Below, in pieces: positions 1 to 64,000 of a DNA stretch of 64,000 bases. Under the pieces are notes generated by a model. The model ran no database searches. It was not told where the DNA came from and saw nothing but the letters and a program-made list of their open reading frames with translations. The position numbers were made by a program, and so were the translations under genes. Source of the DNA: Streptococcus dysgalactiae subsp. dysgalactiae (GTDB lineage Bacteria; Bacillota; Bacilli; Lactobacillales; Streptococcaceae); NCBI RefSeq assembly GCF_900459225.1, contig NZ_UHFH01000003.1:154501-218500 (forward strand), in the 5' to 3' direction. Every line of letters starts with the position of its first letter. The first letter of the stretch is position 1.

Positions 1-531
1 CTAGCTTCTGAAAAACATGTGGATTGGTTGGTTAAAGCAGTTATTGAATCTAAGCAATGTTTACCAGGACTCAGTTTTGACATTTATGGAACAGGTGGTG
101 AAGAGGCCAAACTAAGGGACTTGATTGCAAAGAATCACGCTCAGGATTACATTCGATTACTAGGGCATAGACAGATGGAAGAGCTTTACCAAGATTACGA
201 AGTCTATCTTGCAGGCTCAACAAGTGAGGGATTTGGGTTAAGCTTAATGGAAGCAGTAGGGTCAGGCTTAGCTTTAATAGGACTTGATGTGCGATATGGT
301 AATCAGACGTTTATTAAAGATGGACAAAATGGCTATTTGATTCCAAGACAAGAGCCTGATGACAGTAAACAAATGGTCAAAGCTTTCGCAGAAAAAATTA
401 TAGATCTGTACAGCAAAGCAGACTTGGATGCCTTTAGATATAAATCTTATCAGATAGCTGAATCTTTTTTAGAAGACGCTATCATGAAGAAATGGCGATA
501 TTTTCTTGAGGAGGTAGTAGGAAATGATTAG
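1..531 (+). CDS. gtfA: Accessory Sec glycosyltransferase GtfA, C-terminal part
   Basis: The reading frame is open from the first base, so the gene starts outside the window; only about 176 residues are present. They form the C-terminal nucleotide-sugar-binding half of a GT4-type glycosyltransferase: a GTGGEEAKL loop followed by the acidic EGFGLSLMEAVGSG motif and a YGNQTFI segment typical of GtfA. In the family, GtfA with GtfB forms the O-GlcNAc transferase that starts glycosylation of serine-rich repeat adhesins in the cytoplasm. The end overlaps gtfB by 8 bases, so the two are translationally coupled. The adhesin, secA2 and secY2 would be expected upstream. Confidence 0.85.
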   Translation, partial: LASEKHVDWLVKAVIESKQCLPGLSFDIYGTGGEEAKLRDLIAKNHAQDYIRLLGHRQMEELYQDYEVYLAGSTSEGFGLSLMEAVGSGLALIGLDVRYGNQTFIKDGQNGYLIPRQEPDDSKQMVKAFAEKIIDLYSKADLDAFRYKSYQIAESFLEDAIMKKWRYFLEEVVGND

Positions 532-1855
532 ACTATATGACTGGCCAAATCAAGAAAGTTTTGATTTGGATAATTCCTTAAACCAAGCAGGTTTTTTTGG
601 GTGGTCTATTGTGATTAATGACCATGGCTTCTTACCTTCAAACATGGAGTCACCCTATGGTTATTTCTGTGGTATGTTAGAGCAAGAAGGGAAACCCTTG
701 TATTTTAATCAGGTGCCTGTACCAGAGTTTTGGCAAATTGTAGGAAATAATCATCAGGCCGAAGTCTTAGATGGGGAAGTTAAACGAGCTAATATCTTCT
801 ACATAGAACCCAAACAAAATCGTCATGTTAAAAATGTGGATTGGTTCGATCGACAAGGGAACGTACGATTTACCGATCATTTTAACCAATGGGGTTGGAA
901 GTTTGCTCAAACAGCTTTTGATACTTCACAAACAGTTACACTTAAGACTTATTATAATGCTTCTGGGCATGAAATCATTGTTGAAAATTTTAAAACGGGA
1001 GACATTATCTTAAATTGGAAAGATTGTTCTTATTTCTTTAAAAATCGTGTCGAATTGCTAGCCTTTTATTTCAAAGAAAGGCAATTTGATACAGAAGTCA
1101 TCTGGTATAATTCTTTGTCAACTCCCTTTTTTGTAAGTCGTTATCTATCACATCGTACTGTTCATCAGGATATTCTTTTTTGGCAGGAAGAAATTGGAGA
1201 TGATATTCCTGGTAATATGCGTTTGATCTTTGAGCAAGATAGGGAATGTACGCAACAGGTGGTTGTCCAAAAATACAGTAGTTACCAAAGATTATTAAAA
1301 CTGTTACCAGAAGTTTATCATGAGAAAGTCTATTATTTGGGTTACCTTTACTCGATAGCTCAAGAAGCTAAAGATCGCAGCAGGGTATTTATCTTGACTA
1401 ATTCAGATCAGATTGAGAGTTTAGAAGATTTGGTTGATCAATTGCCTAAACTCCATTTTCATATTGCGGCTTATACAGAAATGTCCCCACGATTGATGGC
1501 TTTTGATGACAAAAACAATGTGTCCTTGTATCCGAATAGTTCAAGATCTTTTGTTTTGGAAAACTTTAAAAAATGTGGTATCTACTTGGATATTAATCAT
1601 CAAAATGAGGTGGATAATAGCGTTCGTCAAGCCTTTGAGCAAGGTGCTTTGATATTGTCTTATGTTAAGACTGTTCATAATCGAGAACTTATCGCTCCTC
1701 AACATATTTTTGACCAGCAAGATCAACTGATTACTTGCCTAAAAAAAATACTGGTATCTCAAGAAACTTTTCAGAACATGTTGGTTGATCAACAGCAGGG
1801 GGCTAACCATTCAACCTTAGGTGACTACCAAAGGGTATTGAAAATGGAGGGATAA
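524..1855 (+). CDS. gtfB: Accessory Sec glycosylation chaperone/co-enzyme GtfB
   Basis: A 443-residue protein recognised by its position after gtfA and by GtfB-type sequence (MIRLYDW start, an SPYGYFCGM segment, WFDRQGNVRFTDHFNQWGW in the middle). In the family GtfB binds the serine-rich adhesin and stimulates GtfA; it has a GT-B-like fold but is not a transferase on its own. The ATG lies inside the gtfA end and is preceded by GGAGG within gtfA. It is followed after 6 bases by gtf3. There are no signal peptide or membrane segments, as expected for a cytoplasmic partner. Confidence 0.85.
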   Translation: MIRLYDWPNQESFDLDNSLNQAGFFGWSIVINDHGFLPSNMESPYGYFCGMLEQEGKPLYFNQVPVPEFWQIVGNNHQAEVLDGEVKRANIFYIEPKQNRHVKNVDWFDRQGNVRFTDHFNQWGWKFAQTAFDTSQTVTLKTYYNASGHEIIVENFKTGDIILNWKDCSYFFKNRVELLAFYFKERQFDTEVIWYNSLSTPFFVSRYLSHRTVHQDILFWQEEIGDDIPGNMRLIFEQDRECTQQVVVQKYSSYQRLLKLLPEVYHEKVYYLGYLYSIAQEAKDRSRVFILTNSDQIESLEDLVDQLPKLHFHIAAYTEMSPRLMAFDDKNNVSLYPNSSRSFVLENFKKCGIYLDINHQNEVDNSVRQAFEQGALILSYVKTVHNRELIAPQHIFDQQDQLITCLKKILVSQETFQNMLVDQQQGANHSTLGDYQRVLKMEG

Positions 1856-1861
1856 AAGGAG

Positions 1862-2860
1862 ATGAAAGTTCATATAACCAATCTGCGAGGAATGGCAGCT
1901 TCTAGTACAGCGCAAGTAGCACAAAATAAAGTGGCAAAAATTGCGCGTGACCTAGGCTTTTATGAAATTGGTGTTTATTTTTTTGATACTAAATCAGATT
2001 CAACTTCTGAACTGGCTAGACGCATGGATGGTATGATTGCTAGTGTTAGTCAAGGAGACGTCTTAATTGCTCAATTTCCAACCTGGAACTCAATAGAATA
2101 TGACGATGCCTTAATGACACGCTTATGTTTTTATGGCAACAAGGTAATCATCTTCGTCCATGATATTATCCCATTGATGTTTCCTTCTAACCGCTATTTA
2201 TTGCCTAAAGTTATTGCCACTTTGAATCGAGCAGCTCTTCTAATACTACCCTCTCAAGCTATGTATAATCTTTTGGTATCGGAGGGTTTGACTGTCCAAA
2301 ATTATTTAATTCAAGAGTTATGGGATTATGAAACGGAAATTCCTGTACAGTATCCTCGTTATCAGAATTTGATTCATTTTCCAGGGAATCCAAGTCGTTT
2401 TCCATTTGTTTTGGATTGGAATTATGGAGTAAAACTTCATCTTTACTCTAATGATATTATTCTTGAGAATAATCACTTAAGGAAATTTAGCTGGCGTCCA
2501 ACAGAACAGTTAATTATGGAAATGTCCCAAGGTGGATTTGGGCTTATTTGGCACCTAGATGATGATTTAGAATACATGAGTATTTACTGTCCCTACAAAT
2601 TATCCATTTTTATTGCAGCAGGGATTCCTGTTATTGTGAGACGAGGCATTGCTAATCAAGCTGAACTAGAGGAAAAAGGTGTGATTATAGTTGTAGATAG
2701 TTTAGAAGAAGCCGCAGCTATTGTTACTCATATGAGTTCAGAGCTTTACGATAGTTATTGTCAAAATGTTAGAAAGCTAGCTAAGGTTACTCGGAATGGC
2801 TGGGTAACAAGGCAGTTATTGACCAATGCGGTCTATTCTGTCATTAATGATAAGGAGTAA
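1862..2860 (+). CDS. gtf3: Glucosyltransferase Gtf3 (Nss-like)
   Basis: A 332-residue protein opening with MKVHITNLRG, the N-terminus typical of Gtf3, which adds the second sugar (usually glucose) onto GlcNAc-modified serine-rich adhesins. The central HDIIPLMFPSNRYLL and the later GGFGLIWHLDDD segments fit the donor-binding half of this family. An AAAGGAG ribosome site precedes the ATG. It follows gtfB directly, so the three genes look like one operon. The acceptor adhesin is not in the window, so sugar specificity cannot be judged. Confidence 0.83.
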   Translation: MKVHITNLRGMAASSTAQVAQNKVAKIARDLGFYEIGVYFFDTKSDSTSELARRMDGMIASVSQGDVLIAQFPTWNSIEYDDALMTRLCFYGNKVIIFVHDIIPLMFPSNRYLLPKVIATLNRAALLILPSQAMYNLLVSEGLTVQNYLIQELWDYETEIPVQYPRYQNLIHFPGNPSRFPFVLDWNYGVKLHLYSNDIILENNHLRKFSWRPTEQLIMEMSQGGFGLIWHLDDDLEYMSIYCPYKLSIFIAAGIPVIVRRGIANQAELEEKGVIIVVDSLEEAAAIVTHMSSELYDSYCQNVRKLAKVTRNGWVTRQLLTNAVYSVINDKE

Positions 2861-2864
2861 GTCG

Positions 2865-3035
2865 ATGACCAAAAGAAACCATTTATTAGAAGCAGACATT
2901 GAACATCATATTAAAAAAGCTCGAAACGGAAAGTTACTTGAGGAAAAAGAGAAAAAATCTTTTTTTAATCTAACTATCGTATTCTTGATTACTATTGTTA
3001 TCTTAATTTCTTTGTGGGCATCATTAAAGGGGTGA
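2865..3035 (+). CDS. Small single-span membrane protein, Asp4-like
   Basis: A 56-residue protein starting at the ATG that follows AAGGAG and lies 4 bases after the gtf3 stop; an earlier in-frame start would lie inside gtf3 and is less likely. A charged N-terminal helix (residues 1-35, rich in Lys and Glu) leads into one membrane span (about 37-53) and a three-residue tail. Size, topology and position after the gtf genes match Asp4, a SecE-like small subunit of the accessory Sec translocon. The sequence is too short for a firm family call; an unrelated small membrane protein is possible. Confidence 0.5.
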   Translation: MTKRNHLLEADIEHHIKKARNGKLLEEKEKKSFFNLTIVFLITIVILISLWASLKG

Positions 3036-3385
3036 TTTAATATAGTTATGAATGGCAAAAAATAATAGACACAGTGTTAAGATAGTTAGTCATTATTTTT
3101 TCTAAACCTGTTTTAGTTTGCTAGTGGGGAGCATTCTTACGCTTACCTTAACACTGTCTTTGACTTACTCTAGAAAATAGTCTTAGTTATTTGTTTTACG
3201 GCTGTATTCTTTGCCTATCTTTATGAAAAATCGAGTTTAAAATAAGTGTAGAAGTTGAACATGGTACAGGAAATACCAGGTTAGCATGATTACTATTCGA
3301 GTTAGTCTTAGTGTTTTAAACAACTGACGTTTTTTCTCCAATGTGCCTTCATGATGTTATAAGAATTCATTTCTACTGTAGCTCT
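3036..3385. other. Intergenic stretch with no supported gene
   Basis: AT-rich sequence between the glycosylation genes and a decayed regulator. I see no open frame with a ribosome site on either strand, no clear terminator and no repeat. It probably marks the edge of the accessory glycosylation island. Confidence 0.5.
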
Positions 3386-3860
3386 TTATTTTCCATAAAT
3401 GACGACGTGCGCTCCCACAAATAAAGGGGAGCGCACGTCGTCATTTATGGAGAAGTCAGAAACGAAACCATAATAGTAATAATTTTTATTGTGACTAGCC
3501 AGTTTTAGATAGCGGTAAACGCTTGGCTTCGAGATACAAAGTATATCAGTAACTTTTAATACCGCTCTTTTAGATTGGGAAATATCTTTTTAGATAGATA
3601 TTGTGTCTCAACAAAGAGGGTTCAATGATTTCGCTTAGGTTGATGCACAGCATGCCTTCAAGATTACCCTCTTTATCTTTGATAGAGGAGGTGAATTTTC
3701 GGCTATCTCTGTGCGTGGGTTCTACCATAACTTTGTGGATGATCACAAAATATTTTCAGTAAATTGGTGTTTCTTTATCCATATTAAATAACCTGTATTT
3801 TTTTGTTTAGCAATATAGCGATACATTTTAATCTAAAAGACAGTTCACGGTAATAGTAGT
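3386..3860 (-). pseudogene. Decayed YheO-family (PAS plus HTH) regulator
   Basis: Minus-strand fragments carry the two hallmarks of YheO-like regulators in the right order. The first is a PAS-type segment reading KDKEGNLEGMLCINLSEI. After a frame break comes a helix-turn-helix segment, DILCISKPSVYRYLK. Several stop codons and frame shifts separate them and the N-terminal part is not recoverable, so the gene is dead. The last frame runs through the long hairpin at 3392-3451 to a TAA at 3386-3388. The family assignment rests on these two short matches and is moderately firm. Confidence 0.6.
3392..3451. repeat. Perfect 25-bp inverted repeat with 10-base loop
   Basis: Arms 3392-3416 and 3427-3451 are exact reverse complements; the loop is 10 bases. 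The stem is G+C-rich in its inner half against an AT-rich background. It lacks a T-tract on either side, so a simple intrinsic terminator is unlikely. Confidence 0.9.
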
Positions 3861-3931
3861 TATTTTGGTCATCATACTTGATAAAACACCTTTTTAATGG
3901 ATCGGGCTTCGGTAGTATTTAGCTGGGAGCT

Positions 3932-5194
3932 CTAATCAGAGGTTGTGTTCTCTACTATTTTTTGCATTTCTTTGCTTTCGTTGAGGAGAGCTTTTACGAT
4001 TTGCTGATCACGGAGCTTAATTGAATCATTGATAGTTTCTGCTGACTTAACAATGACATTTTCGAGTTGAGCTCGTTTTTTTCGGCCTTGTTCGATAGCA
4101 GAGATAATACCATTGTTTTGTGCAACTAGACTTTCTACAAGTGTTGTTACTGATGTTATAGACATGGTAGGGTTTTGCACGGATCTCTCTAAGGCAGGTA
4201 TAGCTTCTTTACTGGTTTCGGCCAGCATTTGTAAGGCAGCATTGTTAGCATTAATAATGGCATCAGCAGTTACTCCAGATTTTATTGATTGTTGCATCAT
4301 TCCTATTTGAGCAATGGAAAGTTTCATGGTTGGAATGGTGTTACGGCGTAACATGCCTAGTTTTTGACGCATATCAGAAGATACTTTAACCAGGTTTCGC
4401 ATCTGTGGTGTTGTTGCCCAAGCAACAAAAAGACGACTTAGATACTCAGTGTGTTGTTGTTCAAGTGTGTTGATTACTTCGGTTGTCCGAGCTAATAAAT
4501 CAGTTTTTCTTTGGTGTTCAGGTGTTGCATTGTCGAGCGCTGCTAATTCTGTCTGTAACGCCTGAGCACGCTTAGTAGCCTCTTGTTGGCTGGCTTCGAC
4601 AAAGGCAATAACCCCTACCAGGTTTTCGATAGATTTAGTATTATCCTCAATCAACAGCTCAGCTGAGACAATGTTACGGGCCAGGATATTTTCTTGTTTA
4701 ACAACATCGGCAGCCATGTTGTCCATTTTTTGTTCGATACTTTGAGCATCAAAATAGAATTCTTGCAGGGTGTTTTTGCCTTGCTTAAATATTTTTTGAA
4801 TAAGATTTGGCTTCTTATCTAATTCAGCAGGTCCAATGTCTTTATATTTTTTGACAAAGCCATTTAATTCTTGATTGGTGTTTTTGAGCAAATCATCTAC
4901 TTGAGGGATTTGTAATTTCTTCTGTTCTTTCAAAATATGATGAACAGTTGTATTAACATCTTCAACAGCTGACTGGCCAAAATCTAACAGGCTATTTTGA
5001 TTAACCATGAAAGAATCTACTAGAGTAGGTACCTTGTTGATAATGGCTGTTTGTTGTTCAGAACTCAACTTTTCAAAGAAAGAGATATTTTTTTCGTCGT
5101 CGTTTGATTGTTCGGTAATTATTTCCGTCGTTTTGTCACTTTTACTGATAGCCTTATCGGCAATTGCATCAATATCAAAATTAAATTCAGACAT
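3932..5194 (-). CDS. TelA-family (toxic anion resistance) protein
   Basis: A 420-residue acidic, mostly helical protein matching the TelA/KlaA family along its length: N-terminal NFDIDAIADKA, then long coiled helices, and a conserved core around residues 245-320 (LFVAWATTPQMRNLVKV, IPTMKLSIAQIGMMQQS). No signal peptide. Family members are linked to tellurite and antimicrobial-peptide tolerance, but the biochemical activity is unknown. It lies 27 bases downstream of the XpaC-like gene on the same strand, the usual pairing, so the two probably act together at the envelope. Confidence 0.85.
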   Translation of the reverse strand: MSEFNFDIDAIADKAISKSDKTTEIITEQSNDDEKNISFFEKLSSEQQTAIINKVPTLVDSFMVNQNSLLDFGQSAVEDVNTTVHHILKEQKKLQIPQVDDLLKNTNQELNGFVKKYKDIGPAELDKKPNLIQKIFKQGKNTLQEFYFDAQSIEQKMDNMAADVVKQENILARNIVSAELLIEDNTKSIENLVGVIAFVEASQQEATKRAQALQTELAALDNATPEHQRKTDLLARTTEVINTLEQQHTEYLSRLFVAWATTPQMRNLVKVSSDMRQKLGMLRRNTIPTMKLSIAQIGMMQQSIKSGVTADAIINANNAALQMLAETSKEAIPALERSVQNPTMSITSVTTLVESLVAQNNGIISAIEQGRKKRAQLENVIVKSAETINDSIKLRDQQIVKALLNESKEMQKIVENTTSD

Positions 5195-5221
5195 AGTAAA
5201 CCCCTATTCTTCTAGTTCTTC

Positions 5222-6082
5222 TTACTTGCGTATTGGTTTTTGTTTTTGCATTATCCTTAGGCTGACATCGAAATCCTTTAGTTCACTTTCGTTCAATTTT
5301 CTCAAGGTTTCATCAAGATTTAGGTCAAATTCTTGCAAGGCTTGATATGCTAAAGCTAATCGTTCATCAGCATTGTAGTAGTCTTTTGGGGAGGTTTTAA
5401 TTTTTATATAGCCGTTTAGGATATCATTAAAATGCTGCATACTGGATTCTTGAAGAGCTTCTAATTCAGCTTTATTATCAGCTGTGGCTATTTTTTCTAA
5501 AATATTTTTGTTATCTTGTTGCACATTTTGATAAATTTCTTGAATTTCCGGAGCCTTGTCACGAATGACTTTTTCAGTCAGAATGTCAGTACTAAGAGTA
5601 TGATCTATTTGTAGTTGCTCTAATTGTAGAATAGTTTCAACTTTGACGTCATCAGCTTTGTGATTAATCCGATGATAGACTTGAGGGGGGATGTCATTTT
5701 TTAATTGGTAAGATTCTTCTTTGATGAATTGAATCTTTGATAATAACTGTTGGGCTACCAACTGAAAATTTTTAGTATCGTTTTCTAATAAATAGCGATT
5801 TAATAGTTGGCTCTGTTTGTCAGCAAGATGGACGGTGTCCTTAAGATTTTGGATTCTCTTGAGTCGTGCTTGACTTTGCAAAAGTTTTTGCTTTTTCTTG
5901 ATTTTCCTGAAACCAATTCCTAAAGTTATAGCTGTCGGAATAAGTAAGAAATCTGGTATAAATTTACTGACGGAGCCGAGAGTCACAATATAAACTAATA
6001 TCCATAACCAGCTCGAGAATAGCGGGAGTCCTTCGAGCAGCCTTTCAAGCCTGTGTTTCATTTGTTCATCATTCCATTTCAT
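5222..6082 (-). CDS. xpaC: XpaC-like membrane protein
   Basis: A 286-residue protein with two adjacent hydrophobic spans near the N-terminus (about residues 18-53) followed by a basic stretch (KIKKKQK) and a long helical cytoplasmic domain. This layout and the downstream TelA gene identify the XpaC family, named for hydrolysis of 5-bromo-4-chloroindolyl phosphate; real function unknown. The ribosome site before the first ATG is poor, and Met8 (6061) is an alternative start. Confidence 0.75.
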   Translation of the reverse strand: MKWNDEQMKHRLERLLEGLPLFSSWLWILVYIVTLGSVSKFIPDFLLIPTAITLGIGFRKIKKKQKLLQSQARLKRIQNLKDTVHLADKQSQLLNRYLLENDTKNFQLVAQQLLSKIQFIKEESYQLKNDIPPQVYHRINHKADDVKVETILQLEQLQIDHTLSTDILTEKVIRDKAPEIQEIYQNVQQDNKNILEKIATADNKAELEALQESSMQHFNDILNGYIKIKTSPKDYYNADERLALAYQALQEFDLNLDETLRKLNESELKDFDVSLRIMQKQKPIRK

Positions 6083-7703
<1,621 letters not shown>

Positions 7704-7718
7704 TCATTGTGAGCGAAG

Positions 7719-7748
7719 AGGAGTTGGACAAGTCGTCCAGCTCCTTTT
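7719..7748 (+). terminator. purA terminator
   Basis: An 11-bp stem (7719-7729 with 7735-7745, one G-U pair) with a 5-base loop, ending in TTTT. Confidence 0.85.
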
Positions 7749-7908
7749 AGTGTCTTTCCTTTATGATATTTGTCTGTGTTGTTTATGATTTTCAGCTTAA
7801 AAATAACATCGTATTCTCTTAGCACGAGTACAAAAAAAGTTTAATGTTCGGTTTTTCTTTTGAAATTAATATTTTTTGATAAAAATAATAGGATAAAACT
7901 GATTTTTT

Positions 7909-7917
7909 TGATATACT
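7909..7917 (+). promoter_or_regulatory. Extended -10 promoter of the BMP lipoprotein gene
   Basis: TG-A-TATACT, an extended -10 element with no clear -35 box, about 90 bases before the start codon. The leader that follows ends in AGGAGG. Confidence 0.55.
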
Positions 7918-8006
7918 AGGTTTTCGGTTCTTTAAAAAACTAAAGGACATCAAAAAAAGAAACTTTATATTTTAGAAGATTAAACATTTAGGAGGTTCAT
8001 TTTCGT

Positions 8007-9050
8007 ATGAACAAAAAGGTAATGTCACTTGGACTTGTTTCAACAGCTCTCTTAACACTAGGAGCTTGTGGTAATCGCTCTGCCCAAAAAGAGGTTGACC
8101 ATTCGTTAAAGATTGCTATGATCACAAACCAGACAGGGATTGATGATAAATCATTCAACCAATCAGCTTGGGAAGGATTACAATCGTGGGGCAAGGAAAA
8201 CAAGCTTGACAAAGGGAAAGGATATGATTATTTCCAATCAGCTAATGAGTCGGAATTTACCACAAATCTTGATTCAGCGGTATCAAGTGGCTATAACCTT
8301 ATTTTTGGCATTGGTTTTCCTTTGCATGATGCCGTAGTAAAAGCGGCAACGGATAATCCGGAGAGTCAATTTGCTATTGTCGATGATGTCATCGAAGGTA
8401 AGAAAAATGTCGCCAGCATCACTTTTTCAGACCATGAAGCTGCTTATTTAGCAGGAGTTGCGGCAGCCAAAACCACAAAGACTAAACAAGTTGGTTTCGT
8501 TGGTGGCATGGAAGGTGTCGTGGTTAAACGCTTTGAAAAAGGTTTTGAAGCTGGGGTTAAATCTGTGGATGATACCATCAAGGTAAGAGTTTCTTATGCG
8601 GGTTCCTTTGCGGACGCGGCTAAAGGGAAAACGATTGCAGCTGCCCAATATGCTGAAGGTGCTGACGTTATTTATCAAGCAGCCGGCGGCACTGGAGCTG
8701 GTGTTTTCAATGAAGCCAAATCGCTCAATGAAAAAAGAGATGAAGCAGATAAAGTTTGGGTTATCGGTGTTGATCGCGACCAAAGTGAAGATGGCAAATA
8801 CACCTCAAAAGATGGCAAATCATCTAATTTTGTTTTGACATCAAGTATTAAAGAAGTTGGTCAAGCACTTGCGAAAGTTGCTACAAAAACCGCTAAAGGC
8901 AAATTCCCAGGTGGTCAAGTGACGACGTTTGGGTTAAAAGAAGCTGGCGTGACGTTGACAACAGACGCTTTATCAGATGAGACGAAAGCTGCTGTTGAAG
9001 CGGCCAAAAAAGCTATTATTGAAGGGACCGTTACTGTTCCTGAAAAGTAA
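8007..9050 (+). CDS. BMP-family (PnrA-like) substrate-binding lipoprotein
   Basis: A 347-residue lipoprotein: basic start, hydrophobic stretch and LGAC lipobox with Cys21 as the lipidated residue. The mature part has the basic-membrane-protein fold signatures (KIAMITNQTGIDDKSFNQSAWEG at its start, then GFVGGMEG, YQAAGGTGAGVF and WVIGVDRDQ), which in relatives bind purine nucleosides for an ABC importer. No permease or ATPase genes are adjacent; it is a single gene with its own promoter and terminator. It either uses a transporter encoded elsewhere or has another role. AGGAGG precedes the ATG. Confidence 0.88.
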   Translation: MNKKVMSLGLVSTALLTLGACGNRSAQKEVDHSLKIAMITNQTGIDDKSFNQSAWEGLQSWGKENKLDKGKGYDYFQSANESEFTTNLDSAVSSGYNLIFGIGFPLHDAVVKAATDNPESQFAIVDDVIEGKKNVASITFSDHEAAYLAGVAAAKTTKTKQVGFVGGMEGVVVKRFEKGFEAGVKSVDDTIKVRVSYAGSFADAAKGKTIAAAQYAEGADVIYQAAGGTGAGVFNEAKSLNEKRDEADKVWVIGVDRDQSEDGKYTSKDGKSSNFVLTSSIKEVGQALAKVATKTAKGKFPGGQVTTFGLKEAGVTLTTDALSDETKAAVEAAKKAIIEGTVTVPEK

Positions 9051-9072
9051 CAGTCAGATAGCCGTTTAGACA

Positions 9073-9106
9073 AAAAAGTCACTCGTTTTTAGCGAGTGGC
9101 TTTTTG
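9073..9106 (+). terminator. Terminator of the BMP lipoprotein gene
   Basis: Hairpin of GTCACTCG with CGAGTGGC around a short T-rich loop, flanked by A- and T-tracts; probably works in both directions. Confidence 0.85.
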
Positions 9107-9251
9107 AGTAAAGAAAAGCTGATAGTAATGCGTTTTTAAGTGGTATTCAAAAGAAGCGCGATAGGTTTTTACATTGTCAGCTAGCCAGTAGAATGGGATT
9201 GTTCGGTACGCTTTGAGCAATAGTGATGTCAAAAAGCTATAGGCCCTTCTC

Positions 9252-10025
9252 TCAGAAGTAACAATGAATATTGTGGTTGAGAAAGACAGCTTGATAGTCT
9301 TCCAAGTCCTCAGGGTGATAGACCTTAACCTCAGCCATCTCGTACTCCCTGCCTAACAGTTTGTACTTATTTTCGCCGAATTGGTGGAAAGGTAATAGCT
9401 GTACTTGGTCGATGTCAAGTTGGTTGAAGAGTTCTGAGAAGGCTCTAGCATCATCTAGGGAATCATTGAATTGAGGAATAACTGGAATCCGTAGAACGAT
9501 TTCTTTGCCGGCTTGAAAAGCGTAGTTAATGTTTTTGATGATTAAGTCGTTACGAACCCCGGTTACCTTGCGGTGTCTAAGTTGGTCATAATGTTTTAAA
9601 TCGGTATAAATAAAGTCTACGTAATCAATAAGCGTTACAAATTGATCATGTTTGGCAAAAGCAGTGGTTTCAATTGCGGTGTGGAGACCTGCTGCCTTAG
9701 CAGCCTTTAACAGGGCTAAAGCAAAGTCAAACTGAGCAAAGATTTCCCCTCCTGATAGGGTCATGCCGCCGCCAGATTCTTCGTAGAAATCAATATCTTT
9801 GAGCACTTCCTCGAGGACCTCATCAACGGTTTTTTCTTGTCCAACGATTTCGGTTCTAAGGCTATCGCTTGTTAGCATTTCCTCAGGTGCTTTTTGCTGA
9901 GATTCGGGATTAGCACACCAAGGGCATCTTAAAGGACAGCCTTTCAGAAAAACGGTTGTTCGAATCCCCGGGCCGTCATGGATGCTAAAATGTTGGATAT
10001 TAAAAACAATACCGCGATCAGTCAT
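9252..10025 (-). CDS. Glycyl-radical enzyme activase (PflA-type radical SAM)
   Basis: A 257-residue radical-SAM protein. The N-terminal HDGPGIRTTVFLKGCPLRC segment carries the CxxxCxxC cluster ligands Cys30, Cys34 and Cys37, and SGGE follows later. It uses S-adenosylmethionine to place the glycyl radical on its partner, which is most likely the PflD-like enzyme at 14417-16834. No extra ferredoxin-type cysteine cluster is visible after the CxxxCxxC, so it is the short PflA-like form. It is transcribed divergently from the DeoR-type regulator. Confidence 0.9.
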   Translation of the reverse strand: MTDRGIVFNIQHFSIHDGPGIRTTVFLKGCPLRCPWCANPESQQKAPEEMLTSDSLRTEIVGQEKTVDEVLEEVLKDIDFYEESGGGMTLSGGEIFAQFDFALALLKAAKAAGLHTAIETTAFAKHDQFVTLIDYVDFIYTDLKHYDQLRHRKVTGVRNDLIIKNINYAFQAGKEIVLRIPVIPQFNDSLDDARAFSELFNQLDIDQVQLLPFHQFGENKYKLLGREYEMAEVKVYHPEDLEDYQAVFLNHNIHCYF

Positions 10026-10032
10026 AGTGTCT

Positions 10033-10094
10033 CATCCTTTCGTTATAGGATCATCATAGCAGATAAACGTAAATAAATCAATTACGAATGAAAT
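10033..10094. promoter_or_regulatory. Activase promoter with two copies of a TTACGAAWGAAA-type motif
   Basis: On the minus strand, a -35 TTGATT (10076-10081) and -10 TATGAT (10053-10058) are 17 bases apart. Motif copies lie at 10081-10094 (plus, ATTACGAATGAAAT) and 10033-10047 (minus, TATAACGAAAGGATG). The same motif occurs twice before the PflD-like gene (14367-14401). It is probably the operator of one of the two regulators in this locus. Confidence 0.55.
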
Positions 10095-10149
10095 GAACAT
10101 TGACTTTTCTTTTAAGAGGATAACTGATACAATGAAAAGGAGGTGAATT

Positions 10150-10896
10150 ATGAATCGATTAGAACAGATTATTCAACTGGTGTCCCAGAAGAAAAAGATA
10201 GATGTGAATAGTTTATCGGAGCAGTTAAAGGTTTCGAAAGTAACCATCCGAAAAGACCTTGATAAGCTCGAGAGTAAAGGCTTATTGCGCCGTGAGCATG
10301 GCTATGCGGTTTTAAACAGTGGCGATGACCTTAATGTTCGTTTGTCTTACAATTACAACATTAAGCGACGAATTGCAGAAAAAGCAGCTGAATTGGTCCA
10401 AGATAATGACACGGTCATGATTGAATCGGGATCAACTTGTGCCCTTTTAGCAGAGGTTCTTTGCCAGACCAAACGCAACATTAAAATCATTACCAATTCT
10501 TGCTTTATTGCTAATTACATTCGTCAGTATAACAGTTGCCAGATTATTTTATTAGGTGGCTATTATCAACCTAATTCAGAAGTTACGGTGGGTCCATTAT
10601 TGAAAGAGATGGTTTCTTTATTTCATGTCAATCATGTCTTTGTAGGGATAGATGGATTCAACTCAAATCTTGGTTTTATGGGCAAAGACATGATGCGTTC
10701 AGAAGGAGTTCGTTACATGGCAGAGATTGCTGAGGAAGTAGTTGTTCTGACTGACTCGAGTAAGTTTACTAAAAATAGTTTAGTACACCATTTATCGTTA
10801 TCAGATGTTGACCGAGTCATTACAGATCGTGGACTTAACAAGCAAACACGGGACTTATTAAGTGCTAGTGGCCTAATTCTTGATTTTGTTTCTTAG
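10150..10896 (+). CDS. DeoR-family transcriptional regulator
   Basis: A 248-residue DeoR-type regulator: an N-terminal winged helix-turn-helix (about residues 5-55, with VSKVTIRKDLDKLESKG) and the C-terminal sugar-phosphate-sensing domain (IESGSTCALLAEVL, VGIDGF, VLTDSSKF). An AGGAGG-type site (AAAAGGAGG) precedes the ATG. It lies between the activase (divergent) and a second regulator, so it likely controls the glycyl-radical/PTS locus in response to a phosphorylated sugar. The inducer is unknown. Confidence 0.9.
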   Translation: MNRLEQIIQLVSQKKKIDVNSLSEQLKVSKVTIRKDLDKLESKGLLRREHGYAVLNSGDDLNVRLSYNYNIKRRIAEKAAELVQDNDTVMIESGSTCALLAEVLCQTKRNIKIITNSCFIANYIRQYNSCQIILLGGYYQPNSEVTVGPLLKEMVSLFHVNHVFVGIDGFNSNLGFMGKDMMRSEGVRYMAEIAEEVVVLTDSSKFTKNSLVHHLSLSDVDRVITDRGLNKQTRDLLSASGLILDFVS

Positions 10897-10899
10897 AGA

Positions 10900-11892
10900 A
10901 TGGGTGAACAGATGAAAGAAGAACGTAGACGGCTTCTTGCCAAGGTGGCTTACTTGCATTATGTTCAAGGAAAAAGCCAAACCTTGATTTCAAAGGAAAT
11001 GAATATCTACCGAACAACGGTTTGTCGGATGTTAGCAAAAGCTAAGGAAGAAGGCATTGTTCGGATCGAAATTGCCGATTATGATGCCGATTTATTTGCT
11101 TTAGAAGAATACGTGCGAAAGCAGTATGGTTTGGAAAAATTAGACCTTGTTCCAAATCAGGTTGAAGATACCCCAGCGGATACCTTGACAAATGTTTCGA
11201 AAACAGCAGCAGAGGTTGTGCGACATACGGTTAAGGATGGCGATAAGATTGGTCTGTCCTGGGGAGCGACCCTGTCGAGTGTGATTGACGGGTTGGACCC
11301 TAAAGCCATGAAGGACATTCTTATTTATCCCTTAGCAGGCGGACCGAGCCACATCAACGCAAAATATCATGTGAATACCCTTATTTACCGTTTGGCCCGC
11401 ATTTTTCATGGGAATAGTGCCTTTATCAATGCAATGGTGATTCAAGAAGATAAACAATTGACCAAGGGCATTATCCAGTCTAAATATTTTGAGAGTATTT
11501 TGGCGAGTTGGGACCAGTTGGACCTTGCTTTGGTTGGCATTGGAGGAGAGCCCAACAGCCGTGAGGAAAGTCAGTGGCGTGACTTGTTAACTGATGCAGA
11601 TTATGCACAACTCAAACAGGAAGAAGCTGTTGGAGAAGTTTGCTGCCGCTTTTTTGATCAAGCAGGTCATCCTGTTTACAAAGATTTACAAGATCGGACG
11701 ATAGGTATCTCGCTAGAACAATTAGGTCGAGTGCCAAAGACCATTGCCGTTGCGACAGGTAAATATAAGGCAAAGGCCATTTTAGCCGCTTTAAAGGCGG
11801 GAGTGATTAACTATCTGGTGACGGATAAAGAGACCATGCTAGCTGTTTTAGCGTTAGATGAAAATATTGACCTTAATAACGTTCTTCTTTAA
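10900..11892 (+). CDS. SorC-family transcriptional regulator
   Basis: A 330-residue SorC-type regulator with an N-terminal helix-turn-helix (about residues 15-55, SKEMNIYRTTVCRMLAKAK) and a C-terminal sugar-binding domain (KIGLSWGATLSSVIDGL, IYPLAGGPSHINAKYHVN, LALVGIGG). It starts 3 bases after the deoR stop, so the two are co-transcribed; Met5 (10912), which lies closer behind a GGGTG, is an alternative start. Family members bind phosphorylated sugars and palindromic operators; the GCAC-N4-GTGC palindromes before the PTS and pflD-like genes are candidate targets. Confidence 0.88.
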   Translation: MGEQMKEERRRLLAKVAYLHYVQGKSQTLISKEMNIYRTTVCRMLAKAKEEGIVRIEIADYDADLFALEEYVRKQYGLEKLDLVPNQVEDTPADTLTNVSKTAAEVVRHTVKDGDKIGLSWGATLSSVIDGLDPKAMKDILIYPLAGGPSHINAKYHVNTLIYRLARIFHGNSAFINAMVIQEDKQLTKGIIQSKYFESILASWDQLDLALVGIGGEPNSREESQWRDLLTDADYAQLKQEEAVGEVCCRFFDQAGHPVYKDLQDRTIGISLEQLGRVPKTIAVATGKYKAKAILAALKAGVINYLVTDKETMLAVLALDENIDLNNVLL

Positions 11893-11923
11893 TCAAAATT
11901 CAAAGATACTATGATATTTATAG

Positions 11924-11955
11924 AGGCCCGATACCAAACGGTTAGGGCTTTTTTG
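11924..11955 (+). terminator. Terminator after the SorC-family gene
   Basis: Imperfect stem GCCCGATACC/GGTTAGGGC followed by six T residues; separates the regulators from the PTS operon. Confidence 0.7.
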
Positions 11956-12009
11956 TTGATTCATTTACTGATAAAACAGAGATTGCTCAACTGTGCAATA
12001 AATACATTA

Positions 12010-12021
12010 GCACAAAAGTGC
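12010..12021. promoter_or_regulatory. Palindromic operator GCACAAAAGTGC
   Basis: Perfect GCAC-N4-GTGC palindrome upstream of the PTS -35 box, with half-sites nearby (GTGCAATA at 11993-12000, AGCACAAAA at 12036-12044). The same pattern sits before the PflD-like gene at 14291-14304. Candidate SorC-family operator. Confidence 0.55.
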
Positions 12022-12048
12022 ATTAATCAAAATATAGCACAAAATATA

Positions 12049-12126
12049 TTGACCCTAGAAACAAACGTGATAAAATGAAGCTATCAACGAAAAGAAAACG
12101 ATTACAAACGTAATTGAATCGTTTTC
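12049..12126 (+). promoter_or_regulatory. PTS operon promoter with catabolite-control-like sites
   Basis: -35 TTGACC (12049-12054), 16-base spacer, -10 TAAAAT (12071-12076). Downstream, GAAAACGATT (12094-12103) and AATCGTTTTC (12117-12126) form a perfect 10-bp inverted repeat. The left arm, extended as AGAAAACGATTACA, resembles a CcpA cre site. Position after the -10 suggests roadblock repression. Confidence 0.6.
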
Positions 12127-12170
12127 GTAACAAAGTGATAGCATTTGATTAAGAGGAGAAGGAGTTATTT

Positions 12171-12491
12171 ATGGAACTGATTGTACCAGACCAAATCATT
12201 ATGGGGTTAATTTTAAATGCTGGCGATGCTAAGCAGCATATTTACCAGGCCTTGAAATGCGCCAAGGCTGAAGACTATGACACGAGTGAAAAAGAAATGG
12301 CATTAGCAGATGATGCCTTATTGGAAGCTCACAATTTACAGACCCAATTTCTTGCCCAAGAGGCTAGTGGCAATAAGTCAGAGATTACAGCTCTTTTTGT
12401 CCACTCACAAGACCATTTGATGACGACCATTACAGAAATTAATCTCATCAAGGAGATTATTGACCTTCGTAAAGAATTGGCAACCAAATAA
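12171..12491 (+). CDS. PTS lactose/cellobiose-family EIIA
   Basis: A 106-residue all-helical EIIA protein. The phosphorylation site is His78 in FVHSQDHLMT, with His82 beside it, as in lactose and cellobiose EIIA subunits. It passes phosphate from HPr to the EIIB encoded 27 bases downstream. A GGAGAAGGAG stretch precedes the ATG. First gene of the EIIA-EIIB-EIIC operon; the substrate is not determined by EIIA. Confidence 0.92.
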   Translation: MELIVPDQIIMGLILNAGDAKQHIYQALKCAKAEDYDTSEKEMALADDALLEAHNLQTQFLAQEASGNKSEITALFVHSQDHLMTTITEINLIKEIIDLRKELATK

Positions 12492-12518
12492 TATTTCATT
12501 CATAAAAAGGAGATTGAC

Positions 12519-12827
12519 ATGATTAAGGTTGGATTGTTTTGCGCAGCAGGGTTCTCAACAGGCATGTTGGTGAATAATATGAAAGTAGCTGCTGAAAAGA
12601 AAGGCATTGACTGCCAGATTGATGCCTATTCCCAAGGAAAGTTGGCTGAGTATGCCCCATTGATTGATGTGGCACTTTTAGGCCCACAGGTTGCTTATAC
12701 TCTGGATAAATCAGAAACTATCTGTAAAGAGAATGGCATCCCGATTGCAGTTATCCCAATGGCTGATTATGGAATGTTAGACGGCAACAAGGTGCTTGAT
12801 TTAGCCCTTAGTCTTGTTAAAGAATAG
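12519..12827 (+). CDS. PTS lactose/cellobiose-family EIIB
   Basis: A 102-residue EIIB with the N-terminal phosphocysteine motif GLFCAAGFSTGMLV (Cys8). It receives phosphate from the EIIA and gives it to the incoming sugar held by EIIC. AAAAGGAG precedes the ATG; 9 bases separate it from the EIIC gene. Size and motif match cellobiose-type EIIB proteins. Confidence 0.92.
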   Translation: MIKVGLFCAAGFSTGMLVNNMKVAAEKKGIDCQIDAYSQGKLAEYAPLIDVALLGPQVAYTLDKSETICKENGIPIAVIPMADYGMLDGNKVLDLALSLVKE

Positions 12828-12836
12828 GAGTCAATC

Positions 12837-14141
12837 ATGGCAAATATGAATATGCAAAAAATCATCATGCCAATCATGAAATTTGTGAATATGCGCGGTA
12901 TCATCGCCTTAAAAGACGGGATGTTAGCCATTTTACCTTTGACAGTTGTGGGAAGTCTTTTCCTGATTGCTGGTCAGATTCCTTTTCAAGGGGTTAACGA
13001 TGCCATTGCCGGTGTGTTTGGTGCCGACTGGACAGAACCCTTTATGCAGGTTTACCATGGAACGTTTGCTATTATGGGCTTGATTTCCTGCTTTGCGATT
13101 GGTTATTCTTTTGCTAAAAATTCAGGTGTTGAACCTCTCCCTTCAGGGGTTTTATCCTTATCAGCTTTCTTTATTCTATTGAGATCATCTTATGTTCCAG
13201 CAGAAGGCGAAGCTATTGGTGATGCCATTAGTAAGGTTTGGTTTGGTGGGCAAGGGATTATAGGTGCTATTTTAATTGGTTTAACGGTAGGTGCTATTTA
13301 TACAGCATTTATCCGTCGCCACATTGTCATCAAAATGCCAGAGCAAGTGCCACAAGCCATTGCCAAACAGTTTGAAGCTATGATTCCAGCCTTTGTGATT
13401 TTTACTTTGTCAATGCTTGTGTACATTATTGCCAAGTCAGTGACAGGTGGTGGAACCTTTATTGAAATGATTTATGCTGTCATCCAGGTACCGCTGCAAG
13501 GGTTAACAGGTTCTCTTTATGGCGCTCTCGGCATTGCCTTCTTTATTTCCTTCCTTTGGTGGTTTGGTGTGCATGGACAATCCGTGGTCAATGGAATTGT
13601 AACAGCTCTTCTCCTGTCCAACTTAGATGCCAATAAGGCCTTGTTGGCAGCAGGTAATCTGTCTTTGGACAAGGGTGCCCATATTGTAACCCAACAATTT
13701 TTAGATTCTTTCTTGATTCTCTCAGGGTCAGGAATTACCTTTGGTTTGGTGGTAGCTATGATTTTTGCAGCTAAATCTAAACAATATAAGGCCTTGGGTA
13801 AGGTAGCTGCTTTTCCAGCCCTCTTTAATGTTAATGAACCAGTCGTCTTTGGTTTTCCAATTGTGATGAATCCGGTCATGTTCTTGCCATTTATCTTGGT
13901 TCCTGTTTTGGCAGCCCTCATGGTTTATGGCTCCATTGCCATTGGTTTCATGCAGCCCTTTGCAGGAGTAACGCTGCCGTGGTCAACACCAGCCATTATC
14001 TCAGGGTTCATGGTTGGCGGCTGGCAAGGTGTTGTTGTGCAAATCCTTGTGCTTGTTATGTCTACATTAATTTATTTCCCATTCTTTAAGATTCAAGATA
14101 GAATTGCTTGCCAAAATGAAGGGGCAGCTGAAAACGAATAG
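12837..14141 (+). CDS. PTS cellobiose-family EIIC permease
   Basis: A 434-residue membrane permease with about ten hydrophobic spans, matching the lactose/cellobiose EIIC superfamily. Conserved segments are WWFGVHGQSVVNGI in the middle and FNVNEPVVFGFPIVMNP further on, near the sugar site. It imports and phosphorylates the substrate together with the preceding EIIA and EIIB. The sugar is unknown: the downstream aldolase and glycerol dehydrogenase suggest that carbon ends up in triose or glycerol-like products, but this is inference. Confidence 0.92.
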   Translation: MANMNMQKIIMPIMKFVNMRGIIALKDGMLAILPLTVVGSLFLIAGQIPFQGVNDAIAGVFGADWTEPFMQVYHGTFAIMGLISCFAIGYSFAKNSGVEPLPSGVLSLSAFFILLRSSYVPAEGEAIGDAISKVWFGGQGIIGAILIGLTVGAIYTAFIRRHIVIKMPEQVPQAIAKQFEAMIPAFVIFTLSMLVYIIAKSVTGGGTFIEMIYAVIQVPLQGLTGSLYGALGIAFFISFLWWFGVHGQSVVNGIVTALLLSNLDANKALLAAGNLSLDKGAHIVTQQFLDSFLILSGSGITFGLVVAMIFAAKSKQYKALGKVAAFPALFNVNEPVVFGFPIVMNPVMFLPFILVPVLAALMVYGSIAIGFMQPFAGVTLPWSTPAIISGFMVGGWQGVVVQILVLVMSTLIYFPFFKIQDRIACQNEGAAENE

Positions 14142-14229
14142 TTATCCCTTGTTTATGATGCCCCTAGCTACCTTTGAAAGCAGCTGTTGCAATGCTTTCT
14201 AGACTCTGTTTATCCTTGATATCGTTAAG

Positions 14230-14258
14230 ACCATCTCACCTTCTGAGGTGGTTTTTTA
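14230..14258 (+). terminator. Terminator after the PTS genes
   Basis: Perfect 9-bp stem (ACCATCTCA with TGAGGTGGT, 14230-14238 and 14244-14252) followed by TTTTTT. Confidence 0.85.
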
Positions 14259-14290
14259 GAAAAGAAAGCTGATTTCAAGCGTTAGTCATA

Positions 14291-14304
14291 TGCACTATTG
14301 TGCA
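14291..14304. promoter_or_regulatory. Palindromic operator TGCACTATTGTGCA
   Basis: Perfect 5-bp arms around TATT; second GCAC-N4-GTGC palindrome of the locus (see 12010-12021). It lies just before a TATAAT at 14318-14323, a possible -10 box of the PflD-like gene. Confidence 0.55.
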
Positions 14305-14366
14305 AATCGTGATGGTTTATAATTCTTTCAGGCAGCAGTATTAAAAAAGGACTAAATATGGTAAAA

Positions 14367-14401
14367 TAATTACGAAAGAAACAATTATAATTACGAAAGA
14401 A
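14367..14401 (+). repeat. Tandem operator-like direct repeats before the PflD-like gene
   Basis: TAATTACGAAAGAA occurs at 14367-14380 and 14388-14401, exactly 21 bases apart (two helix turns), just upstream of the ribosome site. Same motif as in the activase/DeoR intergenic region. Confidence 0.65.
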
Positions 14402-14416
14402 AGATAGGAGGCGGCG

Positions 14417-16834
14417 ATGACTGAAACAAAGATTCCTTATTTTGGCAACTTAACTGATAGGATGAATCAATATCGTGAGGCGGTGTTAGACAAGAAACCT
14501 TATATTGATGCTGAGCGCGCCATCTTGGTAACAGAAGCCTATCAAAAACATCAGAACAAACCGGCGAACCTGAAACGCGCTTACATGTTGCAAAATATTT
14601 TGGAAAACATGACCATCTATATTGAAGACGAAAGTCTCATTGCTGGTAACCAAGCCTCTTCAAACAAGGATGCGCCGATTTTCCCTGAATATACTCTGGA
14701 ATTTGTCCTCAACGAACTCGATCTTTTTGAAAAACGAGATGGGGATGTGTTCTACATTACCGAAGAAACTAAGCAACAGCTGCGAAATATTGCCCCATTC
14801 TGGAAAAACAATAATCTACGTGCTCGCTGCGGTGTCTTGCTACCAGAAGAAGTTCAAGTGTACATGGAAACAGGTTTCTTTGGCATGGAAGGCAAGATGA
14901 ATTCGGGAGATGCCCATTTAGCTGTCAATTACCAAAAACTCTTGGAATACGGATTGAAGGGATTTGAAGAACGGGCACGAGCTGCCAAAGCTGCGCTTGA
15001 TTTGACCATTCCTGAAAACATTGACAAATATCATTTTTACAACTCTGTCTTTATTGTTATTGATGCGGTCAAAACTTATGCCAAACGCTATGCCCAATTG
15101 GCTAGAGAACTAGCAGAAACCGCTGGTCCAGAACGTCAAGTAGAATTGTTAGAAATCGCGCGCATTTGTGACAAAGTGCCTTATGAAAAAGCAGAAACGT
15201 TTGCAGAAGCTGTCCAATCCGTCTGGTTCATTCAATGTATCTTGCAAATTGAATCAAACGGGCATTCGCTATCTTATGGCCGCTTTGATCAGTACATGTA
15301 TCCTTATGTCAAAGCTGATTTGGAGGCTGGCCGTGAAACAGAAGGTTCAATCGTTGAACGGTTGACCAATCTCTGGATTAAGACCTTGACCATTAACAAA
15401 GTGCGGAGCCAAGCCCACACCTTCTCATCAGCAGGTAGTCCACTTTACCAAAACGTGACGATTGGTGGTCAAACACGAGATAAAAAAGACGCGGTCAACC
15501 CACTGTCTTACCTTGTCCTACGGAGTGTGGCTCAAACCAAATTGCCACAACCTAACTTGACTGTTCGTTACCATAAAGGCCTAGACAACACCTTTATGAA
15601 CGAATGCATTGAGGTCATGAAACTTGGTTTTGGCATGCCAGCGATGAACAACGATGAAATCATCATTCCATCCTTTATCAAAAAAGGTGTCTCAGAAGAA
15701 GACGCTTATGATTATTCAGCCATTGGTTGTGTGGAAACAGCAGTTCCTGGGAAATGGGGCTACCGTTGCACGGGGATGAGTTACATTAACTTCCCTAAAA
15801 TCTTGCTGATTACCATGAATGACGGGATTGATCCAGCATCAGGGAAGCGCTTTGCAACAGGACATGGTCATTTCAAAGACATGACATCTTATCAAGAATT
15901 AAAAGCAGCCTGGGATGCCACCCTGCGCGAAATTACTCGCATGAGCGTCATTGTTGAAAATGCTATTGACCTCGGTCTCGAACGTGAAGTGCCAGATATT
16001 CTTTGCTCAGCCTTGACAGATGATTGTATCGGCAGAGGCAAGACCTTAAAAGAAGGCGGAGCTGTTTACGACTACATCTCAGGCCTTCAAGTTGGTATTG
16101 CTAACCTATCTGATTCCCTAGCAGCGCTGAAAAAATTAGTGTTTGAAGAAGGTCGATTAACTCCAGAAGAACTCTGGCAGGCCCTTGAAAGTGACTTTGC
16201 TGGAGAACGCGGAGAAGACATCCGCCAAATGCTAATCAATGACGCACCAAAATATGGTAACGATGATGACTACGCAGATAGTCTCGTGGTAGAAGCCTAC
16301 GATACCTACATTGATGAAATCGCCAAATACCCAAATACCCGTTATGGCCGTGGCCCAATCGGAGGTATACGCTATTCTGGGACATCATCAATCTCAGCCA
16401 ATGTCGGACAGGGAAAAGGAACCTTAGCGACACCAGACGGTCGTCATGCGGGAACCCCATTGGCAGAAGGTTGTTCACCAGAGCACAGCATGGACAAAAA
16501 AGGCCCAACATCTGTCCTTAAATCTGTTGCTAAATTACCAACAAATGAGATTGTGGGGGGTGTTCTCTTGAACCAAAAAGTTAATCCGCAAACCCTGGTC
16601 AAAGAAGAAGACAAACTGAAATTAATGGCCTTGCTTCGCACCTTCTTCAATCGTCTCCACGGTTACCATATTCAATACAATGTGGTGTCTCGTGATACCT
16701 TGATTGACGCCCAAAAGCATCCTGAAAAACACCGTGACCTCATTGTCCGTGTTGCTGGCTACTCTGCTTTCTTCAATGTTCTCTCAAAAGCAACCCAGGA
16801 TGACATTATTGAACGTACGGAACACACGCTTTAG
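14417..16834 (+). CDS. Glycyl-radical enzyme, PflD/glycerol-dehydratase-like
   Basis: An 805-residue glycyl-radical enzyme. The radical site is Gly781 in RVAGYSAFF near the C-terminus, and the active-site cysteine is Cys438 in AIGCVETAV. True pyruvate formate-lyases have two adjacent cysteines there; this protein has one, followed by Val-Glu, as in the glycerol-dehydratase/PFL2 branch. The common label formate acetyltransferase may therefore be wrong. AGGAGG precedes the ATG. Fifteen bases downstream is the aldolase gene and then glycerol dehydrogenase, so the three share a pathway. Activation is presumably by the activase at 9252-10025. Confidence 0.9.
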
Positions 16835-16848
16835 AAAGAAGAATATTT

Positions 16849-17517
16849 ATGGAATACATGTTAGACACTCTAGACTTAGACGCTATTAAAAAATGGCATC
16901 ATATTTTGCCGCTGGCAGGTGTGACCTCAAACCCTTCTATTGCCAAAAAAGAAGGTGACATTGATTTCTTTGAACGGATTCGAGAAGTTCGTGCCATTAT
17001 CGGTGATCAGGCTTCTATTCATGTTCAAGTGATTGCCCAAGATTACGAAGGTATCTTAAAAGATGCTGCTGAAATTCGTCAGCAATGTGGGGACAGTGTT
17101 TATGTCAAAGTACCTGTAACCCCAGAAGGGCTAGCGGCCATTAAAACCTTGAAAGCTGAAGGCTATCATATTACCGCGACAGCTATTTACAGCACTTTCC
17201 AAGGGTTATTAGCCATTGAAGCTGGCGCTGATTATTTGGCTCCTTATTATAACCGTATGGAAAATCTTAATATTGATCCAGAGGCCGTGATTGGGCAATT
17301 GGCAGAAGCTATTGACCGTGAGTGTTCTGACAGTAAACTCTTAGCAGCAAGTTTTAAAAATGTGGCTCAGGTCAATAAATCCTTTGCTTTGGGAGCACAA
17401 GCCATCACTGCTGGTCCAGATGTTTTTGAAGCAGGATTTGCGATGCCATCTATTCAAAAAGCGGTTGATGATTTTGGTAAGGATTGGGAAGCCATTCATC
17501 ACCGCAAGAGCATTTAA
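16849..17517 (+). CDS. Fructose-6-phosphate aldolase/transaldolase-like protein
   Basis: A 222-residue small transaldolase-family enzyme (FSA/TalC/MipB group). The Schiff-base lysine is Lys87 in [11 protein letters not shown], and TATAIYS and [10 protein letters not shown] segments complete the barrel. FSA enzymes join or split dihydroxyacetone and glyceraldehyde 3-phosphate; transaldolase activity is the other known option for this family. It sits between the glycyl-radical enzyme and glycerol dehydrogenase, which interconverts glycerol and dihydroxyacetone, and this supports an FSA-like role. Confidence 0.88.
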
Positions 17518-17555
17518 GGAATATCGTCAGTATTAATCACAGATAAAGGAGTTCA

Positions 17556-18647
17556 ATGATGAAAGTATTTGCAAGTCCATCTCGTTACATTCAAGGTAAA
17601 AATGCCTTGTTTACCAATGCAGAAACCCTGAAACAACTAGGGGATAATCCTATTTTACTTTGTGATGACGTGGTTTATGGTATCGTCGGAAAAACATTTG
17701 AAGCTTATTTGGCAGATAACGGCATGCCCCCTGTTCACGTAGTCTTTAATGGGGAAGCATCTGATAACGAAATCAACCGTGTGGTTGCTATTGCCAAGGA
17801 CAATGGTAGCAATATCATTATCGGTCTTGGTGGCGGAAAAACCATTGATAGCGCTAAGGCTATTGCGGATGTGTTAGCTGTTCCAGTGATTATTGCCCCA
17901 ACCATTGCCTCAACAGATGCCCCAACCTCAGCCTTATCGGTTATTTACACCGATGAAGGAGCCTTTGAAAAGTACATTTTCTATTCAAAGAATCCAGATC
18001 TTGTTTTGGTTGATACACAAGTGATTTGTCAGGCACCCAAACGATTATTGGCATCAGGGATTGCAGATGGGTTAGCAACATGGGTAGAAGCGCGTGCGGT
18101 TATGCAAAAAAATGGAGACATCATGGCAGGTGGTAATCAAACGCTGGCAGGAGTTGCCATTGCGCAAGCCTGTGAACGAACCTTGTTTGCGGATGGTCTC
18201 AAGGCGATGGCTAGTTGTGACAGACAAGTCGTGACCCCAGCTTTGGAAAATGTCATCGAAGCCAATACGCTCCTTAGTGGGCTTGGTTTTGAAAGTGCGG
18301 GTCTGGCTGCTGCACACGCCATTCACAATGGCTTTACAGCGTTGACAGGAGATATTCACCATCTTACTCATGGTGAAAAAGTCGCCTATGGCACGTTGAC
18401 ACAACTCTTCTTGGAAAATCGTTCACGTGAAGAAATTGACCGCTACATCGACTTTTACCAAGCCATTGGCATGCCGACAACTCTCAAGGAAATGCATTTA
18501 GACACTGCTAGTCAAGATGATTTCTTAAAAGTTGGCCGTCAAGCAACTATGGCAGGCGAAACCATCCATCAGATGCCATTTGTTATCACCCCAGAAGATG
18601 TGGCTGCAGCTTTGGTTGCTGTTGATGCCTATGTCACTAGTCGATAA
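17556..18647 (+). CDS. gldA: Glycerol dehydrogenase
   Basis: A 363-residue iron/zinc-type alcohol dehydrogenase matching GldA: NAD-binding IGLGGGKTIDSAK, the APTIASTDAPTSALSV loop, and metal ligands from SGIADGLATW (Asp), HAIHNGF (His) and HLTHGEKVAYG (His). It oxidises glycerol to dihydroxyacetone, or the reverse, with NAD. AAAGGAG precedes the first ATG; a second ATG follows immediately, so the start could be one codon later. Last gene of the operon, with a terminator after it. Confidence 0.94.
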   Translation: MMKVFASPSRYIQGKNALFTNAETLKQLGDNPILLCDDVVYGIVGKTFEAYLADNGMPPVHVVFNGEASDNEINRVVAIAKDNGSNIIIGLGGGKTIDSAKAIADVLAVPVIIAPTIASTDAPTSALSVIYTDEGAFEKYIFYSKNPDLVLVDTQVICQAPKRLLASGIADGLATWVEARAVMQKNGDIMAGGNQTLAGVAIAQACERTLFADGLKAMASCDRQVVTPALENVIEANTLLSGLGFESAGLAAAHAIHNGFTALTGDIHHLTHGEKVAYGTLTQLFLENRSREEIDRYIDFYQAIGMPTTLKEMHLDTASQDDFLKVGRQATMAGETIHQMPFVITPEDVAAALVAVDAYVTSR

Positions 18648-18697
18648 GGACGTGCTGCTTTAAAACGATTGATAAGTAGACTTTTCGAATCATCAAA

Positions 18698-18732
18698 CAA
18701 ACCGCAAGACTAGTGAGTCCTTGCGGTTTTTA
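18698..18732 (+). terminator. gldA terminator
   Basis: ACCGCAAG (18701-18708) pairs with CTTGCGGT (18720-18727), followed by TTTTT. Confidence 0.85.
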
Positions 18733-18846
18733 TAGGTCAATAAGTCTCTTACTTTGATTGCACAAGAGCTTTTATTTTGCTACTATTAATTTATTAGATA
18801 ATAAAGAATAGACATTAGGACTCTTAGATAGAAAGTGATTCATGAC

Positions 18847-19146
18847 ATGTTTAAAAGACAACAAAAGAGGGCAGAGTTTATGGGCTGTCTTCAATCATTG
18901 TATAATGAGAAAGAGCTTAACTTAAGTCAATCTTTTAGAGAAAAGTTGATTTGGGCAGCTAAAGGGCTTGATTCTGGAGATAGGCTGAGTTACTTAGCTT
19001 ACCAATTATATCCCTATCTTATGGAAGAAATGAAGAGAGAAGAGGCTAATCATAACCCTCAGTTCTTAAAAGCTAAAAAGTACCTCGAGAAGATCAGATG
19101 GCGATATAATGTGGGCTCTGTATGGGGTTGGCCTTTCTCTAGTTAA
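18847..19146 (+). CDS. Small basic protein, possibly a bacteriocin immunity protein
   Basis: A 99-residue protein, mostly helical and charged, without signal peptide or membrane spans; a GTG at 18835 would add four residues. Length and a predicted helix-rich layout (SFREKLIWAAKGLD, YLAYQLYPYLMEEM) resemble small bacteriocin immunity proteins of streptococci, but I do not see a decisive motif. It stands alone between two terminators with no bacteriocin gene beside it. Treat the function as unproven. Confidence 0.5.
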   Translation: MFKRQQKRAEFMGCLQSLYNEKELNLSQSFREKLIWAAKGLDSGDRLSYLAYQLYPYLMEEMKREEANHNPQFLKAKKYLEKIRWRYNVGSVWGWPFSS

Positions 19147-19170
19147 AGCTAGCAGTTATTTATAGGAGTT

Positions 19171-19207
19171 AAAAACCAGTCTAGGGATATATTCCTAGAC
19201 TGGTTTT
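19171..19207. terminator. Bidirectional terminator
   Basis: Long stem AACCAGTCTAGG/CCTAGACTGGTT with A- and T-tracts on both sides, between convergent genes. Confidence 0.88.
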
Positions 19208-19218
19208 GATTATGGTGC

Positions 19219-19728
19219 TTACTGTTGGTTGGTAATAGCACTTTTAGCAGGGTCATTGTGGGCAATACGGCTGGCAGCTGCTGCCGCAATGGCGCTAACA
19301 ATATCATCTAAAAAGGTATGGCAGGATTTGCCGTCTTTGTGGTTGAGTTTGTCAACAATCCTTGGTTTTGTCTTGTCCAGATAACCGTAATTGGTAAAGC
19401 CGATGGAACCATAGAGGTTAACAATGGATAAGGCCAAGATTTCATCAATCCCATACAGCCCTTGGTCGGTTTTTAAGATAGTAAGGAGCGGCTCAGACAG
19501 CTGATCGGCTTCAGCCAATTTATCCAATTCGACCCCAGTGATAATAGCGTTTTGTACTTCTCGTTTTTCAAGCACCGCTTCAACACTCTCTAAACATTCT
19601 GCCATGGTCAAGTTGGGGATATAATTATTCTGCAAAAAAAGTACCAGCTCTGCAATAGCTTCTAAAGAAACCCCTCGTTCAGCTAGTAATTGATAAGACA
19701 CTTCTCGTAATTGATGGTCAGTTGTCAT
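19219..19728 (-). CDS. Phosphatidylglycerophosphatase A-family protein
   Basis: A 169-residue protein matching the PgpA family (YutG group): GIDEILALSIVNLYGSIGFTNYGYLDK followed by LNHKDGKSCHTFLDDIVSAIAAA. In the family this enzyme removes phosphate from phosphatidylglycerophosphate to make phosphatidylglycerol; the Gram-positive short forms lack the membrane spans of enterobacterial PgpA, as here. AAAGGAGG precedes the ATG. Single gene, convergent with the preceding small gene. Confidence 0.82.
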   Translation of the reverse strand: MTTDHQLREVSYQLLAERGVSLEAIAELVLFLQNNYIPNLTMAECLESVEAVLEKREVQNAIITGVELDKLAEADQLSEPLLTILKTDQGLYGIDEILALSIVNLYGSIGFTNYGYLDKTKPRIVDKLNHKDGKSCHTFLDDIVSAIAAAAASRIAHNDPAKSAITNQQ

Positions 19729-19901
19729 GTGAGACCTCCTTTTTCTTTATTGTAACATAAATGACCTGCCAAGTAACCCAAAGGAAGCCTTGCCAGCAAT
19801 GTAATTTGAGAAACACTTGTAAAACGATTACAATAGGGTTGTATAACGGTCCACAATAACTAGTTGTTTGTCCAAATTTAGGGACTAGAAAAGAGATTGA
19901 T

Positions 19902-20453
19902 ATGACAAAACGACAGCTCCGCTGGCTTCTTTTAGTGATTTTTGGGTTAATAGTGTTGGTATTCTGATGGCATAGCAGAGCAGTCACCCCAGACAAGCCT
20001 CAGCCATCAGCTCTTTCAGCTTCTCAAGCAATTATTTACCCAAAAGAAATGAAAGATTTACCTCATCAAGCCTAGCTCAAATCAGGTCAATTAGTGAAAA
20101 AAGATGGAAAACAATATCGTACCTTGTCTGCGTCATTGCCTCAACAATCAGGGAAGATTTATTTTTATTATCAGGTATCAGAAACAGGAGAGAAAAAGGG
20201 CATCAAAAAGCTTTTGTCGGCAGGCTATCAAGCTGGAAAGAACCATGTGTTTGATGGGCAGTTGCAGTTCTATTTACCCAAAGAGAATCGGATTCATTTT
20301 ACGGTGTCAGGAAGAGTTTTCAGCCAAACCAAGATAAAGAAGGTAACAGCTCAGTCAAAACCAACTGATGAGGTAGGTGTTTATGAGATTCAAGTTGTTG
20401 CTAAAAATGCTTTAATAGATTTCTTGCTAGACCACCAGGATTTGGTCTATTAG
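19902..20453 (+). pseudogene. Broken gene for a secreted or membrane-anchored protein
   Basis: One frame encodes a membrane-anchor-like start (basic residues, then a span ending LIVLVF), an extracellular-looking linker and a β-rich domain ending near HQDLVY. Two in-frame stop codons interrupt it: TGA right after the hydrophobic segment and TAG after PHQA, before LKSGQLVKKDG. There is no frame shift, so decay is recent. The downstream 119-codon open part (20094-20453) lacks a proper start. I do not recognise the family. Confidence 0.75.
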
Positions 20454-20517
20454 TTGGGTAACTGCTAACACCACTTGTGAGCAATTTTGGTTGCTCATCT
20501 TCAGTAAAGGGCTTTTG

Positions 20518-20526
20518 TGATATAAT
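20518..20526 (+). promoter_or_regulatory. Extended -10 promoter of the S66 peptidase gene
   Basis: TG-A-TATAAT about 33 bases before the start codon, with AAGGAGG in between. Confidence 0.65.
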
Positions 20527-20559
20527 GGGGTAATCTATTATAAATAAGGAGGGCTTGTA

Positions 20560-21585
20560 ATGATTCAAAAAGTTGGTATTGTCAGTTTATCAAGTGGCAT
20601 TTTAGGTGAGGACATGGTCAAACATGAGTTAGACTTGGGCGTCAAACGGTTGAAAGCCTTAGGACTCGATCCTGTCTTTTTGCCAAATGCTTTAAAAGGT
20701 CTAGAGTATGTGAAAGACCATCCAGAAGCTAGGGCTGCTGATCTTCTTGAAGCTTTTGCAGACCCATCCATTGACATGATTTTATGTGCTATCGGCGGGG
20801 ATGACACCCATCGTCTGTTGCCTTACCTTTTTAGTGATAGACAACTCGAAAAGGTTGCTCGGCAGAAGGTCTTTCTTGGCTTTTCAGACACAACCATGAA
20901 CCATCTCATGCTCCACAAGCTAGGACTAAAAACCTTTTACGGTCAATCTTTCCTGGCAGATATTTGTGAACTGGAAGAGGAGATGTTGCCCTATTCCTTA
21001 GCCTATTTTAAGGAATTAATCGAGACAGGCAGTATTGCAGCTATTAGACCAAGTGACGTGTGGTACGACGAGCGGACAGATTTTAGCCAAGCAGCCTTGG
21101 GAACTAAACGAGTGGTCCACTCCAATCAAGGATTTAAATTATTGCGAGGTCCAGCCCAATTTAGCGGGGAGATTTTAGGGGGCTGTTTAGAATCCCTTTA
21201 TCAGCTATTTGATGGGTCACGTTATGCAGACAGTGTGACCCTGTGCCAGCAATATGGTTTATTTCCTTCTTTGGCGGATTGGGAGGACAAAATTCTCTTA
21301 CTTGAAACAAGTGAAGAAAAGCCAAGCCCAGAGCTCTATCGTCACATGCTTGAAACCTTAAAAGAAACAGGCATTTTCAGCGTCCTTTCAGGTGTTCTGG
21401 TCGGTAAACCTATGGATGAAACCTACGATGACGATTATCAAAACATTCTTTTAGAGGTCATTGATACCGATATTCCTATTTTGGCTAACCTTTCTATTGG
21501 GCATGCTACTCCAAGAGCTATTGTGCCATTTGGAGTGAAGGCTTTTGTGGATGCAGACCAGCAACTTATTCGTTTTGACTGTTAG
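20560..21585 (+). CDS. S66-family peptidase (LD-carboxypeptidase/MccF-like)
   Basis: A 341-residue cytoplasmic protein of the S66 family, which includes LD-carboxypeptidases and the microcin C self-immunity peptidase MccF. The nucleophile elbow reads AIGGDDTHRLLPYL, with Thr83 where the catalytic serine is expected. The glutamate (LLLETSEEKPS) and histidine (SIGHATPRAIVPFG) of the Ser-Glu-His set are present. The FLGFSDTTMNHLMLHK segment is typical of the family. Monocistronic with a good ribosome site. Activity with threonine in place of serine is uncertain. Confidence 0.87.
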   Translation: MIQKVGIVSLSSGILGEDMVKHELDLGVKRLKALGLDPVFLPNALKGLEYVKDHPEARAADLLEAFADPSIDMILCAIGGDDTHRLLPYLFSDRQLEKVARQKVFLGFSDTTMNHLMLHKLGLKTFYGQSFLADICELEEEMLPYSLAYFKELIETGSIAAIRPSDVWYDERTDFSQAALGTKRVVHSNQGFKLLRGPAQFSGEILGGCLESLYQLFDGSRYADSVTLCQQYGLFPSLADWEDKILLLETSEEKPSPELYRHMLETLKETGIFSVLSGVLVGKPMDETYDDDYQNILLEVIDTDIPILANLSIGHATPRAIVPFGVKAFVDADQQLIRFDC

Positions 21586-22092
21586 AATGAGGGAACGTTT
21601 ACTTATAACTTGACCAGTCATCAGTAATGTAAGCAGAAGTAGAGGCAAGTCTGCGGAAAGCTAGAGACCACTAGAGAAAGGAGCTATTAAAGGCATTTTT
21701 CTTGTGGTCACTGTTCACACCCAAAAGACTTCAACTGTTATTCAGGAAAGTTAAAGGGCTATTTAGGAAATCACTATATTATTTTTGTGAAAAAGGTATC
21801 ATAAATTTGTCGAGGTTACAACGAGACAAAGATGAGAAGATATGGGTGTTCCTTATATATAAAAGTCGTGACTATTTTTAAGTGATATCTGCCACTAACC
21901 TTGTAAACATTGAGGAAAACATCTCCTATTTTAGAAGAATGACATGACAGCCAAACTAAGAATTTTTGCACGTGCACCTGTAGTCCTTGCAGAACAGATG
22001 GAGCACCTAACGCTTGTAACGTTTGTTAAGTGAAACTAAAGGAATAGTGATGACAGTTTGTTATCAAGGAAAGACAACTGGAGTTTGGAAAT
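21586..22092. other. Intergenic stretch, probably decayed sequence
   Basis: No gene with a ribosome site. A 30-codon frame starting around 21943 and another starting at the ATG of 22050 look like pieces of lost genes, but I cannot assign them to a family. No RNA gene or repeat seen. Confidence 0.4.
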
Positions 22093-22371
22093 TTGGATGT
22101 CAAAACTCCACAACCCGGTTGGGTTAAGGAAGGGTTTCAGAAAAATTATATTGTTTGGCTAGATAATCATATCAGGGTTCTCATGGCGGATCTAAATCCT
22201 TTGACAATAACCAACTTAAAGATTGGTGCAACAGGAATAGTAGGCGGTGGTTTTGCAGGCTACGGGATGTATGTGCTCGGTTATCGAGGTGATTTTTTGG
22301 ACATTACAAATCATCGTATTGTCTCAGCCAAAACCTTCCATAAACAATACGACAAGATAGAAGATAACTAA
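22093..22371 (+). CDS. Hypothetical protein, possibly a gene remnant
   Basis: A 92-residue frame with a TTG start 10 bases after GGAG; the frame stays open back to 22054. It has one hydrophobic Gly-rich segment (IGATGIVGGGFAGYGMYVLGY) that could span the membrane and a polar C-terminus. I recognise no family. The weak start and the decayed sequence upstream suggest it may be the tail of a longer lost gene. A terminator follows at 22434. Confidence 0.4.
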   Translation: MDVKTPQPGWVKEGFQKNYIVWLDNHIRVLMADLNPLTITNLKIGATGIVGGGFAGYGMYVLGYRGDFLDITNHRIVSAKTFHKQYDKIEDN

Positions 22372-22433
22372 ACATTGTGAATTGGCCAGTAATTGTTCAC
22401 CTACCACAAAAAAGTTAGCATTCTTTTTAAGAA

Positions 22434-22472
22434 GAGGACTTAGTTCTGTACGGGGCAGAGCTAGGTCCTTTT
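22434..22472 (+). terminator. Terminator after the hypothetical gene
   Basis: Fourteen-base stem (AGGACTTAGTTCTG with CAGAGCTAGGTCCT, two G-U pairs) and a TTTT tract. Confidence 0.75.
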
Positions 22473-22906
22473 CATGTTACCCTAATAGCTTACTATTAAT
22501 AGTAGTCAGTGTTGCCTTTTCAGCTAATATAACCTTCCTTTTGATATAGGAAGACTCTCTATATCCTTTTTGGTAAATGATTGTTGATTCACTCCTGATG
22601 ATACGGAGAGTAAAAGAAAAAAGTAGGTGCTATATCCTAATAGTGACAAATTAGGATAGTAATCAAGTACTAAGACGAAAAATAACGAAAAGATACAAAA
22701 AAATTATAAAATATTCGTAATCTTCTTATAAAAAGTATAAAACAAAACTAAAAAGAAACTATTATTACAAAATAAGGAGTAAAAAATATAGTTTTTCTAT
22801 CATTATCTCTTTTAATTTTCATATTTTTTAAAAAAACTATTGCTAAACTGGTTATGTAAGCGTATACTATCTGTAGTGAGCGAAATTAAAAAAAGAGGAC
22901 AAACAC
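22473..22906 (+). promoter_or_regulatory. Long AT-rich region with the spd promoter
   Basis: Very AT-rich sequence without a gene. A good promoter lies at its end: -35 TTGCTA (22840-22845), exactly 17 bases, -10 TATACT (22863-22868), then a roughly 35-base leader with AGAGGA before the spd ATG. The AT-rich upstream DNA could bind a regulator such as CovR, but I see no definite site. Confidence 0.6.
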
Positions 22907-23722
22907 ATGAATTTACTTGGATTACAACGGGTTTTTTCAAAAAAATGTCAGTTAGTTAAGTTGTCGATGGTGGCTTTATTATCAGCCACAGTTGCTATCA
23001 CAACATTAACACCTGAAACCATTGCATCTGCACGTGAGACATATGTCTCTAACGAAGTTGTTCAGAATGATGAAGCGCATCAGTACTTGCAAGAATCTTT
23101 AGCGTGGACTTTCAGTGACAGTCCAAACTACTATAAGGTGTTAGGAGCTAGCCAAATCAATCCAGCACTTTTCCCTCAAGCAGGTGATATTTTATATAGT
23201 GGACTAGATGAGCTAGGGAGGAGTCGTACTGCCAGAGGAACACTGACTTACGAAAATGTTGCAGCAAGTTACGGCGTTAGACAGTCTTTTGCTAAAAATC
23301 AAAATCCTTCAGGATGGCTAGGAAATCCTAACCGTGTGAAATATAAAATTGACTGGTTAAATGGTATAGCTTATGTTGGAGATTTTTGGAATAGAAGTCA
23401 CTTAATTGCAGATAGCCTTGGAGGAGATGCTCTTAGAGTTAACGCTGTCACAGGCACTCGTACTCAAAATGTAGGAGGTCGAGATCAAAAAGGAGGTATG
23501 CGTTATACCGAACAAAGAGCTCAAGAGTGGTTAGAAGCCAATCGAAATGGTCACCTCTATTATGAAGCGGCACCAGTTTATCAAGGTGATGAATTAGTTC
23601 CAAGAGCTGTAGTGGTATCAATGCAATCTTCTGATAAATCAATTGACGAAAAAGTTTTGGTTTATAACACAGCTAATGGCTACACCATTAACTATAACGA
23701 CGGAACGTTTACTCAGAATTAA
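22907..23722 (+). CDS. spd: Secreted DNase, Spd/mitogenic-factor family
   Basis: A 271-residue secreted nuclease closely resembling streptococcal Spd (DNase B, mitogenic factor). The signal peptide covers about residues 1-42 (basic start, hydrophobic core, cleavage near ASA). The DNA/RNA non-specific ββα-metal nuclease core follows: FWNRSHLIADSLGGDA with His165 of the precursor as general base, then TRTQNVGGRDQKGGMRYTEQ. It degrades extracellular DNA, including neutrophil traps, in relatives. Single gene with its own promoter and terminator; no phage genes are adjacent, so this is the chromosomal type. Confidence 0.93.
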   Translation: MNLLGLQRVFSKKCQLVKLSMVALLSATVAITTLTPETIASARETYVSNEVVQNDEAHQYLQESLAWTFSDSPNYYKVLGASQINPALFPQAGDILYSGLDELGRSRTARGTLTYENVAASYGVRQSFAKNQNPSGWLGNPNRVKYKIDWLNGIAYVGDFWNRSHLIADSLGGDALRVNAVTGTRTQNVGGRDQKGGMRYTEQRAQEWLEANRNGHLYYEAAPVYQGDELVPRAVVVSMQSSDKSIDEKVLVYNTANGYTINYNDGTFTQN

Positions 23723-23725
23723 TAA

Positions 23726-23765
23726 CAAAAAGTCAGGCCTCTGCTCACTAGGCTTGACTTTTTTG
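23726..23765 (+). terminator. spd terminator
   Basis: AAGTCAGGCCT pairs with AGGCTTGACTT, flanked by A- and T-tracts. Confidence 0.85.
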
Positions 23766-24120
23766 TTGATTTACAAATGATTTGAAGCCCTATGGATATT
23801 TTGTAACTATTATTAAATCATAAAGCCTAATCTAAGGAGATTTGTTAAAATAATTCTAAAAGTTATTTTGATAAAAAAGTGTTATAAGAAACCTTCTGAA
23901 ATGGGCAGTAGAGAAATCAGCTATAGGATTAATAGCCTTGTTCGTATTATTCAGCGCTAATCAAAATCGATTACCCTTGTTGAAATAATTCTGCTCAATA
24001 GTTAGTAAGTCAAAGCATCTTTAGGTTCTAAAATTATAACCATTATCAGCTTTTTTGTTCGAATCGTAAGCAAATAGAATAATACCATGAGCTTTAAAGA
24101 TAAAAACCTTTCTTTACTCT
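23766..24120. other. Intergenic stretch with no supported feature
   Basis: AT-rich; no open frame, RNA gene or repeat that I can support between the spd terminator and the flavoprotein gene. Confidence 0.5.
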
Positions 24121-25575
24121 CTATTCCCTACCTTTCAAAGCCCGCTTTGCCATGCGTTGGATTTTAATGGTGGAGTTATTCTGATAGATGACGCCGTTTA
24201 CTAAGGCACCGTGTGCATATAAGTTGGGCATGACGCCGTATTTTGGTGATAGGACTTGCGCTGTTTCTGGTAAAATGGTAAGTCCGCCTTGAGTATCTAG
24301 TTGACCAAGGCGCTGATTGATGAGTGATTGGAGAAGAGGTGTTGCTGATGAGAGATTAGCTGGTGTCAAGTGATAACCCGTTGCATTGATGATGCGATTG
24401 ACGAAAAACTTAGTCGACTTAGTAATGATGGTAAATCCCTGATCCGTCGATGTGATATCTGAAACATCATCAATCGTCGTTAGTCTATTTTGTTTGAAAG
24501 CTTCTAACAGTACTTTAGCAGAATCCTCTGGCATGGGATTGCGCAAGTTGACGATGGCCTTACCATAAGTGTCTTGATAAGCTTTGCGATCATCTAAGGA
24601 CATGTAGGGCCACAAATCAGTCAACCAGACCGTTATTCTTGAGGCTAGTTGCTGTAAAAGATAAAGCTCTTTAGAATGTTCAAAGGCTAAAGCAATGCCC
24701 TCTTGCCCTGGGGCTAAAACTTGTTTTGTTGCCTCTTTCCAACTCTTAAAACCCATAGCTTGTAACTCGCTTGATAACAAGTTGTCAAAGGTATTCAAAG
24801 TAAAGGAATGCTCAGCTTGGTTGAGCAGTTGGTTGAGCGTTTCGTCTGTGAAAAACTGCCAATCGATGACAGGCCCTTCTAGAATACGCACTGTTGGAAA
24901 AACGTTTGACCGAGAAAAAGCTTGAATAGAAGCCTTGGTATCACTGACAAGCCATTTAATCACATCAATGGCAGCCAGTCCTGTCCCGACGACAGTAACC
25001 GTCTGCCCCTCAAACACATCTCTGGCAAATTGTTTCAGAGGGTAGGGATCAGCATGGTAGCCAAGAGCCCCCTCTAGTTCATAAGGGTCTAACACCGGTA
25101 AGGCTCCACAAGCAAGATGAATCTCGTCAAAAAAGACTGGCAAATCGCTGGGAGTTGATCCTTCTTCCAGCTCTACTTGCCACTGTTGCTGCTGAGGAAA
25201 ATAATGGATGTCCTCAACTCTAGACGTCACGACCCTAACAGGAAGTCGGTCTAACAGGGATTTTGCTCTCTCAGATAAATACTTTCCGTAAAGAACTCTT
25301 GCGACATAAGATTGGTCAGTGTTGTAGCCATTTTCTCTTAGCCATATCATGAAATCATTCATGTTGCGATAATCAAACGAAATGTCGTCAATAGGAGAGT
25401 TTATCAAGGCCAATGCCACATCTTCTTGGAAAGGAATTCCTTTCCCAAAGTGGTGAGAATCATCAAAACAGAAAATCTCCATAGTCGCTAAAACGTCTTC
25501 TGACTGATGAGAAAGAGCTAGCAAAACAGCCAAACCACTCACTCCCATTCCCACAATACCAATCCTTTTCTTCAC
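24121..25575 (-). CDS. FAD/NAD(P)-binding oxidoreductase-like protein
   Basis: A 484-residue protein starting at a GTG preceded by AGGAGG eight bases upstream; an earlier ATG (25608) would include the ribosome site and is rejected. The N-terminus RIGIVGMGVSGLAVLLAL is a dinucleotide-binding Rossmann motif, and a second one, VTVVGTGLAAIDVIKWL, lies near residue 190. FNxxG-like FFVNRIINATGYHLTP follows. It matches the FAD-NAD(P)-binding family found in siderophore and amine oxidation contexts, but the substrate is unknown. It stands alone. Confidence 0.75.
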   Translation of the reverse strand: MKKRIGIVGMGVSGLAVLLALSHQSEDVLATMEIFCFDDSHHFGKGIPFQEDVALALINSPIDDISFDYRNMNDFMIWLRENGYNTDQSYVARVLYGKYLSERAKSLLDRLPVRVVTSRVEDIHYFPQQQQWQVELEEGSTPSDLPVFFDEIHLACGALPVLDPYELEGALGYHADPYPLKQFARDVFEGQTVTVVGTGLAAIDVIKWLVSDTKASIQAFSRSNVFPTVRILEGPVIDWQFFTDETLNQLLNQAEHSFTLNTFDNLLSSELQAMGFKSWKEATKQVLAPGQEGIALAFEHSKELYLLQQLASRITVWLTDLWPYMSLDDRKAYQDTYGKAIVNLRNPMPEDSAKVLLEAFKQNRLTTIDDVSDITSTDQGFTIITKSTKFFVNRIINATGYHLTPANLSSATPLLQSLINQRLGQLDTQGGLTILPETAQVLSPKYGVMPNLYAHGALVNGVIYQNNSTIKIQRMAKRALKGRE

Positions 25576-25608
25576 CGAATCATCCTCCTTTCTCCTATCA
25601 TAGCACAA

Positions 25609-26030
25609 AAATAGAATTGCTAGCGGATAAAGCCTGATTTTTACTAAAAGTTGTCTCTGTTGCTCTCGCCACTAGAAGTTATAAAGGTGTTAACGAATGC
25701 GTCTTAAACCATCTTTTTCAAGCTGAAACACCTTTTGACAGATCTCATCTATAAACCATTGGCCATGCAACAGGCTGATAATGGCACGAGGTATTGACTC
25801 TGAGTTGTGAAATCATAACAGGCGATATGAATACCATCCTTGGTCTTCCGGTTGCAGAATTATCACAGAGACTTTTTGGAAAACAGGAGAAACTATCAAA
25901 TAGTAGCAGCTAAAAACGCTAAGACCCTAGGGCCTTAACATTTGTCTTGGTAGCATGCTACTTGGTAATGAGGGATAAAGTTTCAGTTAGCTGTCTGATA
26001 AAGCGTCCGATCCCATCTTAAGAAAAAATG
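25609..26030 (-). pseudogene. Unidentified coding remnant
   Basis: On the minus strand, the tail of a protein is readable (AIISLLHGQWFIDEICQKV through GLRRIR and a stop near 25694). A preceding piece (DGIHIACYDFTTQSQYLV) is in another frame, so at least one frame shift occurred. No start or family can be assigned. It lies next to a truncated immunity gene and an insertion sequence. Confidence 0.45.
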
Positions 26031-26291
26031 TTATCTGTGGATGAGAGAGAGGGCTAGCGACTGTAAAAAGGCTAGTTTTCCTCTTTCTTTATGAGGTTCC
26101 TTGGCTAGTTGCTGTGCAAAATCAATAACAGGTTGGGGTGCCTCGTACTTGTTCAGCACAAGATACCAGGAAATATCATTGCTTAACTTCGCGAGTGCAT
26201 CTCGCTCCCCTTTTTCCATTGATGCTCTAGCTTTTAAAAAGATTTTTACTAGGGCATTATTATGAAGAGGCCACAGTTTTCTGTACAACAT
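26031..26291 (-). pseudogene. Bacteriocin immunity protein, 5' end replaced by an insertion sequence
   Basis: 86 readable residues. The body (ALVKIFLKARASMEKGERDALAKL, LSNDISWYLVLNKYEAPQ, then PVIDFAQQL) matches the EntA/Blp-type bacteriocin immunity family, small cytoplasmic helical bundles that protect the producer. The first codons (MLYRKL) come from the terminal sequence of the adjacent IS3-family element, so the native N-terminus was lost when the element inserted. No ribosome site is evident at the new start, so it is probably not expressed normally. Confidence 0.65.
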
Positions 26292-26304
26292 TTATAAATT
26301 GCTT

Positions 26305-26967
26305 TTATGCAGCCAGTCGTTTTGCCATTGGAGTTTGGTAGTTAAGACTACCATTAGTGCGATAGTGGTTCCACCAGTAGACATAATCTTTCGTTTTAAG
26401 GATTAATTCTTCCAGTGAATGGAAGGTTTCCTGGTTGACAAACTCCAGTTTGAAGGAACGATAGGTACTTTCAGCGACGACATTGTCATAGGGACAACCG
26501 GCTTGACTGAGGGAACGAATGATACCAAAAGCTTCAAGCATCTCATCAATCAGCTGATTGTCAAACTCTTTATTGAAGAGGTCAATGATGAGACAAACGT
26601 AAGCCCAGCACTTACCAACACGGATATAAGTCAAGTCGGTCACAGTCGCTTCAAGTGATCTTTCTTGATTGAATTGTCTGTGTAAGTAGTTAGGAATGGG
26701 TGCGTCATTCTTTCCTTTGGAAAGCGGTTTAAAGGCTACTTTCTGATAAATGGATACTAAGTTGAGTCTCTCTATGATGCGACGAATCCGCCGACGAGAC
26801 AGTGAGATAGCATCATTCTCTAAACATTTCTTGATTTTCCTAGCCCCATATCTAGACTTACTCTCAAGAAAAATGCACGTAATCATCTCTTCAATCTCTA
26901 CTTCAGATACTGGCTCTACAGCTTTGTAATAATAGCTAGAGCGTGGTATATTCAGCCAACGACACAT
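26305..26967 (-). pseudogene. IS3-family transposase orfB with internal deletion
   Basis: 220 residues of the DDE transposase. The N-terminal MCRWLNIPRSSYYYKA and the C-terminal integrase-core end (CPYDNVVAESTYRSFK) are intact. The protein jumps from IIDLFNKE straight to FDNQLIDE. In copy 2 about 41 residues lie between, including SDRGKE, which carries the second catalytic aspartate. The deletion is in frame, but the enzyme cannot be active. Confidence 0.85.
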
Positions 26968-27002
26968 GGCTGATATGCTACAGTTAACTTTGTTAGCAGT
27001 GA

Positions 27003-27293
27003 TTACTTCTCTTTTCGTGCCATAATCACCGCCGCTTGCTTTAGGATATCTAGCTGTATTTCGAGTTCTTTATTGCGTTTTCGGAGTTCAATCAGTTCAC
27101 GCTGTTCATCTGTAAGATTATCAATAGTTTTAAATGAGCCAGTTGTTTTTGCCTGACGAACCCACTTATCGAAGGCTGAGGGCGTTAACTCATATTCTTT
27201 GATAAGCTCACTTCGTTTCCTGCCAGCATTGTGGAGGTCAACGATTTGTTGCTTAAAGTTATCGGTGAAGTGGCGACGTATTTTTCTAGACAT
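27003..27293 (-). CDS. IS3-family transposase orfA
   Basis: 96 residues starting at MSRKIRRHFT, the same start as in copy 2; an upstream frame adds 11 unlikely residues. It has the helix-turn-helix (KEYELTPSAFDKWVRQAK) and a leucine-zipper-like C-terminus (ELRKRNKELEIQLDILKQA) typical of OrfA, which binds the element ends and normally fuses to OrfB by frameshifting. Confidence 0.88.
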   Translation of the reverse strand: MSRKIRRHFTDNFKQQIVDLHNAGRKRSELIKEYELTPSAFDKWVRQAKTTGSFKTIDNLTDEQRELIELRKRNKELEIQLDILKQAAVIMARKEK

Positions 27294-27440
27294 ATCTGTT
27301 CTCCTATTTTCTTTAGTGTAGAACACTTTATAAATTCTGTCTAGCTTAGTGTAACCTATTCAGACAGTACTTTTTTTATCTCTTTACTCTTTTAACAAAA
27401 TTAGTTTATGTATTTTTTTGAGTTATAAAAAAAGACTATC

Positions 27441-27469
27441 TTAATTAAAGTATGAAAGCGTTTTATAAT
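27441..27469 (+). promoter_or_regulatory. Glucitol operon promoter overlapped by a cre-like site
   Basis: -10 TATAAT (27464-27469), 17 bases from a weak -35 TTAATT (27441-27446), as expected for a promoter that needs an activator such as GutR. A CcpA-type site TGAAAGCGTTTTAT (27453-27466) overlaps the -10. Confidence 0.6.
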
Positions 27470-27502
27470 ATAGGTGTAAAAAAAGCAAAGGAGAAAAAAA
27501 TT

Positions 27503-28303
27503 ATGACTGACTGGTTAAATATTGCTGGTAAAACGGCAATCGTTACAGGTGCTTCCTCAGGTATAGGTAGAGCAATTGTTGAAGAACTTCTGGAATTAGA
27601 TGTCAAAGTTGCTAACTTTGATATTGTAGACAATGGCTTAACTCATCCAAACTTAATATTTGTAAAGGTTGATGTTACTTCTCGTAAAGAAGTTGAAGAT
27701 GGAGTATCGAAAGTAGTAAAACATTTTTGTAAAATTGATGCATTAATTAATAATGCTGGAATTAATATTCCTCGACTTCTAGTTGATTCAAATGATCCTC
27801 ATGGGAAATATGAATTAGATGACGAGACATTTGATAAAATTACAGCAATTAACCAAAAAGGCCTATTTTTAGTAAGCCAAGCAGTTGGACGTATACTTGT
27901 TGAACAAAAGTCAGGTGTTATTATTAATATGGCTTCTGAAGCTGGGCTTGAAGGCTCTGAAGGGCAAAGTGCTTATGCAGCAACAAAAGCAGCATTGTAT
28001 TCTTATACGCGTTCATGGTCAAAAGAATTAGGAAAATATGGTGTTCGTGTTGTAGGTATTGCACCAGGTATTATGGAAGCTACTGGGCTAAGAACACGGG
28101 CATATGAAGAGGCATTAGGATATACTAGAGGAAAAACTGTTGAAGAGATTCGTGCAGGATATTCATCTACGAGTACTACACCACTTGGACGTAGTGGGAA
28201 ATTAAGGGAAGTTGCAGATCTTGTCGCTTATTATATTTCAGATCGTTCAAGCTATATTACTGGAATTACAACAAATGTAGCAGGTGGTAAAACAAGAGGA
28301 TGA
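27503..28303 (+). CDS. srlD: Sorbitol-6-phosphate 2-dehydrogenase (short-chain dehydrogenase)
   Basis: A 266-residue short-chain dehydrogenase: TGASSGIG cofactor loop, NNAGIN, and the catalytic Ser and Tyr-x-x-x-Lys in NMASEAG and SAYAATK. It oxidises glucitol 6-phosphate made by the PTS downstream to fructose 6-phosphate with NAD. I chose the ATG after AAAGGAG; the upstream in-frame start at 27452 lies in the promoter. Its role is set by the operon, which holds all glucitol PTS subunits and both regulators. Confidence 0.9.
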   Translation: MTDWLNIAGKTAIVTGASSGIGRAIVEELLELDVKVANFDIVDNGLTHPNLIFVKVDVTSRKEVEDGVSKVVKHFCKIDALINNAGINIPRLLVDSNDPHGKYELDDETFDKITAINQKGLFLVSQAVGRILVEQKSGVIINMASEAGLEGSEGQSAYAATKAALYSYTRSWSKELGKYGVRVVGIAPGIMEATGLRTRAYEEALGYTRGKTVEEIRAGYSSTSTTPLGRSGKLREVADLVAYYISDRSSYITGITTNVAGGKTRG

Positions 28304-28325
28304 CATCCAGCTAGAAAGGATAGTC

Positions 28326-30194
28326 ATGGCATTAGTTAACCGTTGGTATGATATACTCGAAACTTTATTGATTCAAAACCAGTTGGCTTTTGATGATTTG
28401 AGAAAACATATGAAGATTAGCCCACAAACTTTAACAAAAAGTATAGAGCAATTAAATGATCTTTTAGATGGTGATATTGAAATTATTCAAACAAATAACC
28501 AACTAGAGTTGACTGTCTATGATTATGCTAGACTTGAAACAATTTTAGCCGGTAGCCTTAGAAAGACTAGTGATTTCAACTCAGCAAGTAAACGTGTTGC
28601 GTATTTACTTAAACGCCTGTTGGAATCTCCGACACCAATCGTAATAGATGATCTTGCAGAAGAAACAGGTGTAAGTAGAAGTACGATAAATAAAGATTTA
28701 AAAACAGCAAAAGAATTAGCAAGCCTTTATCACATTGAAATCAAAGGAATTCCTAATAGAGGAATTCAAGCTTTTGGATCAGAATTAAAAATTAGACTAT
28801 TATTTATCCATCATGTTTATGCTTATTTCGATACTGATTATTTACAAAAAGAGAGTCTTGTTTTCTTAGAAAACCTTTATAAAGTTTACCGCTTACCTCG
28901 AAAAATTCAAGAGCTTCTGAATAAAACGATTGCAATAACAATAAAGCGTATTCATGAGAATAATCATTTAACAGATTATATTCCCTTTTATAGTAATGAG
29001 GTTAAATCAAACTCTTTTATGGAGGAACTTGTTTATCACCTAGAATTAGACTATCAAACTTCCTTGAGTCAATTTGAACGTGATTTTATTTCTTTCGCCT
29101 TGAACACCCAATATATAGATGGCTTGACTTATCATGAAGGTTTATTAAATCCCGATTTTCTTCAACTTTATCAAAAGATGATTCAAGAAGTGAAAGAAAG
29201 CCTGTTGATTAATTTTGATGAAGAAAAATTATTTGTTGAAATTCATACACATCTAAAATTTTTAATTAATCGATTAATTTTTCAGATTCAAGCTAATGAT
29301 CTTTTTCATGGAGAAATTAAACATAAATACCCATTAGCATTTGAAATGGCAACATCGGCTGGGAAGGTATTAGAAGAAACCTTTTCAACACATTTGGAAA
29401 TATCCGAATGTAGTTATTTAGCATTATACTTTGAACTGATTTTGCGAGATAAAGAACAAATTGTTGAAAAAGGATCAAAGCGTATTGCTGTTGTTTGTAC
29501 TACTGGACGTGGAACGGCAAATATGATTTGTCGAAGGATAACTAAGGTTCTTGGTCCAGATATTGAAATTTTTCAATTTTCTGAAGAACAGTTTAACCCT
29601 GAAAGAGATGATAATTATTTTGCAATTTTTACAACCATACCATTAAAATTTGGCCAGTTAAAATCTCCATTGGTTCAAATCACTAATGTATTCAATGATC
29701 AATGGTTGCAAAATGAATGGCAAAAAGTTCATCTCTTTCATCAAAGAAACATTCAAGATAGTATTATTCGCTTTGTCCGTTTAAAACCTGAAAGTACATA
29801 TTGTAGTTATTTGACAAATATGGTTAAGATATTAGCTAAGAAAAATATAGTCGATTTCGGTTTTTCTGAACGAATTATCCAAAGAGAAATGAAACAATCT
29901 ACGATGTTTGGTAATCAGGTTGCCTTTCCTCATGCAATTAATTATCATTCTGATAAGCCAATCCTTCTAGTTGGGGTATTAGATCAAATATTTTGTGAAG
30001 GATATAATCAAGTTGCTATTATCTTTATGGTAGCAATCCCCAAAAAAGTTGAAACTCGGTTAGAAGCAGAAATGTTGGAACTTTATGATGATATTTTTAG
30101 GATTGCTAGTGATGAATTATTAAGAAGTGAATTGCGTTTAATAGAGTCAGAGGAAGCTTTTTATCAATTTACGGAGGAAAGAGGGATTTTTTAA
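28326..30194 (+). CDS. gutR: Glucitol operon regulator GutR (BglG/LevR-type with PRDs)
   Basis: About 622 residues: N-terminal helix-turn-helix segments (around residues 15-40 and 100-130, with EETGVSRSTINKDLKTAKEL), two PTS-regulation domains in the middle, an EIIB-like domain (IAVVCTTGRGTANMICRR) and a C-terminal EIIA-like domain with the phospho-histidine context VAFPHAINYH. In relatives the PTS phosphorylates these domains and so sets activity; it activates the operon when glucitol is transported. The ATG at 28326 follows GAAAGGA; the frame opens earlier, overlapping srlD. Confidence 0.87.
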   Translation: MALVNRWYDILETLLIQNQLAFDDLRKHMKISPQTLTKSIEQLNDLLDGDIEIIQTNNQLELTVYDYARLETILAGSLRKTSDFNSASKRVAYLLKRLLESPTPIVIDDLAEETGVSRSTINKDLKTAKELASLYHIEIKGIPNRGIQAFGSELKIRLLFIHHVYAYFDTDYLQKESLVFLENLYKVYRLPRKIQELLNKTIAITIKRIHENNHLTDYIPFYSNEVKSNSFMEELVYHLELDYQTSLSQFERDFISFALNTQYIDGLTYHEGLLNPDFLQLYQKMIQEVKESLLINFDEEKLFVEIHTHLKFLINRLIFQIQANDLFHGEIKHKYPLAFEMATSAGKVLEETFSTHLEISECSYLALYFELILRDKEQIVEKGSKRIAVVCTTGRGTANMICRRITKVLGPDIEIFQFSEEQFNPERDDNYFAIFTTIPLKFGQLKSPLVQITNVFNDQWLQNEWQKVHLFHQRNIQDSIIRFVRLKPESTYCSYLTNMVKILAKKNIVDFGFSERIIQREMKQSTMFGNQVAFPHAINYHSDKPILLVGVLDQIFCEGYNQVAIIFMVAIPKKVETRLEAEMLELYDDIFRIASDELLRSELRLIESEEAFYQFTEERGIF

Positions 30195-30670
30195 TGGATA
30201 GTATTATCGTACTAGCGATTATTGTGATATCTGCTTATATTTTTCAAATCTTTTTAGGCATGAAACAACTAAAACATTTCAATCAGGTTTACGCTGAATT
30301 ACGGCAAAAAGGTCGCGTCACTATTGGTAGACGGTCAGGAAGGATCAGATCAGGGACTATTGTCATGTTTGCTATTAATAGTGAAGGCATTGTTTTAGAT
30401 GCACGTAAAATGCAAGGTATTAGCGTTTTAGCAACCTTTAAAGCCATGCCACAATTTCTTGGTCAAGATATTCATTATGTTGACAGCTACAATCCTTTAG
30501 TAAGAAAAGAAAACCGTTTACTTCAAATAGCTATAGAGGACGCCAGAGAATTATTCTTAAGAGTAGAGGCTGGTTCTTATCAGGAAATTTCAAGATATAG
30601 CTCAGCTTTTGATTTTGATCTTCACATGAAGACCTTAATGACTCGCTTAAAATATCAATTTAAAAAATAA
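30194..30670 (+). CDS. gutM: Glucitol operon activator GutM
   Basis: 158 residues with one N-terminal membrane span (about residues 3-20) and a cytoplasmic domain containing GRRSGRIRSGTIVMFAINSEG, matching GutM/SrlM. In relatives it assists GutR-type regulators in activating the operon. Start and stop overlap as TAATG, so its translation is coupled to gutR. Confidence 0.88.
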   Translation: MDSIIVLAIIVISAYIFQIFLGMKQLKHFNQVYAELRQKGRVTIGRRSGRIRSGTIVMFAINSEGIVLDARKMQGISVLATFKAMPQFLGQDIHYVDSYNPLVRKENRLLQIAIEDARELFLRVEAGSYQEISRYSSAFDFDLHMKTLMTRLKYQFKK

Positions 30671-30689
30671 ATAAACAAAGGAGTTTATA

Positions 30690-31238
30690 ATGGATTACAT
30701 TACAAAATTCGCAGAAGGCTTTATGAAGCTCTTTCAATTAGGCGGCGAAACTTTTATTAGTTGGATGACAGGAATTGTTCCTGTAGTATTGATGCTTTTG
30801 GTTGCAATGAATGCTTTTATTGCTATTCTTGGTGAAGAGCGTGTTAATAAACTTGCAGAGGTTTCTGCTAAAAACCCTATCAGCCGTTACATGATTTTAC
30901 CTTTTATCTCAGCGTTTATGTTAGGTAATCCTATGGCTATTAGTATGGGACGTTTTATGCCAGAATATTATAAGCCTAGTTATGTTGCTTCACAAATGCA
31001 ATTTTGTCATACCTCAAATGGTGTTTTCCCTCACATCAATCCTGGTGAACTATTTGTTTGGTTAGGCATAGCATCAGGAATTAAGACTTTAGGATTAAGT
31101 CAAATGGAATTGGCAATTCGTTATTTACTTGTTGGTTTAATTATGAACTTTGTAGGTGGTTGGGTAACTGATTTTACAACTGCATATGTTTCTAAACAAC
31201 AAGGTATTACTTTAAGTAAAACAGTTGAATTAGACTAG
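30690..31238 (+). CDS. srlA: PTS glucitol/sorbitol EIIC (SrlA)
   Basis: 182 residues with several membrane spans; the [20 protein letters not shown] start, the [23 protein letters not shown] segment and the [18 protein letters not shown] loop are characteristic of the glucitol EIIC2 half. With the following EIIBC it forms the glucitol permease. AAAGGAG before the ATG. Confidence 0.93.
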
Positions 31239-31255
31239 TAAAAAGGAGTAGAAAA

Positions 31256-32245
31256 ATGACTTATCAAAGTATTAAAGTAGTCAAAGGTAGTGGCGGATAT
31301 GGCGGACCTCTTGTTATTACACCAACTGAAGAAAAACATAAATTCATTTATATTACAGGAGGTGGTGAAAAACCTGAAATTGTAGATAAGATTGTTGCTT
31401 TAACAGGTATGAAAGCTGTTAATGGCTTTAAAACATCTATTCCAGATGAAGAAATTGCTCTAGCGATTGTTGACTGTGGTGGTACATTGCGTTGTGGAAT
31501 TTATCCTAAAAAAGGAATTCCAACAATTAATGTTGTAGCAACTGGTAAGAGTGGTCCATTGGCACAATATATTACAGAAGAAATATATGTTTCTGCCGTT
31601 GGGATTGATCAAATTATAGCCACAGACGAGTCTGCATCTCTTGAAAATCGTGTCCAAAATGATACAAATAAAGCAATTTATGATACAAGTAAAAAAATTA
31701 CAGAACAACGTGCGGAATCAAGTTTTGTAGCACGTATTGGTATGGGTGCGGGTAAAGTTGTAGCGACCTTCAACCAGGCTGCCCGTGATGCGATTCAAAC
31801 AATGCTTAATACTATTCTTCCGTTTATGGCATTTGTATCATTATTAATTGGTATTATCCAAGGGTCAGGTGTTGGGAACTGGCTAGCTAAATTAATGGTT
31901 CCTCTAGCAGGTAATATCTGGGGGTTAGTATTGATTGGATTTATTTGTTCTCTACCTTTCTTATCACCATTATTGGGACCTGGAGCAGTTATTTCTCAAA
32001 TTATCGGAACACTTATCGGTGTTGAAATTGGTAAAGGTAATATTCCGCCACAAATGGCATTGCCTGCCCTATTTGCGATTAATACACAAAATGGTTGTGA
32101 CTTTATTCCTGTTGCTCTTGGGTTGACTGAGGCAAATTCAGAAACAGTTGAAGTTGGGGTACCATCAGTCTTATATTCTCGTTTCTTAAATGGTGTTCCA
32201 CGTGTAATTGTGGCTTGGATTGCAAGTATTGGACTTTATAAGTAA
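31256..32245 (+). CDS. srlE: PTS glucitol/sorbitol EIIBC (SrlE)
   Basis: 329 residues. The N-terminal EIIB domain ([17 protein letters not shown], later [23 protein letters not shown]) carries the phosphocysteine in CGGTLRCG. The C-terminal half is membrane-embedded ([19 protein letters not shown], then [17 protein letters not shown]). It phosphorylates glucitol during import. Length equals the E. coli-type protein. AAAGGAG precedes the ATG. Confidence 0.93.
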
Positions 32246-32278
32246 AAAGATTTAAAATCAATAAAAGGGGGAGTTTGA

Positions 32279-32644
32279 ATGGTAAAAATATTTGAAACAA
32301 AAGTGACATCTGTTGGTGCAGAGGCCGATGGAATGATAGAAAGTGCTAATATGTTGATATTATTCGGTCAAGGAGCTCCAGCGGATCTTGCAGAATTTTG
32401 TTATACTATTGATAATAAAATTCTAGACGGTCATATTCAAGAAGGGAGTACACTATTAATTAATCAAAGTAATTATAAAGTCACTTCAATTGGAAATGTT
32501 GTCGAAAAGAATTTGATAAATCTTGGGCATATTACTATTTCATTTGATGGTTCAAGTGAAGGTTCATTACCAGGCACATTACATGTTATCGGTTCAGAAA
32601 TTCCGAAAATTTCTGAAGGCACAACCATTGCATTTTTTCAGTAA
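32279..32644 (+). CDS. srlB: PTS glucitol/sorbitol EIIA (SrlB)
   Basis: 121 residues matching the glucitol-specific EIIA family (FETKVTSVGAEADGMI, ILFGQGAPADLAEFCYTI, GTLHVIGSEIPKISEGT). It accepts phosphate from HPr and passes it to SrlE. GGGGGAG precedes the ATG. Last gene of the operon, followed by a terminator. Confidence 0.92.
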   Translation: MVKIFETKVTSVGAEADGMIESANMLILFGQGAPADLAEFCYTIDNKILDGHIQEGSTLLINQSNYKVTSIGNVVEKNLINLGHITISFDGSSEGSLPGTLHVIGSEIPKISEGTTIAFFQ

Positions 32645-32737
32645 TTGAAAATAATCTTTTATCATTAACAATTTTCCCATGATATAGAATTTAAATCCAT
32701 TATGCTAACTTTAATTGATATAAAAAGATATTGATTT

Positions 32738-32766
32738 TGAGAGAACCCAAGGAGTTCTCTCTTTTC
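32738..32766 (+). terminator. Glucitol operon terminator
   Basis: Perfect 8-bp stem GAGAGAAC/GTTCTCTC (32739-32746, 32754-32761) followed by a T-rich tract. Confidence 0.8.
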
Positions 32767-33600
32767 AGTACTGTCAATAATTTTGTGTAAACCCAAGAGT
32801 AGAGTTGCTTAATATTAATCAAATAAACTATCAAGTGTGTCAAAACATGTTCCAAATCCTTTATGAATACGAGCTCCAAACTTAATATGATAGTCCTCAA
32901 AAATGCTTAAAAGTGACCGTTCTAAGGCTTCTTCATTTGGAAAAACCACCCGCTTCTTGTTTTGTTGCTGAATTTCTTTGTTGAGTGATTCAATCAAGTT
33001 TGTAGAGTAAATACTAGACCAAATGTGATGTGGAAATTGATAGAAAGTTAGGAGATTTTCAGTCATTTCAAGTGATGCCATGACCTTTTTGTAACGAGGC
33101 TTCCATTTAGAGACAAATTGCTCTAATAATTTAGTAGCCTCCTGTGAATTTGTGGCACGGTAAACCTGCTTGAACTGATTTAGAATAGATGCCCTATCTA
33201 CTCGCTTAACCTTACTGGAGATATTACGACCAATGTGAACCAGACACCGTTGCTGTTTAGCCATTGGATAGGCTTGTTGGATGATTTTATTCACACCGTT
33301 AAATCCGTCCGTAACAACTAGAGAAACTTGCTTAAGTCCTTGATTTTTTAGCCTCTTAAGAAGATCTGACCAAGAGACATTATTTTTATTAGGGGCAATC
33401 TCATAATCAAGAACTGATTTATACCCTTCAGGCGTGATACCAAGTGCAATGTGAATACATTCTTCACTGACCGTACCTCGTCGCAAGGGTAAGCAACTTC
33501 CATCTAGATACAAGACTGAGTAGTTAGTTTGAAGTGAACTCTCATGAAAGGCAGAGACACTTTCTTGGGTCTCTTTTCAGATAATTAATTCATATTTAGG
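32767..33600 (-). mobile_element. IS256-family element remnant
   Basis: The right end of an IS256-family element: the terminal-repeat-like sequence around 32767-32790 and the C-terminal two thirds of the transposase. The other end and the N-terminal coding part are missing. Confidence 0.7.
32815..33575 (-). pseudogene. IS256-family (mutator type) transposase, N-terminally truncated
   Basis: About 250 residues remain of a roughly 390-residue transposase. The first catalytic aspartate is in SVLYLDGSCLPLRRG, the second in SLVVTDGFNGV, and the glutamate in STNLIESLNKEIQ, all in IS256-type context; the CLVHIGRN segment also fits. The N-terminal DNA-binding domain is gone; no start codon with a ribosome site exists. 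Confidence 0.82.
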
Positions 33601-33900
33601 GATTAACTTTGGTTATGATTTATATACATTACACCTAAAATATTTGTTTGATGAGATGATTCTTATCATAAAAATTATAACCATGTTTAGGGTAAAAATT
33701 GTAGGATTCAAACCGTTGTTCTATATTTAGGAAATCTGCATTAATACTTGGAACTTTTCTTAAATTATCTTTTACTCTTAAAATCATAAAAATAAGGTCA
33801 TCACGATATTTACTGTTGTATTCTATTATCTGAATAGGTTACACTAAACTAGACAGAATTTATAAAGTGTTCTACACTTAAGAAAAATGGGAGAAAAACC

Positions 33901-34191
33901 ATGTCTAGAAAAATACGTCGCCACTTCACCGATGATTTTAAGCAACAAATTGTTGACCTTTACAATGCTGGTAGAAAGCGTAGCAGTCTCATCAAGGAAT
34001 ATGAGCTAACCCCTTCCACCTTCGATAAGTGGGTTAGACAAGCCAAAACAACAGGTTCATTCAAGTCTGTTGATAATCTGACAGATGAACAGCGGAAGCT
34101 GATTGAACTCAGGAAACGCAATAAAGAACTCGAAATGCAATTAGATATCCTAAAGCAAGCGGCGGTGATTATGGCACAAAAAGGGAAATAA
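33901..34191 (+). CDS. IS3-family transposase orfA
   Basis: 96 residues, intact, close to copy 1 with conservative differences (YNAGRKRSSLIKEYELTPST, KQAAVIMAQKGK). Helix-turn-helix plus C-terminal leucine zipper. The preceding sequence GAAAAATGGGAGAAA provides a ribosome site. Confidence 0.9.
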   Translation: MSRKIRRHFTDDFKQQIVDLYNAGRKRSSLIKEYELTPSTFDKWVRQAKTTGSFKSVDNLTDEQRKLIELRKRNKELEMQLDILKQAAVIMAQKGK

Positions 34192-34226
34192 TCACTGCTA
34201 ATAAGGATAACTATAGCATTTCAGCC

Positions 34227-35007
34227 ATGTGTCGTTGGTTGAACATTCCTCGTTCTAGCTATTACTACAAGGCTGTTAAACCAGTCTCTGAAGCGGAAAC
34301 TTGAAGAAAATATCAAAGCTATTTTTCTCGAAAGTAAGGCCAGATACGGATCCAGAAAAATCAAAATATGCTTGAATAACGAAGGTATCACACTTTCACG
34401 TCGTCGGATTCGACGCATTATGAAGCGACTCAATTTGGTTTCTGTTTATCAGAAAGCCACCTTCAAACCACATTCCAGAGGCAAGAATGAAGCCCCTATT
34501 CCCAACCATTTAGACAGGCAATTTAAGCAAGAAAGACCACTACAAGCCTTAGTCACTGACTTAACCTATGTTCGTGTAGGCAATCGTTGGGCTTATGTTT
34601 GCCTTATTATTGACCTATACAACCGTGAAATCAACGGCCTGTCTCTTGGTTGGCACAAGACCGCTGAATTCGTTAAGCAAGCCATACAAAGCATCCCTTA
34701 CGCCCTGACCAAAGTCAAGATGTTCCATTCAGATCGTGGCAAAGAGTTTGATAATCAGTTAATTGATGAAATATTGGAAGCCTTTGGAATCACACGTTCG
34801 CTTAGTCAGGCTGGTTGTCCTTATGACAATGCCGTAGCCGAAAGTACGTATCGTGCTTTCAAAATTGAATTTGTTTATCAAGAAACCTTTCAATCGCTGG
34901 AAGAACTAGCTCTTAAGACTAAAGACTATGTTCATTGGTGGAATTACCACCGCATTCATGGTAGTCTCAACTACCAAACACCAATGACTAAAAGATTAAT
35001 TGCCTAG
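34227..35007 (+). pseudogene. IS3-family transposase orfB, frameshifted
   Basis: The first frame reads MCRWLNIPRSSYYYKA to about residue 25 and hits a TGA near 34302. The rest (ENIKAIFLESKARYGSRK onward, open to 35007) is in another frame. All three catalytic residues survive in the second part: VTDLTYVR (Asp), FHSDRGKEFDN (Asp) and NAVAEST (Glu). Confidence 0.82.
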
Positions 35008-35145
35008 AAAACACTTTATAAATGTTGTACAGAAAAGTGTTGCCTTTTCAGAATTCAATGGGGTTCAAGGTGATTAGAAATCAAGATTTGAATATAAAGG
35101 TTTATAAATAGACAGTAATATATATTAAGAATATTTTAATTCTAA

Positions 35146-35223
35146 GTTAGTATTGAAATTTTAAAAAATTTCGGGGACAAAAGATGGGACAAATCCCCTT
35201 CAGACAAGCAAAAAAGCCTTTAA
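35146..35223 (+). pseudogene. Possible integrase C-terminal tail
   Basis: A short open frame reading ILKNFGDKRWDKSPSDKQKSL and a stop, right beside the 3' end of tRNA-Lys. Tyrosine-recombinase integrases of streptococcal elements inserted at tRNA genes often end with similar Gly-Asp-Lys repeats close to the tRNA. Too short to be sure. Confidence 0.35.
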
Positions 35224-35238
35224 ACAAAGGCTTTTTTA
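35210..35238. terminator. Bidirectional terminator beside tRNA-Lys
   Basis: AAAAAGCCTTT pairs with AAAGGCTTTTT; on the minus strand it follows the tRNA gene. Confidence 0.85.
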
Positions 35239-35250
35239 TGTATAGTTATA

Positions 35251-35323
35251 TGCCCCCTACAGGGCTCGAACCTGTGACCCATAGATTAAGAGTCTACTGC
35301 TCTACCAACTGAGCTAAGGAGGC
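35251..35323 (-). tRNA. tRNA-Lys (anticodon CTT)
   Basis: A 73-base cloverleaf on the minus strand: acceptor GCCTCCT/AGGGGGC with one G-U pair, D-arm GCTCAGTTGGTAGAGC, anticodon loop CTCTTAA with anticodon CTT, T-arm CAGGTTCGAGCCCTG, and discriminator A. CCA is not encoded. This tRNA is a known insertion site for streptococcal integrative elements, and an AT-rich island abuts its 3' end. Confidence 0.95.
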
Positions 35324-35325
35324 AA

Positions 35326-35527
35326 GAATGCTGTATTGGCACCGGTGATCCACTTTTTGTATTGAGCCCGCGCAATATAAGCAGGTGGGTAACGCGCTCT
35401 TTCTTGGAAGTTGCGTCCGCGTGAAACGGCTTGCAGACTAGAAAGAGTCTTTGTTTCCCGAGAATACAAAGAAATAGTCGGTCAACACTTAGATGTGGAT
35501 TCGTATGCCACAGCAATGTTTCTGTAT
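35326..35527 (-). ncRNA. ssrS: 6S RNA candidate
   Basis: About 200 bases without a gene. The minus-strand ends pair: the 5' part (TTGCTGTGGCA ... ATCCAC) matches the complement of the 3' part (GTGGAT ... TGCCAATACAGCA). An inner hairpin, TCTTTGT ... ACAAAGA, lies in the middle. This gives a long rod with bulges, as in 6S RNA, the regulator that occupies RNA polymerase. The location next to rarA matches that of B. subtilis 6S-1, which lies beside yrvN (rarA). A promoter precedes it. The 3' end comes within a few bases of tRNA-Lys on the same strand. Confidence 0.7.
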
Positions 35528-35531
35528 GTTT

Positions 35532-35559
35532 ATGATACCACTTTCTCAGATTTTTTCAA
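35532..35559 (-). promoter_or_regulatory. Promoter of the 6S RNA candidate
   Basis: -35 TTGAAA (35554-35559), 16-base spacer, -10 TATCAT (35532-35537) on the minus strand; the start would be near 35525. Confidence 0.6.
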
Positions 35560-35588
35560 GTCCCAACCCTAAAAAATGTAACCGTTTG

Positions 35589-36878
35589 CTATTTTGGGAT
35601 TCCGGTTGAGTGACTAGAAAGCTTGTCAATACGCTCTTTATTGGCCCCCAGGGCACGTTCATATTTTCCTGTTTCGTTGGGGGAAAAATACTGTTTACCG
35701 ATTAATTTATCTGGCAGGTACTGTTGTTTCACCCATTTTTCAGGGTAAGCGTGGGGGTAAAGATAATCTTTGGCATTACCCAGTTCTTTACTGCCGGCAT
35801 AATGCCTATCTCTCAAATGCCTTGGAATAGGAAGGTTTCCTGATGTTCTCAAATCGCTTAAGGCAGCATCCATGGCCAGATAAGCTGAGTTAGATTTTGG
35901 GGATAAGGCCAAATCAATGACCACGTTAGCAATTAGAATACGTGCTTCTGGGAAACCGATTTTCTGAGCGGCATCAAGTGCGGTAACGGTATGGACTTGG
36001 GCGTCAGGATTAGCCAAACCAATATCTTCATAAGCAATCACAATCAATCGTCTGGCTAGGCTTGGTAAATCGCCCGCTTCCACTAATCGTGCCGCATAGT
36101 GAAGACTGGCATTGACATCGGAGCCGCGAATAGCTTTTTGGAGAGCAGATAGCACATCGTAATGCCCGTCGCCATCCTTATCCATAGTAATATAGCTGCG
36201 CTGCAAGGAATTTTCAACAGTGTCTAAGGTGATGTGTCGCTTCCCGTCGCTATCTGGCTTTGTGGACATGACTGCTAGATCCAGAGAGTGATAGGCTGAG
36301 CGTAAGTCACCATTGGTAGCCGTTGCGATAAAATCAAGAGCATTATCGTCAAGCATCACGTCAAAGGCAAAGCCTCTTTCTTTATCGGTAATGGCAGTTT
36401 GAAGGGCACGCTTGATATCCTCGTTGGAGAGAGGTTCCAGTTCAAAAATCTGGACCCGGCTTCTGATAGCGGGTGTCACTGAAAAGAAGGGATTCTCAGT
36501 GGTTGCGCCAATCATGATAATGGTGCCATTTTCCAGTAAGGGGAGCAGGAAGTCTTGTTTGGTTTTGTCCAGTCGATGAATCTCGTCTAGTAGCAATACC
36601 AATCCTCCTGAAAATTTGGCCTCCTCAGCAATTTCTTGGAGACGTTTTTTGCTATCGACGGTGGCATTAAAGGTTCGAAAGGCATACTTGGTGGTACCTG
36701 CAATAGCGCTAGCAATGGAAGTTTTACCGATTCCTGGAGGACCATAGAGAATCATGGACGATAGCATATTGGCTTCCACCATGCGATGGATGATTTTGCC
36801 TTCGCCAACAAGATGTTCTTGTCCGATGACCTCTGAAATGGTTTTGGGGCGCATGCGGAGCGCTAAATGATCGGGCAT
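35589..36878 (-). CDS. rarA: Replication-associated recombination protein RarA (MgsA)
   Basis: A 429-residue AAA+ ATPase of the clamp-loader clade. Walker A is GPPGIGKTS (residues 46-54), Walker B LLLDEIH, then the sensor motif GATTENPFF and an SRVQIFEL segment with an arginine finger. The C-terminal tetramerisation part contains the family-typical GDLPSLARRLIVIAYEDIGLANP. It acts at stalled replication forks. AAAGGAGG precedes the ATG. Confidence 0.96.
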   Translation of the reverse strand: MPDHLALRMRPKTISEVIGQEHLVGEGKIIHRMVEANMLSSMILYGPPGIGKTSIASAIAGTTKYAFRTFNATVDSKKRLQEIAEEAKFSGGLVLLLDEIHRLDKTKQDFLLPLLENGTIIMIGATTENPFFSVTPAIRSRVQIFELEPLSNEDIKRALQTAITDKERGFAFDVMLDDNALDFIATATNGDLRSAYHSLDLAVMSTKPDSDGKRHITLDTVENSLQRSYITMDKDGDGHYDVLSALQKAIRGSDVNASLHYAARLVEAGDLPSLARRLIVIAYEDIGLANPDAQVHTVTALDAAQKIGFPEARILIANVVIDLALSPKSNSAYLAMDAALSDLRTSGNLPIPRHLRDRHYAGSKELGNAKDYLYPHAYPEKWVKQQYLPDKLIGKQYFSPNETGKYERALGANKERIDKLSSHSTGIPK

Positions 36879-36910
36879 GTAATTGTCCTCCTTTCTTTTG
36901 GGGGGTGGGA

Positions 36911-37477
36911 TTAATGGGGAATGGCTGCGATGAAGTTAGCAATCATGGTCATGCCATCAGGGGTTCCGATGCTTTCTGGGTGGAATTGTAGGCCAAAAAG
37001 TGGCAGGGAGCGATGTTCAAATGCCATGATTTCCTGATCGTCACAGTCTCTAGCGGTCACGATAAAGTCTTCGGGCAACTGATCCACAACGATAGAATGG
37101 TAGCGCATGACGGTGACTTGTTTTGGGAGGGAGCGGAAGAGACTGGCAGGACCTTGTGTTTCAATGGTACTTTGCCTGCCATGCATGACACGTTTAGCCA
37201 AGCGTAAGGTTCCCCCTAGGGTTTCAGCGATCGCTTGGTGTCCCAGACATACCCCTAAAATGGGTTTTGTTTGGTAAAAGTCTTGAATGAGTTTTGGCAT
37301 TTGGTTGGCTTCTTTTGGCCAACCAGGGCCGGGTGAAAAGACTAGCGCGTCAGCCTTTTTGGCCATATCATATAAGTTTGGGTCTTGGTTATACAAGATA
37401 ATAGTCTCGTCAAATTCATTTAAATATTGGGCGAGGTTGTAGGTAAATGAATCGTAATTATCAATTAAGAGTATCAT
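36911..37477 (-). CDS. pabA: Aminodeoxychorismate/anthranilate synthase glutamine amidotransferase
   Basis: A 188-residue class I glutamine amidotransferase: FSPGPGWP oxyanion segment, nucleophile cysteine in LGVCLGHQAI, and the His-Glu pair in LQFHPESIGT. It supplies ammonia to the synthase encoded 32 bases upstream. Because that partner is a PabB-PabC fusion and no trp genes are near, the folate (p-aminobenzoate) role is more likely than tryptophan synthesis. Confidence 0.9.
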   Translation of the reverse strand: MILLIDNYDSFTYNLAQYLNEFDETIILYNQDPNLYDMAKKADALVFSPGPGWPKEANQMPKLIQDFYQTKPILGVCLGHQAIAETLGGTLRLAKRVMHGRQSTIETQGPASLFRSLPKQVTVMRYHSIVVDQLPEDFIVTARDCDDQEIMAFEHRSLPLFGLQFHPESIGTPDGMTMIANFIAAIPH

Positions 37478-37509
37478 AGGTTCCTTAATAACAAAAGATA
37501 AGTGTCAGT

Positions 37510-39267
37510 TTAGGCTTGAACGCTGGCTAAGAGGGCTTTAAGATGAGTAAGTTCAAGATTGAGAGGGTAGAGGCCACGGACAGCATTTCCTCCAAAAATA
37601 GCGCTCGCCTCTTTTAAATCAGCTAGTGTTAATTCTTTTTCCTGAACCTGACCGCTAGATAGCAATTCTTGGCGGAACAGGCCTGGTAAAATACCCGCAG
37701 CCACCGGTGGTGTGTAGAGGGTCCGACCCAGCTGAACAAAGAGATTGCCAATGGAAGTTTCCAATAATTGCCCCGCTTGGTTATAGAACACCTGTTCATA
37801 AGATTTTTGCTCAATATGAGGGCGATAGCTGGTCTTAAAGTAGGTAAAAGGCGACTCCGTCACGTCCTTCTTCTGTAAGCAGAGTTGAGCTGCTAGAAAA
37901 TCGGTTGACAAAGGTTCCAAAGGTTGATCAGAGAGTCTCATCTTTCCATCTTTGGATAAACTAATCGTCAAGCGGTAGGCAGCATCGCTCTTGTCTTCCA
38001 AATAGGTTGATAGTTGTTTCTGACAAGCTTTCTCATCGTAAGGATAGGCAAAATAAGTAGCTGCTTCTTTAAGCCGATTGAGGTGTTGCTCAAGAAAGGT
38101 TATTTTTTTCTGTTCTACCTTGGCGGTTGTTTTGAGATCAAAGATTTGTTTGTGCCGATAGAGAAAGGCTGTTTTTTGCTGTACTTCCTCGTATTCGTCT
38201 TCCCACTTGCTTTGCCAAGTGATGCCGCCTCCGACACCATAGGTAGCTTGGCTGTGATTGAGCTGGATGGTTCTAATGGGAACATTGAAGAGACGACGAC
38301 CGTCAGGTAAACAAATGCCAACAGTTCCACAATAAATGCCCCTTGGGTTTGGCTCCAGGGATTTGATAATCGCCATGGTGGAGACTTTTGGCGCCCCTGT
38401 GATAGAGCCACAAGGAAAGAGGGCTGTGAAAATGTCTATCAGGTCACAGTCCGATTTGAGGTCACCAACAATGGTTGAGGTCATTTGCCAGACGGTAGAG
38501 TATTGTTCCACCTCGCAGAGTTTATTAACACGAACACTGCCTGTTTGGCAAATTTTACCCATGTCATTGCGGAGCAAATCAACAATCATCATGTTTTCAG
38601 AGCGATTTTTTCCGTCAGCTTGGAGCCAATCATGTTCTTGTTGATCCAGCCAGCTAGTAACCCCGCGCTTAGTGGTTCCCTTCATCGGTCTGGTGATGAG
38701 TTGGTTCCCTTCCTGTTTAAAGAACAACTCAGGACTAGCTGAAATAACGGCAAGCTCATCATGGGCGATATAGGCATTGTAGCCAGCAGCTTGTTCAACG
38801 ACAAGTTTATTGTAAATGGCTAAACTTTCAACTGCATTGAGTTCCTGAGTTAATTGAATAGTGTAATTAACCTGATAAGTATTGCCCTGCCTCATCTCAT
38901 GGTGAATGGATTCAATGGCTTTTTGATAGGCTTCTTTTTGAGTGGCGCTGACCCATTGGTTAGGGATAGTAATGCTGTCATAATCGAGAGGGATGTCTTC
39001 TTTTTGACAGGTTTTGTGCACCGTAAAATAGGCAAGGTACTCGTTGCCTAATCGGTCATTATGGGTTTGTAAGGCGTTGTCAAAAAAAGCAGCTGCTTCG
39101 TAACTGAGGTAACCCACCACGTAGTACCCCAGTTCTTGGTAGTGCTGAACCTGGTGAATGATTGGGCCAACCTGATCTAAAGACTTGGCTATCAACTCTA
39201 GTAAGGGGGTTTCAAACAAGAAGCGGTATCCAAGCTCCTTGAAATCAATAATGGTTTTTCTATGCAT
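37510..39267 (-). CDS. pabB: Aminodeoxychorismate synthase component I fused to aminodeoxychorismate lyase
   Basis: About 585 residues. Residues up to about 365 form a chorismate-utilising synthase: ITRPMKGTTKRG, SENMMIVDLLRND, GSITGAPKV and YCGTVGI motifs. The C-terminal third is PabC-like, a PLP-fold lyase (ETSIGNLFVQLG, TPPVAAGILPGLFRQELL). It therefore performs both steps from chorismate to p-aminobenzoate in folate synthesis. I use the ATG giving MHRKTIIDF; the upstream TTG (39273) is also in frame. The ATG lies only 6 bases after an extended -10 box. Confidence 0.9.
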   Translation of the reverse strand: MHRKTIIDFKELGYRFLFETPLLELIAKSLDQVGPIIHQVQHYQELGYYVVGYLSYEAAAFFDNALQTHNDRLGNEYLAYFTVHKTCQKEDIPLDYDSITIPNQWVSATQKEAYQKAIESIHHEMRQGNTYQVNYTIQLTQELNAVESLAIYNKLVVEQAAGYNAYIAHDELAVISASPELFFKQEGNQLITRPMKGTTKRGVTSWLDQQEHDWLQADGKNRSENMMIVDLLRNDMGKICQTGSVRVNKLCEVEQYSTVWQMTSTIVGDLKSDCDLIDIFTALFPCGSITGAPKVSTMAIIKSLEPNPRGIYCGTVGICLPDGRRLFNVPIRTIQLNHSQATYGVGGGITWQSKWEDEYEEVQQKTAFLYRHKQIFDLKTTAKVEQKKITFLEQHLNRLKEAATYFAYPYDEKACQKQLSTYLEDKSDAAYRLTISLSKDGKMRLSDQPLEPLSTDFLAAQLCLQKKDVTESPFTYFKTSYRPHIEQKSYEQVFYNQAGQLLETSIGNLFVQLGRTLYTPPVAAGILPGLFRQELLSSGQVQEKELTLADLKEASAIFGGNAVRGLYPLNLELTHLKALLASVQA

Positions 39268-39273
39268 ACCCAA

Positions 39274-39282
39274 ATTATATCA
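39274..39282 (-). promoter_or_regulatory. Extended -10 promoter abutting the pabB start codon
   Basis: TG-A-TATAAT on the minus strand; the expected transcription start falls on the A of the pabB ATG, with no room for a Shine-Dalgarno leader. Confidence 0.5.
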
Positions 39283-39335
39283 TAAAAGCGTTTGCCAAGC
39301 TTAACGAGACCAAGTAGAAAATGTTTTTTGGACAA

Positions 39336-39400
39336 GGAAAAAGCCTGACCCTTTTCTCGAAAAAGGTCAGGCTTGCTTGATAGGGTCAGGCTTTTATAAT
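39336..39400 (-). terminator. Terminator of the wall-anchored amidase gene with repeated GTCAGGCTT
   Basis: AAGCCTGACC pairs with GGTCAGGCTT around a 14-base loop, and the minus strand continues with a T-tract. A further GGGTCAGGCTTTT at 39383-39395 repeats the right arm. Confidence 0.75.
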
Positions 39401-39413
39401 AAGCCAAGGAGTA

Positions 39414-41426
39414 CTAGAGGTTTAGGGTGGTGTGGGTTGAAAAATCAACCGATAATAGCCTAGTTTTTCCCTTGTTTCCCCTGGAATTATCTGCCAAGAG
39501 TAGGCTACTAAGGAATAAACTAACATAACTAGTCATTAATATCCTATCTTGTTTGTTGTCACCAGTCTGAGGCAAGGTCTTGTGACTGGTTTGAACTTTT
39601 GAGGGATTGGCAAAACTTTTGGTGTGATCATCAACAGAAACGATATGTTGCTTGTTTTCTTCTTTGCTGACTTGAGAGCCTTGCTTAACTGGGCCCGCCG
39701 GCAATCCTTTTTTGCCCGCCGTCAGGATATGGAAACGATTGGCTTTTTCAAAAAGCTGTCCCAGTTGTAACAGGAGACTGTCGTTATGAGCTCCGCTATT
39801 CACCAAAATGCCAAGAGGTAGACCGGTTGCGGTCACATGGGTTGGTAAGGACAAGGATGGTGTTCCCGTCAGGTTAGCAAGCTGGGTAAATGGTGTCAGC
39901 GTCCAAGCTGGTAGCCACTGGCGATAGATAAGGTCCAATTTTTCTTCTTTGCTCAAGCCTGACATGTCACTGAGCTGTGCCACTAGGTCTTTAGGAATGT
40001 GGTGGTAATCAGCAGTAGGGGCAGGATAGGCTGTTGTCGGTGTTAAGAAGATGGGGTATTTTTGGTAAAACTGGTTTAATTGCTCGGTCATGGCTGCGAT
40101 ACCCTCCCAGGCTTTGTTGACATCCTCTTTGGTCAAGTCCTTACCAGTTTGATAGAGGGCCCATGATAGGAGTTCGACATCATCTTTTTGAAGGGGGCGT
40201 TTCAAGGTTTGTTGTGCCATAAAATTGATAGATGGCGCTGCAGAAGCTGCAATGGTGTAATAGTATTGCATCATGAGCTTACCATTCACAGGATAAGGAA
40301 CTTTTACGGTTTGATAACCTTGTTCCTGTAAGAAAGTCACAGCTTCCTTGACCGCAGCAATCGCTTCCTCGCTAATTGGGGTTCCAGCAGGTGTATGTGT
40401 GCTATAAGCAATGGGGATACTTGTGTCTAAACGCTGTGGGTTTTGTTGCGCTTTAGCCTTGTCTTTTAAGAGGAATTGGAAGAGCTTTTCAGAGTCTTCC
40501 ATGCTCTTAGTTAGAGCAAAATGGCTAACATTGCTACGTTCAGAAGTCGGATTTCCTTCTAAAATACCACGTGTTGGGTGTAGGCCAATCAAGCCACTCC
40601 AAGAAGCTGGAATGCGGGTTGAGCCCCCACCATCAGAAGCACTGGCTAGACTGACTTGCCCTGAAGCCACAGCAGCTGCAGATCCACCAGAAGACCCGCC
40701 AGGATTTTGATCAAGCTGCCATGGGTTATGTGTGTTTCCGTAAAGATTGGAATTCGTCACATTAATCCATCCCATTTCAGGGAAAGAAGACTGCCCTACC
40801 ACGATAAAACCAGCCTTTTGGAGTTGTTTGACAAAGGCGCTGGTAGATGAGCTGGTTTTGTCTTTCAAAAAGGCAAGTCCGTTGGTGTTGCTGCTTCCAG
40901 CAACGGTATGGCCTAATCCTTTAACTAAAATAGGAACCTTGTAAAAGGGTTGCCCTTCATCTGTCATTTGCTCGCTCTCTTGTCGAGCCGATGGTTCACG
41001 CAGAGAAATGACATTATTGAGCTCAGGGTTAGTTTCTTTGATGGTTTCCAAGGCAAAATCTAGCAGCTGTTGGCCTGTGACCCGTTGCTGGCGAGCCCAC
41101 TCAGCTAATTGGCTCGCACTGGCTGCCTTATAGTCTTCTAAGGTAATCGGAGATTCTTGGGTGGCAGGAGTGGCTTCTGTTGTTAAATGGTGTAAAGGAG
41201 ACGAAGTCTCTTGCGTTGAGACTGGAGGGGTCTGGTCTACAGGTGAAGTGACAGATTCCACGACTGTTGGCTTACTAGCTTCCACTTGGGCCGTTGGTGG
41301 TTGATGATTGGTATTAGCCTCATCCGCATAAGTAGCCATAGTTCCAGCTTGTAGGCTGGCAGCCATTAATAATAAGGCAAGAAGCATCTGTCTTGTCTGA
41401 GAAGGGTAGCGTCTAGAATATCTCAT
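39414..41426 (-). CDS. Cell-wall-anchored amidase-signature protein
   Basis: 670 residues. A signal peptide (about 1-35, ending near TYADE), a Thr/Pro/Glu-rich linker, then a full amidase-signature domain. The catalytic set is the Lys in [10 protein letters not shown] and the serines in [16 protein letters not shown] and [14 protein letters not shown] Lys-rich spacer leads to an LPQTG sortase motif. The hydrophobic stretch after LPQTG is followed by an unusually long tail ([15 protein letters not shown] through the end). That tail could come from a late frame shift. Substrate unknown: an extracellular amide. Single gene. Confidence 0.87.
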
Positions 41427-41594
41427 TCTTTTTCTCCTAACATCATAATCGCTTATTAGTTTAACATAATGAGAGAACAGTAAGGGGTAAAACGCTTACT
41501 AAAATACAGAAGGTCCATCAGTCAGCATTTGCCAGTGAAAGTTAGCTCAAATTATGCTACAATGGAAGCAACCGTTAGGAAAAAGGATAATTAG

Positions 41595-42065
41595 ATGGCA
41601 AAATATGGCTTTTTATCAGTATTAGAAGAAGAAATGGACAAGCATTTTCAGTATGACTATGCCATGGATTGGGACAAGAAAAATCACGCGGTTGAAGTGA
41701 CCTTTATTTTAGAAGCTCAAAATAAAGAGGCTATTGAAACCATTGACGACAGCGGCGAAGTGACTCAAGACGACATTGTCTTTGAGGACTATGTGCTCTT
41801 TTACAACCCTGCCAAGTCTCAATTTGAGGCAGAAGATTATTTGGTTACCATTCCTTTTGACGCCAAAAAGGGCTTCTCTCGTGAATTCTTAGCTTACTTT
41901 GCACAATTTCTCAACGATGTTGCTATTGAAGGGCACAGCGATTTAATGGATTTCTTAGCAGATGACAGTAAGGTTGATTTCGGCTTGGAATGGAGCGCGC
42001 AAGCTTTTGAAGAAGGTCAACAAGGATTAGAAGAGGGAGTAAGTTTTCCCTATCCAAGGTACTAA
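41595..42065 (+). CDS. DUF3013-family protein
   Basis: A 156-residue acidic cytoplasmic protein found widely in streptococci and lactococci and classed as DUF3013 (MAKYGFLSVLEEEMDKHFQY start, FDAKKGFSREFLAYFAQFL in the middle). No known activity. It precedes an ASCH-domain gene by 1 base and a Nudix gene, and then prmA and rsmE, so it is probably part of a conserved housekeeping operon. Confidence 0.85.
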   Translation: MAKYGFLSVLEEEMDKHFQYDYAMDWDKKNHAVEVTFILEAQNKEAIETIDDSGEVTQDDIVFEDYVLFYNPAKSQFEAEDYLVTIPFDAKKGFSREFLAYFAQFLNDVAIEGHSDLMDFLADDSKVDFGLEWSAQAFEEGQQGLEEGVSFPYPRY

Positions 42066-42066
42066 G

Positions 42067-42411
42067 ATGACACATGAGATGATGCTAAGCCCTAAACCTT
42101 TTGAGATGATTGCCTCAGGTACAAAGACGATTGAATTGCGTCTGAATGACGAGAAGCGGCAAAAGGTTCAAGTTGATGATACCATCGTATTTGTGAGAAC
42201 AGATGATAGTAGTCAGATGTTGTGGACAAAGGTGATTGAGCTTCATTATTTTGACGACTTCGCTCAGCTTTACCAGTCGTTACCCTTAGATAACTGTGGC
42301 TATCGGAAAGAAAAACTGGAGATGGCTCGTCCAGAAGACATGGAACGCTATTATAGTCAGGAACAGCAAGCCCAGTATGGGGTAGTCGGCATTGAGTTAT
42401 CAGTGCTGTAG
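42067..42411 (+). CDS. ASCH-domain (PUA-like) protein
   Basis: A 114-residue protein of the ASCH fold (MLSPKPFEMIASGTKTIELRLNDEK at the start, TIVFVRTDD later). ASCH proteins are thought to bind RNA or nucleotides; function here is unknown. It begins 1 base after the DUF3013 stop and is followed after 11 bases by the Nudix gene, so these are co-transcribed. Confidence 0.85.
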   Translation: MTHEMMLSPKPFEMIASGTKTIELRLNDEKRQKVQVDDTIVFVRTDDSSQMLWTKVIELHYFDDFAQLYQSLPLDNCGYRKEKLEMARPEDMERYYSQEQQAQYGVVGIELSVL

Positions 42412-42422
42412 AGGAGACGGTT

Positions 42423-42863
42423 ATGACATCATTAACACAGGCATGTGTTTTTTCTGGAGTGAAAATTGCTTTAATGCAAGACCAACACCTTGTGACCATT
42501 TTAAGAGATAATAAGTCTACCATTCCTTTTCCTGACACCTGGGATTTGCCTGGTGGGGGCCGAGAAGGTTTAGAAACACCCTTTGAATGTGTGCAACGTG
42601 AAGTGATGGAAGAACTAGGAATTGCGATTTCGCAAGATATGGTCGTCTGGGAAAAAGCTTATCAAGGGGTTATGAATCCGGAGATTTACTCTATTTTCAT
42701 GGTGGCCATGATTAGTAAAGATCTTGTTAAAGCCATTCATTTTGGAGAAGAAGGTCAGGCTTACAAGTTGGTACCGGTGAAGGATTTTTTAGCGGATAAG
42801 AAGGCTGTGCCTCAATTACAAGAACGCTTGGCAGCTTATCTAGCTGAGAAAAGTGACCAGTGA
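42423..42863 (+). CDS. Nudix hydrolase
   Basis: A 146-residue protein with a complete Nudix box (GGREGLE, seven residues, then REVMEELGI) around residues 45-68, which binds the metal that cleaves nucleoside diphosphates linked to other groups. Substrate cannot be told. AGGAG precedes the ATG. Third gene of the small cluster before prmA. Confidence 0.9.
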   Translation: MTSLTQACVFSGVKIALMQDQHLVTILRDNKSTIPFPDTWDLPGGGREGLETPFECVQREVMEELGIAISQDMVVWEKAYQGVMNPEIYSIFMVAMISKDLVKAIHFGEEGQAYKLVPVKDFLADKKAVPQLQERLAAYLAEKSDQ

Positions 42864-42956
42864 GATGAGTGTTGGTATTTCAGTGTTTAAGGATTGTTAG
42901 AACGACACAAGTGTCATTGCATCAGAGAAATTGTTAAAAGTTGAAAGGACATAACT

Positions 42957-43910
42957 ATGGAAACATGGCAAGAAGTGACGGTTCAGGTGCATCGTGATGC
43001 GCAAGAGGCTGTTTCAAATTTGTTAATTGAGACAGGCAGTCAAGGGGTTGCTATCGCGGATAGCGCAGACTATATTGGGCAGGAGGACCGCTTTGGGGAA
43101 TTATACCCAGATGTGGAGCAGTCTGACATGATAGCTATCACAGCCTATTACCCAAGTAGCACTAATTTAGCGGATGTGACCGTGACCATTAATGAACAGT
43201 TAGCGGAGCTGGCTAGTTTTGGATTACAGGTTGGTCAGGTTACTGTGGACAGTCAGGAACTGGCTGAGGAAGACTGGGCAGACAACTGGAAAAAATACTA
43301 TGAATCAGCTCGCATCACGCATGATTTAACCATTGTCCCTAGTTGGACGGATTATGAAGCTTCTGCTGGGGAAAAGGTCATTAAACTAGATCCTGGAATG
43401 GCATTTGGGACAGGGACACATCCCACAACTAAAATGAGCCTTTTTGCCTTGGAACAAGTCCTTCGTGGTGGTGAAACGGTTATCGATGTAGGGACCGGTT
43501 CAGGTGTCCTCTCGATTGCGAGTTCCTTGCTAGGTGCCAAAACCATTTATGCTTATGATTTAGATGATGTGGCTGTTCGAGTGGCTCAAGAAAACATTGA
43601 TTTAAACCAAGGAACAGACAACATTCATGTGGCTGCCGGATATCTTTTAAAAGGGGTTGGTCAAGAAGCAGATGTGATTGTAGCCAATATCTTGGCGGAT
43701 ATCTTAGTCTTATTGACTGATGATGCTTATCGTTTGGTCAAGGACCAAGGCTATCTCATTTTATCTGGTATCATTTCTGAGAAACTGGATATGGTTCTGG
43801 AAGCTGCTTTTAGCGCAGGCTTCTTCCTTGAGACGCATATGGTTCAAGGCGAGTGGAACGCCTTAGTGTTCAAAAAAACAGATGATATCTCAGGAGTGAT
43901 TGGCGGCTAA
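42957..43910 (+). CDS. prmA: Ribosomal protein L11 methyltransferase
   Basis: 317 residues, normal length for PrmA. N-terminal substrate-recognition domain ([12 protein letters not shown] start), then the SAM-binding domain with [30 protein letters not shown] and the catalytic-region [11 protein letters not shown]. It trimethylates ribosomal protein L11. GAAAGGA precedes the ATG. Ends by overlapping rsmE by one base (TAATG). Confidence 0.95.
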
Positions 43911-44668
43911 TGCAACAGTATTTTATTAAAGGCAAAGCAGAAAAAGAGGTAATGATTACCGATAAAGATACCATCAAGCACATGTTTCAAGTGATGCGCT
44001 TGACTGACGAGGCAGAAGTTGTTTTGGTCTTTGATGACGGGATTAAGTATTTAGCCAAGGTGACTAATAGTGTCACTCACGAGTTAACCATTTTAGAGGC
44101 CTTGCCAGATCAGGTTGAGCTACCTGTTGAGGTGACCATCGCTTCGGGTTTTCCTAAAGGCGATAAGTTAGACACGATTGCCCAAAAAGTGACTGAATTG
44201 GGAGCCAGTGCGCTATGGGGTTATCCAGCAGACTGGTCAGTGGTCAAATGGGATGGCAAAAAATTAGCTAAAAAAGAAGATAAGCTGGCTAAAATTGTTT
44301 TAGGAGCTGCTGAGCAGAGCAAACGAAATAGAGTGCCAGAAGTGCGTCTTTTTGAACAGAAGGCAGCATTTCTAAAAAATCTTCCTAGCTTTGATCATAT
44401 CTTCGTTGCTTATGAGGAAACAGCTAAGGCAGGTCAGCTAGCGACCTTGGCGCGTGAATTAAAAGAAGTTAAACCAGGGGCAAAAATTCTTTTTATCTTT
44501 GGACCCGAAGGTGGCATTTCCCCAGCTGAAATCACTCAGTTTAAGGCAGCAGGTGCCATTAAGGTAGGTTTGGGTCCTCGCATTATGCGAGCAGAGACCG
44601 CTCCGCTCTACGCCTTAAGTGCTATTAGTTATGCCTTGGAATTGCAGGCAACATCTGATGACAACTAA
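43910..44668 (+). CDS. rsmE: 16S rRNA m3U1498 methyltransferase
   Basis: 252 residues of the RsmE/SPOUT family: N-terminal PUA-like domain (HMFQVMRLTDEAEVVLVFDDG), then the knotted SAM-binding part with FIFGPEGGISPAEI and VGLGPRIMRAETAPLYALS. It methylates U1498 in the ribosomal decoding site. Overlap with prmA shows translational coupling; both genes modify the ribosome. A strong terminator follows. Confidence 0.95.
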   Translation: MQQYFIKGKAEKEVMITDKDTIKHMFQVMRLTDEAEVVLVFDDGIKYLAKVTNSVTHELTILEALPDQVELPVEVTIASGFPKGDKLDTIAQKVTELGASALWGYPADWSVVKWDGKKLAKKEDKLAKIVLGAAEQSKRNRVPEVRLFEQKAAFLKNLPSFDHIFVAYEETAKAGQLATLARELKEVKPGAKILFIFGPEGGISPAEITQFKAAGAIKVGLGPRIMRAETAPLYALSAISYALELQATSDDN

Positions 44669-44695
44669 GCAAGTTCTTCACTTGCTTAGTTTTTT
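44664..44695 (+). terminator. rsmE terminator
   Basis: Perfect 10-bp stem ACTAAGCAAG/CTTGCTTAGT with 7-base loop and six T residues; the stem overlaps the rsmE stop codon. Confidence 0.9.
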
Positions 44696-45236
44696 ATTAG
44701 GTAAAGCTTCTTTAAGAAATCTAAAGTAGCCTAAAAAGAAGTATATTTAGAGCTCCCAAATCAAGGGTAATAATATGCTAGTAAAAAGATAGTTAGAAGA
44801 AAAAAGAATTAGTCACATTAAAGTTGTTACAACCTTAGCAATTGCATGGGAATCGATAGCTGTCGCTAACCACTAACAACGATTACATAATTAGTTAAAC
44901 ACCAAAAGATTATGCAAAAAGCCAGGTAGCTGGGAATGACCTGCCCAGTTATTCCGCGTACAGTCTAGTCTGCTCAAGTGACAATCAAAAGTTAATAGCT
45001 CAATGCAGGCTAGCTAGGAGGTTTTTGCTCACTCTCTTCTTATAAATTATGTAAGCTATTGCAAGTGTCTTTATAAACAAAGGACATCTAGTTAGTCTAC
45101 ATAGCTGTCGTGATGACACTGAGTTACCGAGATAGGTACGAAACATGGCCTACAGTGACATATTGGCAAACGATGCTTGTTTTTAGGGATTAAGCTTTTA
45201 GCTAGAGGGAACGACAACATTCTCTTATTCTTTTTT
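44696..45236. other. Intergenic stretch without a supported gene
   Basis: About 540 bases with many stop codons in all frames; no RNA gene, repeat or terminator that I can support. It leads into the ptsG promoter. Confidence 0.5.
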
Positions 45237-45303
45237 AAGAAAACGCTTTACAAAATTCCTAAAGACAAGTATAATGGACTTAAAGTTACGCAAACGCTTG
45301 CGT
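45237..45303 (+). promoter_or_regulatory. ptsG promoter with cre site and palindrome
   Basis: -35 TTTACA (45247-45252), 17 bases, -10 TATAAT (45270-45275). A CcpA-type cre, AGAAAACGCTTTACA, overlaps the -35. Just downstream of the start point, ACGCAAACGCTTGCGT (45288-45303) is a perfect 6-bp palindrome with a 4-base centre. The arrangement predicts strong control by carbon source. Confidence 0.7.
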
Positions 45304-45387
45304 CAATCGTTTGTCACTTTAATCCGTCTTGGCGTGACATGTCATCACTGGTTTCTTATAATGAGGATGTTGAAAAGGAGAAGTAGG

Positions 45388-47571
45388 ATGAAAACATCAT
45401 TCAAACAACTGTTTAGTTTCGAGTTTTGGCAAAAATTCGGTAAATGTCTTATGGTCGTTATTGCTGTCATGCCAGCGGCTGGTTTAATGATCAGTATCGG
45501 AAACTCCATTCCAATGCTTAACCATGACTCAGCATTTTTGGCATCTCTAGGAAACATTATCGCTCAGATTGGTTGGGCTATCATTGTTAACCTTCACTTG
45601 CTATTTGCCTTGGCCATTGGTGGTAGTTGGGCTAAAGAACGTGCAGGAGGGGCCTTTGCCTCAGGTCTTGCCTTTGTTTTAATCAATCGAATTACAGGTG
45701 CTTTTTATGGAGTGTCTAGTGCTATGCTAGCTGATCCAGAAGCAAAAATCACAAGCCTCCTTGGCACTCAAATGATTGTTAAAGATTATTTCACCAGTGT
45801 CTTGGAATCTCCAGCCCTAAACACAGGGGTTTTCGTTGGGATTATCGCAGGGTTCGTGGGAGCAACAGCTTATAACAAATACTATAATTACCGTAAACTT
45901 CCTGAAGTTTTGACTTTCTTTAATGGGAAACGTTTTGTACCTTTTGTGGTCATCTTGCGTTCAATCCTTGTAGCGCTTGCTTTGGTTGTTGTTTGGCCCC
46001 TTATCCAGTCTGGAATCAATGGTTTTGGGATGTGGATTGCCTCCTCGCAAGATTCAGCTCCAATCCTAGCGCCGTTTTTATATGGGACCTTGGAACGTCT
46101 CTTGTTACCATTTGGTCTGCATCACATGTTAACCATTCCAATGAACTATACAGCTCTTGGGGGAACTTATGAAGTCATGACAGGTGCAGCAGCAGGAACA
46201 AAAGTATTTGGACAAGACCCTCTATGGTTAGCTTGGGTAACAGACCTTGTTCACCTTAAAGGAACAGATGCTTCAGCTTATCACCAGTTAATGGACGGAG
46301 TCACTCCAGCTCGTTTCAAAGTAGGACAAATGATTGGTGCTACCGGAACATTGATGGGCGTTGCCTTAGCGATGTTCCGTAATGTGGATGCCGATAAAAA
46401 ACATAAATACAAAATGATGTTCATCTCAGCAGCGGCAGCGGTATTCTTGACAGGGGTAACTGAACCACTTGAATACATGTTTATGTTTGCAGCAATGCCA
46501 CTTTACCTTGTTTATGCCCTTGTTCAGGGAGCTTCATTTGCTATGGCTGACCTTGTGAATCTCCGTGTCCACTCATTTGGGAACATTGAATTATTGACCC
46601 GTACACCGATGGCTCTTAAAGCTGGCCTAGGTATGGATTTGATTAACTTTGTTTGGGTCTCTGTTCTTTTTGCAATCATTATGTACTTTATTGCGGATAT
46701 GATGATTAAGAAAATGAATCTTGCAACAGCTGGTCGATTAGGTAACTATGAAGCAGACATGCTTGATGATAAAGCCAAAACTGTTTCTGCACCGATGGCA
46801 GATAGTAACTCACCAATTGTACAAATTGTTAACCTTCTTGGAGGACGTGACAATATTGATGATGTCGATGCTTGCATGACCCGCCTCCGAGTAACTGTTA
46901 AAGATCCAGCTAAAGTTGGTTCTGAGGACGATTGGAAAAAAGTAGGTGCTATGGGTCTCATTACCAAAGGTAGTGGTGTCCAAGCAGTCTATGGACCAAA
47001 GGCAGATATTCTTAAATCAGATATTCAAGATTTGCTTGATTCAGGGGCTATTATTCCAGAAGTCAATATGGCAAAAGTAGCCGACAAACAAATGCCAGCC
47101 AAAGATTTTAGTCACGTGACAGAGGAAGTACTATCAGTGGCAGACGGAACCGTTTTACCAATCACAGGTGTGAAAGACCAGGTGTTTGCTGCTAAGATGA
47201 TGGGTGATGGATTTGCGGTGGAGCCAACAAATGGCAATATCTATGCGCCAGTATCTGGCCTTGTGACCAGTGTCTTCCCAACCAAACATGCCTTTGGATT
47301 ACTGACAGACAGTGGTCTTGAAGTATTGGTGCACGTGGGCCTTGATACCGTAGCCCTAAATGGTGTTCCTTTCTCAGTAAAAGTCACCGAAGGGCAACGT
47401 GTTGCAGCAGGAAATCTTTTAGTGATAGCAGATCTTGCTGCCATCCAATCAGCAGAGCGTGAAACAACCATTATTGTTGCTTTTACCAACACAGCAGAGA
47501 TCCAAGATGTGACCTTGACAGCTTTAGGAGCTCAGCCTGCTAAAACTCCAGTAGCAACCGTAGAACTTTAA
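45388..47571 (+). CDS. ptsG: PTS glucose/maltose-type EIICBA
   Basis: 727 residues from the ATG after AAAAGGAG. A long EIIC permease (residues 1 to about 450; MPAAGLMISIGNS, LLLPFGLHHMLTIPMN, TGVTEPLEYMFMF), then EIIB with its phosphocysteine in VDACMTRLRVTV, then EIIA with the histidine in GLEVLVHVGLDTV. A complete transporter that imports and phosphorylates a hexose or disaccharide. Overall similarity is to the glucose/maltose group (PtsG/MalX); the exact sugar is uncertain. Confidence 0.88.
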   Translation: MKTSFKQLFSFEFWQKFGKCLMVVIAVMPAAGLMISIGNSIPMLNHDSAFLASLGNIIAQIGWAIIVNLHLLFALAIGGSWAKERAGGAFASGLAFVLINRITGAFYGVSSAMLADPEAKITSLLGTQMIVKDYFTSVLESPALNTGVFVGIIAGFVGATAYNKYYNYRKLPEVLTFFNGKRFVPFVVILRSILVALALVVVWPLIQSGINGFGMWIASSQDSAPILAPFLYGTLERLLLPFGLHHMLTIPMNYTALGGTYEVMTGAAAGTKVFGQDPLWLAWVTDLVHLKGTDASAYHQLMDGVTPARFKVGQMIGATGTLMGVALAMFRNVDADKKHKYKMMFISAAAAVFLTGVTEPLEYMFMFAAMPLYLVYALVQGASFAMADLVNLRVHSFGNIELLTRTPMALKAGLGMDLINFVWVSVLFAIIMYFIADMMIKKMNLATAGRLGNYEADMLDDKAKTVSAPMADSNSPIVQIVNLLGGRDNIDDVDACMTRLRVTVKDPAKVGSEDDWKKVGAMGLITKGSGVQAVYGPKADILKSDIQDLLDSGAIIPEVNMAKVADKQMPAKDFSHVTEEVLSVADGTVLPITGVKDQVFAAKMMGDGFAVEPTNGNIYAPVSGLVTSVFPTKHAFGLLTDSGLEVLVHVGLDTVALNGVPFSVKVTEGQRVAAGNLLVIADLAAIQSAERETTIIVAFTNTAEIQDVTLTALGAQPAKTPVATVEL

Positions 47572-47649
47572 GAGAATAGAGCAAGAGAGTGATAGGTCCT
47601 AGCAGCAGCTGGTGAGCTATGGCTCTTCTTGTCTTATAAAGGAGAACTA

Positions 47650-48483
47650 ATGACCAAGTTACTAACGCTGAATACCCATTCGTGGATGGAAGCCAATGCC
47701 CTTAAAAAATTAGTTGATTTGGCAGAGCATATCCTAGCTGAAAAATACGATATTATTTGCTTGCAAGAAATCAACCAACTGATTGAAAGTGAATTGGCCA
47801 TGGAACTACCGAGTTATCAACCTATTGTCGGGACACCAGCCATTCATAAAGATCATTTTGCTCTTCTCTTGATTCATTACCTCAAAAAGCGGGGGCAGCA
47901 CTATTATTGGTCTTGGGCTTATAACCATATTGGCTATGACATTTACCATGAAGGTGTGGCAATCTTATCAAAACAACCTATTCATGTTTCAGATATTCTC
48001 GTATCAGCCATGGATGATGAAACAGACTACCACACTAGACGCTCGCTCGTCGCCAAAACCAAGTTAGATGGTAAGGAAGTTACTATTGTAAATGTGCACT
48101 TGTCTTGGTTTGACAAGGGGTTCTTGGGCGAGTGGGAGAGGTTAGAGAAAGAACTGCTATCTCTAAACTGCCCTCTGATTTTAATGGGAGATTTTAATAA
48201 TCCAACGGATCAAGACGGATATCAAGTGATTATGGGTAGCCCCTTAGACCTACAAGATAGCCATAAGATTGCTGACCGTATTTTTGGTGATCACAGTATT
48301 GTGGCTGATATTGATGGCTGGGAAGATAATAAAGAAGCCTTCAAGGTGGACCATGTGTTTACCAGCAAGGATTTTGAGATTAAGGCATCTCACATTACCT
48401 TTGAAGGTGGAGATGCACCGGTCGTCAGTGACCACTATGGTCTGGAAGTGACGTTAGACTGGGTCAAGGATGAGACCTTATAA
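47650..48483 (+). CDS. Endonuclease/exonuclease/phosphatase-family protein
   Basis: 277 residues from the ATG that follows AAAGGAG; an upstream in-frame start lies before the ribosome site. Family motifs run through it: LTLNTHSW, the metal-binding Glu in ICLQEINQL, VNVHLSW, MGDFNNP and C-terminal SDHYGLEV. It hydrolyses phosphodiester or phosphate bonds; no signal peptide, so intracellular. It lies 78 bases after ptsG on the same strand; a possible phosphatase role in sugar metabolism is inference. Confidence 0.86.
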   Translation: MTKLLTLNTHSWMEANALKKLVDLAEHILAEKYDIICLQEINQLIESELAMELPSYQPIVGTPAIHKDHFALLLIHYLKKRGQHYYWSWAYNHIGYDIYHEGVAILSKQPIHVSDILVSAMDDETDYHTRRSLVAKTKLDGKEVTIVNVHLSWFDKGFLGEWERLEKELLSLNCPLILMGDFNNPTDQDGYQVIMGSPLDLQDSHKIADRIFGDHSIVADIDGWEDNKEAFKVDHVFTSKDFEIKASHITFEGGDAPVVSDHYGLEVTLDWVKDETL

Positions 48484-48647
48484 GTTTTTTCCAAACAGAG
48501 TGCTAGACTTCTTATTATTCTTTCAGAATAAGCAAAAGTGTTAAAAAAACAAACTGATTTTGTAGCTTTTAGTGCTAATTAATCGGTTTGGTTTTTAGGA
48601 TAAGAAAAATGTTTTAACTTTTCCCTAGTTTAGATTCGTAATAATCG

Positions 48648-48791
48648 CTAGTTGTTGAGAAGTACTATCTCCCTTCTCAACAGGTCTTGAGAGATGACTA
48701 GCGCTGAAGAATTAAGTTTGGCTTGTAACCGCTTGGTCAAGCTTGTTATTCTAGAAGCATCATTTCCACGGATAAGAATGAGTTTGGTCAT
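48648..48791 (-). pseudogene. Remnant of a P-loop kinase gene
   Basis: 47 codons from an ATG to TAG: MTKLILIRGND, then ASRITSLTKRLQAKL, then SSALVISQDLLRREI. This matches the N-terminus of small P-loop kinases (expected GNSGSGKTTLAKRLQ), but the phosphate loop reads GNDASRITSLTK, so the essential Gly-Lys-Thr is destroyed. The rest of the gene is missing. Confidence 0.6.
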
Positions 48792-48831
48792 GTGTTACTT
48801 CTAAGATTATCAAGGAACGATAGTTTTCTGT

Positions 48832-49869
48832 CTAATCAAACATGGTGCTTTTCAAGTAGACATCTACCAGTCGTTCAGTCGCTTCGATAGAGTCTGTATG
48901 AGTGCGTTCATAGGAGTGACTTGATTCAATACCAGCCCCAAGAAGCGCGTGACGCACCTCAGCGCCTGATCGCATAGCAGCAGAAGCATCACTACCGTAA
49001 TAAGGGTAAATGTCTAGCTGATAAGGAATCTGATGGTCTTGGCAAAGGGCTACCAAATGTTGGCGAAGCTCGTAGTGGTAAGGACCAGAGCCGTCTTTGA
49101 CGCAGATGGAAACAGTGTATTCGTCCGTTGCTTGGTCATCCCCCATAGCCCCCATGTCAACCGCTAAATACTCAATCACTTGTGCTGGTAGGCTGGAGTT
49201 AGCACCGTGTCCGACCTCTTCAAAGGCAGAGAAATAGAAATGGGTGGTGTATGGCAATTCCACTTGTTCTTCTTTGTAACGTTTTAGGAGTTCCATAAGA
49301 ATAGCTGCGCTGACCTTGTCGTCAAGGTGACGCGACTTGATAAAGCCTGATTCGGTCACGATGACACGCGGATCAAAAGAAATGAAATCACCGACTTGGA
49401 TGCCAAGAGCGCGTGTTTCATCAGCCGTTGTGACTTTTTCGTCCAAGCGAACTTCCATATTAGCTTGGTTGCGTTCAGCGCTGCCGGCGTCTTTGTAAAC
49501 ATGCACAGATGTCTGGTGCAGTAAGATGGTTCCAGAAATTTCCTTTCCAGACTTGGCAAGGTGTACGGTACAGTTCTCTCCCTCGATAGAATTGTAGACA
49601 AAACCGCCCACTAAGTCCATTTTCAAGCGACCGTCTGGCTTAATGGCACGAACCATAGCTCCTAGAGTATCTAAGTGAGCCGTCACCACACGGTGTTTGT
49701 CATCGTTTTTACCTTTGACAGACACCATAATGCCTCCCTTATGGGTACGGACAGGCTCATAGCCAAATTGGCTGAGTTCGTCATGCACATAGTCCATGAT
49801 TTTCCGAGTAAAGCCGGTTGGAGAAGGGATGTTAGCAAGTTTAGTCAGGTAATCCACAGTTGTTTTCAT
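48832..49869 (-). CDS. M42-family aminopeptidase
   Basis: 345 residues of the M42 glutamyl-aminopeptidase family. Zinc ligands and catalytic residues are visible in VVTAHLDTLG (His, Asp), FSAFEEVGHGA (Glu-Glu, the general base and a ligand), AVDMGAMGDDQ (Asp) and GIESSHSYERTH (His). Such enzymes form large cytoplasmic tetrahedral assemblies that trim peptides. Monocistronic, in the opposite direction to its neighbours. Confidence 0.92.
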   Translation of the reverse strand: MKTTVDYLTKLANIPSPTGFTRKIMDYVHDELSQFGYEPVRTHKGGIMVSVKGKNDDKHRVVTAHLDTLGAMVRAIKPDGRLKMDLVGGFVYNSIEGENCTVHLAKSGKEISGTILLHQTSVHVYKDAGSAERNQANMEVRLDEKVTTADETRALGIQVGDFISFDPRVIVTESGFIKSRHLDDKVSAAILMELLKRYKEEQVELPYTTHFYFSAFEEVGHGANSSLPAQVIEYLAVDMGAMGDDQATDEYTVSICVKDGSGPYHYELRQHLVALCQDHQIPYQLDIYPYYGSDASAAMRSGAEVRHALLGAGIESSHSYERTHTDSIEATERLVDVYLKSTMFD

Positions 49870-50113
49870 AAGTACTCCATTCTTTGAAAAAATCCATATA
49901 GTCCTTCTATTATAGCATTTTTTAAGGGGACAAAGGTATGGGTTAGGCAGACAGACCTTATAATGATGACGAAAACCAAACTTTGTGGGATAGCACGAAG
50001 TTTTAGGGTTAGGCAGATGACCGTCTACCGTGATTAAGGAAACTTTTAGGAAAAAAGAGTATAATGTGAAAAAAATGATGTCTTTGTGACAATTATCGAA
50101 AGGAATAGAGGTT

Positions 50114-50833
50114 ATGATAGAACCAAAGAATCGTGTGGCCTATCTCAAATGGTGGGATGTTGTTGTATTAAGCGTTATTTTGTTTGGCAAAGCCACGATA
50201 GATTCCACGTTAGTGTATTTATCGTCGGGAAGTGGAGAAGCTGCGCCCTTATCAGAGTTTACTAGTGAACTTAATTGGGCTGCTCTAGCCCAACAACTAC
50301 CCTTACTAGGACTTGCTTTCTTATACTTGTGGTGGAGGCGTTTTGATTTTTCTAGGTGGTCAATGAAGGTGGCCCCAAAAGCTATTGGCTTTGGGATCTT
50401 GCTTTTTATAATAGCAGCCCTTACCTTTGATATCTACTTTATGGTGATTTACAAGATTTTTCCACCAGAAGGACTGGCTGACTCCTCTAGTCAAGTATCT
50501 GGCAATGCCTTTATTGGAGCCCTGGCTAATATTGATTTGTCCTTATTTCTCTATTCTTTAATGAATGGTTTTTATGAAGAAATCTTTTTTTTGGGAATCT
50601 GTTTAAGCACTGAGCCTAAATACAGATATTATATGCTTGGTTACTCTTTACTAGTGCGCTTTGCCTTTCATACCTATCAAGGTATGATTCCAGCATTGGC
50701 TATCGGTCTTTTGCTTGGAACTCTTTTTTATATCTGTTACAACTCTATGAAAAAAAAGAATTTGGTCCCTTTTTTTGTAGCCCATGCTATTGGTGATATG
50801 ATTGGTGTAGGGATTTTGAGTTTTTTTAACTAA
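50114..50833 (+). CDS. CPBP-family intramembrane protein
   Basis: 239 residues with about six to seven membrane spans. Motif 1 of the CPBP/Abi family is present as GFYEEIFFLGI (the usual EExxxR has Leu in place of Arg), motif 2 as RFAFHTYQG and motif 3 as FVAHAIGDMIG. Family members are intramembrane proteases, often linked to bacteriocin self-protection or membrane-protein processing. AAAGGAATAGAGG precedes the ATG. Sixteen bases downstream is the PrsW-like gene. Confidence 0.8.
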   Translation: MIEPKNRVAYLKWWDVVVLSVILFGKATIDSTLVYLSSGSGEAAPLSEFTSELNWAALAQQLPLLGLAFLYLWWRRFDFSRWSMKVAPKAIGFGILLFIIAALTFDIYFMVIYKIFPPEGLADSSSQVSGNAFIGALANIDLSLFLYSLMNGFYEEIFFLGICLSTEPKYRYYMLGYSLLVRFAFHTYQGMIPALAIGLLLGTLFYICYNSMKKKNLVPFFVAHAIGDMIGVGILSFFN

Positions 50834-50849
50834 ATGTTAGGAGAAAATA

Positions 50850-51656
50850 ATGCTACGAAAAATAACATTGACTTCATTGTTGTTATTGTCTTTTTATCGA
50901 CTTATTCAAGAAACGCTCATCATAACGTCGTTATCGTTATCTAAAGGAGAAGCTCATAATCTCCTATTCGCTATCGCTCTTTTATGGTTAGGGTATTGTC
51001 TACCTATTGCTGCAGTTGCATACTACATCTTTAAAAAACTAGGTGTTTCTTACTACTGGTTTATCTTAGCGTTTGTATTTGGAGGGCTTGTTGTTGGACA
51101 TTTAACAGGCGTTTTGAATACCCGTCTGGCTGATTTGCTAAAATTCCTTTTCCCAAATGCTCGTCTATTAAAAGATTGGATCCCAAGCATTATACCTCCA
51201 TTAGTTGAAGAAACGTTCAAACTAGGGATAGCTAGTATTGTGATTTATCTATCCAAAGAGCGAAACCTTTGGGCAGCCATGTTATTGGGAGTTGGAACTG
51301 GATTAGGATTTCAATTATCCGAGGACCACACTTATGTAGTAGCTGCAGCTGTAGAAAAACATCTTACTCCTCTTCACCAGTCAGTCCTAAGATTTGAGAC
51401 AGCTTTTAGTGGTCACTGGTTATTAACAGCTATACTCACTGTAGTGATTTTTATGCTCTATAGGTATCAATCTTATCGCTCTTCTGCCGTAGCCTATCTT
51501 TATCTTTGTGCACCAATGATACTGCATATATTATGGAATAGTCCCTACATTGATGGCAGTGTTATGTTGAAGATTGTTTTGACATTGGCTAGTTGGCTAA
51601 TTTTGCTATCGTTATGTTTTGAGATGAAAAAGAATAATTTTACTTTAGAACACTAA
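50850..51656 (+). CDS. PrsW-like intramembrane metalloprotease
   Basis: 268 residues, strongly hydrophobic. The conserved Glu-Glu is in IIPPLVEETFKLG, followed by GFQLSEDHTYVV and a histidine near HILWNSPYIDG, as in the PrsW family that cleaves membrane anti-sigma factors. TTAGGAG precedes the ATG. It is paired with the CPBP gene, so two unrelated intramembrane-protease folds are made from one transcript. Confidence 0.78.
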   Translation: MLRKITLTSLLLLSFYRLIQETLIITSLSLSKGEAHNLLFAIALLWLGYCLPIAAVAYYIFKKLGVSYYWFILAFVFGGLVVGHLTGVLNTRLADLLKFLFPNARLLKDWIPSIIPPLVEETFKLGIASIVIYLSKERNLWAAMLLGVGTGLGFQLSEDHTYVVAAAVEKHLTPLHQSVLRFETAFSGHWLLTAILTVVIFMLYRYQSYRSSAVAYLYLCAPMILHILWNSPYIDGSVMLKIVLTLASWLILLSLCFEMKKNNFTLEH

Positions 51657-52025
51657 CAAATCAGTCGTCATAATCTTAGGAGGAGAGTTCTTTTGCCCCT
51701 GTTCTGACCTTTGAGTAAGGGAAATGGGTAGAAGCTAGCAGAATATTAAAAGACGACATTAAGGTAAAGTCCTTCAATCAAAACCTTTTTAACCTTAGTA
51801 CAGGAGATGTTGCAAGACTGTCTGCATTAGTGCTAGTTACCCAAGGAGCAATGATAAGTGCAGTATCCCTGTACAGTTGTTTTGGAATGTGATTAATAAA
51901 AACAGAGAGCCATGATCAAGCATGACTCTCTGTTTTTTTGTGTGACATAGTCTTTGGCCCTAGAGGGTAATCAATCGTCTAGCCTAGAACCTAAAATAGT
52001 GTTAAAAGTGAGCAAAGCTTGTTTC
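51657..52025. terminator. Intergenic region with bidirectional terminator
   Basis: No gene. At 51899-51936 AACAGAGAGCCATG pairs with CATGACTCTCTGTT around ATCAAG, with A- and T-tracts outside, ending both the PrsW-like and the nrdI transcripts. Confidence 0.8.
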
Positions 52026-52490
52026 CTAGCTTTCTTTTTCAAAAGAGGCTTTGCGATCTAAAATAACAGCTGCTAAACGTTCAATATCGTCAGCTGTTCC
52101 TCGTAGTTCAAAATCCCCAAGCATAGGAAAGTTAAAGCGCTTGGCATATTGCTTAGCAGTCAAGCAGTATTGGTTGTTAAAATTTTTGTTACCAGATCCA
52201 ATGATGCCCAGACATCGTTTATAGTTGTCATGAGCGGCAATAAAATCTCCAAGAGGATTTGTCAGGATTTCAACATCCCCAGAAGTAACACCATTTCCCC
52301 CTTCTAGATAAGTAGGTAGGACAGCCACAAAGGGTTGCTCAAGTAAAAAGGTCTCGTGCTTAAGTTGCTTGATATTAACGTGCTCGATATGTAAGCCATG
52401 TTTTTCTTCTAAATAGAGAGACATGCGCTTAACGAAACTAAGGGTATTTCCACTAAGACTGATAAAAACAATCGTTAAGTCTGACATCAA
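52026..52490 (-). CDS. nrdI: Ribonucleotide reductase flavodoxin NrdI
   Basis: 154 residues of the NrdI family: FMN-phosphate loop [13 protein letters not shown] near the N-terminus, [20 protein letters not shown], and [15 protein letters not shown]. It provides the oxidant that builds the manganese-tyrosyl radical in class Ib ribonucleotide reductase. No nrdE or nrdF genes are adjacent, so this is the stand-alone copy. Confidence 0.93.
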
Positions 52491-53082
52491 AGACTCCCAT
52501 CTAAAAACTATAATATGTTATGACTAAGATTAGCATAAGTTACGGCAACAAACAAGTTGCAACCCTAAAATGAGACAGATAAGTCAATCGGAAAAAACTA
52601 ACACTTGATGGCTCTGTTGAAATTGCATCTAAAGTTTGAAAGAAGTGGCAAACCTGTCATCATCTTCAATCTTTATGGCAATGGCATGAAAGAAAAAAGT
52701 AAGGATGAAACAGAAGATAGATGATCCAAGGAAAATCAAACGCTTTTCACCTCACTAAGGGCAGGTTGAGAGTTTGTAGTTTTCTTTGTTCAAAAAAAAT
52801 AAAAAAAGCAAAAAACATGACCTGTTTAAAATCGAATGGCAATAATTTAATCGTTAAACGTCAAAGAAAGCCCTTTAAAAATAGAAGTTTAACCATTTTT
52901 TTGAAAAATAAAAAAAATGTGACCGAAAAATGCAAAAACCGGGTCTTCCCTTTGACCGTAAGTCAGTTTGATAGGTTACTAAAGGGTAAATGTGGTATAA
53001 TTTAAGTCGTTTTGTAGTCAATAGAAAATGTTAAAAGATTATTGGTATAACAACTAAAAGATTAGAAAGGACGAGATGATAA
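52491..53082 (+). promoter_or_regulatory. Upstream region of the Mga-like regulator
   Basis: AT-rich, without a supported gene. A TATAAT at 52996-53001 is the best -10 box; no good -35 box is at the right distance. A Lys-rich 94-codon frame (52721-53005) overlaps this promoter, has no ribosome site and is rejected. Confidence 0.45.
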
Positions 53083-54606
53083 ATGACCGATGCTAGTAAA
53101 CTTTTTACCAAGCAACAATGGAGAGAGCTTGAGTTAATCGCCTACTTAACGGAACATTCTGAAAGAATAGGGCATAAAGATAGTGACTTGTGTAAAGTGT
53201 TAGGCAGTTCATTATCAACCTTGCAAGCCTGTGTTGCCAACTTACAGTTTATAGATTCTGTGGGAAGTATCACCTATGAAGAAGGTTACCTGACCATCGA
53301 ATATAATGATCATTGTGGTTTGCAAGAGGTCTATCAAAAGGCCATGAGAGAATCTCAATCATTACAGTTGTTATCAACCTTGTTTTTTAAAGAATTTGGA
53401 TCTCTAGAGGAATTGGCGGAGGAGTTGTTTATCAGTTTATCAACCCTTAAGCGATTAATCACAAGAACCAACAGTTATCTCAAAAAAGAGTTTGGCATCA
53501 AAATTTCGACAAGACCCGTTATGGTGATTGGGGATGAACATCAAATTCGTTTATTTTACCTCAAATATTTTTCGGAAGCCTACACAATTTCTGAGTGGCC
53601 TTTTGAAGACATCGTGAATCAGAGCAATCTGGAGCGATTGATTACTTTGATGGGCAAGCAAACAGACGTGACCATCGATTTTGCTCTGTTTCAACACCTT
53701 AAGGTTTTAAGCAGTGTTAACTTGATTCGTTTTTATCAAGGATTTGCCATTAATCGAAAAGATAAAGGCTTGGGGCATCTCTTTGTAGAAGCCTTAAAAG
53801 ATTCCTTAGAGATGAAGGATCTCTCCTCTTTGTTTGTCTTGAGATTTGATATCCCCTTGGAAGAAACAGCCCTCTCAGAAATCTTTTCCAACTACCTTAA
53901 TGACGGCTTAGAGTTAGGACCCCTCATGCAATTAAAAGGTGAGAAAAAAGAGAAGGAAGCGCCTGTCCGTAATATAGTGTCTTGGATTTCACTGTTAGAT
54001 GACATGGAAAGAACATTAACATTAAGCATTTCCAATAAATACGACCTTGCCAGACGTCTTCAGAACACGATTATCCTTGAGGAAGAAGTGATTAGCGCTA
54101 ACTTTTTAATCTATAATTATAAAAAAGAATATCTCAAGTACTTTTACAAGCATTACCGCGTAATCTATGAAACTTTTGTCGCCTATTCAAGTGACCTGTT
54201 GGTATCAGAAGATCAAGAGATCAGTGAGAGAACCATGGAACATCTCCTGTATTGCTTGTTCATCACCTGGGAAAATATTTTTTTAGAAATCAGTCAATCA
54301 AGGCATAAATTGAAACTACTAGTCATTGAGAAAAGCTACAGTAATGTTGCCAACTTTTTAAAACGCTATTTCGGGGAGTTCTTTGACATCACAAGTTTTA
54401 ACGAACTTGGAGAACTAAAGATTGACCAGACCTACCTGACTCAGGAGTATCATGTGATAGTCACAGACATCATCCTTAATCAGCAGGAGGACTCAGAAGT
54501 GCTCTTCTTTAGCCAGATGATTCCTAGTGTCATCGCTCATAAATTAAATGCTTTTTTGAGAGTGAGAATCAATGAAGAGAAACAATTTAGTCATTTAAAA
54601 GTTTGA
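53083..54606 (+). CDS. Mga-like virulence regulator
   Basis: 507 residues matching the Mga family. N-terminal DNA-binding region with two helix-turn-helix segments (around residues 24-45 and 98-130, LAEELFISLSTLKRLITR). Then PRD-like segments (HLKVLSSVNLIRFYQG) and a C-terminal EIIB-like part. Mga regulators activate adjacent surface-protein genes in response to sugar phosphotransfer. The M-like gene directly downstream makes it the likely local activator. A ribosome site (GAAAGGACGAGATG) precedes the ATG. Confidence 0.9.
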   Translation: MTDASKLFTKQQWRELELIAYLTEHSERIGHKDSDLCKVLGSSLSTLQACVANLQFIDSVGSITYEEGYLTIEYNDHCGLQEVYQKAMRESQSLQLLSTLFFKEFGSLEELAEELFISLSTLKRLITRTNSYLKKEFGIKISTRPVMVIGDEHQIRLFYLKYFSEAYTISEWPFEDIVNQSNLERLITLMGKQTDVTIDFALFQHLKVLSSVNLIRFYQGFAINRKDKGLGHLFVEALKDSLEMKDLSSLFVLRFDIPLEETALSEIFSNYLNDGLELGPLMQLKGEKKEKEAPVRNIVSWISLLDDMERTLTLSISNKYDLARRLQNTIILEEEVISANFLIYNYKKEYLKYFYKHYRVIYETFVAYSSDLLVSEDQEISERTMEHLLYCLFITWENIFLEISQSRHKLKLLVIEKSYSNVANFLKRYFGEFFDITSFNELGELKIDQTYLTQEYHVIVTDIILNQQEDSEVLFFSQMIPSVIAHKLNAFLRVRINEEKQFSHLKV

Positions 54607-54680
54607 TGCATAAAAAGATGACTTTATTAATATTAAATGTTTTGAAAATTAGAGATAAAGTCGACAACTATTAAATACTA

Positions 54681-54718
54681 AAAAAAGTGACCTTGCTTTG
54701 GGAAGGTTGTTTTTTTTA
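54681..54718 (+). terminator. Terminator of the Mga-like gene
   Basis: Short stem ACCTT/AAGGT extended by A-tract/T-tract pairing, ending in eight T residues. Confidence 0.7.
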
Positions 54719-54795
54719 TAATTATCTTGTTAGAAATAATCTTAGATAAGACTTTTCTAAACTTCTAGACAACAAATGAAGAATAAGGAGAAAAA

Positions 54796-56112
54796 ATGGC
54801 TAGAAATAACACAAACAAACAGTATTCACTGAGAAAACTGAAAAAAGGAACTGCCTCAGTAGCTGTTGCTTTGAGTGTCTTGGGAGGAGGGTTGGTTGTT
54901 AACACAACTGAGGTTAGTGCACAACCTGTTACTCGTAGAATGCTTGCAGATACAGATTCAATGTTAGAAAGGGTTAACGGCTTAGAAACTGAAAATCATC
55001 GCTTAAAAAATGAAAGTGAAAAATTAACCACTGAAAATGAAAAGTTGAAAGCAAATCTTGAAGATGCAATGGATGTTGCAGGAAGAGATTTTAAAAGGGC
55101 TGAAGAACTTGAAAAAGAAAAAGTTACATTAAATGCCCAACTTGAAGAGTTAACAAATCAAAATGTTAAATTAGAAAAAGACCTAAAAGAGGCTGAGTTA
55201 AATTACTTTGATCTTGCTGATGTTCAAAATCAAATTCGTAAGAATCTAGAAGAAGAGAAAGCCAGACTTACAGAAGAGAAAGGCAGACTTACAGAAGAGA
55301 ATAAAATCTTAGACATTAGCCGTAAGGGCACACGCCGTGACCTTGAGGCAGCACGCAAAGCTAATGAAGCAGCCAAAGAGGAGATTGCTAAAGCTAACGA
55401 AGAAAAAGCAATCCTTAAACTTAGCCACAAAGGTGTAAGTCGTGACCTTGAGGCGGCACGTAAAGCTAATGAAGCTTCTAAAGAAGAACTTGCTAAAGCT
55501 AACGAAGAAAAAGCGATTCTAAAACTCAGCCATAAAGGTGTCAGCCGTGATCTTGAAGCTCTAAGAAAAGCTAAGAAAGAAACCGAAGCAGCCCTAGCAG
55601 AAGCTACCGCTAAAGCTGAAAAACTTGCAGAAGACAACAAGATCTTAGACATTAGCCGTAAAGGCACACGCCGTGACCTTGAAGCAGCACGTAAAGCTAA
55701 CGAAGCAGCGAAAGCTGAAATCGAAAGCTTGAAAGCCCAATTAGCAAAACAAGCTGAAGAAATTGCTAAATTGAAAGAAGCTAAACCAGAAGTTAAACCA
55801 GAAGCTAAGCCAGAAGTTAAACCAGAAGTTAAACCAGAAGCTAAGCCAGAAGTTAAACCAGAAGTTAAACCAGAAGCTAAACCAGAAGCTAAGCCAGAAG
55901 CTAAACCAGAAGCTAAGCCAGAAGCTAAACCAGGTACTGTTGCAAAAGCAGCCCAAGCAGGTAAAGCAGCGGTCGCTAAACCTGAAATGAAGAAAGCTAA
56001 TAACCAATTGCCATCAACTGGCGAAGTTGTTAACCCATTCTTCACAGCAGCAGCGCTTGCGGTTATGGCAACAGCTGGTGTAGCAGTAGTCGCAAAACGT
56101 AAAGAAGACTAA
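54796..56112 (+). CDS. M-like surface protein
   Basis: 438 residues. The YSIRK-type signal peptide (YSLRKLKKGTASVAVAL) is cleaved near EVSA, about residue 42. A variable helical N-terminal part follows, then heptad-rich coiled coil, four C-repeat-like units (from about residue 169), a Pro/Glu/Lys wall-spanning region and the sortase signal LPSTGEVVNPF with a hydrophobic span and KRKED tail. It should form a fibrillar coiled-coil dimer on the wall and bind host proteins; the ligands cannot be read from sequence. AAGGAG precedes the ATG. It lies right after the Mga-like gene. Confidence 0.92.
   Translation: MARNNTNKQYSLRKLKKGTASVAVALSVLGGGLVVNTTEVSAQPVTRRMLADTDSMLERVNGLETENHRLKNESEKLTTENEKLKANLEDAMDVAGRDFKRAEELEKEKVTLNAQLEELTNQNVKLEKDLKEAELNYFDLADVQNQIRKNLEEEKARLTEEKGRLTEENKILDISRKGTRRDLEAARKANEAAKEEIAKANEEKAILKLSHKGVSRDLEAARKANEASKEELAKANEEKAILKLSHKGVSRDLEALRKAKKETEAALAEATAKAEKLAEDNKILDISRKGTRRDLEAARKANEAAKAEIESLKAQLAKQAEEIAKLKEAKPEVKPEAKPEVKPEVKPEAKPEVKPEVKPEAKPEAKPEAKPEAKPEAKPGTVAKAAQAGKAAVAKPEMKKANNQLPSTGEVVNPFFTAAALAVMATAGVAVVAKRKED
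55300..55710 (+). repeat. C-repeat-like units of the M-like protein
   Basis: Four copies of a unit containing ILxxSxKGxxRDLEAxRKA begin near 55306, 55411, 55516 and 55642. The spacings are 35, 35 and 42 residues, all multiples of seven, so the coiled-coil phase is kept. Units 1 and 4 (DISRKGTRRDLE) resemble each other more than units 2 and 3 (KLSHKGVSRDLE). Confidence 0.85.
55786..55932 (+). repeat. Pro-Glu-Ala/Val-Lys repeat of the wall region
   Basis: A 12-base unit encoding PEAK or PEVK is repeated about a dozen times, with alternating Ala and Val codons. Such tracts change length readily by slippage. Confidence 0.9.
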
Positions 56113-56175
56113 GTCTTCTTATAGCGTAAAACAGGTTTTTATCACCTGTAGTGAGGAAGATAAAAGCTAAACCTA

Positions 56176-56207
56176 AGAGAGAATCAAGATTGATTCTCTC
56201 TTTTTTG
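56176..56207 (+). terminator. Terminator of the M-like gene
   Basis: Perfect 11-bp stem AGAGAGAATCA/TGATTCTCTCT with a 4-base loop and T-tract. Confidence 0.88.
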
Positions 56208-56365
56208 TGATTTGTGGTGTGCAAAGTCAGGAAACGTATCTTTTAAAACGGTCAAAGTGTCAAAGCTAAAAATAGTTTTGTTCAATAACTGTCACAAAGC
56301 TTTGAGTGAGAGTCTCCTTTGGTATTTAAGGGCATAGTAGATGTTTGGTGTGATTATTTGAAAAA

Positions 56366-56392
56366 CTATTGATATTGATGACATGTCAATAG
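56366..56392. promoter_or_regulatory. Inverted repeat CTATTGA-N13-TCAATAG
   Basis: Perfect 7-bp arms, ending 10 bases upstream of the -35 box of the histidine-triad gene. Size and place suit an activator or repressor site. Confidence 0.45.
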
Positions 56393-56402
56393 CTTTAAAC
56401 AG

Positions 56403-56431
56403 TTGACAGTGGGTATTTCTTTTGCTATTAT
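56403..56431 (+). promoter_or_regulatory. Promoter of the histidine-triad gene
   Basis: -35 TTGACA (56403-56408), exactly 17 bases, -10 TATTAT (56426-56431) with an extended TG. Near-consensus and expected to be strong when not repressed. Confidence 0.75.
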
Positions 56432-56441
56432 GGGTATATGG

Positions 56442-56453
56442 TTAACCAGTTAA
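56442..56453. promoter_or_regulatory. AdcR-type zinc operator TTAACCAGTTAA
   Basis: A perfect match to the streptococcal AdcR consensus TTAACYRGTTAA. It lies about 10 bases downstream of the -10 box, over the expected start point, where bound AdcR would block transcription in high zinc. Confidence 0.75.
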
Positions 56454-56486
56454 TTATATAAAATGCTATAATATAAGGAGTTATTA

Positions 56487-57839
56487 ATGAAAAAGAAACA
56501 TGCTGCTCAATACTCTCTACTCATTCCAGCTGCTTTAATGGCCGCTGGTTTAGCGATGTCAGCTAACGGATCAGTTGCCTTTGCTGAAGAATCAGCACCA
56601 GTGGATAGCCACGCTGTGGTGCAACCCAAAGCTGAAGCGACTAAAGATGTTGCAGATAAAGCGAGTCAACCGTTACCTAAGGCTGCTGAAGCTGTTGCAA
56701 AAGAAGCAGAAGCTGCAAAACCTGCTGCAACAACTGCACAGCCTGCTCCTGAGGCTAAACCAGCAGCAGAAGCTGACGTTGCCGCTAAAAAAGCGCATAT
56801 TGCTAAATATGCAGGTGTATCAGTAGATAAGATTCAACTATTGGATACTTCAGAAGGTAAGGCGTTGATGTACCCACACGGCGACCATAATCACGTTGTT
56901 TTATTAGATAAGATTGATCTTTCTAAACCATTTGATGATGGACATGGTGATTCTCATCACCATCATCATGACCATGTGATCAAGGGAGATTTTACCTTTA
57001 CAGCTACAGTAACAGATCCTGCAGGTAAGGTATTGTCTGGTAAAGACGTTCAAGTGGTAGATACAACAGGTGAACGCAAAACGCTTGCAACTGTGAAGAC
57101 TGATGCAAAGGGACAAGCTGTTTTTGAGAAGCTTCCTTTAGGTCGCAGCTTAACAGTTCTTGTAGATGGCGTTGCTCAGGGGTATACTTTACGAACTGGT
57201 GTTGATGGCGACAAGCGCTCATCTAGTTTTACAGTTGATGGTAAAGGAACAGTTGAACCAGAATATAGTAAGACACCGTTAGTTGTTGTTGCTCTTGATG
57301 AGTCAGCAGAACCTCTAGCTGGACAAGAAGTTGTTTTGAAACATAGAACAGGTCGCTTGGTAGAGACAGTAGTGACAGGAGCTGACGGAAAAGCTGTATT
57401 TTCTAAAGGTCTTTTAGATGGCACTTTGTATGACATTTTTGTTAATGGTAAAAAATTATCTGAAGCAATGACAGGGGCAGAACGTAGTGTTTACCTAGAT
57501 GCTAAAGACATCAAAAAACCAGGTTCAGAAACAAAACCAGAAGCGCCTAAAGTTCCATCTAAGCCAGACGTTAAACCAGAAGCGCCTAAAGTTCCATCTA
57601 AACCAGAAGTTAATTCAGAAACAAAACCAGAAGCACCTAAAGCTCCATCTAAGTCAGGTACTGTTGTAAAAGCTGATCAAGCAGGTAAAGCAGTAGTCGC
57701 TAAACCTGAAGTGAAGAAAGCTGACAACCAATTGCCATCAACTGGCGAAGTTGTTAACCCATTCTTCACAGCAGCAGCGCTTGCGGTTATGGCAACAGCT
57801 GGTGTAGCAGCAGTTGTAAAACGCAAAGAAGAAAACTAA
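56487..57839 (+). CDS. Histidine-triad, Cna-B-like LPXTG surface protein
   Basis: 450 residues. Signal peptide to about residue 33 (cleaved near AFAEE), an Ala/Lys/Pro-rich linker, then a single streptococcal histidine-triad unit (IAKYAGVSVDKIQLLD ... YPHGDHNHVV). A His-rich loop follows (GHGDSHHHHHDH). Two β-sandwich repeats come next (about residues 170-255 and 260-345, each with a TDAKGQAVF or TGADGKAVF signature), resembling transthyretin/Cna-B domains. A Pro-Lys-Glu wall region ends in LPSTGEVVNPF. The His cluster should bind zinc. Transcription is likely zinc-repressed through the AdcR-type operator. Host ligand unknown. Confidence 0.85.
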   Translation: MKKKHAAQYSLLIPAALMAAGLAMSANGSVAFAEESAPVDSHAVVQPKAEATKDVADKASQPLPKAAEAVAKEAEAAKPAATTAQPAPEAKPAAEADVAAKKAHIAKYAGVSVDKIQLLDTSEGKALMYPHGDHNHVVLLDKIDLSKPFDDGHGDSHHHHHDHVIKGDFTFTATVTDPAGKVLSGKDVQVVDTTGERKTLATVKTDAKGQAVFEKLPLGRSLTVLVDGVAQGYTLRTGVDGDKRSSSFTVDGKGTVEPEYSKTPLVVVALDESAEPLAGQEVVLKHRTGRLVETVVTGADGKAVFSKGLLDGTLYDIFVNGKKLSEAMTGAERSVYLDAKDIKKPGSETKPEAPKVPSKPDVKPEAPKVPSKPEVNSETKPEAPKAPSKSGTVVKADQAGKAVVAKPEVKKADNQLPSTGEVVNPFFTAAALAVMATAGVAAVVKRKEEN

Positions 57840-57863
57840 GAATTGGTCTTATTCCAAAACCAA

Positions 57864-57896
57864 ACAAACTAGCTTTTATGAGCTAGTTTGTTTTTT
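57864..57896 (+). terminator. Terminator of the histidine-triad gene
   Basis: Perfect 11-bp stem ACAAACTAGCT/AGCTAGTTTGT with a T-tract. Confidence 0.88.
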
Positions 57897-57940
57897 GTTA
57901 TCAAAGAAGGGCTTAACCATGAGCTGACAATAGCAAGTCC

Positions 57941-57990
57941 TCAAAAAAATGCTCTCGCTCTAAGTATTTATCAACATAGAGTGAGAGCAT
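57941..57990 (-). terminator. Terminator of the anchored phosphodiesterase gene
   Basis: ATGCTCTCGCTCTA pairs with TAGAGTGAGAGCAT (one mismatch); on the minus strand it is followed by seven T residues. Confidence 0.82.
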
Positions 57991-58046
57991 CCGCTAGTCA
58001 TGTTTAAGATGAGGTTTTGGCACTAAAGTTCTGGTAATCAGAAGTC

Positions 58047-60425
58047 TTAGTTGCCTTCCTTTTTCAGACCAAATAGAGCTGCTAAACCTGCCAAGCTAAT
58101 ACCGAAAACGATGAAATTGTTTGAAGCTCCATCACCTGCTGCAGGAAGTTGGTTGTCCTTTTTGCTAGCTGTTTGATGAGTTTCTTGGTAAACTCGGGCT
58201 GCTAGTTGGTGGATAGCTTGACGATCTTGGTCACTAAAGGATTGGCCAGGGAGGGTTTGGCTTGTTGTGCTTTTGCTTTGGCTAGGAGCGACATAAGTAA
58301 AGCTGTGATCGCCAAAACCTTCTGCTGATGAAGGACCAAGATAGCGAATATCTTTGTAGTGACTAACCAATCCTTTTGCTTTGTCAGCGTTGAGGAAACG
58401 TAGGTTGAGACCTTTGATGGTGTCGGCAAAATACCAGTTATGATCAGCACTTGGATTGATATGCTTTTCAGCAATGATGTAGTTGATGATAGCTTGACGG
58501 TTTTCAAGATTAAGTAGACGGTTCATTGTAGCATTTTTGACTCCAGGGAAATTACCACTAGCGCGGTAGTTATTGGTTACTACCATAAACTCTTGTTTCG
58601 GATCGATGGCCTTGCCCACGTATGTCAAGTTGCGGACACGACTTGCTTTTGGGTTCACAAGAGTGCCTTTGCTATCGTATTTGTTCTTTTGGGTCACATC
58701 GAACTCGTAGGTAATTCCGTCGATAACATCAAAGTTATAAGTGCGGTAAGAAGTGTTAACCAAGTCTTGAGGTTCCGATTTGGTCGGATCAATGGTGTTG
58801 AACTGTCCAGCAGACATTTCTAACCACTCTTTCAAGTCAGCACCAGTCACTTTCAAGATAGCGGTGACATTGTCGTAAAGGTAAAGATCAGCAACATTTT
58901 TGATAGCGATGGGACCAGCAGGAATATCGGTGTAGGCTGAGGCGTCATTACGAGTTCCTGCTTTAAATGGGGCAGCAGCTGATAATAAAGGAAGGTTGGC
59001 TTCAGGTGTTCCAGCCAATTCTTTTTCAGCATACCAGCGTTGAGCGTTATTAACGATTTGAATCGATGGATCGTCCTTGACCAAAGCAAAGTAACTGTTG
59101 ATGGGAGCTGTGGTGGTTCCTACGTGTTGACGAACGTAGGCAATAGTGCCGTCATGAGCTTCTTTGGCAATCGCGATAATAGCAGGGTCAACTTGGCTTG
59201 ATTTGTGATCGATTTGACGCGTTTCAGCACGGCTTTGATCTTTGTTAACCTTCCATTGCCCATTCGTATAGGTGAGGTTCACATCGATCACTCCAAGGTG
59301 GTCGCCGTATTTGCCTCCCATGGTAACGGGAACGCCATTGATCAACCCTTTTTTACCATCAACGCCTTTGAACTTATCGTAAAAGCTACCATCTGGTAAA
59401 GCTGGAAAATCAGCGTGGGAATGACCTGTAACAACTGCGTCAACCCCTTCAAGGCTAGCAATCTGATAGCCAACATTTTCTTCACCAACTTCATAGACAT
59501 CATCACCGATACCAGTGTGGGCAAGCACAAGAACAAGGTCTGCGCCTGCGGCACGAATAGTAGGGATTACTTCTTTGACGGCTTCAACAGCATCTTTGAC
59601 GGTAACTTTTCCAGTTAGATTAGCTTTATCCCAGCTCATGATTTGAGGAGGAACGATACCTGTGATACCGATTTTCAAAGAAACAGCTTTGCCCTCTTTA
59701 TCGGTAAAAGTTTTGGTTAGAATATCAAAGGGTTTAAATTTAGGGGCACCCGTTTTGGCATCAAGGACATTAGTGTTAACAATGGGGAGGCCAGCAGTTG
59801 CCATTACTCGGTCTAGATAATCCAAACCATAGTTAAATTCATGGTTGCCAAGAGTGGAAGCATCGAAGTTCAGAGCCTTTAAGGCAGCATACATGGGATG
59901 CACTTCACCAATTTCCACAGGATCAACGATAGCCTTGTAAGTAGCTAGTGGAGTTCCTTGGAGAATATCACCATTGTCAACGAGCACCACATTTAGGTTT
60001 TCTTTTTTAGCTGTATCAATAAGCACAGCTGTTTTTGCTAAGTCAAGAGACTGAGCTTCTTTATCTTGATAGTAGTCATAGTTAACCAAGTTAGAGTGGA
60101 GGTCCCTTGTTGATAAAATACGAACATCAACGGATTGCCCTTCCACAGGCGCTGTCACAGTAGCATTGTCTGCTGATGCAGTTACTAGTTCAGGACTAGC
60201 AGGATTTATCAGGTTTGAAATGGGGGTTGTTTTAGCAGGTGTTGGCGTATTGTCTACTTTTAGAGGCGTTGTTTCTGCGGGAATGATAGTGCTCGATGCA
60301 GGATTGGTGGCTGTTAGCGGTTCAACAGCACTAACATCTTCTGCTTGAGTGAGCTGGGCAGCTCCAGCAGTAACTAACATGGCCAAGAAAATGGCACTTT
60401 TAGACAGGTATCCTTTTGTCTTCAT
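58047..60425 (-). CDS. Wall-anchored 2',3'-cyclic-nucleotide phosphodiesterase/5'-nucleotidase
   Basis: 792 residues. Signal peptide (1 to about 29), a Thr/Pro-rich linker, then a metallophosphatase domain with ILSTRDLHSN, VDNGDILQG, STLGNHEFNYG, VLAHTG and VTGHSHADF metal-ligand motifs. The 5'-nucleotidase C-terminal domain carries the substrate aromatic residues in LKEWLEMSAGQF and VTNNYRASGNFPG. The sorting signal is LPAAG with hydrophobic span and KKEGN tail. It hydrolyses extracellular cyclic or 5' nucleotides, feeding purine salvage and possibly blunting host nucleotide signalling. Confidence 0.92.
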   Translation of the reverse strand: MKTKGYLSKSAIFLAMLVTAGAAQLTQAEDVSAVEPLTATNPASSTIIPAETTPLKVDNTPTPAKTTPISNLINPASPELVTASADNATVTAPVEGQSVDVRILSTRDLHSNLVNYDYYQDKEAQSLDLAKTAVLIDTAKKENLNVVLVDNGDILQGTPLATYKAIVDPVEIGEVHPMYAALKALNFDASTLGNHEFNYGLDYLDRVMATAGLPIVNTNVLDAKTGAPKFKPFDILTKTFTDKEGKAVSLKIGITGIVPPQIMSWDKANLTGKVTVKDAVEAVKEVIPTIRAAGADLVLVLAHTGIGDDVYEVGEENVGYQIASLEGVDAVVTGHSHADFPALPDGSFYDKFKGVDGKKGLINGVPVTMGGKYGDHLGVIDVNLTYTNGQWKVNKDQSRAETRQIDHKSSQVDPAIIAIAKEAHDGTIAYVRQHVGTTTAPINSYFALVKDDPSIQIVNNAQRWYAEKELAGTPEANLPLLSAAAPFKAGTRNDASAYTDIPAGPIAIKNVADLYLYDNVTAILKVTGADLKEWLEMSAGQFNTIDPTKSEPQDLVNTSYRTYNFDVIDGITYEFDVTQKNKYDSKGTLVNPKASRVRNLTYVGKAIDPKQEFMVVTNNYRASGNFPGVKNATMNRLLNLENRQAIINYIIAEKHINPSADHNWYFADTIKGLNLRFLNADKAKGLVSHYKDIRYLGPSSAEGFGDHSFTYVAPSQSKSTTSQTLPGQSFSDQDRQAIHQLAARVYQETHQTASKKDNQLPAAGDGASNNFIVFGISLAGLAALFGLKKEGN

Positions 60426-60677
60426 AAAATCTCCTCATTTTCCTAAAAATGACATTACCTCTTCATTACAGCTTATAAAAGCGATTGCATCAATCAAAAA
60501 CGCGAACTATTTTTAGACTTTTAAATGAAAATATTTGGTTAATAAAAAATGAGATTATCCAAACAGACACTATTGGTGAAGAAGGCCGATTCTAACCGCT
60601 TTCTTTAAGGATTCCTTCTTTTGCTTTTGAGGTGAAAGTGTTAAAATAGGGACAAGAAATTTTAGACGAGGGAACGA

Positions 60678-62897
60678 ATGGCAAAAGAAATCAATTTAAC
60701 AGGAGAAGAAGTTGTTGCCTTAGCAGCCAAATACATGAACAGGGCCGATGTAGCCTTCGTAAAAAAAGCTTTGGATTATGCAACTGCTGCTCATTTTTAT
60801 CAAGTGAGGAAATCAGGTGAGCCATACATTGTTCATCCTATTCAGGTGGCAGGGATTTTAGCAGATTTGCACTTAGATGCTGTGACGGTGGCTTGTGGCT
60901 TTTTACATGATGTGGTAGAAGATACGGACATTACATTAGATAATATTGAGTTTGACTTTGGTAAAGATGTTCGTGATATTGTCGATGGGGTAACCAAATT
61001 AGGTAAAGTAGAATATAAATCACATGAAGAACAATTAGCGGAAAATCACCGCAAAATGTTAATGGCTATGTCAAAGGATATTCGAGTGATTTTGGTTAAA
61101 TTATCTGACCGATTACACAATATGCGGACTCTGAAACATCTGCGTAAGGATAAGCAAGAACGTATATCACGTGAAACGATGGAAATTTATGCTCCCCTGG
61201 CGCACCGTTTGGGGATTAGTCGTATCAAATGGGAATTAGAAGATTTGTCTTTCCGTTACCTGAACGAAACGGAATTTTACAAGATCTCTCATATGATGAA
61301 AGAAAAACGTCGTGAGCGTGAAGCCTTGGTCGATGATATTGTTACTAAAATTAAGTCTTATACCACCGAGCAAGGGTTGTTTGGAGATGTTTATGGTCGA
61401 CCAAAACACATTTACTCGGTTTATCGAAAAATGCGTGACAAGAAAAAACGTTTTGATCAAATTTTTGATTTGATTGCTATCCGATGTGTCATGGAAACGC
61501 AGAGCGATGTGTATGCTATGGTTGGATACATTCATGAGTTGTGGCGTCCAATGCCGGGCCGTTTCAAAGACTACATTGCTGCGCCGAAGGCTAATGGTTA
61601 CCAGTCCATTCATACCACAGTGTATGGTCCTAAGGGTCCGATTGAGATTCAAATCCGCACCAAGGAGATGCACCAGGTAGCTGAGTATGGGGTGGCTGCT
61701 CACTGGGCATATAAAAAAGGTCTAAGAGGAAAAGTCAATCAGGCAGAACAAAAAGTTGGTATGAACTGGATTAAAGAGTTAGTGGAGTTACAAGATGCTT
61801 CAAATGGTGATGCCGTGGATTTTGTTGACTCCGTAAAAGAAGATATTTTCTCGGAGCGTATTTATGTTTTTACACCGACAGGTGCGGTACAGGAACTGCC
61901 AAAAGACTCAGGGCCTATTGATTTTGCTTACGCTATTCATACCGAAGTGGGTGAAAAAGCAACGGGTGCTAAAGTTAATGGTCGCATGGTACCTCTTACC
62001 GCTAAATTAAAAACTGGAGATGTGGTGGAAATCGTTACTAACCCTAACTCTTTTGGGCCGAGTCGTGACTGGATTAAGTTGGTAAAAACCAATAAGGCTC
62101 GCAACAAGATTCGTCAGTTCTTTAAGAATCAAGATAAGGAGTTGTCGATTAATAAGGGACGTGATATGCTGGTTTCCTACTTTCAAGAGCAAGGATATAT
62201 AGCTAACAAGTATCTTGATAAAAAACGTATTGAAGCTATTTTGCCAAAAGTCAGCGTTAAAAGTGAAGAGTCCCTTTATGCAGCGGTTGGTTTTGGGGAC
62301 ATCAGTCCTGTCAGCGTCTTTAATAAATTAACTGAAAAAGAGCGTCGCGAAGAAGAAAGAGCCAAGGCCAAAGCAGAAGCAGAAGAATTGGTCAACGGTG
62401 GCGAAATCAAGCACGAAAACAAGGATGTTCTCAAGGTTCGCAGTGAAAATGGTGTGATTATTCAAGGAGCATCAGGACTCTTAATGCGAATCGCCAAGTG
62501 TTGTAACCCTGTACCTGGGGATCCCATTGAAGGCTATATTACCAAGGGACGTGGCATTGCCATCCACCGTGCGGATTGTAATAATATCAAGAGTCAAGAT
62601 GGCTACCAAGAGCGTCTCATCGAAGTGGAATGGGATTTGGATAACTCCAGTAAAGATTACCAAGCTGAAATTGACATTTATGGGCTCAATCGTAGTGGCC
62701 TTCTCAATGACGTCCTCCAGATTTTATCTAATTCTACCAAGAGTATTTCCACCGTTAATGCCCAGCCAACCAAGGACATGAAGTTTGCGAATATTCATGT
62801 GAGCTTTGGCATTCCAAATCTGACGCATCTGACCACAGTGGTGGAAAAAATCAAGGCAGTTCCAGATGTTTACAGTGTGAAGCGGACCAACGGTTAA
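60678..62897 (+). CDS. rel: (p)ppGpp synthetase/hydrolase Rel
   Basis: 739 residues, full bifunctional RelA/SpoT type. The N-terminal HD hydrolase domain ([13 protein letters not shown]), then the synthetase domain ([29 protein letters not shown]), the TGS domain ([15 protein letters not shown]), a conserved-cysteine region ([13 protein letters not shown]) and a C-terminal ACT domain. It makes and breaks the stringent-response alarmone. Both active sites appear intact. Start chosen from AGACGAGGG before the ATG. dtd follows after 13 bases. Confidence 0.96.
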
Positions 62898-62910
62898 CAA
62901 AGGAGACAAG

Positions 62911-63291
62911 ATGAAAATTGTGATGCAACGGGTCAAAGAAGCTTCTGTTTCCATTGATGGGAAAATTGCTGGCGCTATTAATCAAGGGTTGTTGCTGTTA
63001 GTAGGCTTAGGCCCAGATGATGATGCAGAAGATTTGGCTTACGCTGTGCGAAAAATAGTCAACATGCGTGTTTTTTCAGATGCCGATGACAAGATGAATT
63101 TGTCTATTCAAGATATTAAAGGTAGTATCTTATCGATTTCGCAATTTACCCTCTATGCCGATACTAAAAAGGGGAACCGTCCCGCCTTTACAGGAGCTGC
63201 AAAGCCCGATATGGCTAGCCAGTTTTATGATCGCTTTAATGAGCAATTGGCAGAATTTGTGCCCACTACAGTCATAGGCAGAATGCCCTAA
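62911..63291 (+). CDS. dtd: D-aminoacyl-tRNA deacylase, with internal deletion
   Basis: 126 residues, about 21 fewer than usual Dtd. The N-terminal four fifths are normal, including the [17 protein letters not shown] catalytic region. After QLAEFVP the protein goes straight to TTVIGRMP and a stop, where the family continues with VERGVFGADMQVSL and the NDGPVT loop. A 63-base in-frame deletion fits the length. The lost Gly-cisPro loop is needed for D-amino-acid discrimination in known Dtd enzymes, so activity is doubtful. AAAGGAG precedes the ATG. Confidence 0.88.
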
Positions 63292-63340
63292 ACAACCCCC
63301 TCTCCTAGTAAGCTTACTAAGGGGTGGGAGTGAGCTAGCA

Positions 63341-63385
63341 GATTAACAAGAAGGTTGACAGGGTTGTCAGCCTTTTTGTTAATCT
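63341..63385 (+). terminator. rel-dtd terminator
   Basis: A stem of about 20 bp (GATTAACAAGAAGGTTGACA with its near-complement to 63384) around GGT/GGG, with an internal T-run; strong hairpin after dtd. Confidence 0.8.
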
Positions 63386-63458
63386 GCTTTAAAAATCAGG
63401 GCAAATGGGTAGTCCTATGGTATAATTTGTCTAAAGCATCTTGTTAGAGAGGGGAATT

Positions 63459-64000
63459 ATGAGGCTGAAAGACTATTTTCCAGACATGGAGTTGGGAGCT
63501 TTTCCTTTAACAGATCCTGATTGGATTAGTATTGAAGAAGGTGATCATTATGTGCATTTGCCCAAGGCTAGTTTGTCAGAGAGGGAACGCCTCTTGCTTG
63601 GTTTGGGACGAGATCAACACCAAACATCTAGTCATTCGCTGTCGCCTTGGTACCATTACTTGGTGGACCGTCAAGGGAACCCGCCTGATATGTTGAAAGA
63701 TTGTCAGTTGCTTTACCTAAACCATCATCAGCCTTTGTCAGCGGATTTGATTGATTTGTTGCAAAGCATGATTGAGCAGTTTGAAGCCATTCTGCCTATC
63801 AGCCAGACTCGGACAGCTTTTCTTTGTGGACAAGGCAGTTCAGCTGACCTCTTGCAATTACTTCGGGACCTCCTGCCAACCATTGAGAGTGATTTTGGTT
63901 TGGCTTTGACAGTATTTGTGGGCAATGCCTGGCATCAGTTGGCAGCTAGTAGTTTCAGAGATTGTTTTGAGGAGGAAAATCAGCTGCTCACGGCCTATTT
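63459..64000 (+). CDS. Hypothetical protein, truncated by the window end
   Basis: 181 codons are open to the last base, starting MRLKDYFPDMELGAF after AGAGAGGGG. Acidic, Leu-rich and soluble, with no signal peptide. The layout of the visible part recalls the N-terminal regions of PucR/CdaR-like regulators with a C-terminal helix-turn-helix, but that end is outside the window, so the family is not established. Confidence 0.75.
   Translation, partial: MRLKDYFPDMELGAFPLTDPDWISIEEGDHYVHLPKASLSERERLLLGLGRDQHQTSSHSLSPWYHYLVDRQGNPPDMLKDCQLLYLNHHQPLSADLIDLLQSMIEQFEAILPISQTRTAFLCGQGSSADLLQLLRDLLPTIESDFGLALTVFVGNAWHQLAASSFRDCFEEENQLLTAY

Follow-up and report, generated by a model that had tools for sequence, protein, structure and literature searches.

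Streptococci probably display a family of twin-domain surface proteins when zinc is short, as the promoters of this family across the genus suggest. Our starting point is a gene for a 450-residue, sortase-anchored protein in a 64,000-nucleotide stretch of the genome of Streptococcus dysgalactiae subsp. dysgalactiae (the window), whose function the sequence evidence narrows to that of a probable zinc-starvation surface protein with a probable wall-side zinc site. Zinc starvation ranks among the main defences of the host, and the usual streptococcal answer to it is the Adc importer together with histidine-triad proteins. An anchored family under the same switch, most of whose members have no zinc motif, points to a zinc signal that also determines what streptococci display at their surface, and the putative family-wide AdcR control is the result that we consider most worth following. 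This AdcR-linked twin-domain LPXTG family appears to be new here: a literature search across titles and the beginnings of abstracts returned no description of the 450-residue protein or of AdcR control of its family.

The gene, its promoter and its protein

The features of the locus, in window positions, are as follows.

53083..54606, + strand: neighbouring Mga/AcpB-type regulator, context only
54796..56112, + strand: neighbouring M-like YSIRK/LPXTG protein, context only
56175..56202, + strand: terminator-like hairpin after the M-like gene
56403..56431, + strand: sigma-70 type promoter, TTGACA-17 nt-TATTAT with TG before the -10, 11/12 matches
56403-56408, + strand: -35, TTGACA
56426-56431, + strand: -10, TATTAT
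56442..56453, no strand assigned: perfect AdcR box, TTAACCAGTTAA, starting 10 nt downstream of the -10
56487..57839, + strand: gene of the 450-residue sortase-anchored protein (ORF)
56487..56585, + strand: signal peptide, about residues 1-33, by sequence reading alone without a signal-peptide program
56763..56933, + strand: histidine-triad (HTP) module, residues 93-149, by homology and structure model
56877..56894, + strand: HxxHxH triad HGDHNH, residues 131-136
56955..56969, + strand: run of five His, residues 157-161, in a linker of low model confidence
56979..57245, + strand: transthyretin/CnaB-like domain 1, residues 165-253, without a strand-A lysine
57273..57506, + strand: transthyretin/CnaB-like domain 2, residues 263-340, by structure model and fold search
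57732..57746, + strand: LPSTG sortase signal, residues 416-420
57862..57893, + strand: terminator-like hairpin after the gene of the 450-residue protein

The preliminary description of this DNA had pointed out a near-consensus -10 with a perfect AdcR consensus just past it. The box is exactly where it was placed, and the -10, the single triad, the five-histidine run and the LPXTG anchor are present as well. The promoter is the best of five promoter-like sites between 54600 and 58100 (the mean in shuffles is 5.4), and since the box begins 10 nt past the -10, it probably covers the transcription start. Eight terminator-like hairpins were found in the region, compared with 3.6 in shuffles, and the two at 56175-56202 and 57862-57893 suggest that the gene has a transcript of its own.

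The encoded protein consists of a signal peptide, an Ala/Lys/Pro-rich stretch, one histidine-triad module and two transthyretin-like domains, followed by a Pro/Lys-rich wall region that precedes the LPSTG anchor. The C terminus matches Gram_pos_anchor (PF00746, E=1.3e-12, 47.9 bits against a cut-off of 20) and has the LPXTG motif, hydrophobic helix and charged tail of a sortase anchor. A domain-model search gave no YSIRK row for the protein, and M and Scl models match it only in the C-terminal part, from residue 320 onward. Around LPSTG, 85 bases (57726-57810) are identical to the end of the neighbouring M-like gene (56002-56086), and this identity likely reflects gene conversion. The closest named relative is an S. 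dysgalactiae protein (P0002, 92% identity over its length). Two further proteins, 93% and 89% identical, are labelled S. agalactiae (P0003 and P0004, TPA records on short contigs), which suggests either transfer or mislabelled assemblies.

Homology to other HTP modules upholds the earlier reading of a histidine-triad module, yet PF04270 gives it 13.5 bits against a cut-off of 27, and no TIGR01363 row was returned for the protein at E<=1; judged by its homologues, it is a divergent HTP module. Within the same genome, it comes closest to triad four of a Slr-like protein (36% over 64 residues; E=1e-12 within a three-protein set, without composition correction), and it is also homologous to the modules of long multi-triad proteins. 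Four such long proteins (L047, L048, L049 and L050) hold several near-identical YPHGDHDH module copies, which evidently arose by duplication. The structure model gives the module a helix plus three strands, and among PDB entries it matches PhtD (9p1v) at E=8.4e-5, as a sum of stretches of which none passes singly, and PhtA (2cs7) at E=0.48. We gathered 27 distinct modules by the motif [YF][PV]HxxHxH, so that their three histidines are invariant by selection, and several are repeats within one protein; in 26 of them, the position 15 residues past the motif start is D or E. In the part of the source consulted, zinc is bound in a PhtD fragment by H83, H86, H88 and E63, and NMR shows the fragment handing zinc to AdcAII (PMC3842936). 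The place of E63 is Ala in our protein by hand alignment and, because no Glu stands there, D144 can be put forward only as a guess for the fourth ligand. We infer zinc binding by the module with less assurance than AdcR binding and a zinc response of its gene.

Two beta domains had been expected after the triad, and the structure model places them at about residues 165-253 and 263-340, with ten-residue pLDDT means of 86-97 from 171 to 340; the overall mean pLDDT of 66 (57 in a first model) and pTM of 0.48 make their relative placing uncertain. By model and fold search, both have the CnaB/transthyretin-like fold, with matches to MSCRAMM B-type and pilin domains. These matches are single beta-sandwich domains that name no function, and the searches barely probed the HTP module; the matches in a viral structure library, 34 of them with E<=0.001, are beta-sandwich proteins of phages and other viruses, and we read them as evidence of fold only. 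In CnaB domains, the isopeptide bond is made by a lysine on the first strand (strand A). Here, the corresponding place reads FTFTATVT, and the strand-A columns of 14 relatives contain no conserved lysine (in pair 2, one K at each of two columns). Thus, the fold of the Cna-B assignment stands but the strand-A lysine is missing, no canonical isopeptide bond is expected, and we reject an isopeptide-stabilized CnaB stalk.

AdcR boxes in the genome and across the family

The genome contains an adcR gene (NF038251, 230 bits against a cut-off of 175) with an AdcR box of its own, in line with the AdcR control that had been proposed. The box is stated as TTAACNNGTTAA in the consulted part of PMC11580457. 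This loose pattern alone is no evidence, since it occurs 16 times in the 2.15-Mb genome compared with 13 times for the reversed control, which is no real excess, whereas the strict pattern TTAACYRGTTAA occurs 13 times compared with 4 for its control. By our reading of the neighbours, 11 of the 13 strict sites precede genes of zinc-regulon type: adhP, adcR, the gene of the 450-residue protein, a broken histidine-triad gene, adcA and the genes of an Lmb-type protein, a divergent flavoprotein/ammonium-transporter pair, AdcAII plus Htp, a NikA/opine-like ABC protein and a Slr-like LRR protein, the last preceded by two boxes. The other two sites, at a phage-like gene and on a 4.3-kb contig, fit no such gene. 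NCBIfam cut-offs are passed by AdcR, AdhP, Htp and, in its triad part, the Slr-like protein; the remaining names, in part those of the nearest models below cut-off, are putative. Several of these classes are also classes of the S. agalactiae AdcR regulon, for which the part of the report at hand names AdhP, an ammonium transporter, a flavoprotein and an opine/nickel-type ABC system, together with histidine-triad and LPXTG proteins (PMC11580457).

Three boxed or triad-bearing sites deserve separate mention. On the 4.3-kb contig (L005 2074-2085, G000:C2:4073), TTAACTAGTTAA precedes an ORF that begins with a likely signal peptide and runs off the contig end; at position 2003 of L008 (G000:C3:365002), a perfect AdcR box lies before a histidine-triad gene seemingly split into several frames; and at L012 3025-3483, an Lmb/AdcAII-like gene is followed by a short Htp-like ORF of 152 aa with a single triad.

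The combination of triad and domain pair recurs in four further loci, as the preliminary description had thought worth looking for in other pyogenic streptococci. The five species loci, from a genus search and a scan of named contigs, are those of the window genome, genome G037 (close to proteins named S. equi subsp. zooepidemicus; its protein and P0007 are not identical), S. didelphis, S. ovuberis and Streptococcus sp. S784/96/1. All five encode a His-rich linker as well as the triad. Because all five also keep a perfect box 3-10 nt past the -10, with varying central bases, zinc-dependent AdcR repression of the gene is very likely; S. ovuberis and Streptococcus sp. S784/96/1 have an additional one-mismatch box overlapping the -35. 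The proposed insertion into the M-protein locus was seen in the window genome alone: tblastn with the Mga-type and CpdB proteins of the window gave no hit at E<=1e-3 within the 10-22 kb examined around the four other loci, where the sequence available for S. didelphis and S. ovuberis is short on one side. By ORF reading, the S. didelphis gene lies near a boxed opine/nickel-type ABC operon, that of G037 near transposase-like genes, and the other two by folate genes.

A family profile from alignment A2 of 14 relatives, to which the window pair scores 246.8 bits (genus search E=2.3e-80), found the domain pair in 22 of 284 Streptococcus genomes. Across 395 genomes of the order, from 80 genera, the pair occurred in 5 genomes of the single genus Streptococcus, with no family member outside it at E<=1e-20. 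By our own count, the 22 genomes hold 26 copies, and 23, the gene of the 450-residue protein included, have a perfect box within 300 nt upstream, against an expectation of 0.03 copies calculated from the 154 boxes (control pattern, 75) that occur over about 46 Mb, with genome sizes rounded. Four of the 22 genomes (G049, G074, G136 and G207) show no excess of perfect boxes over the control. In copies with an assigned ATG, the distance from the start of the box to that ATG is 14-73 nt; the box lies about 293 nt upstream of the second G037 copy and, in G155, inside a start that was mechanically called too long, 50 nt upstream of the likely ATG, whereas in G010 and G207 distance was taken from the match edge instead of the start codon. 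The copies without a perfect box are that of G049, which has none, and two decayed copies with one-mismatch boxes at rpsP-rimM, in the window genome and in G016. That in the window genome is a second twin-domain copy, interrupted by stops (G000:C3:876882-878092; L052, L075); a full-length S. dysgalactiae relative of it exists (P0126, 153 member sequences), and S. didelphis has an intact copy at rpsP-rimM (L053).

The triad is present in 5 copies and absent from 19, the two decayed copies being left unscored. Triad-free here means lacking HxxHxH, with two fragments included and L053 and L054 among these copies; triad-free members of the family come from S. porcinus, S. catagoni, S. didelphis and S. 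dysgalactiae, among others. The histidine count is 0-7 in 18 of the 19 and reaches 24 in L040, where some of these residues lie in the linker that joins the two pairs. With the decayed copies counted, 18 of 21 triad-free copies carry the box, and two of the three that do not are decayed. On the basis of these counts (23 of 26 copies boxed, 5 with a triad and 19 without), it is the domain pair rather than the triad that appears to form the core of a family of surface proteins under AdcR control. As triad-free relatives have the same box, the box goes with the twin-domain family, and regulation and triad cannot serve as independent pointers to one role, as had been argued. Furthermore, zinc capture cannot be the common function of the family, given that 19 of the 24 scored copies are triad-free.

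In a tree of 42 pairs, each triad-bearing protein's second pair, or its only one, groups with those of G049 and of the S. suis protein P0136 (support 96/87), the S. suis-type G049 copy having neither triad nor box; 15 of the 19 triad-free proteins of the tree have two full pairs. One gain of the histidine module plus a later loss is the simplest reading, and separate gains may also account for the pattern.

Candidate roles of the protein

The explanation that we favour, and hold to be rather probable, is a zinc-repressed, sortase-anchored surface protein whose triad module and His run bind Zn(II) for the importer. With zinc plentiful, Zn-AdcR on the box at 56442-56453, near the transcription start, would block a strong promoter; in zinc shortage, AdcR would leave the box, and the protein would be secreted and then linked to the wall. 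The twin domains, as the family core, would act as display stalk or ligand-binding part, and the single triad module and His run would bind Zn(II) at the wall, raising its local concentration for the AdcA/AdcAII-AdcBC importer. This supply step is modelled on a proposal for PhtD, and the hand-over itself is a weakly supported part of the scheme. The module below the Pfam cut-off, the presence of just a single triad, the departure of G049 from the pattern and the four genomes whose perfect boxes do not exceed the control all speak against this explanation. A rival explanation is that the box is a chance palindrome and no AdcR operator; the loose pattern hardly exceeds its control, the strict pattern has control hits of its own (4) and 2 of its 13 sites are at unlikely places, but the box holds the same place in the triad-bearing loci of five species and recurs across the 26-copy family, and we reject chance origin on this conservation and these counts, leaving it scarcely any credence.

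Possible, though to us doubtful, is an adhesin induced by zinc starvation. On this view, the box would do no more than time its display, a host ligand would be bound by the twin domains, and the His module would have a structural part, such as that of a zinc-dependent clasp or ligand site, with no role in zinc supply. The box of the triad-free copies, the fold matches to MSCRAMM B-type and pilin domains, and the collagen I binding of Slr, an HTP and LRR protein (PMC3105044, in the part consulted), fit such a protein. However, the same fold also serves as a mere stalk, the ligand is purely putative, and triad and His-rich linker occur together in all five triad-bearing loci; for the preliminary label of adhesin, we find nothing beyond fold and anchor. 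It is improbable that a true Pht/Htp protein (htp I or II) shed most of its triads and acquired an anchor. The module is indeed homologous both to triad four of the Slr-like protein and to the modules of multi-triad proteins, but a single triad, the want of an LRR match, PF04270 below cut-off and TIGR01363 without a row at E<=1 weigh against it; curated models and the pair tree, which places the protein among twin-domain LPXTG proteins, disfavour simple Pht membership. Speculative, and given a small chance, is a genus-specific class of AdcR-repressed, wall-anchored twin-domain proteins in which the pair does the zinc-starvation job, for example by docking a host zinc carrier at the wall, and the triad module was added in one subclade as a zinc relay; there it would remove the metal from the carrier or retain it, so that receptor and relay are united in one chain.

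Comparison with known systems

CnaB/SdrD B-type and pilin domains carry the strand-A lysine for their isopeptide bond, whereas the twin domains described here do not. The triad-free relatives share the homologous domain pair and, where complete, the anchor, and differ in having mostly two full pairs and no triad. AdcR-regulated, sortase-anchored proteins are not without precedent, as one such LPXTG protein, S. agalactiae sak_RS04480, is published (PMC11580457, in the part consulted); it has AdcR control and LPXTG in common with ours, a likeness at the level of description. Corynebacterium diphtheriae has zinc-regulated wall proteins with sortase signals, ZnuG, CmrA and CmrA2, and ZnuG, again compared by description, also has a zinc-binding motif, HxD/HxH rather than HxxHxH (PMC12445094, in the part consulted).

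Streptococcal histidine triad proteins (Pht, HtpA, Sht; Slr, Blr, HtpS) are divided into htp I and htp II in the consulted part of PMC3603884. The 450-residue protein has the HxxHxH module, the AdcR box in the promoter and the surface location in common with Pht/Htp proteins, and differs from them in its one triad, its LPXTG anchor, its twin transthyretin-like domains and a module below the Pfam cut-off. Its domain rows include no LRR family, the C-terminal mark of htp II, and it has LPXTG where Slr, a known htp protein, has a lipobox and no LPXTG (PMC3105044, in the part consulted). The claim of an architecture unlike known Pht proteins therefore holds for both groups, and the histidine-triad subgroup adds a third architecture to htp I and htp II, one that would show whether the triad works when anchored to the wall, away from the membrane.
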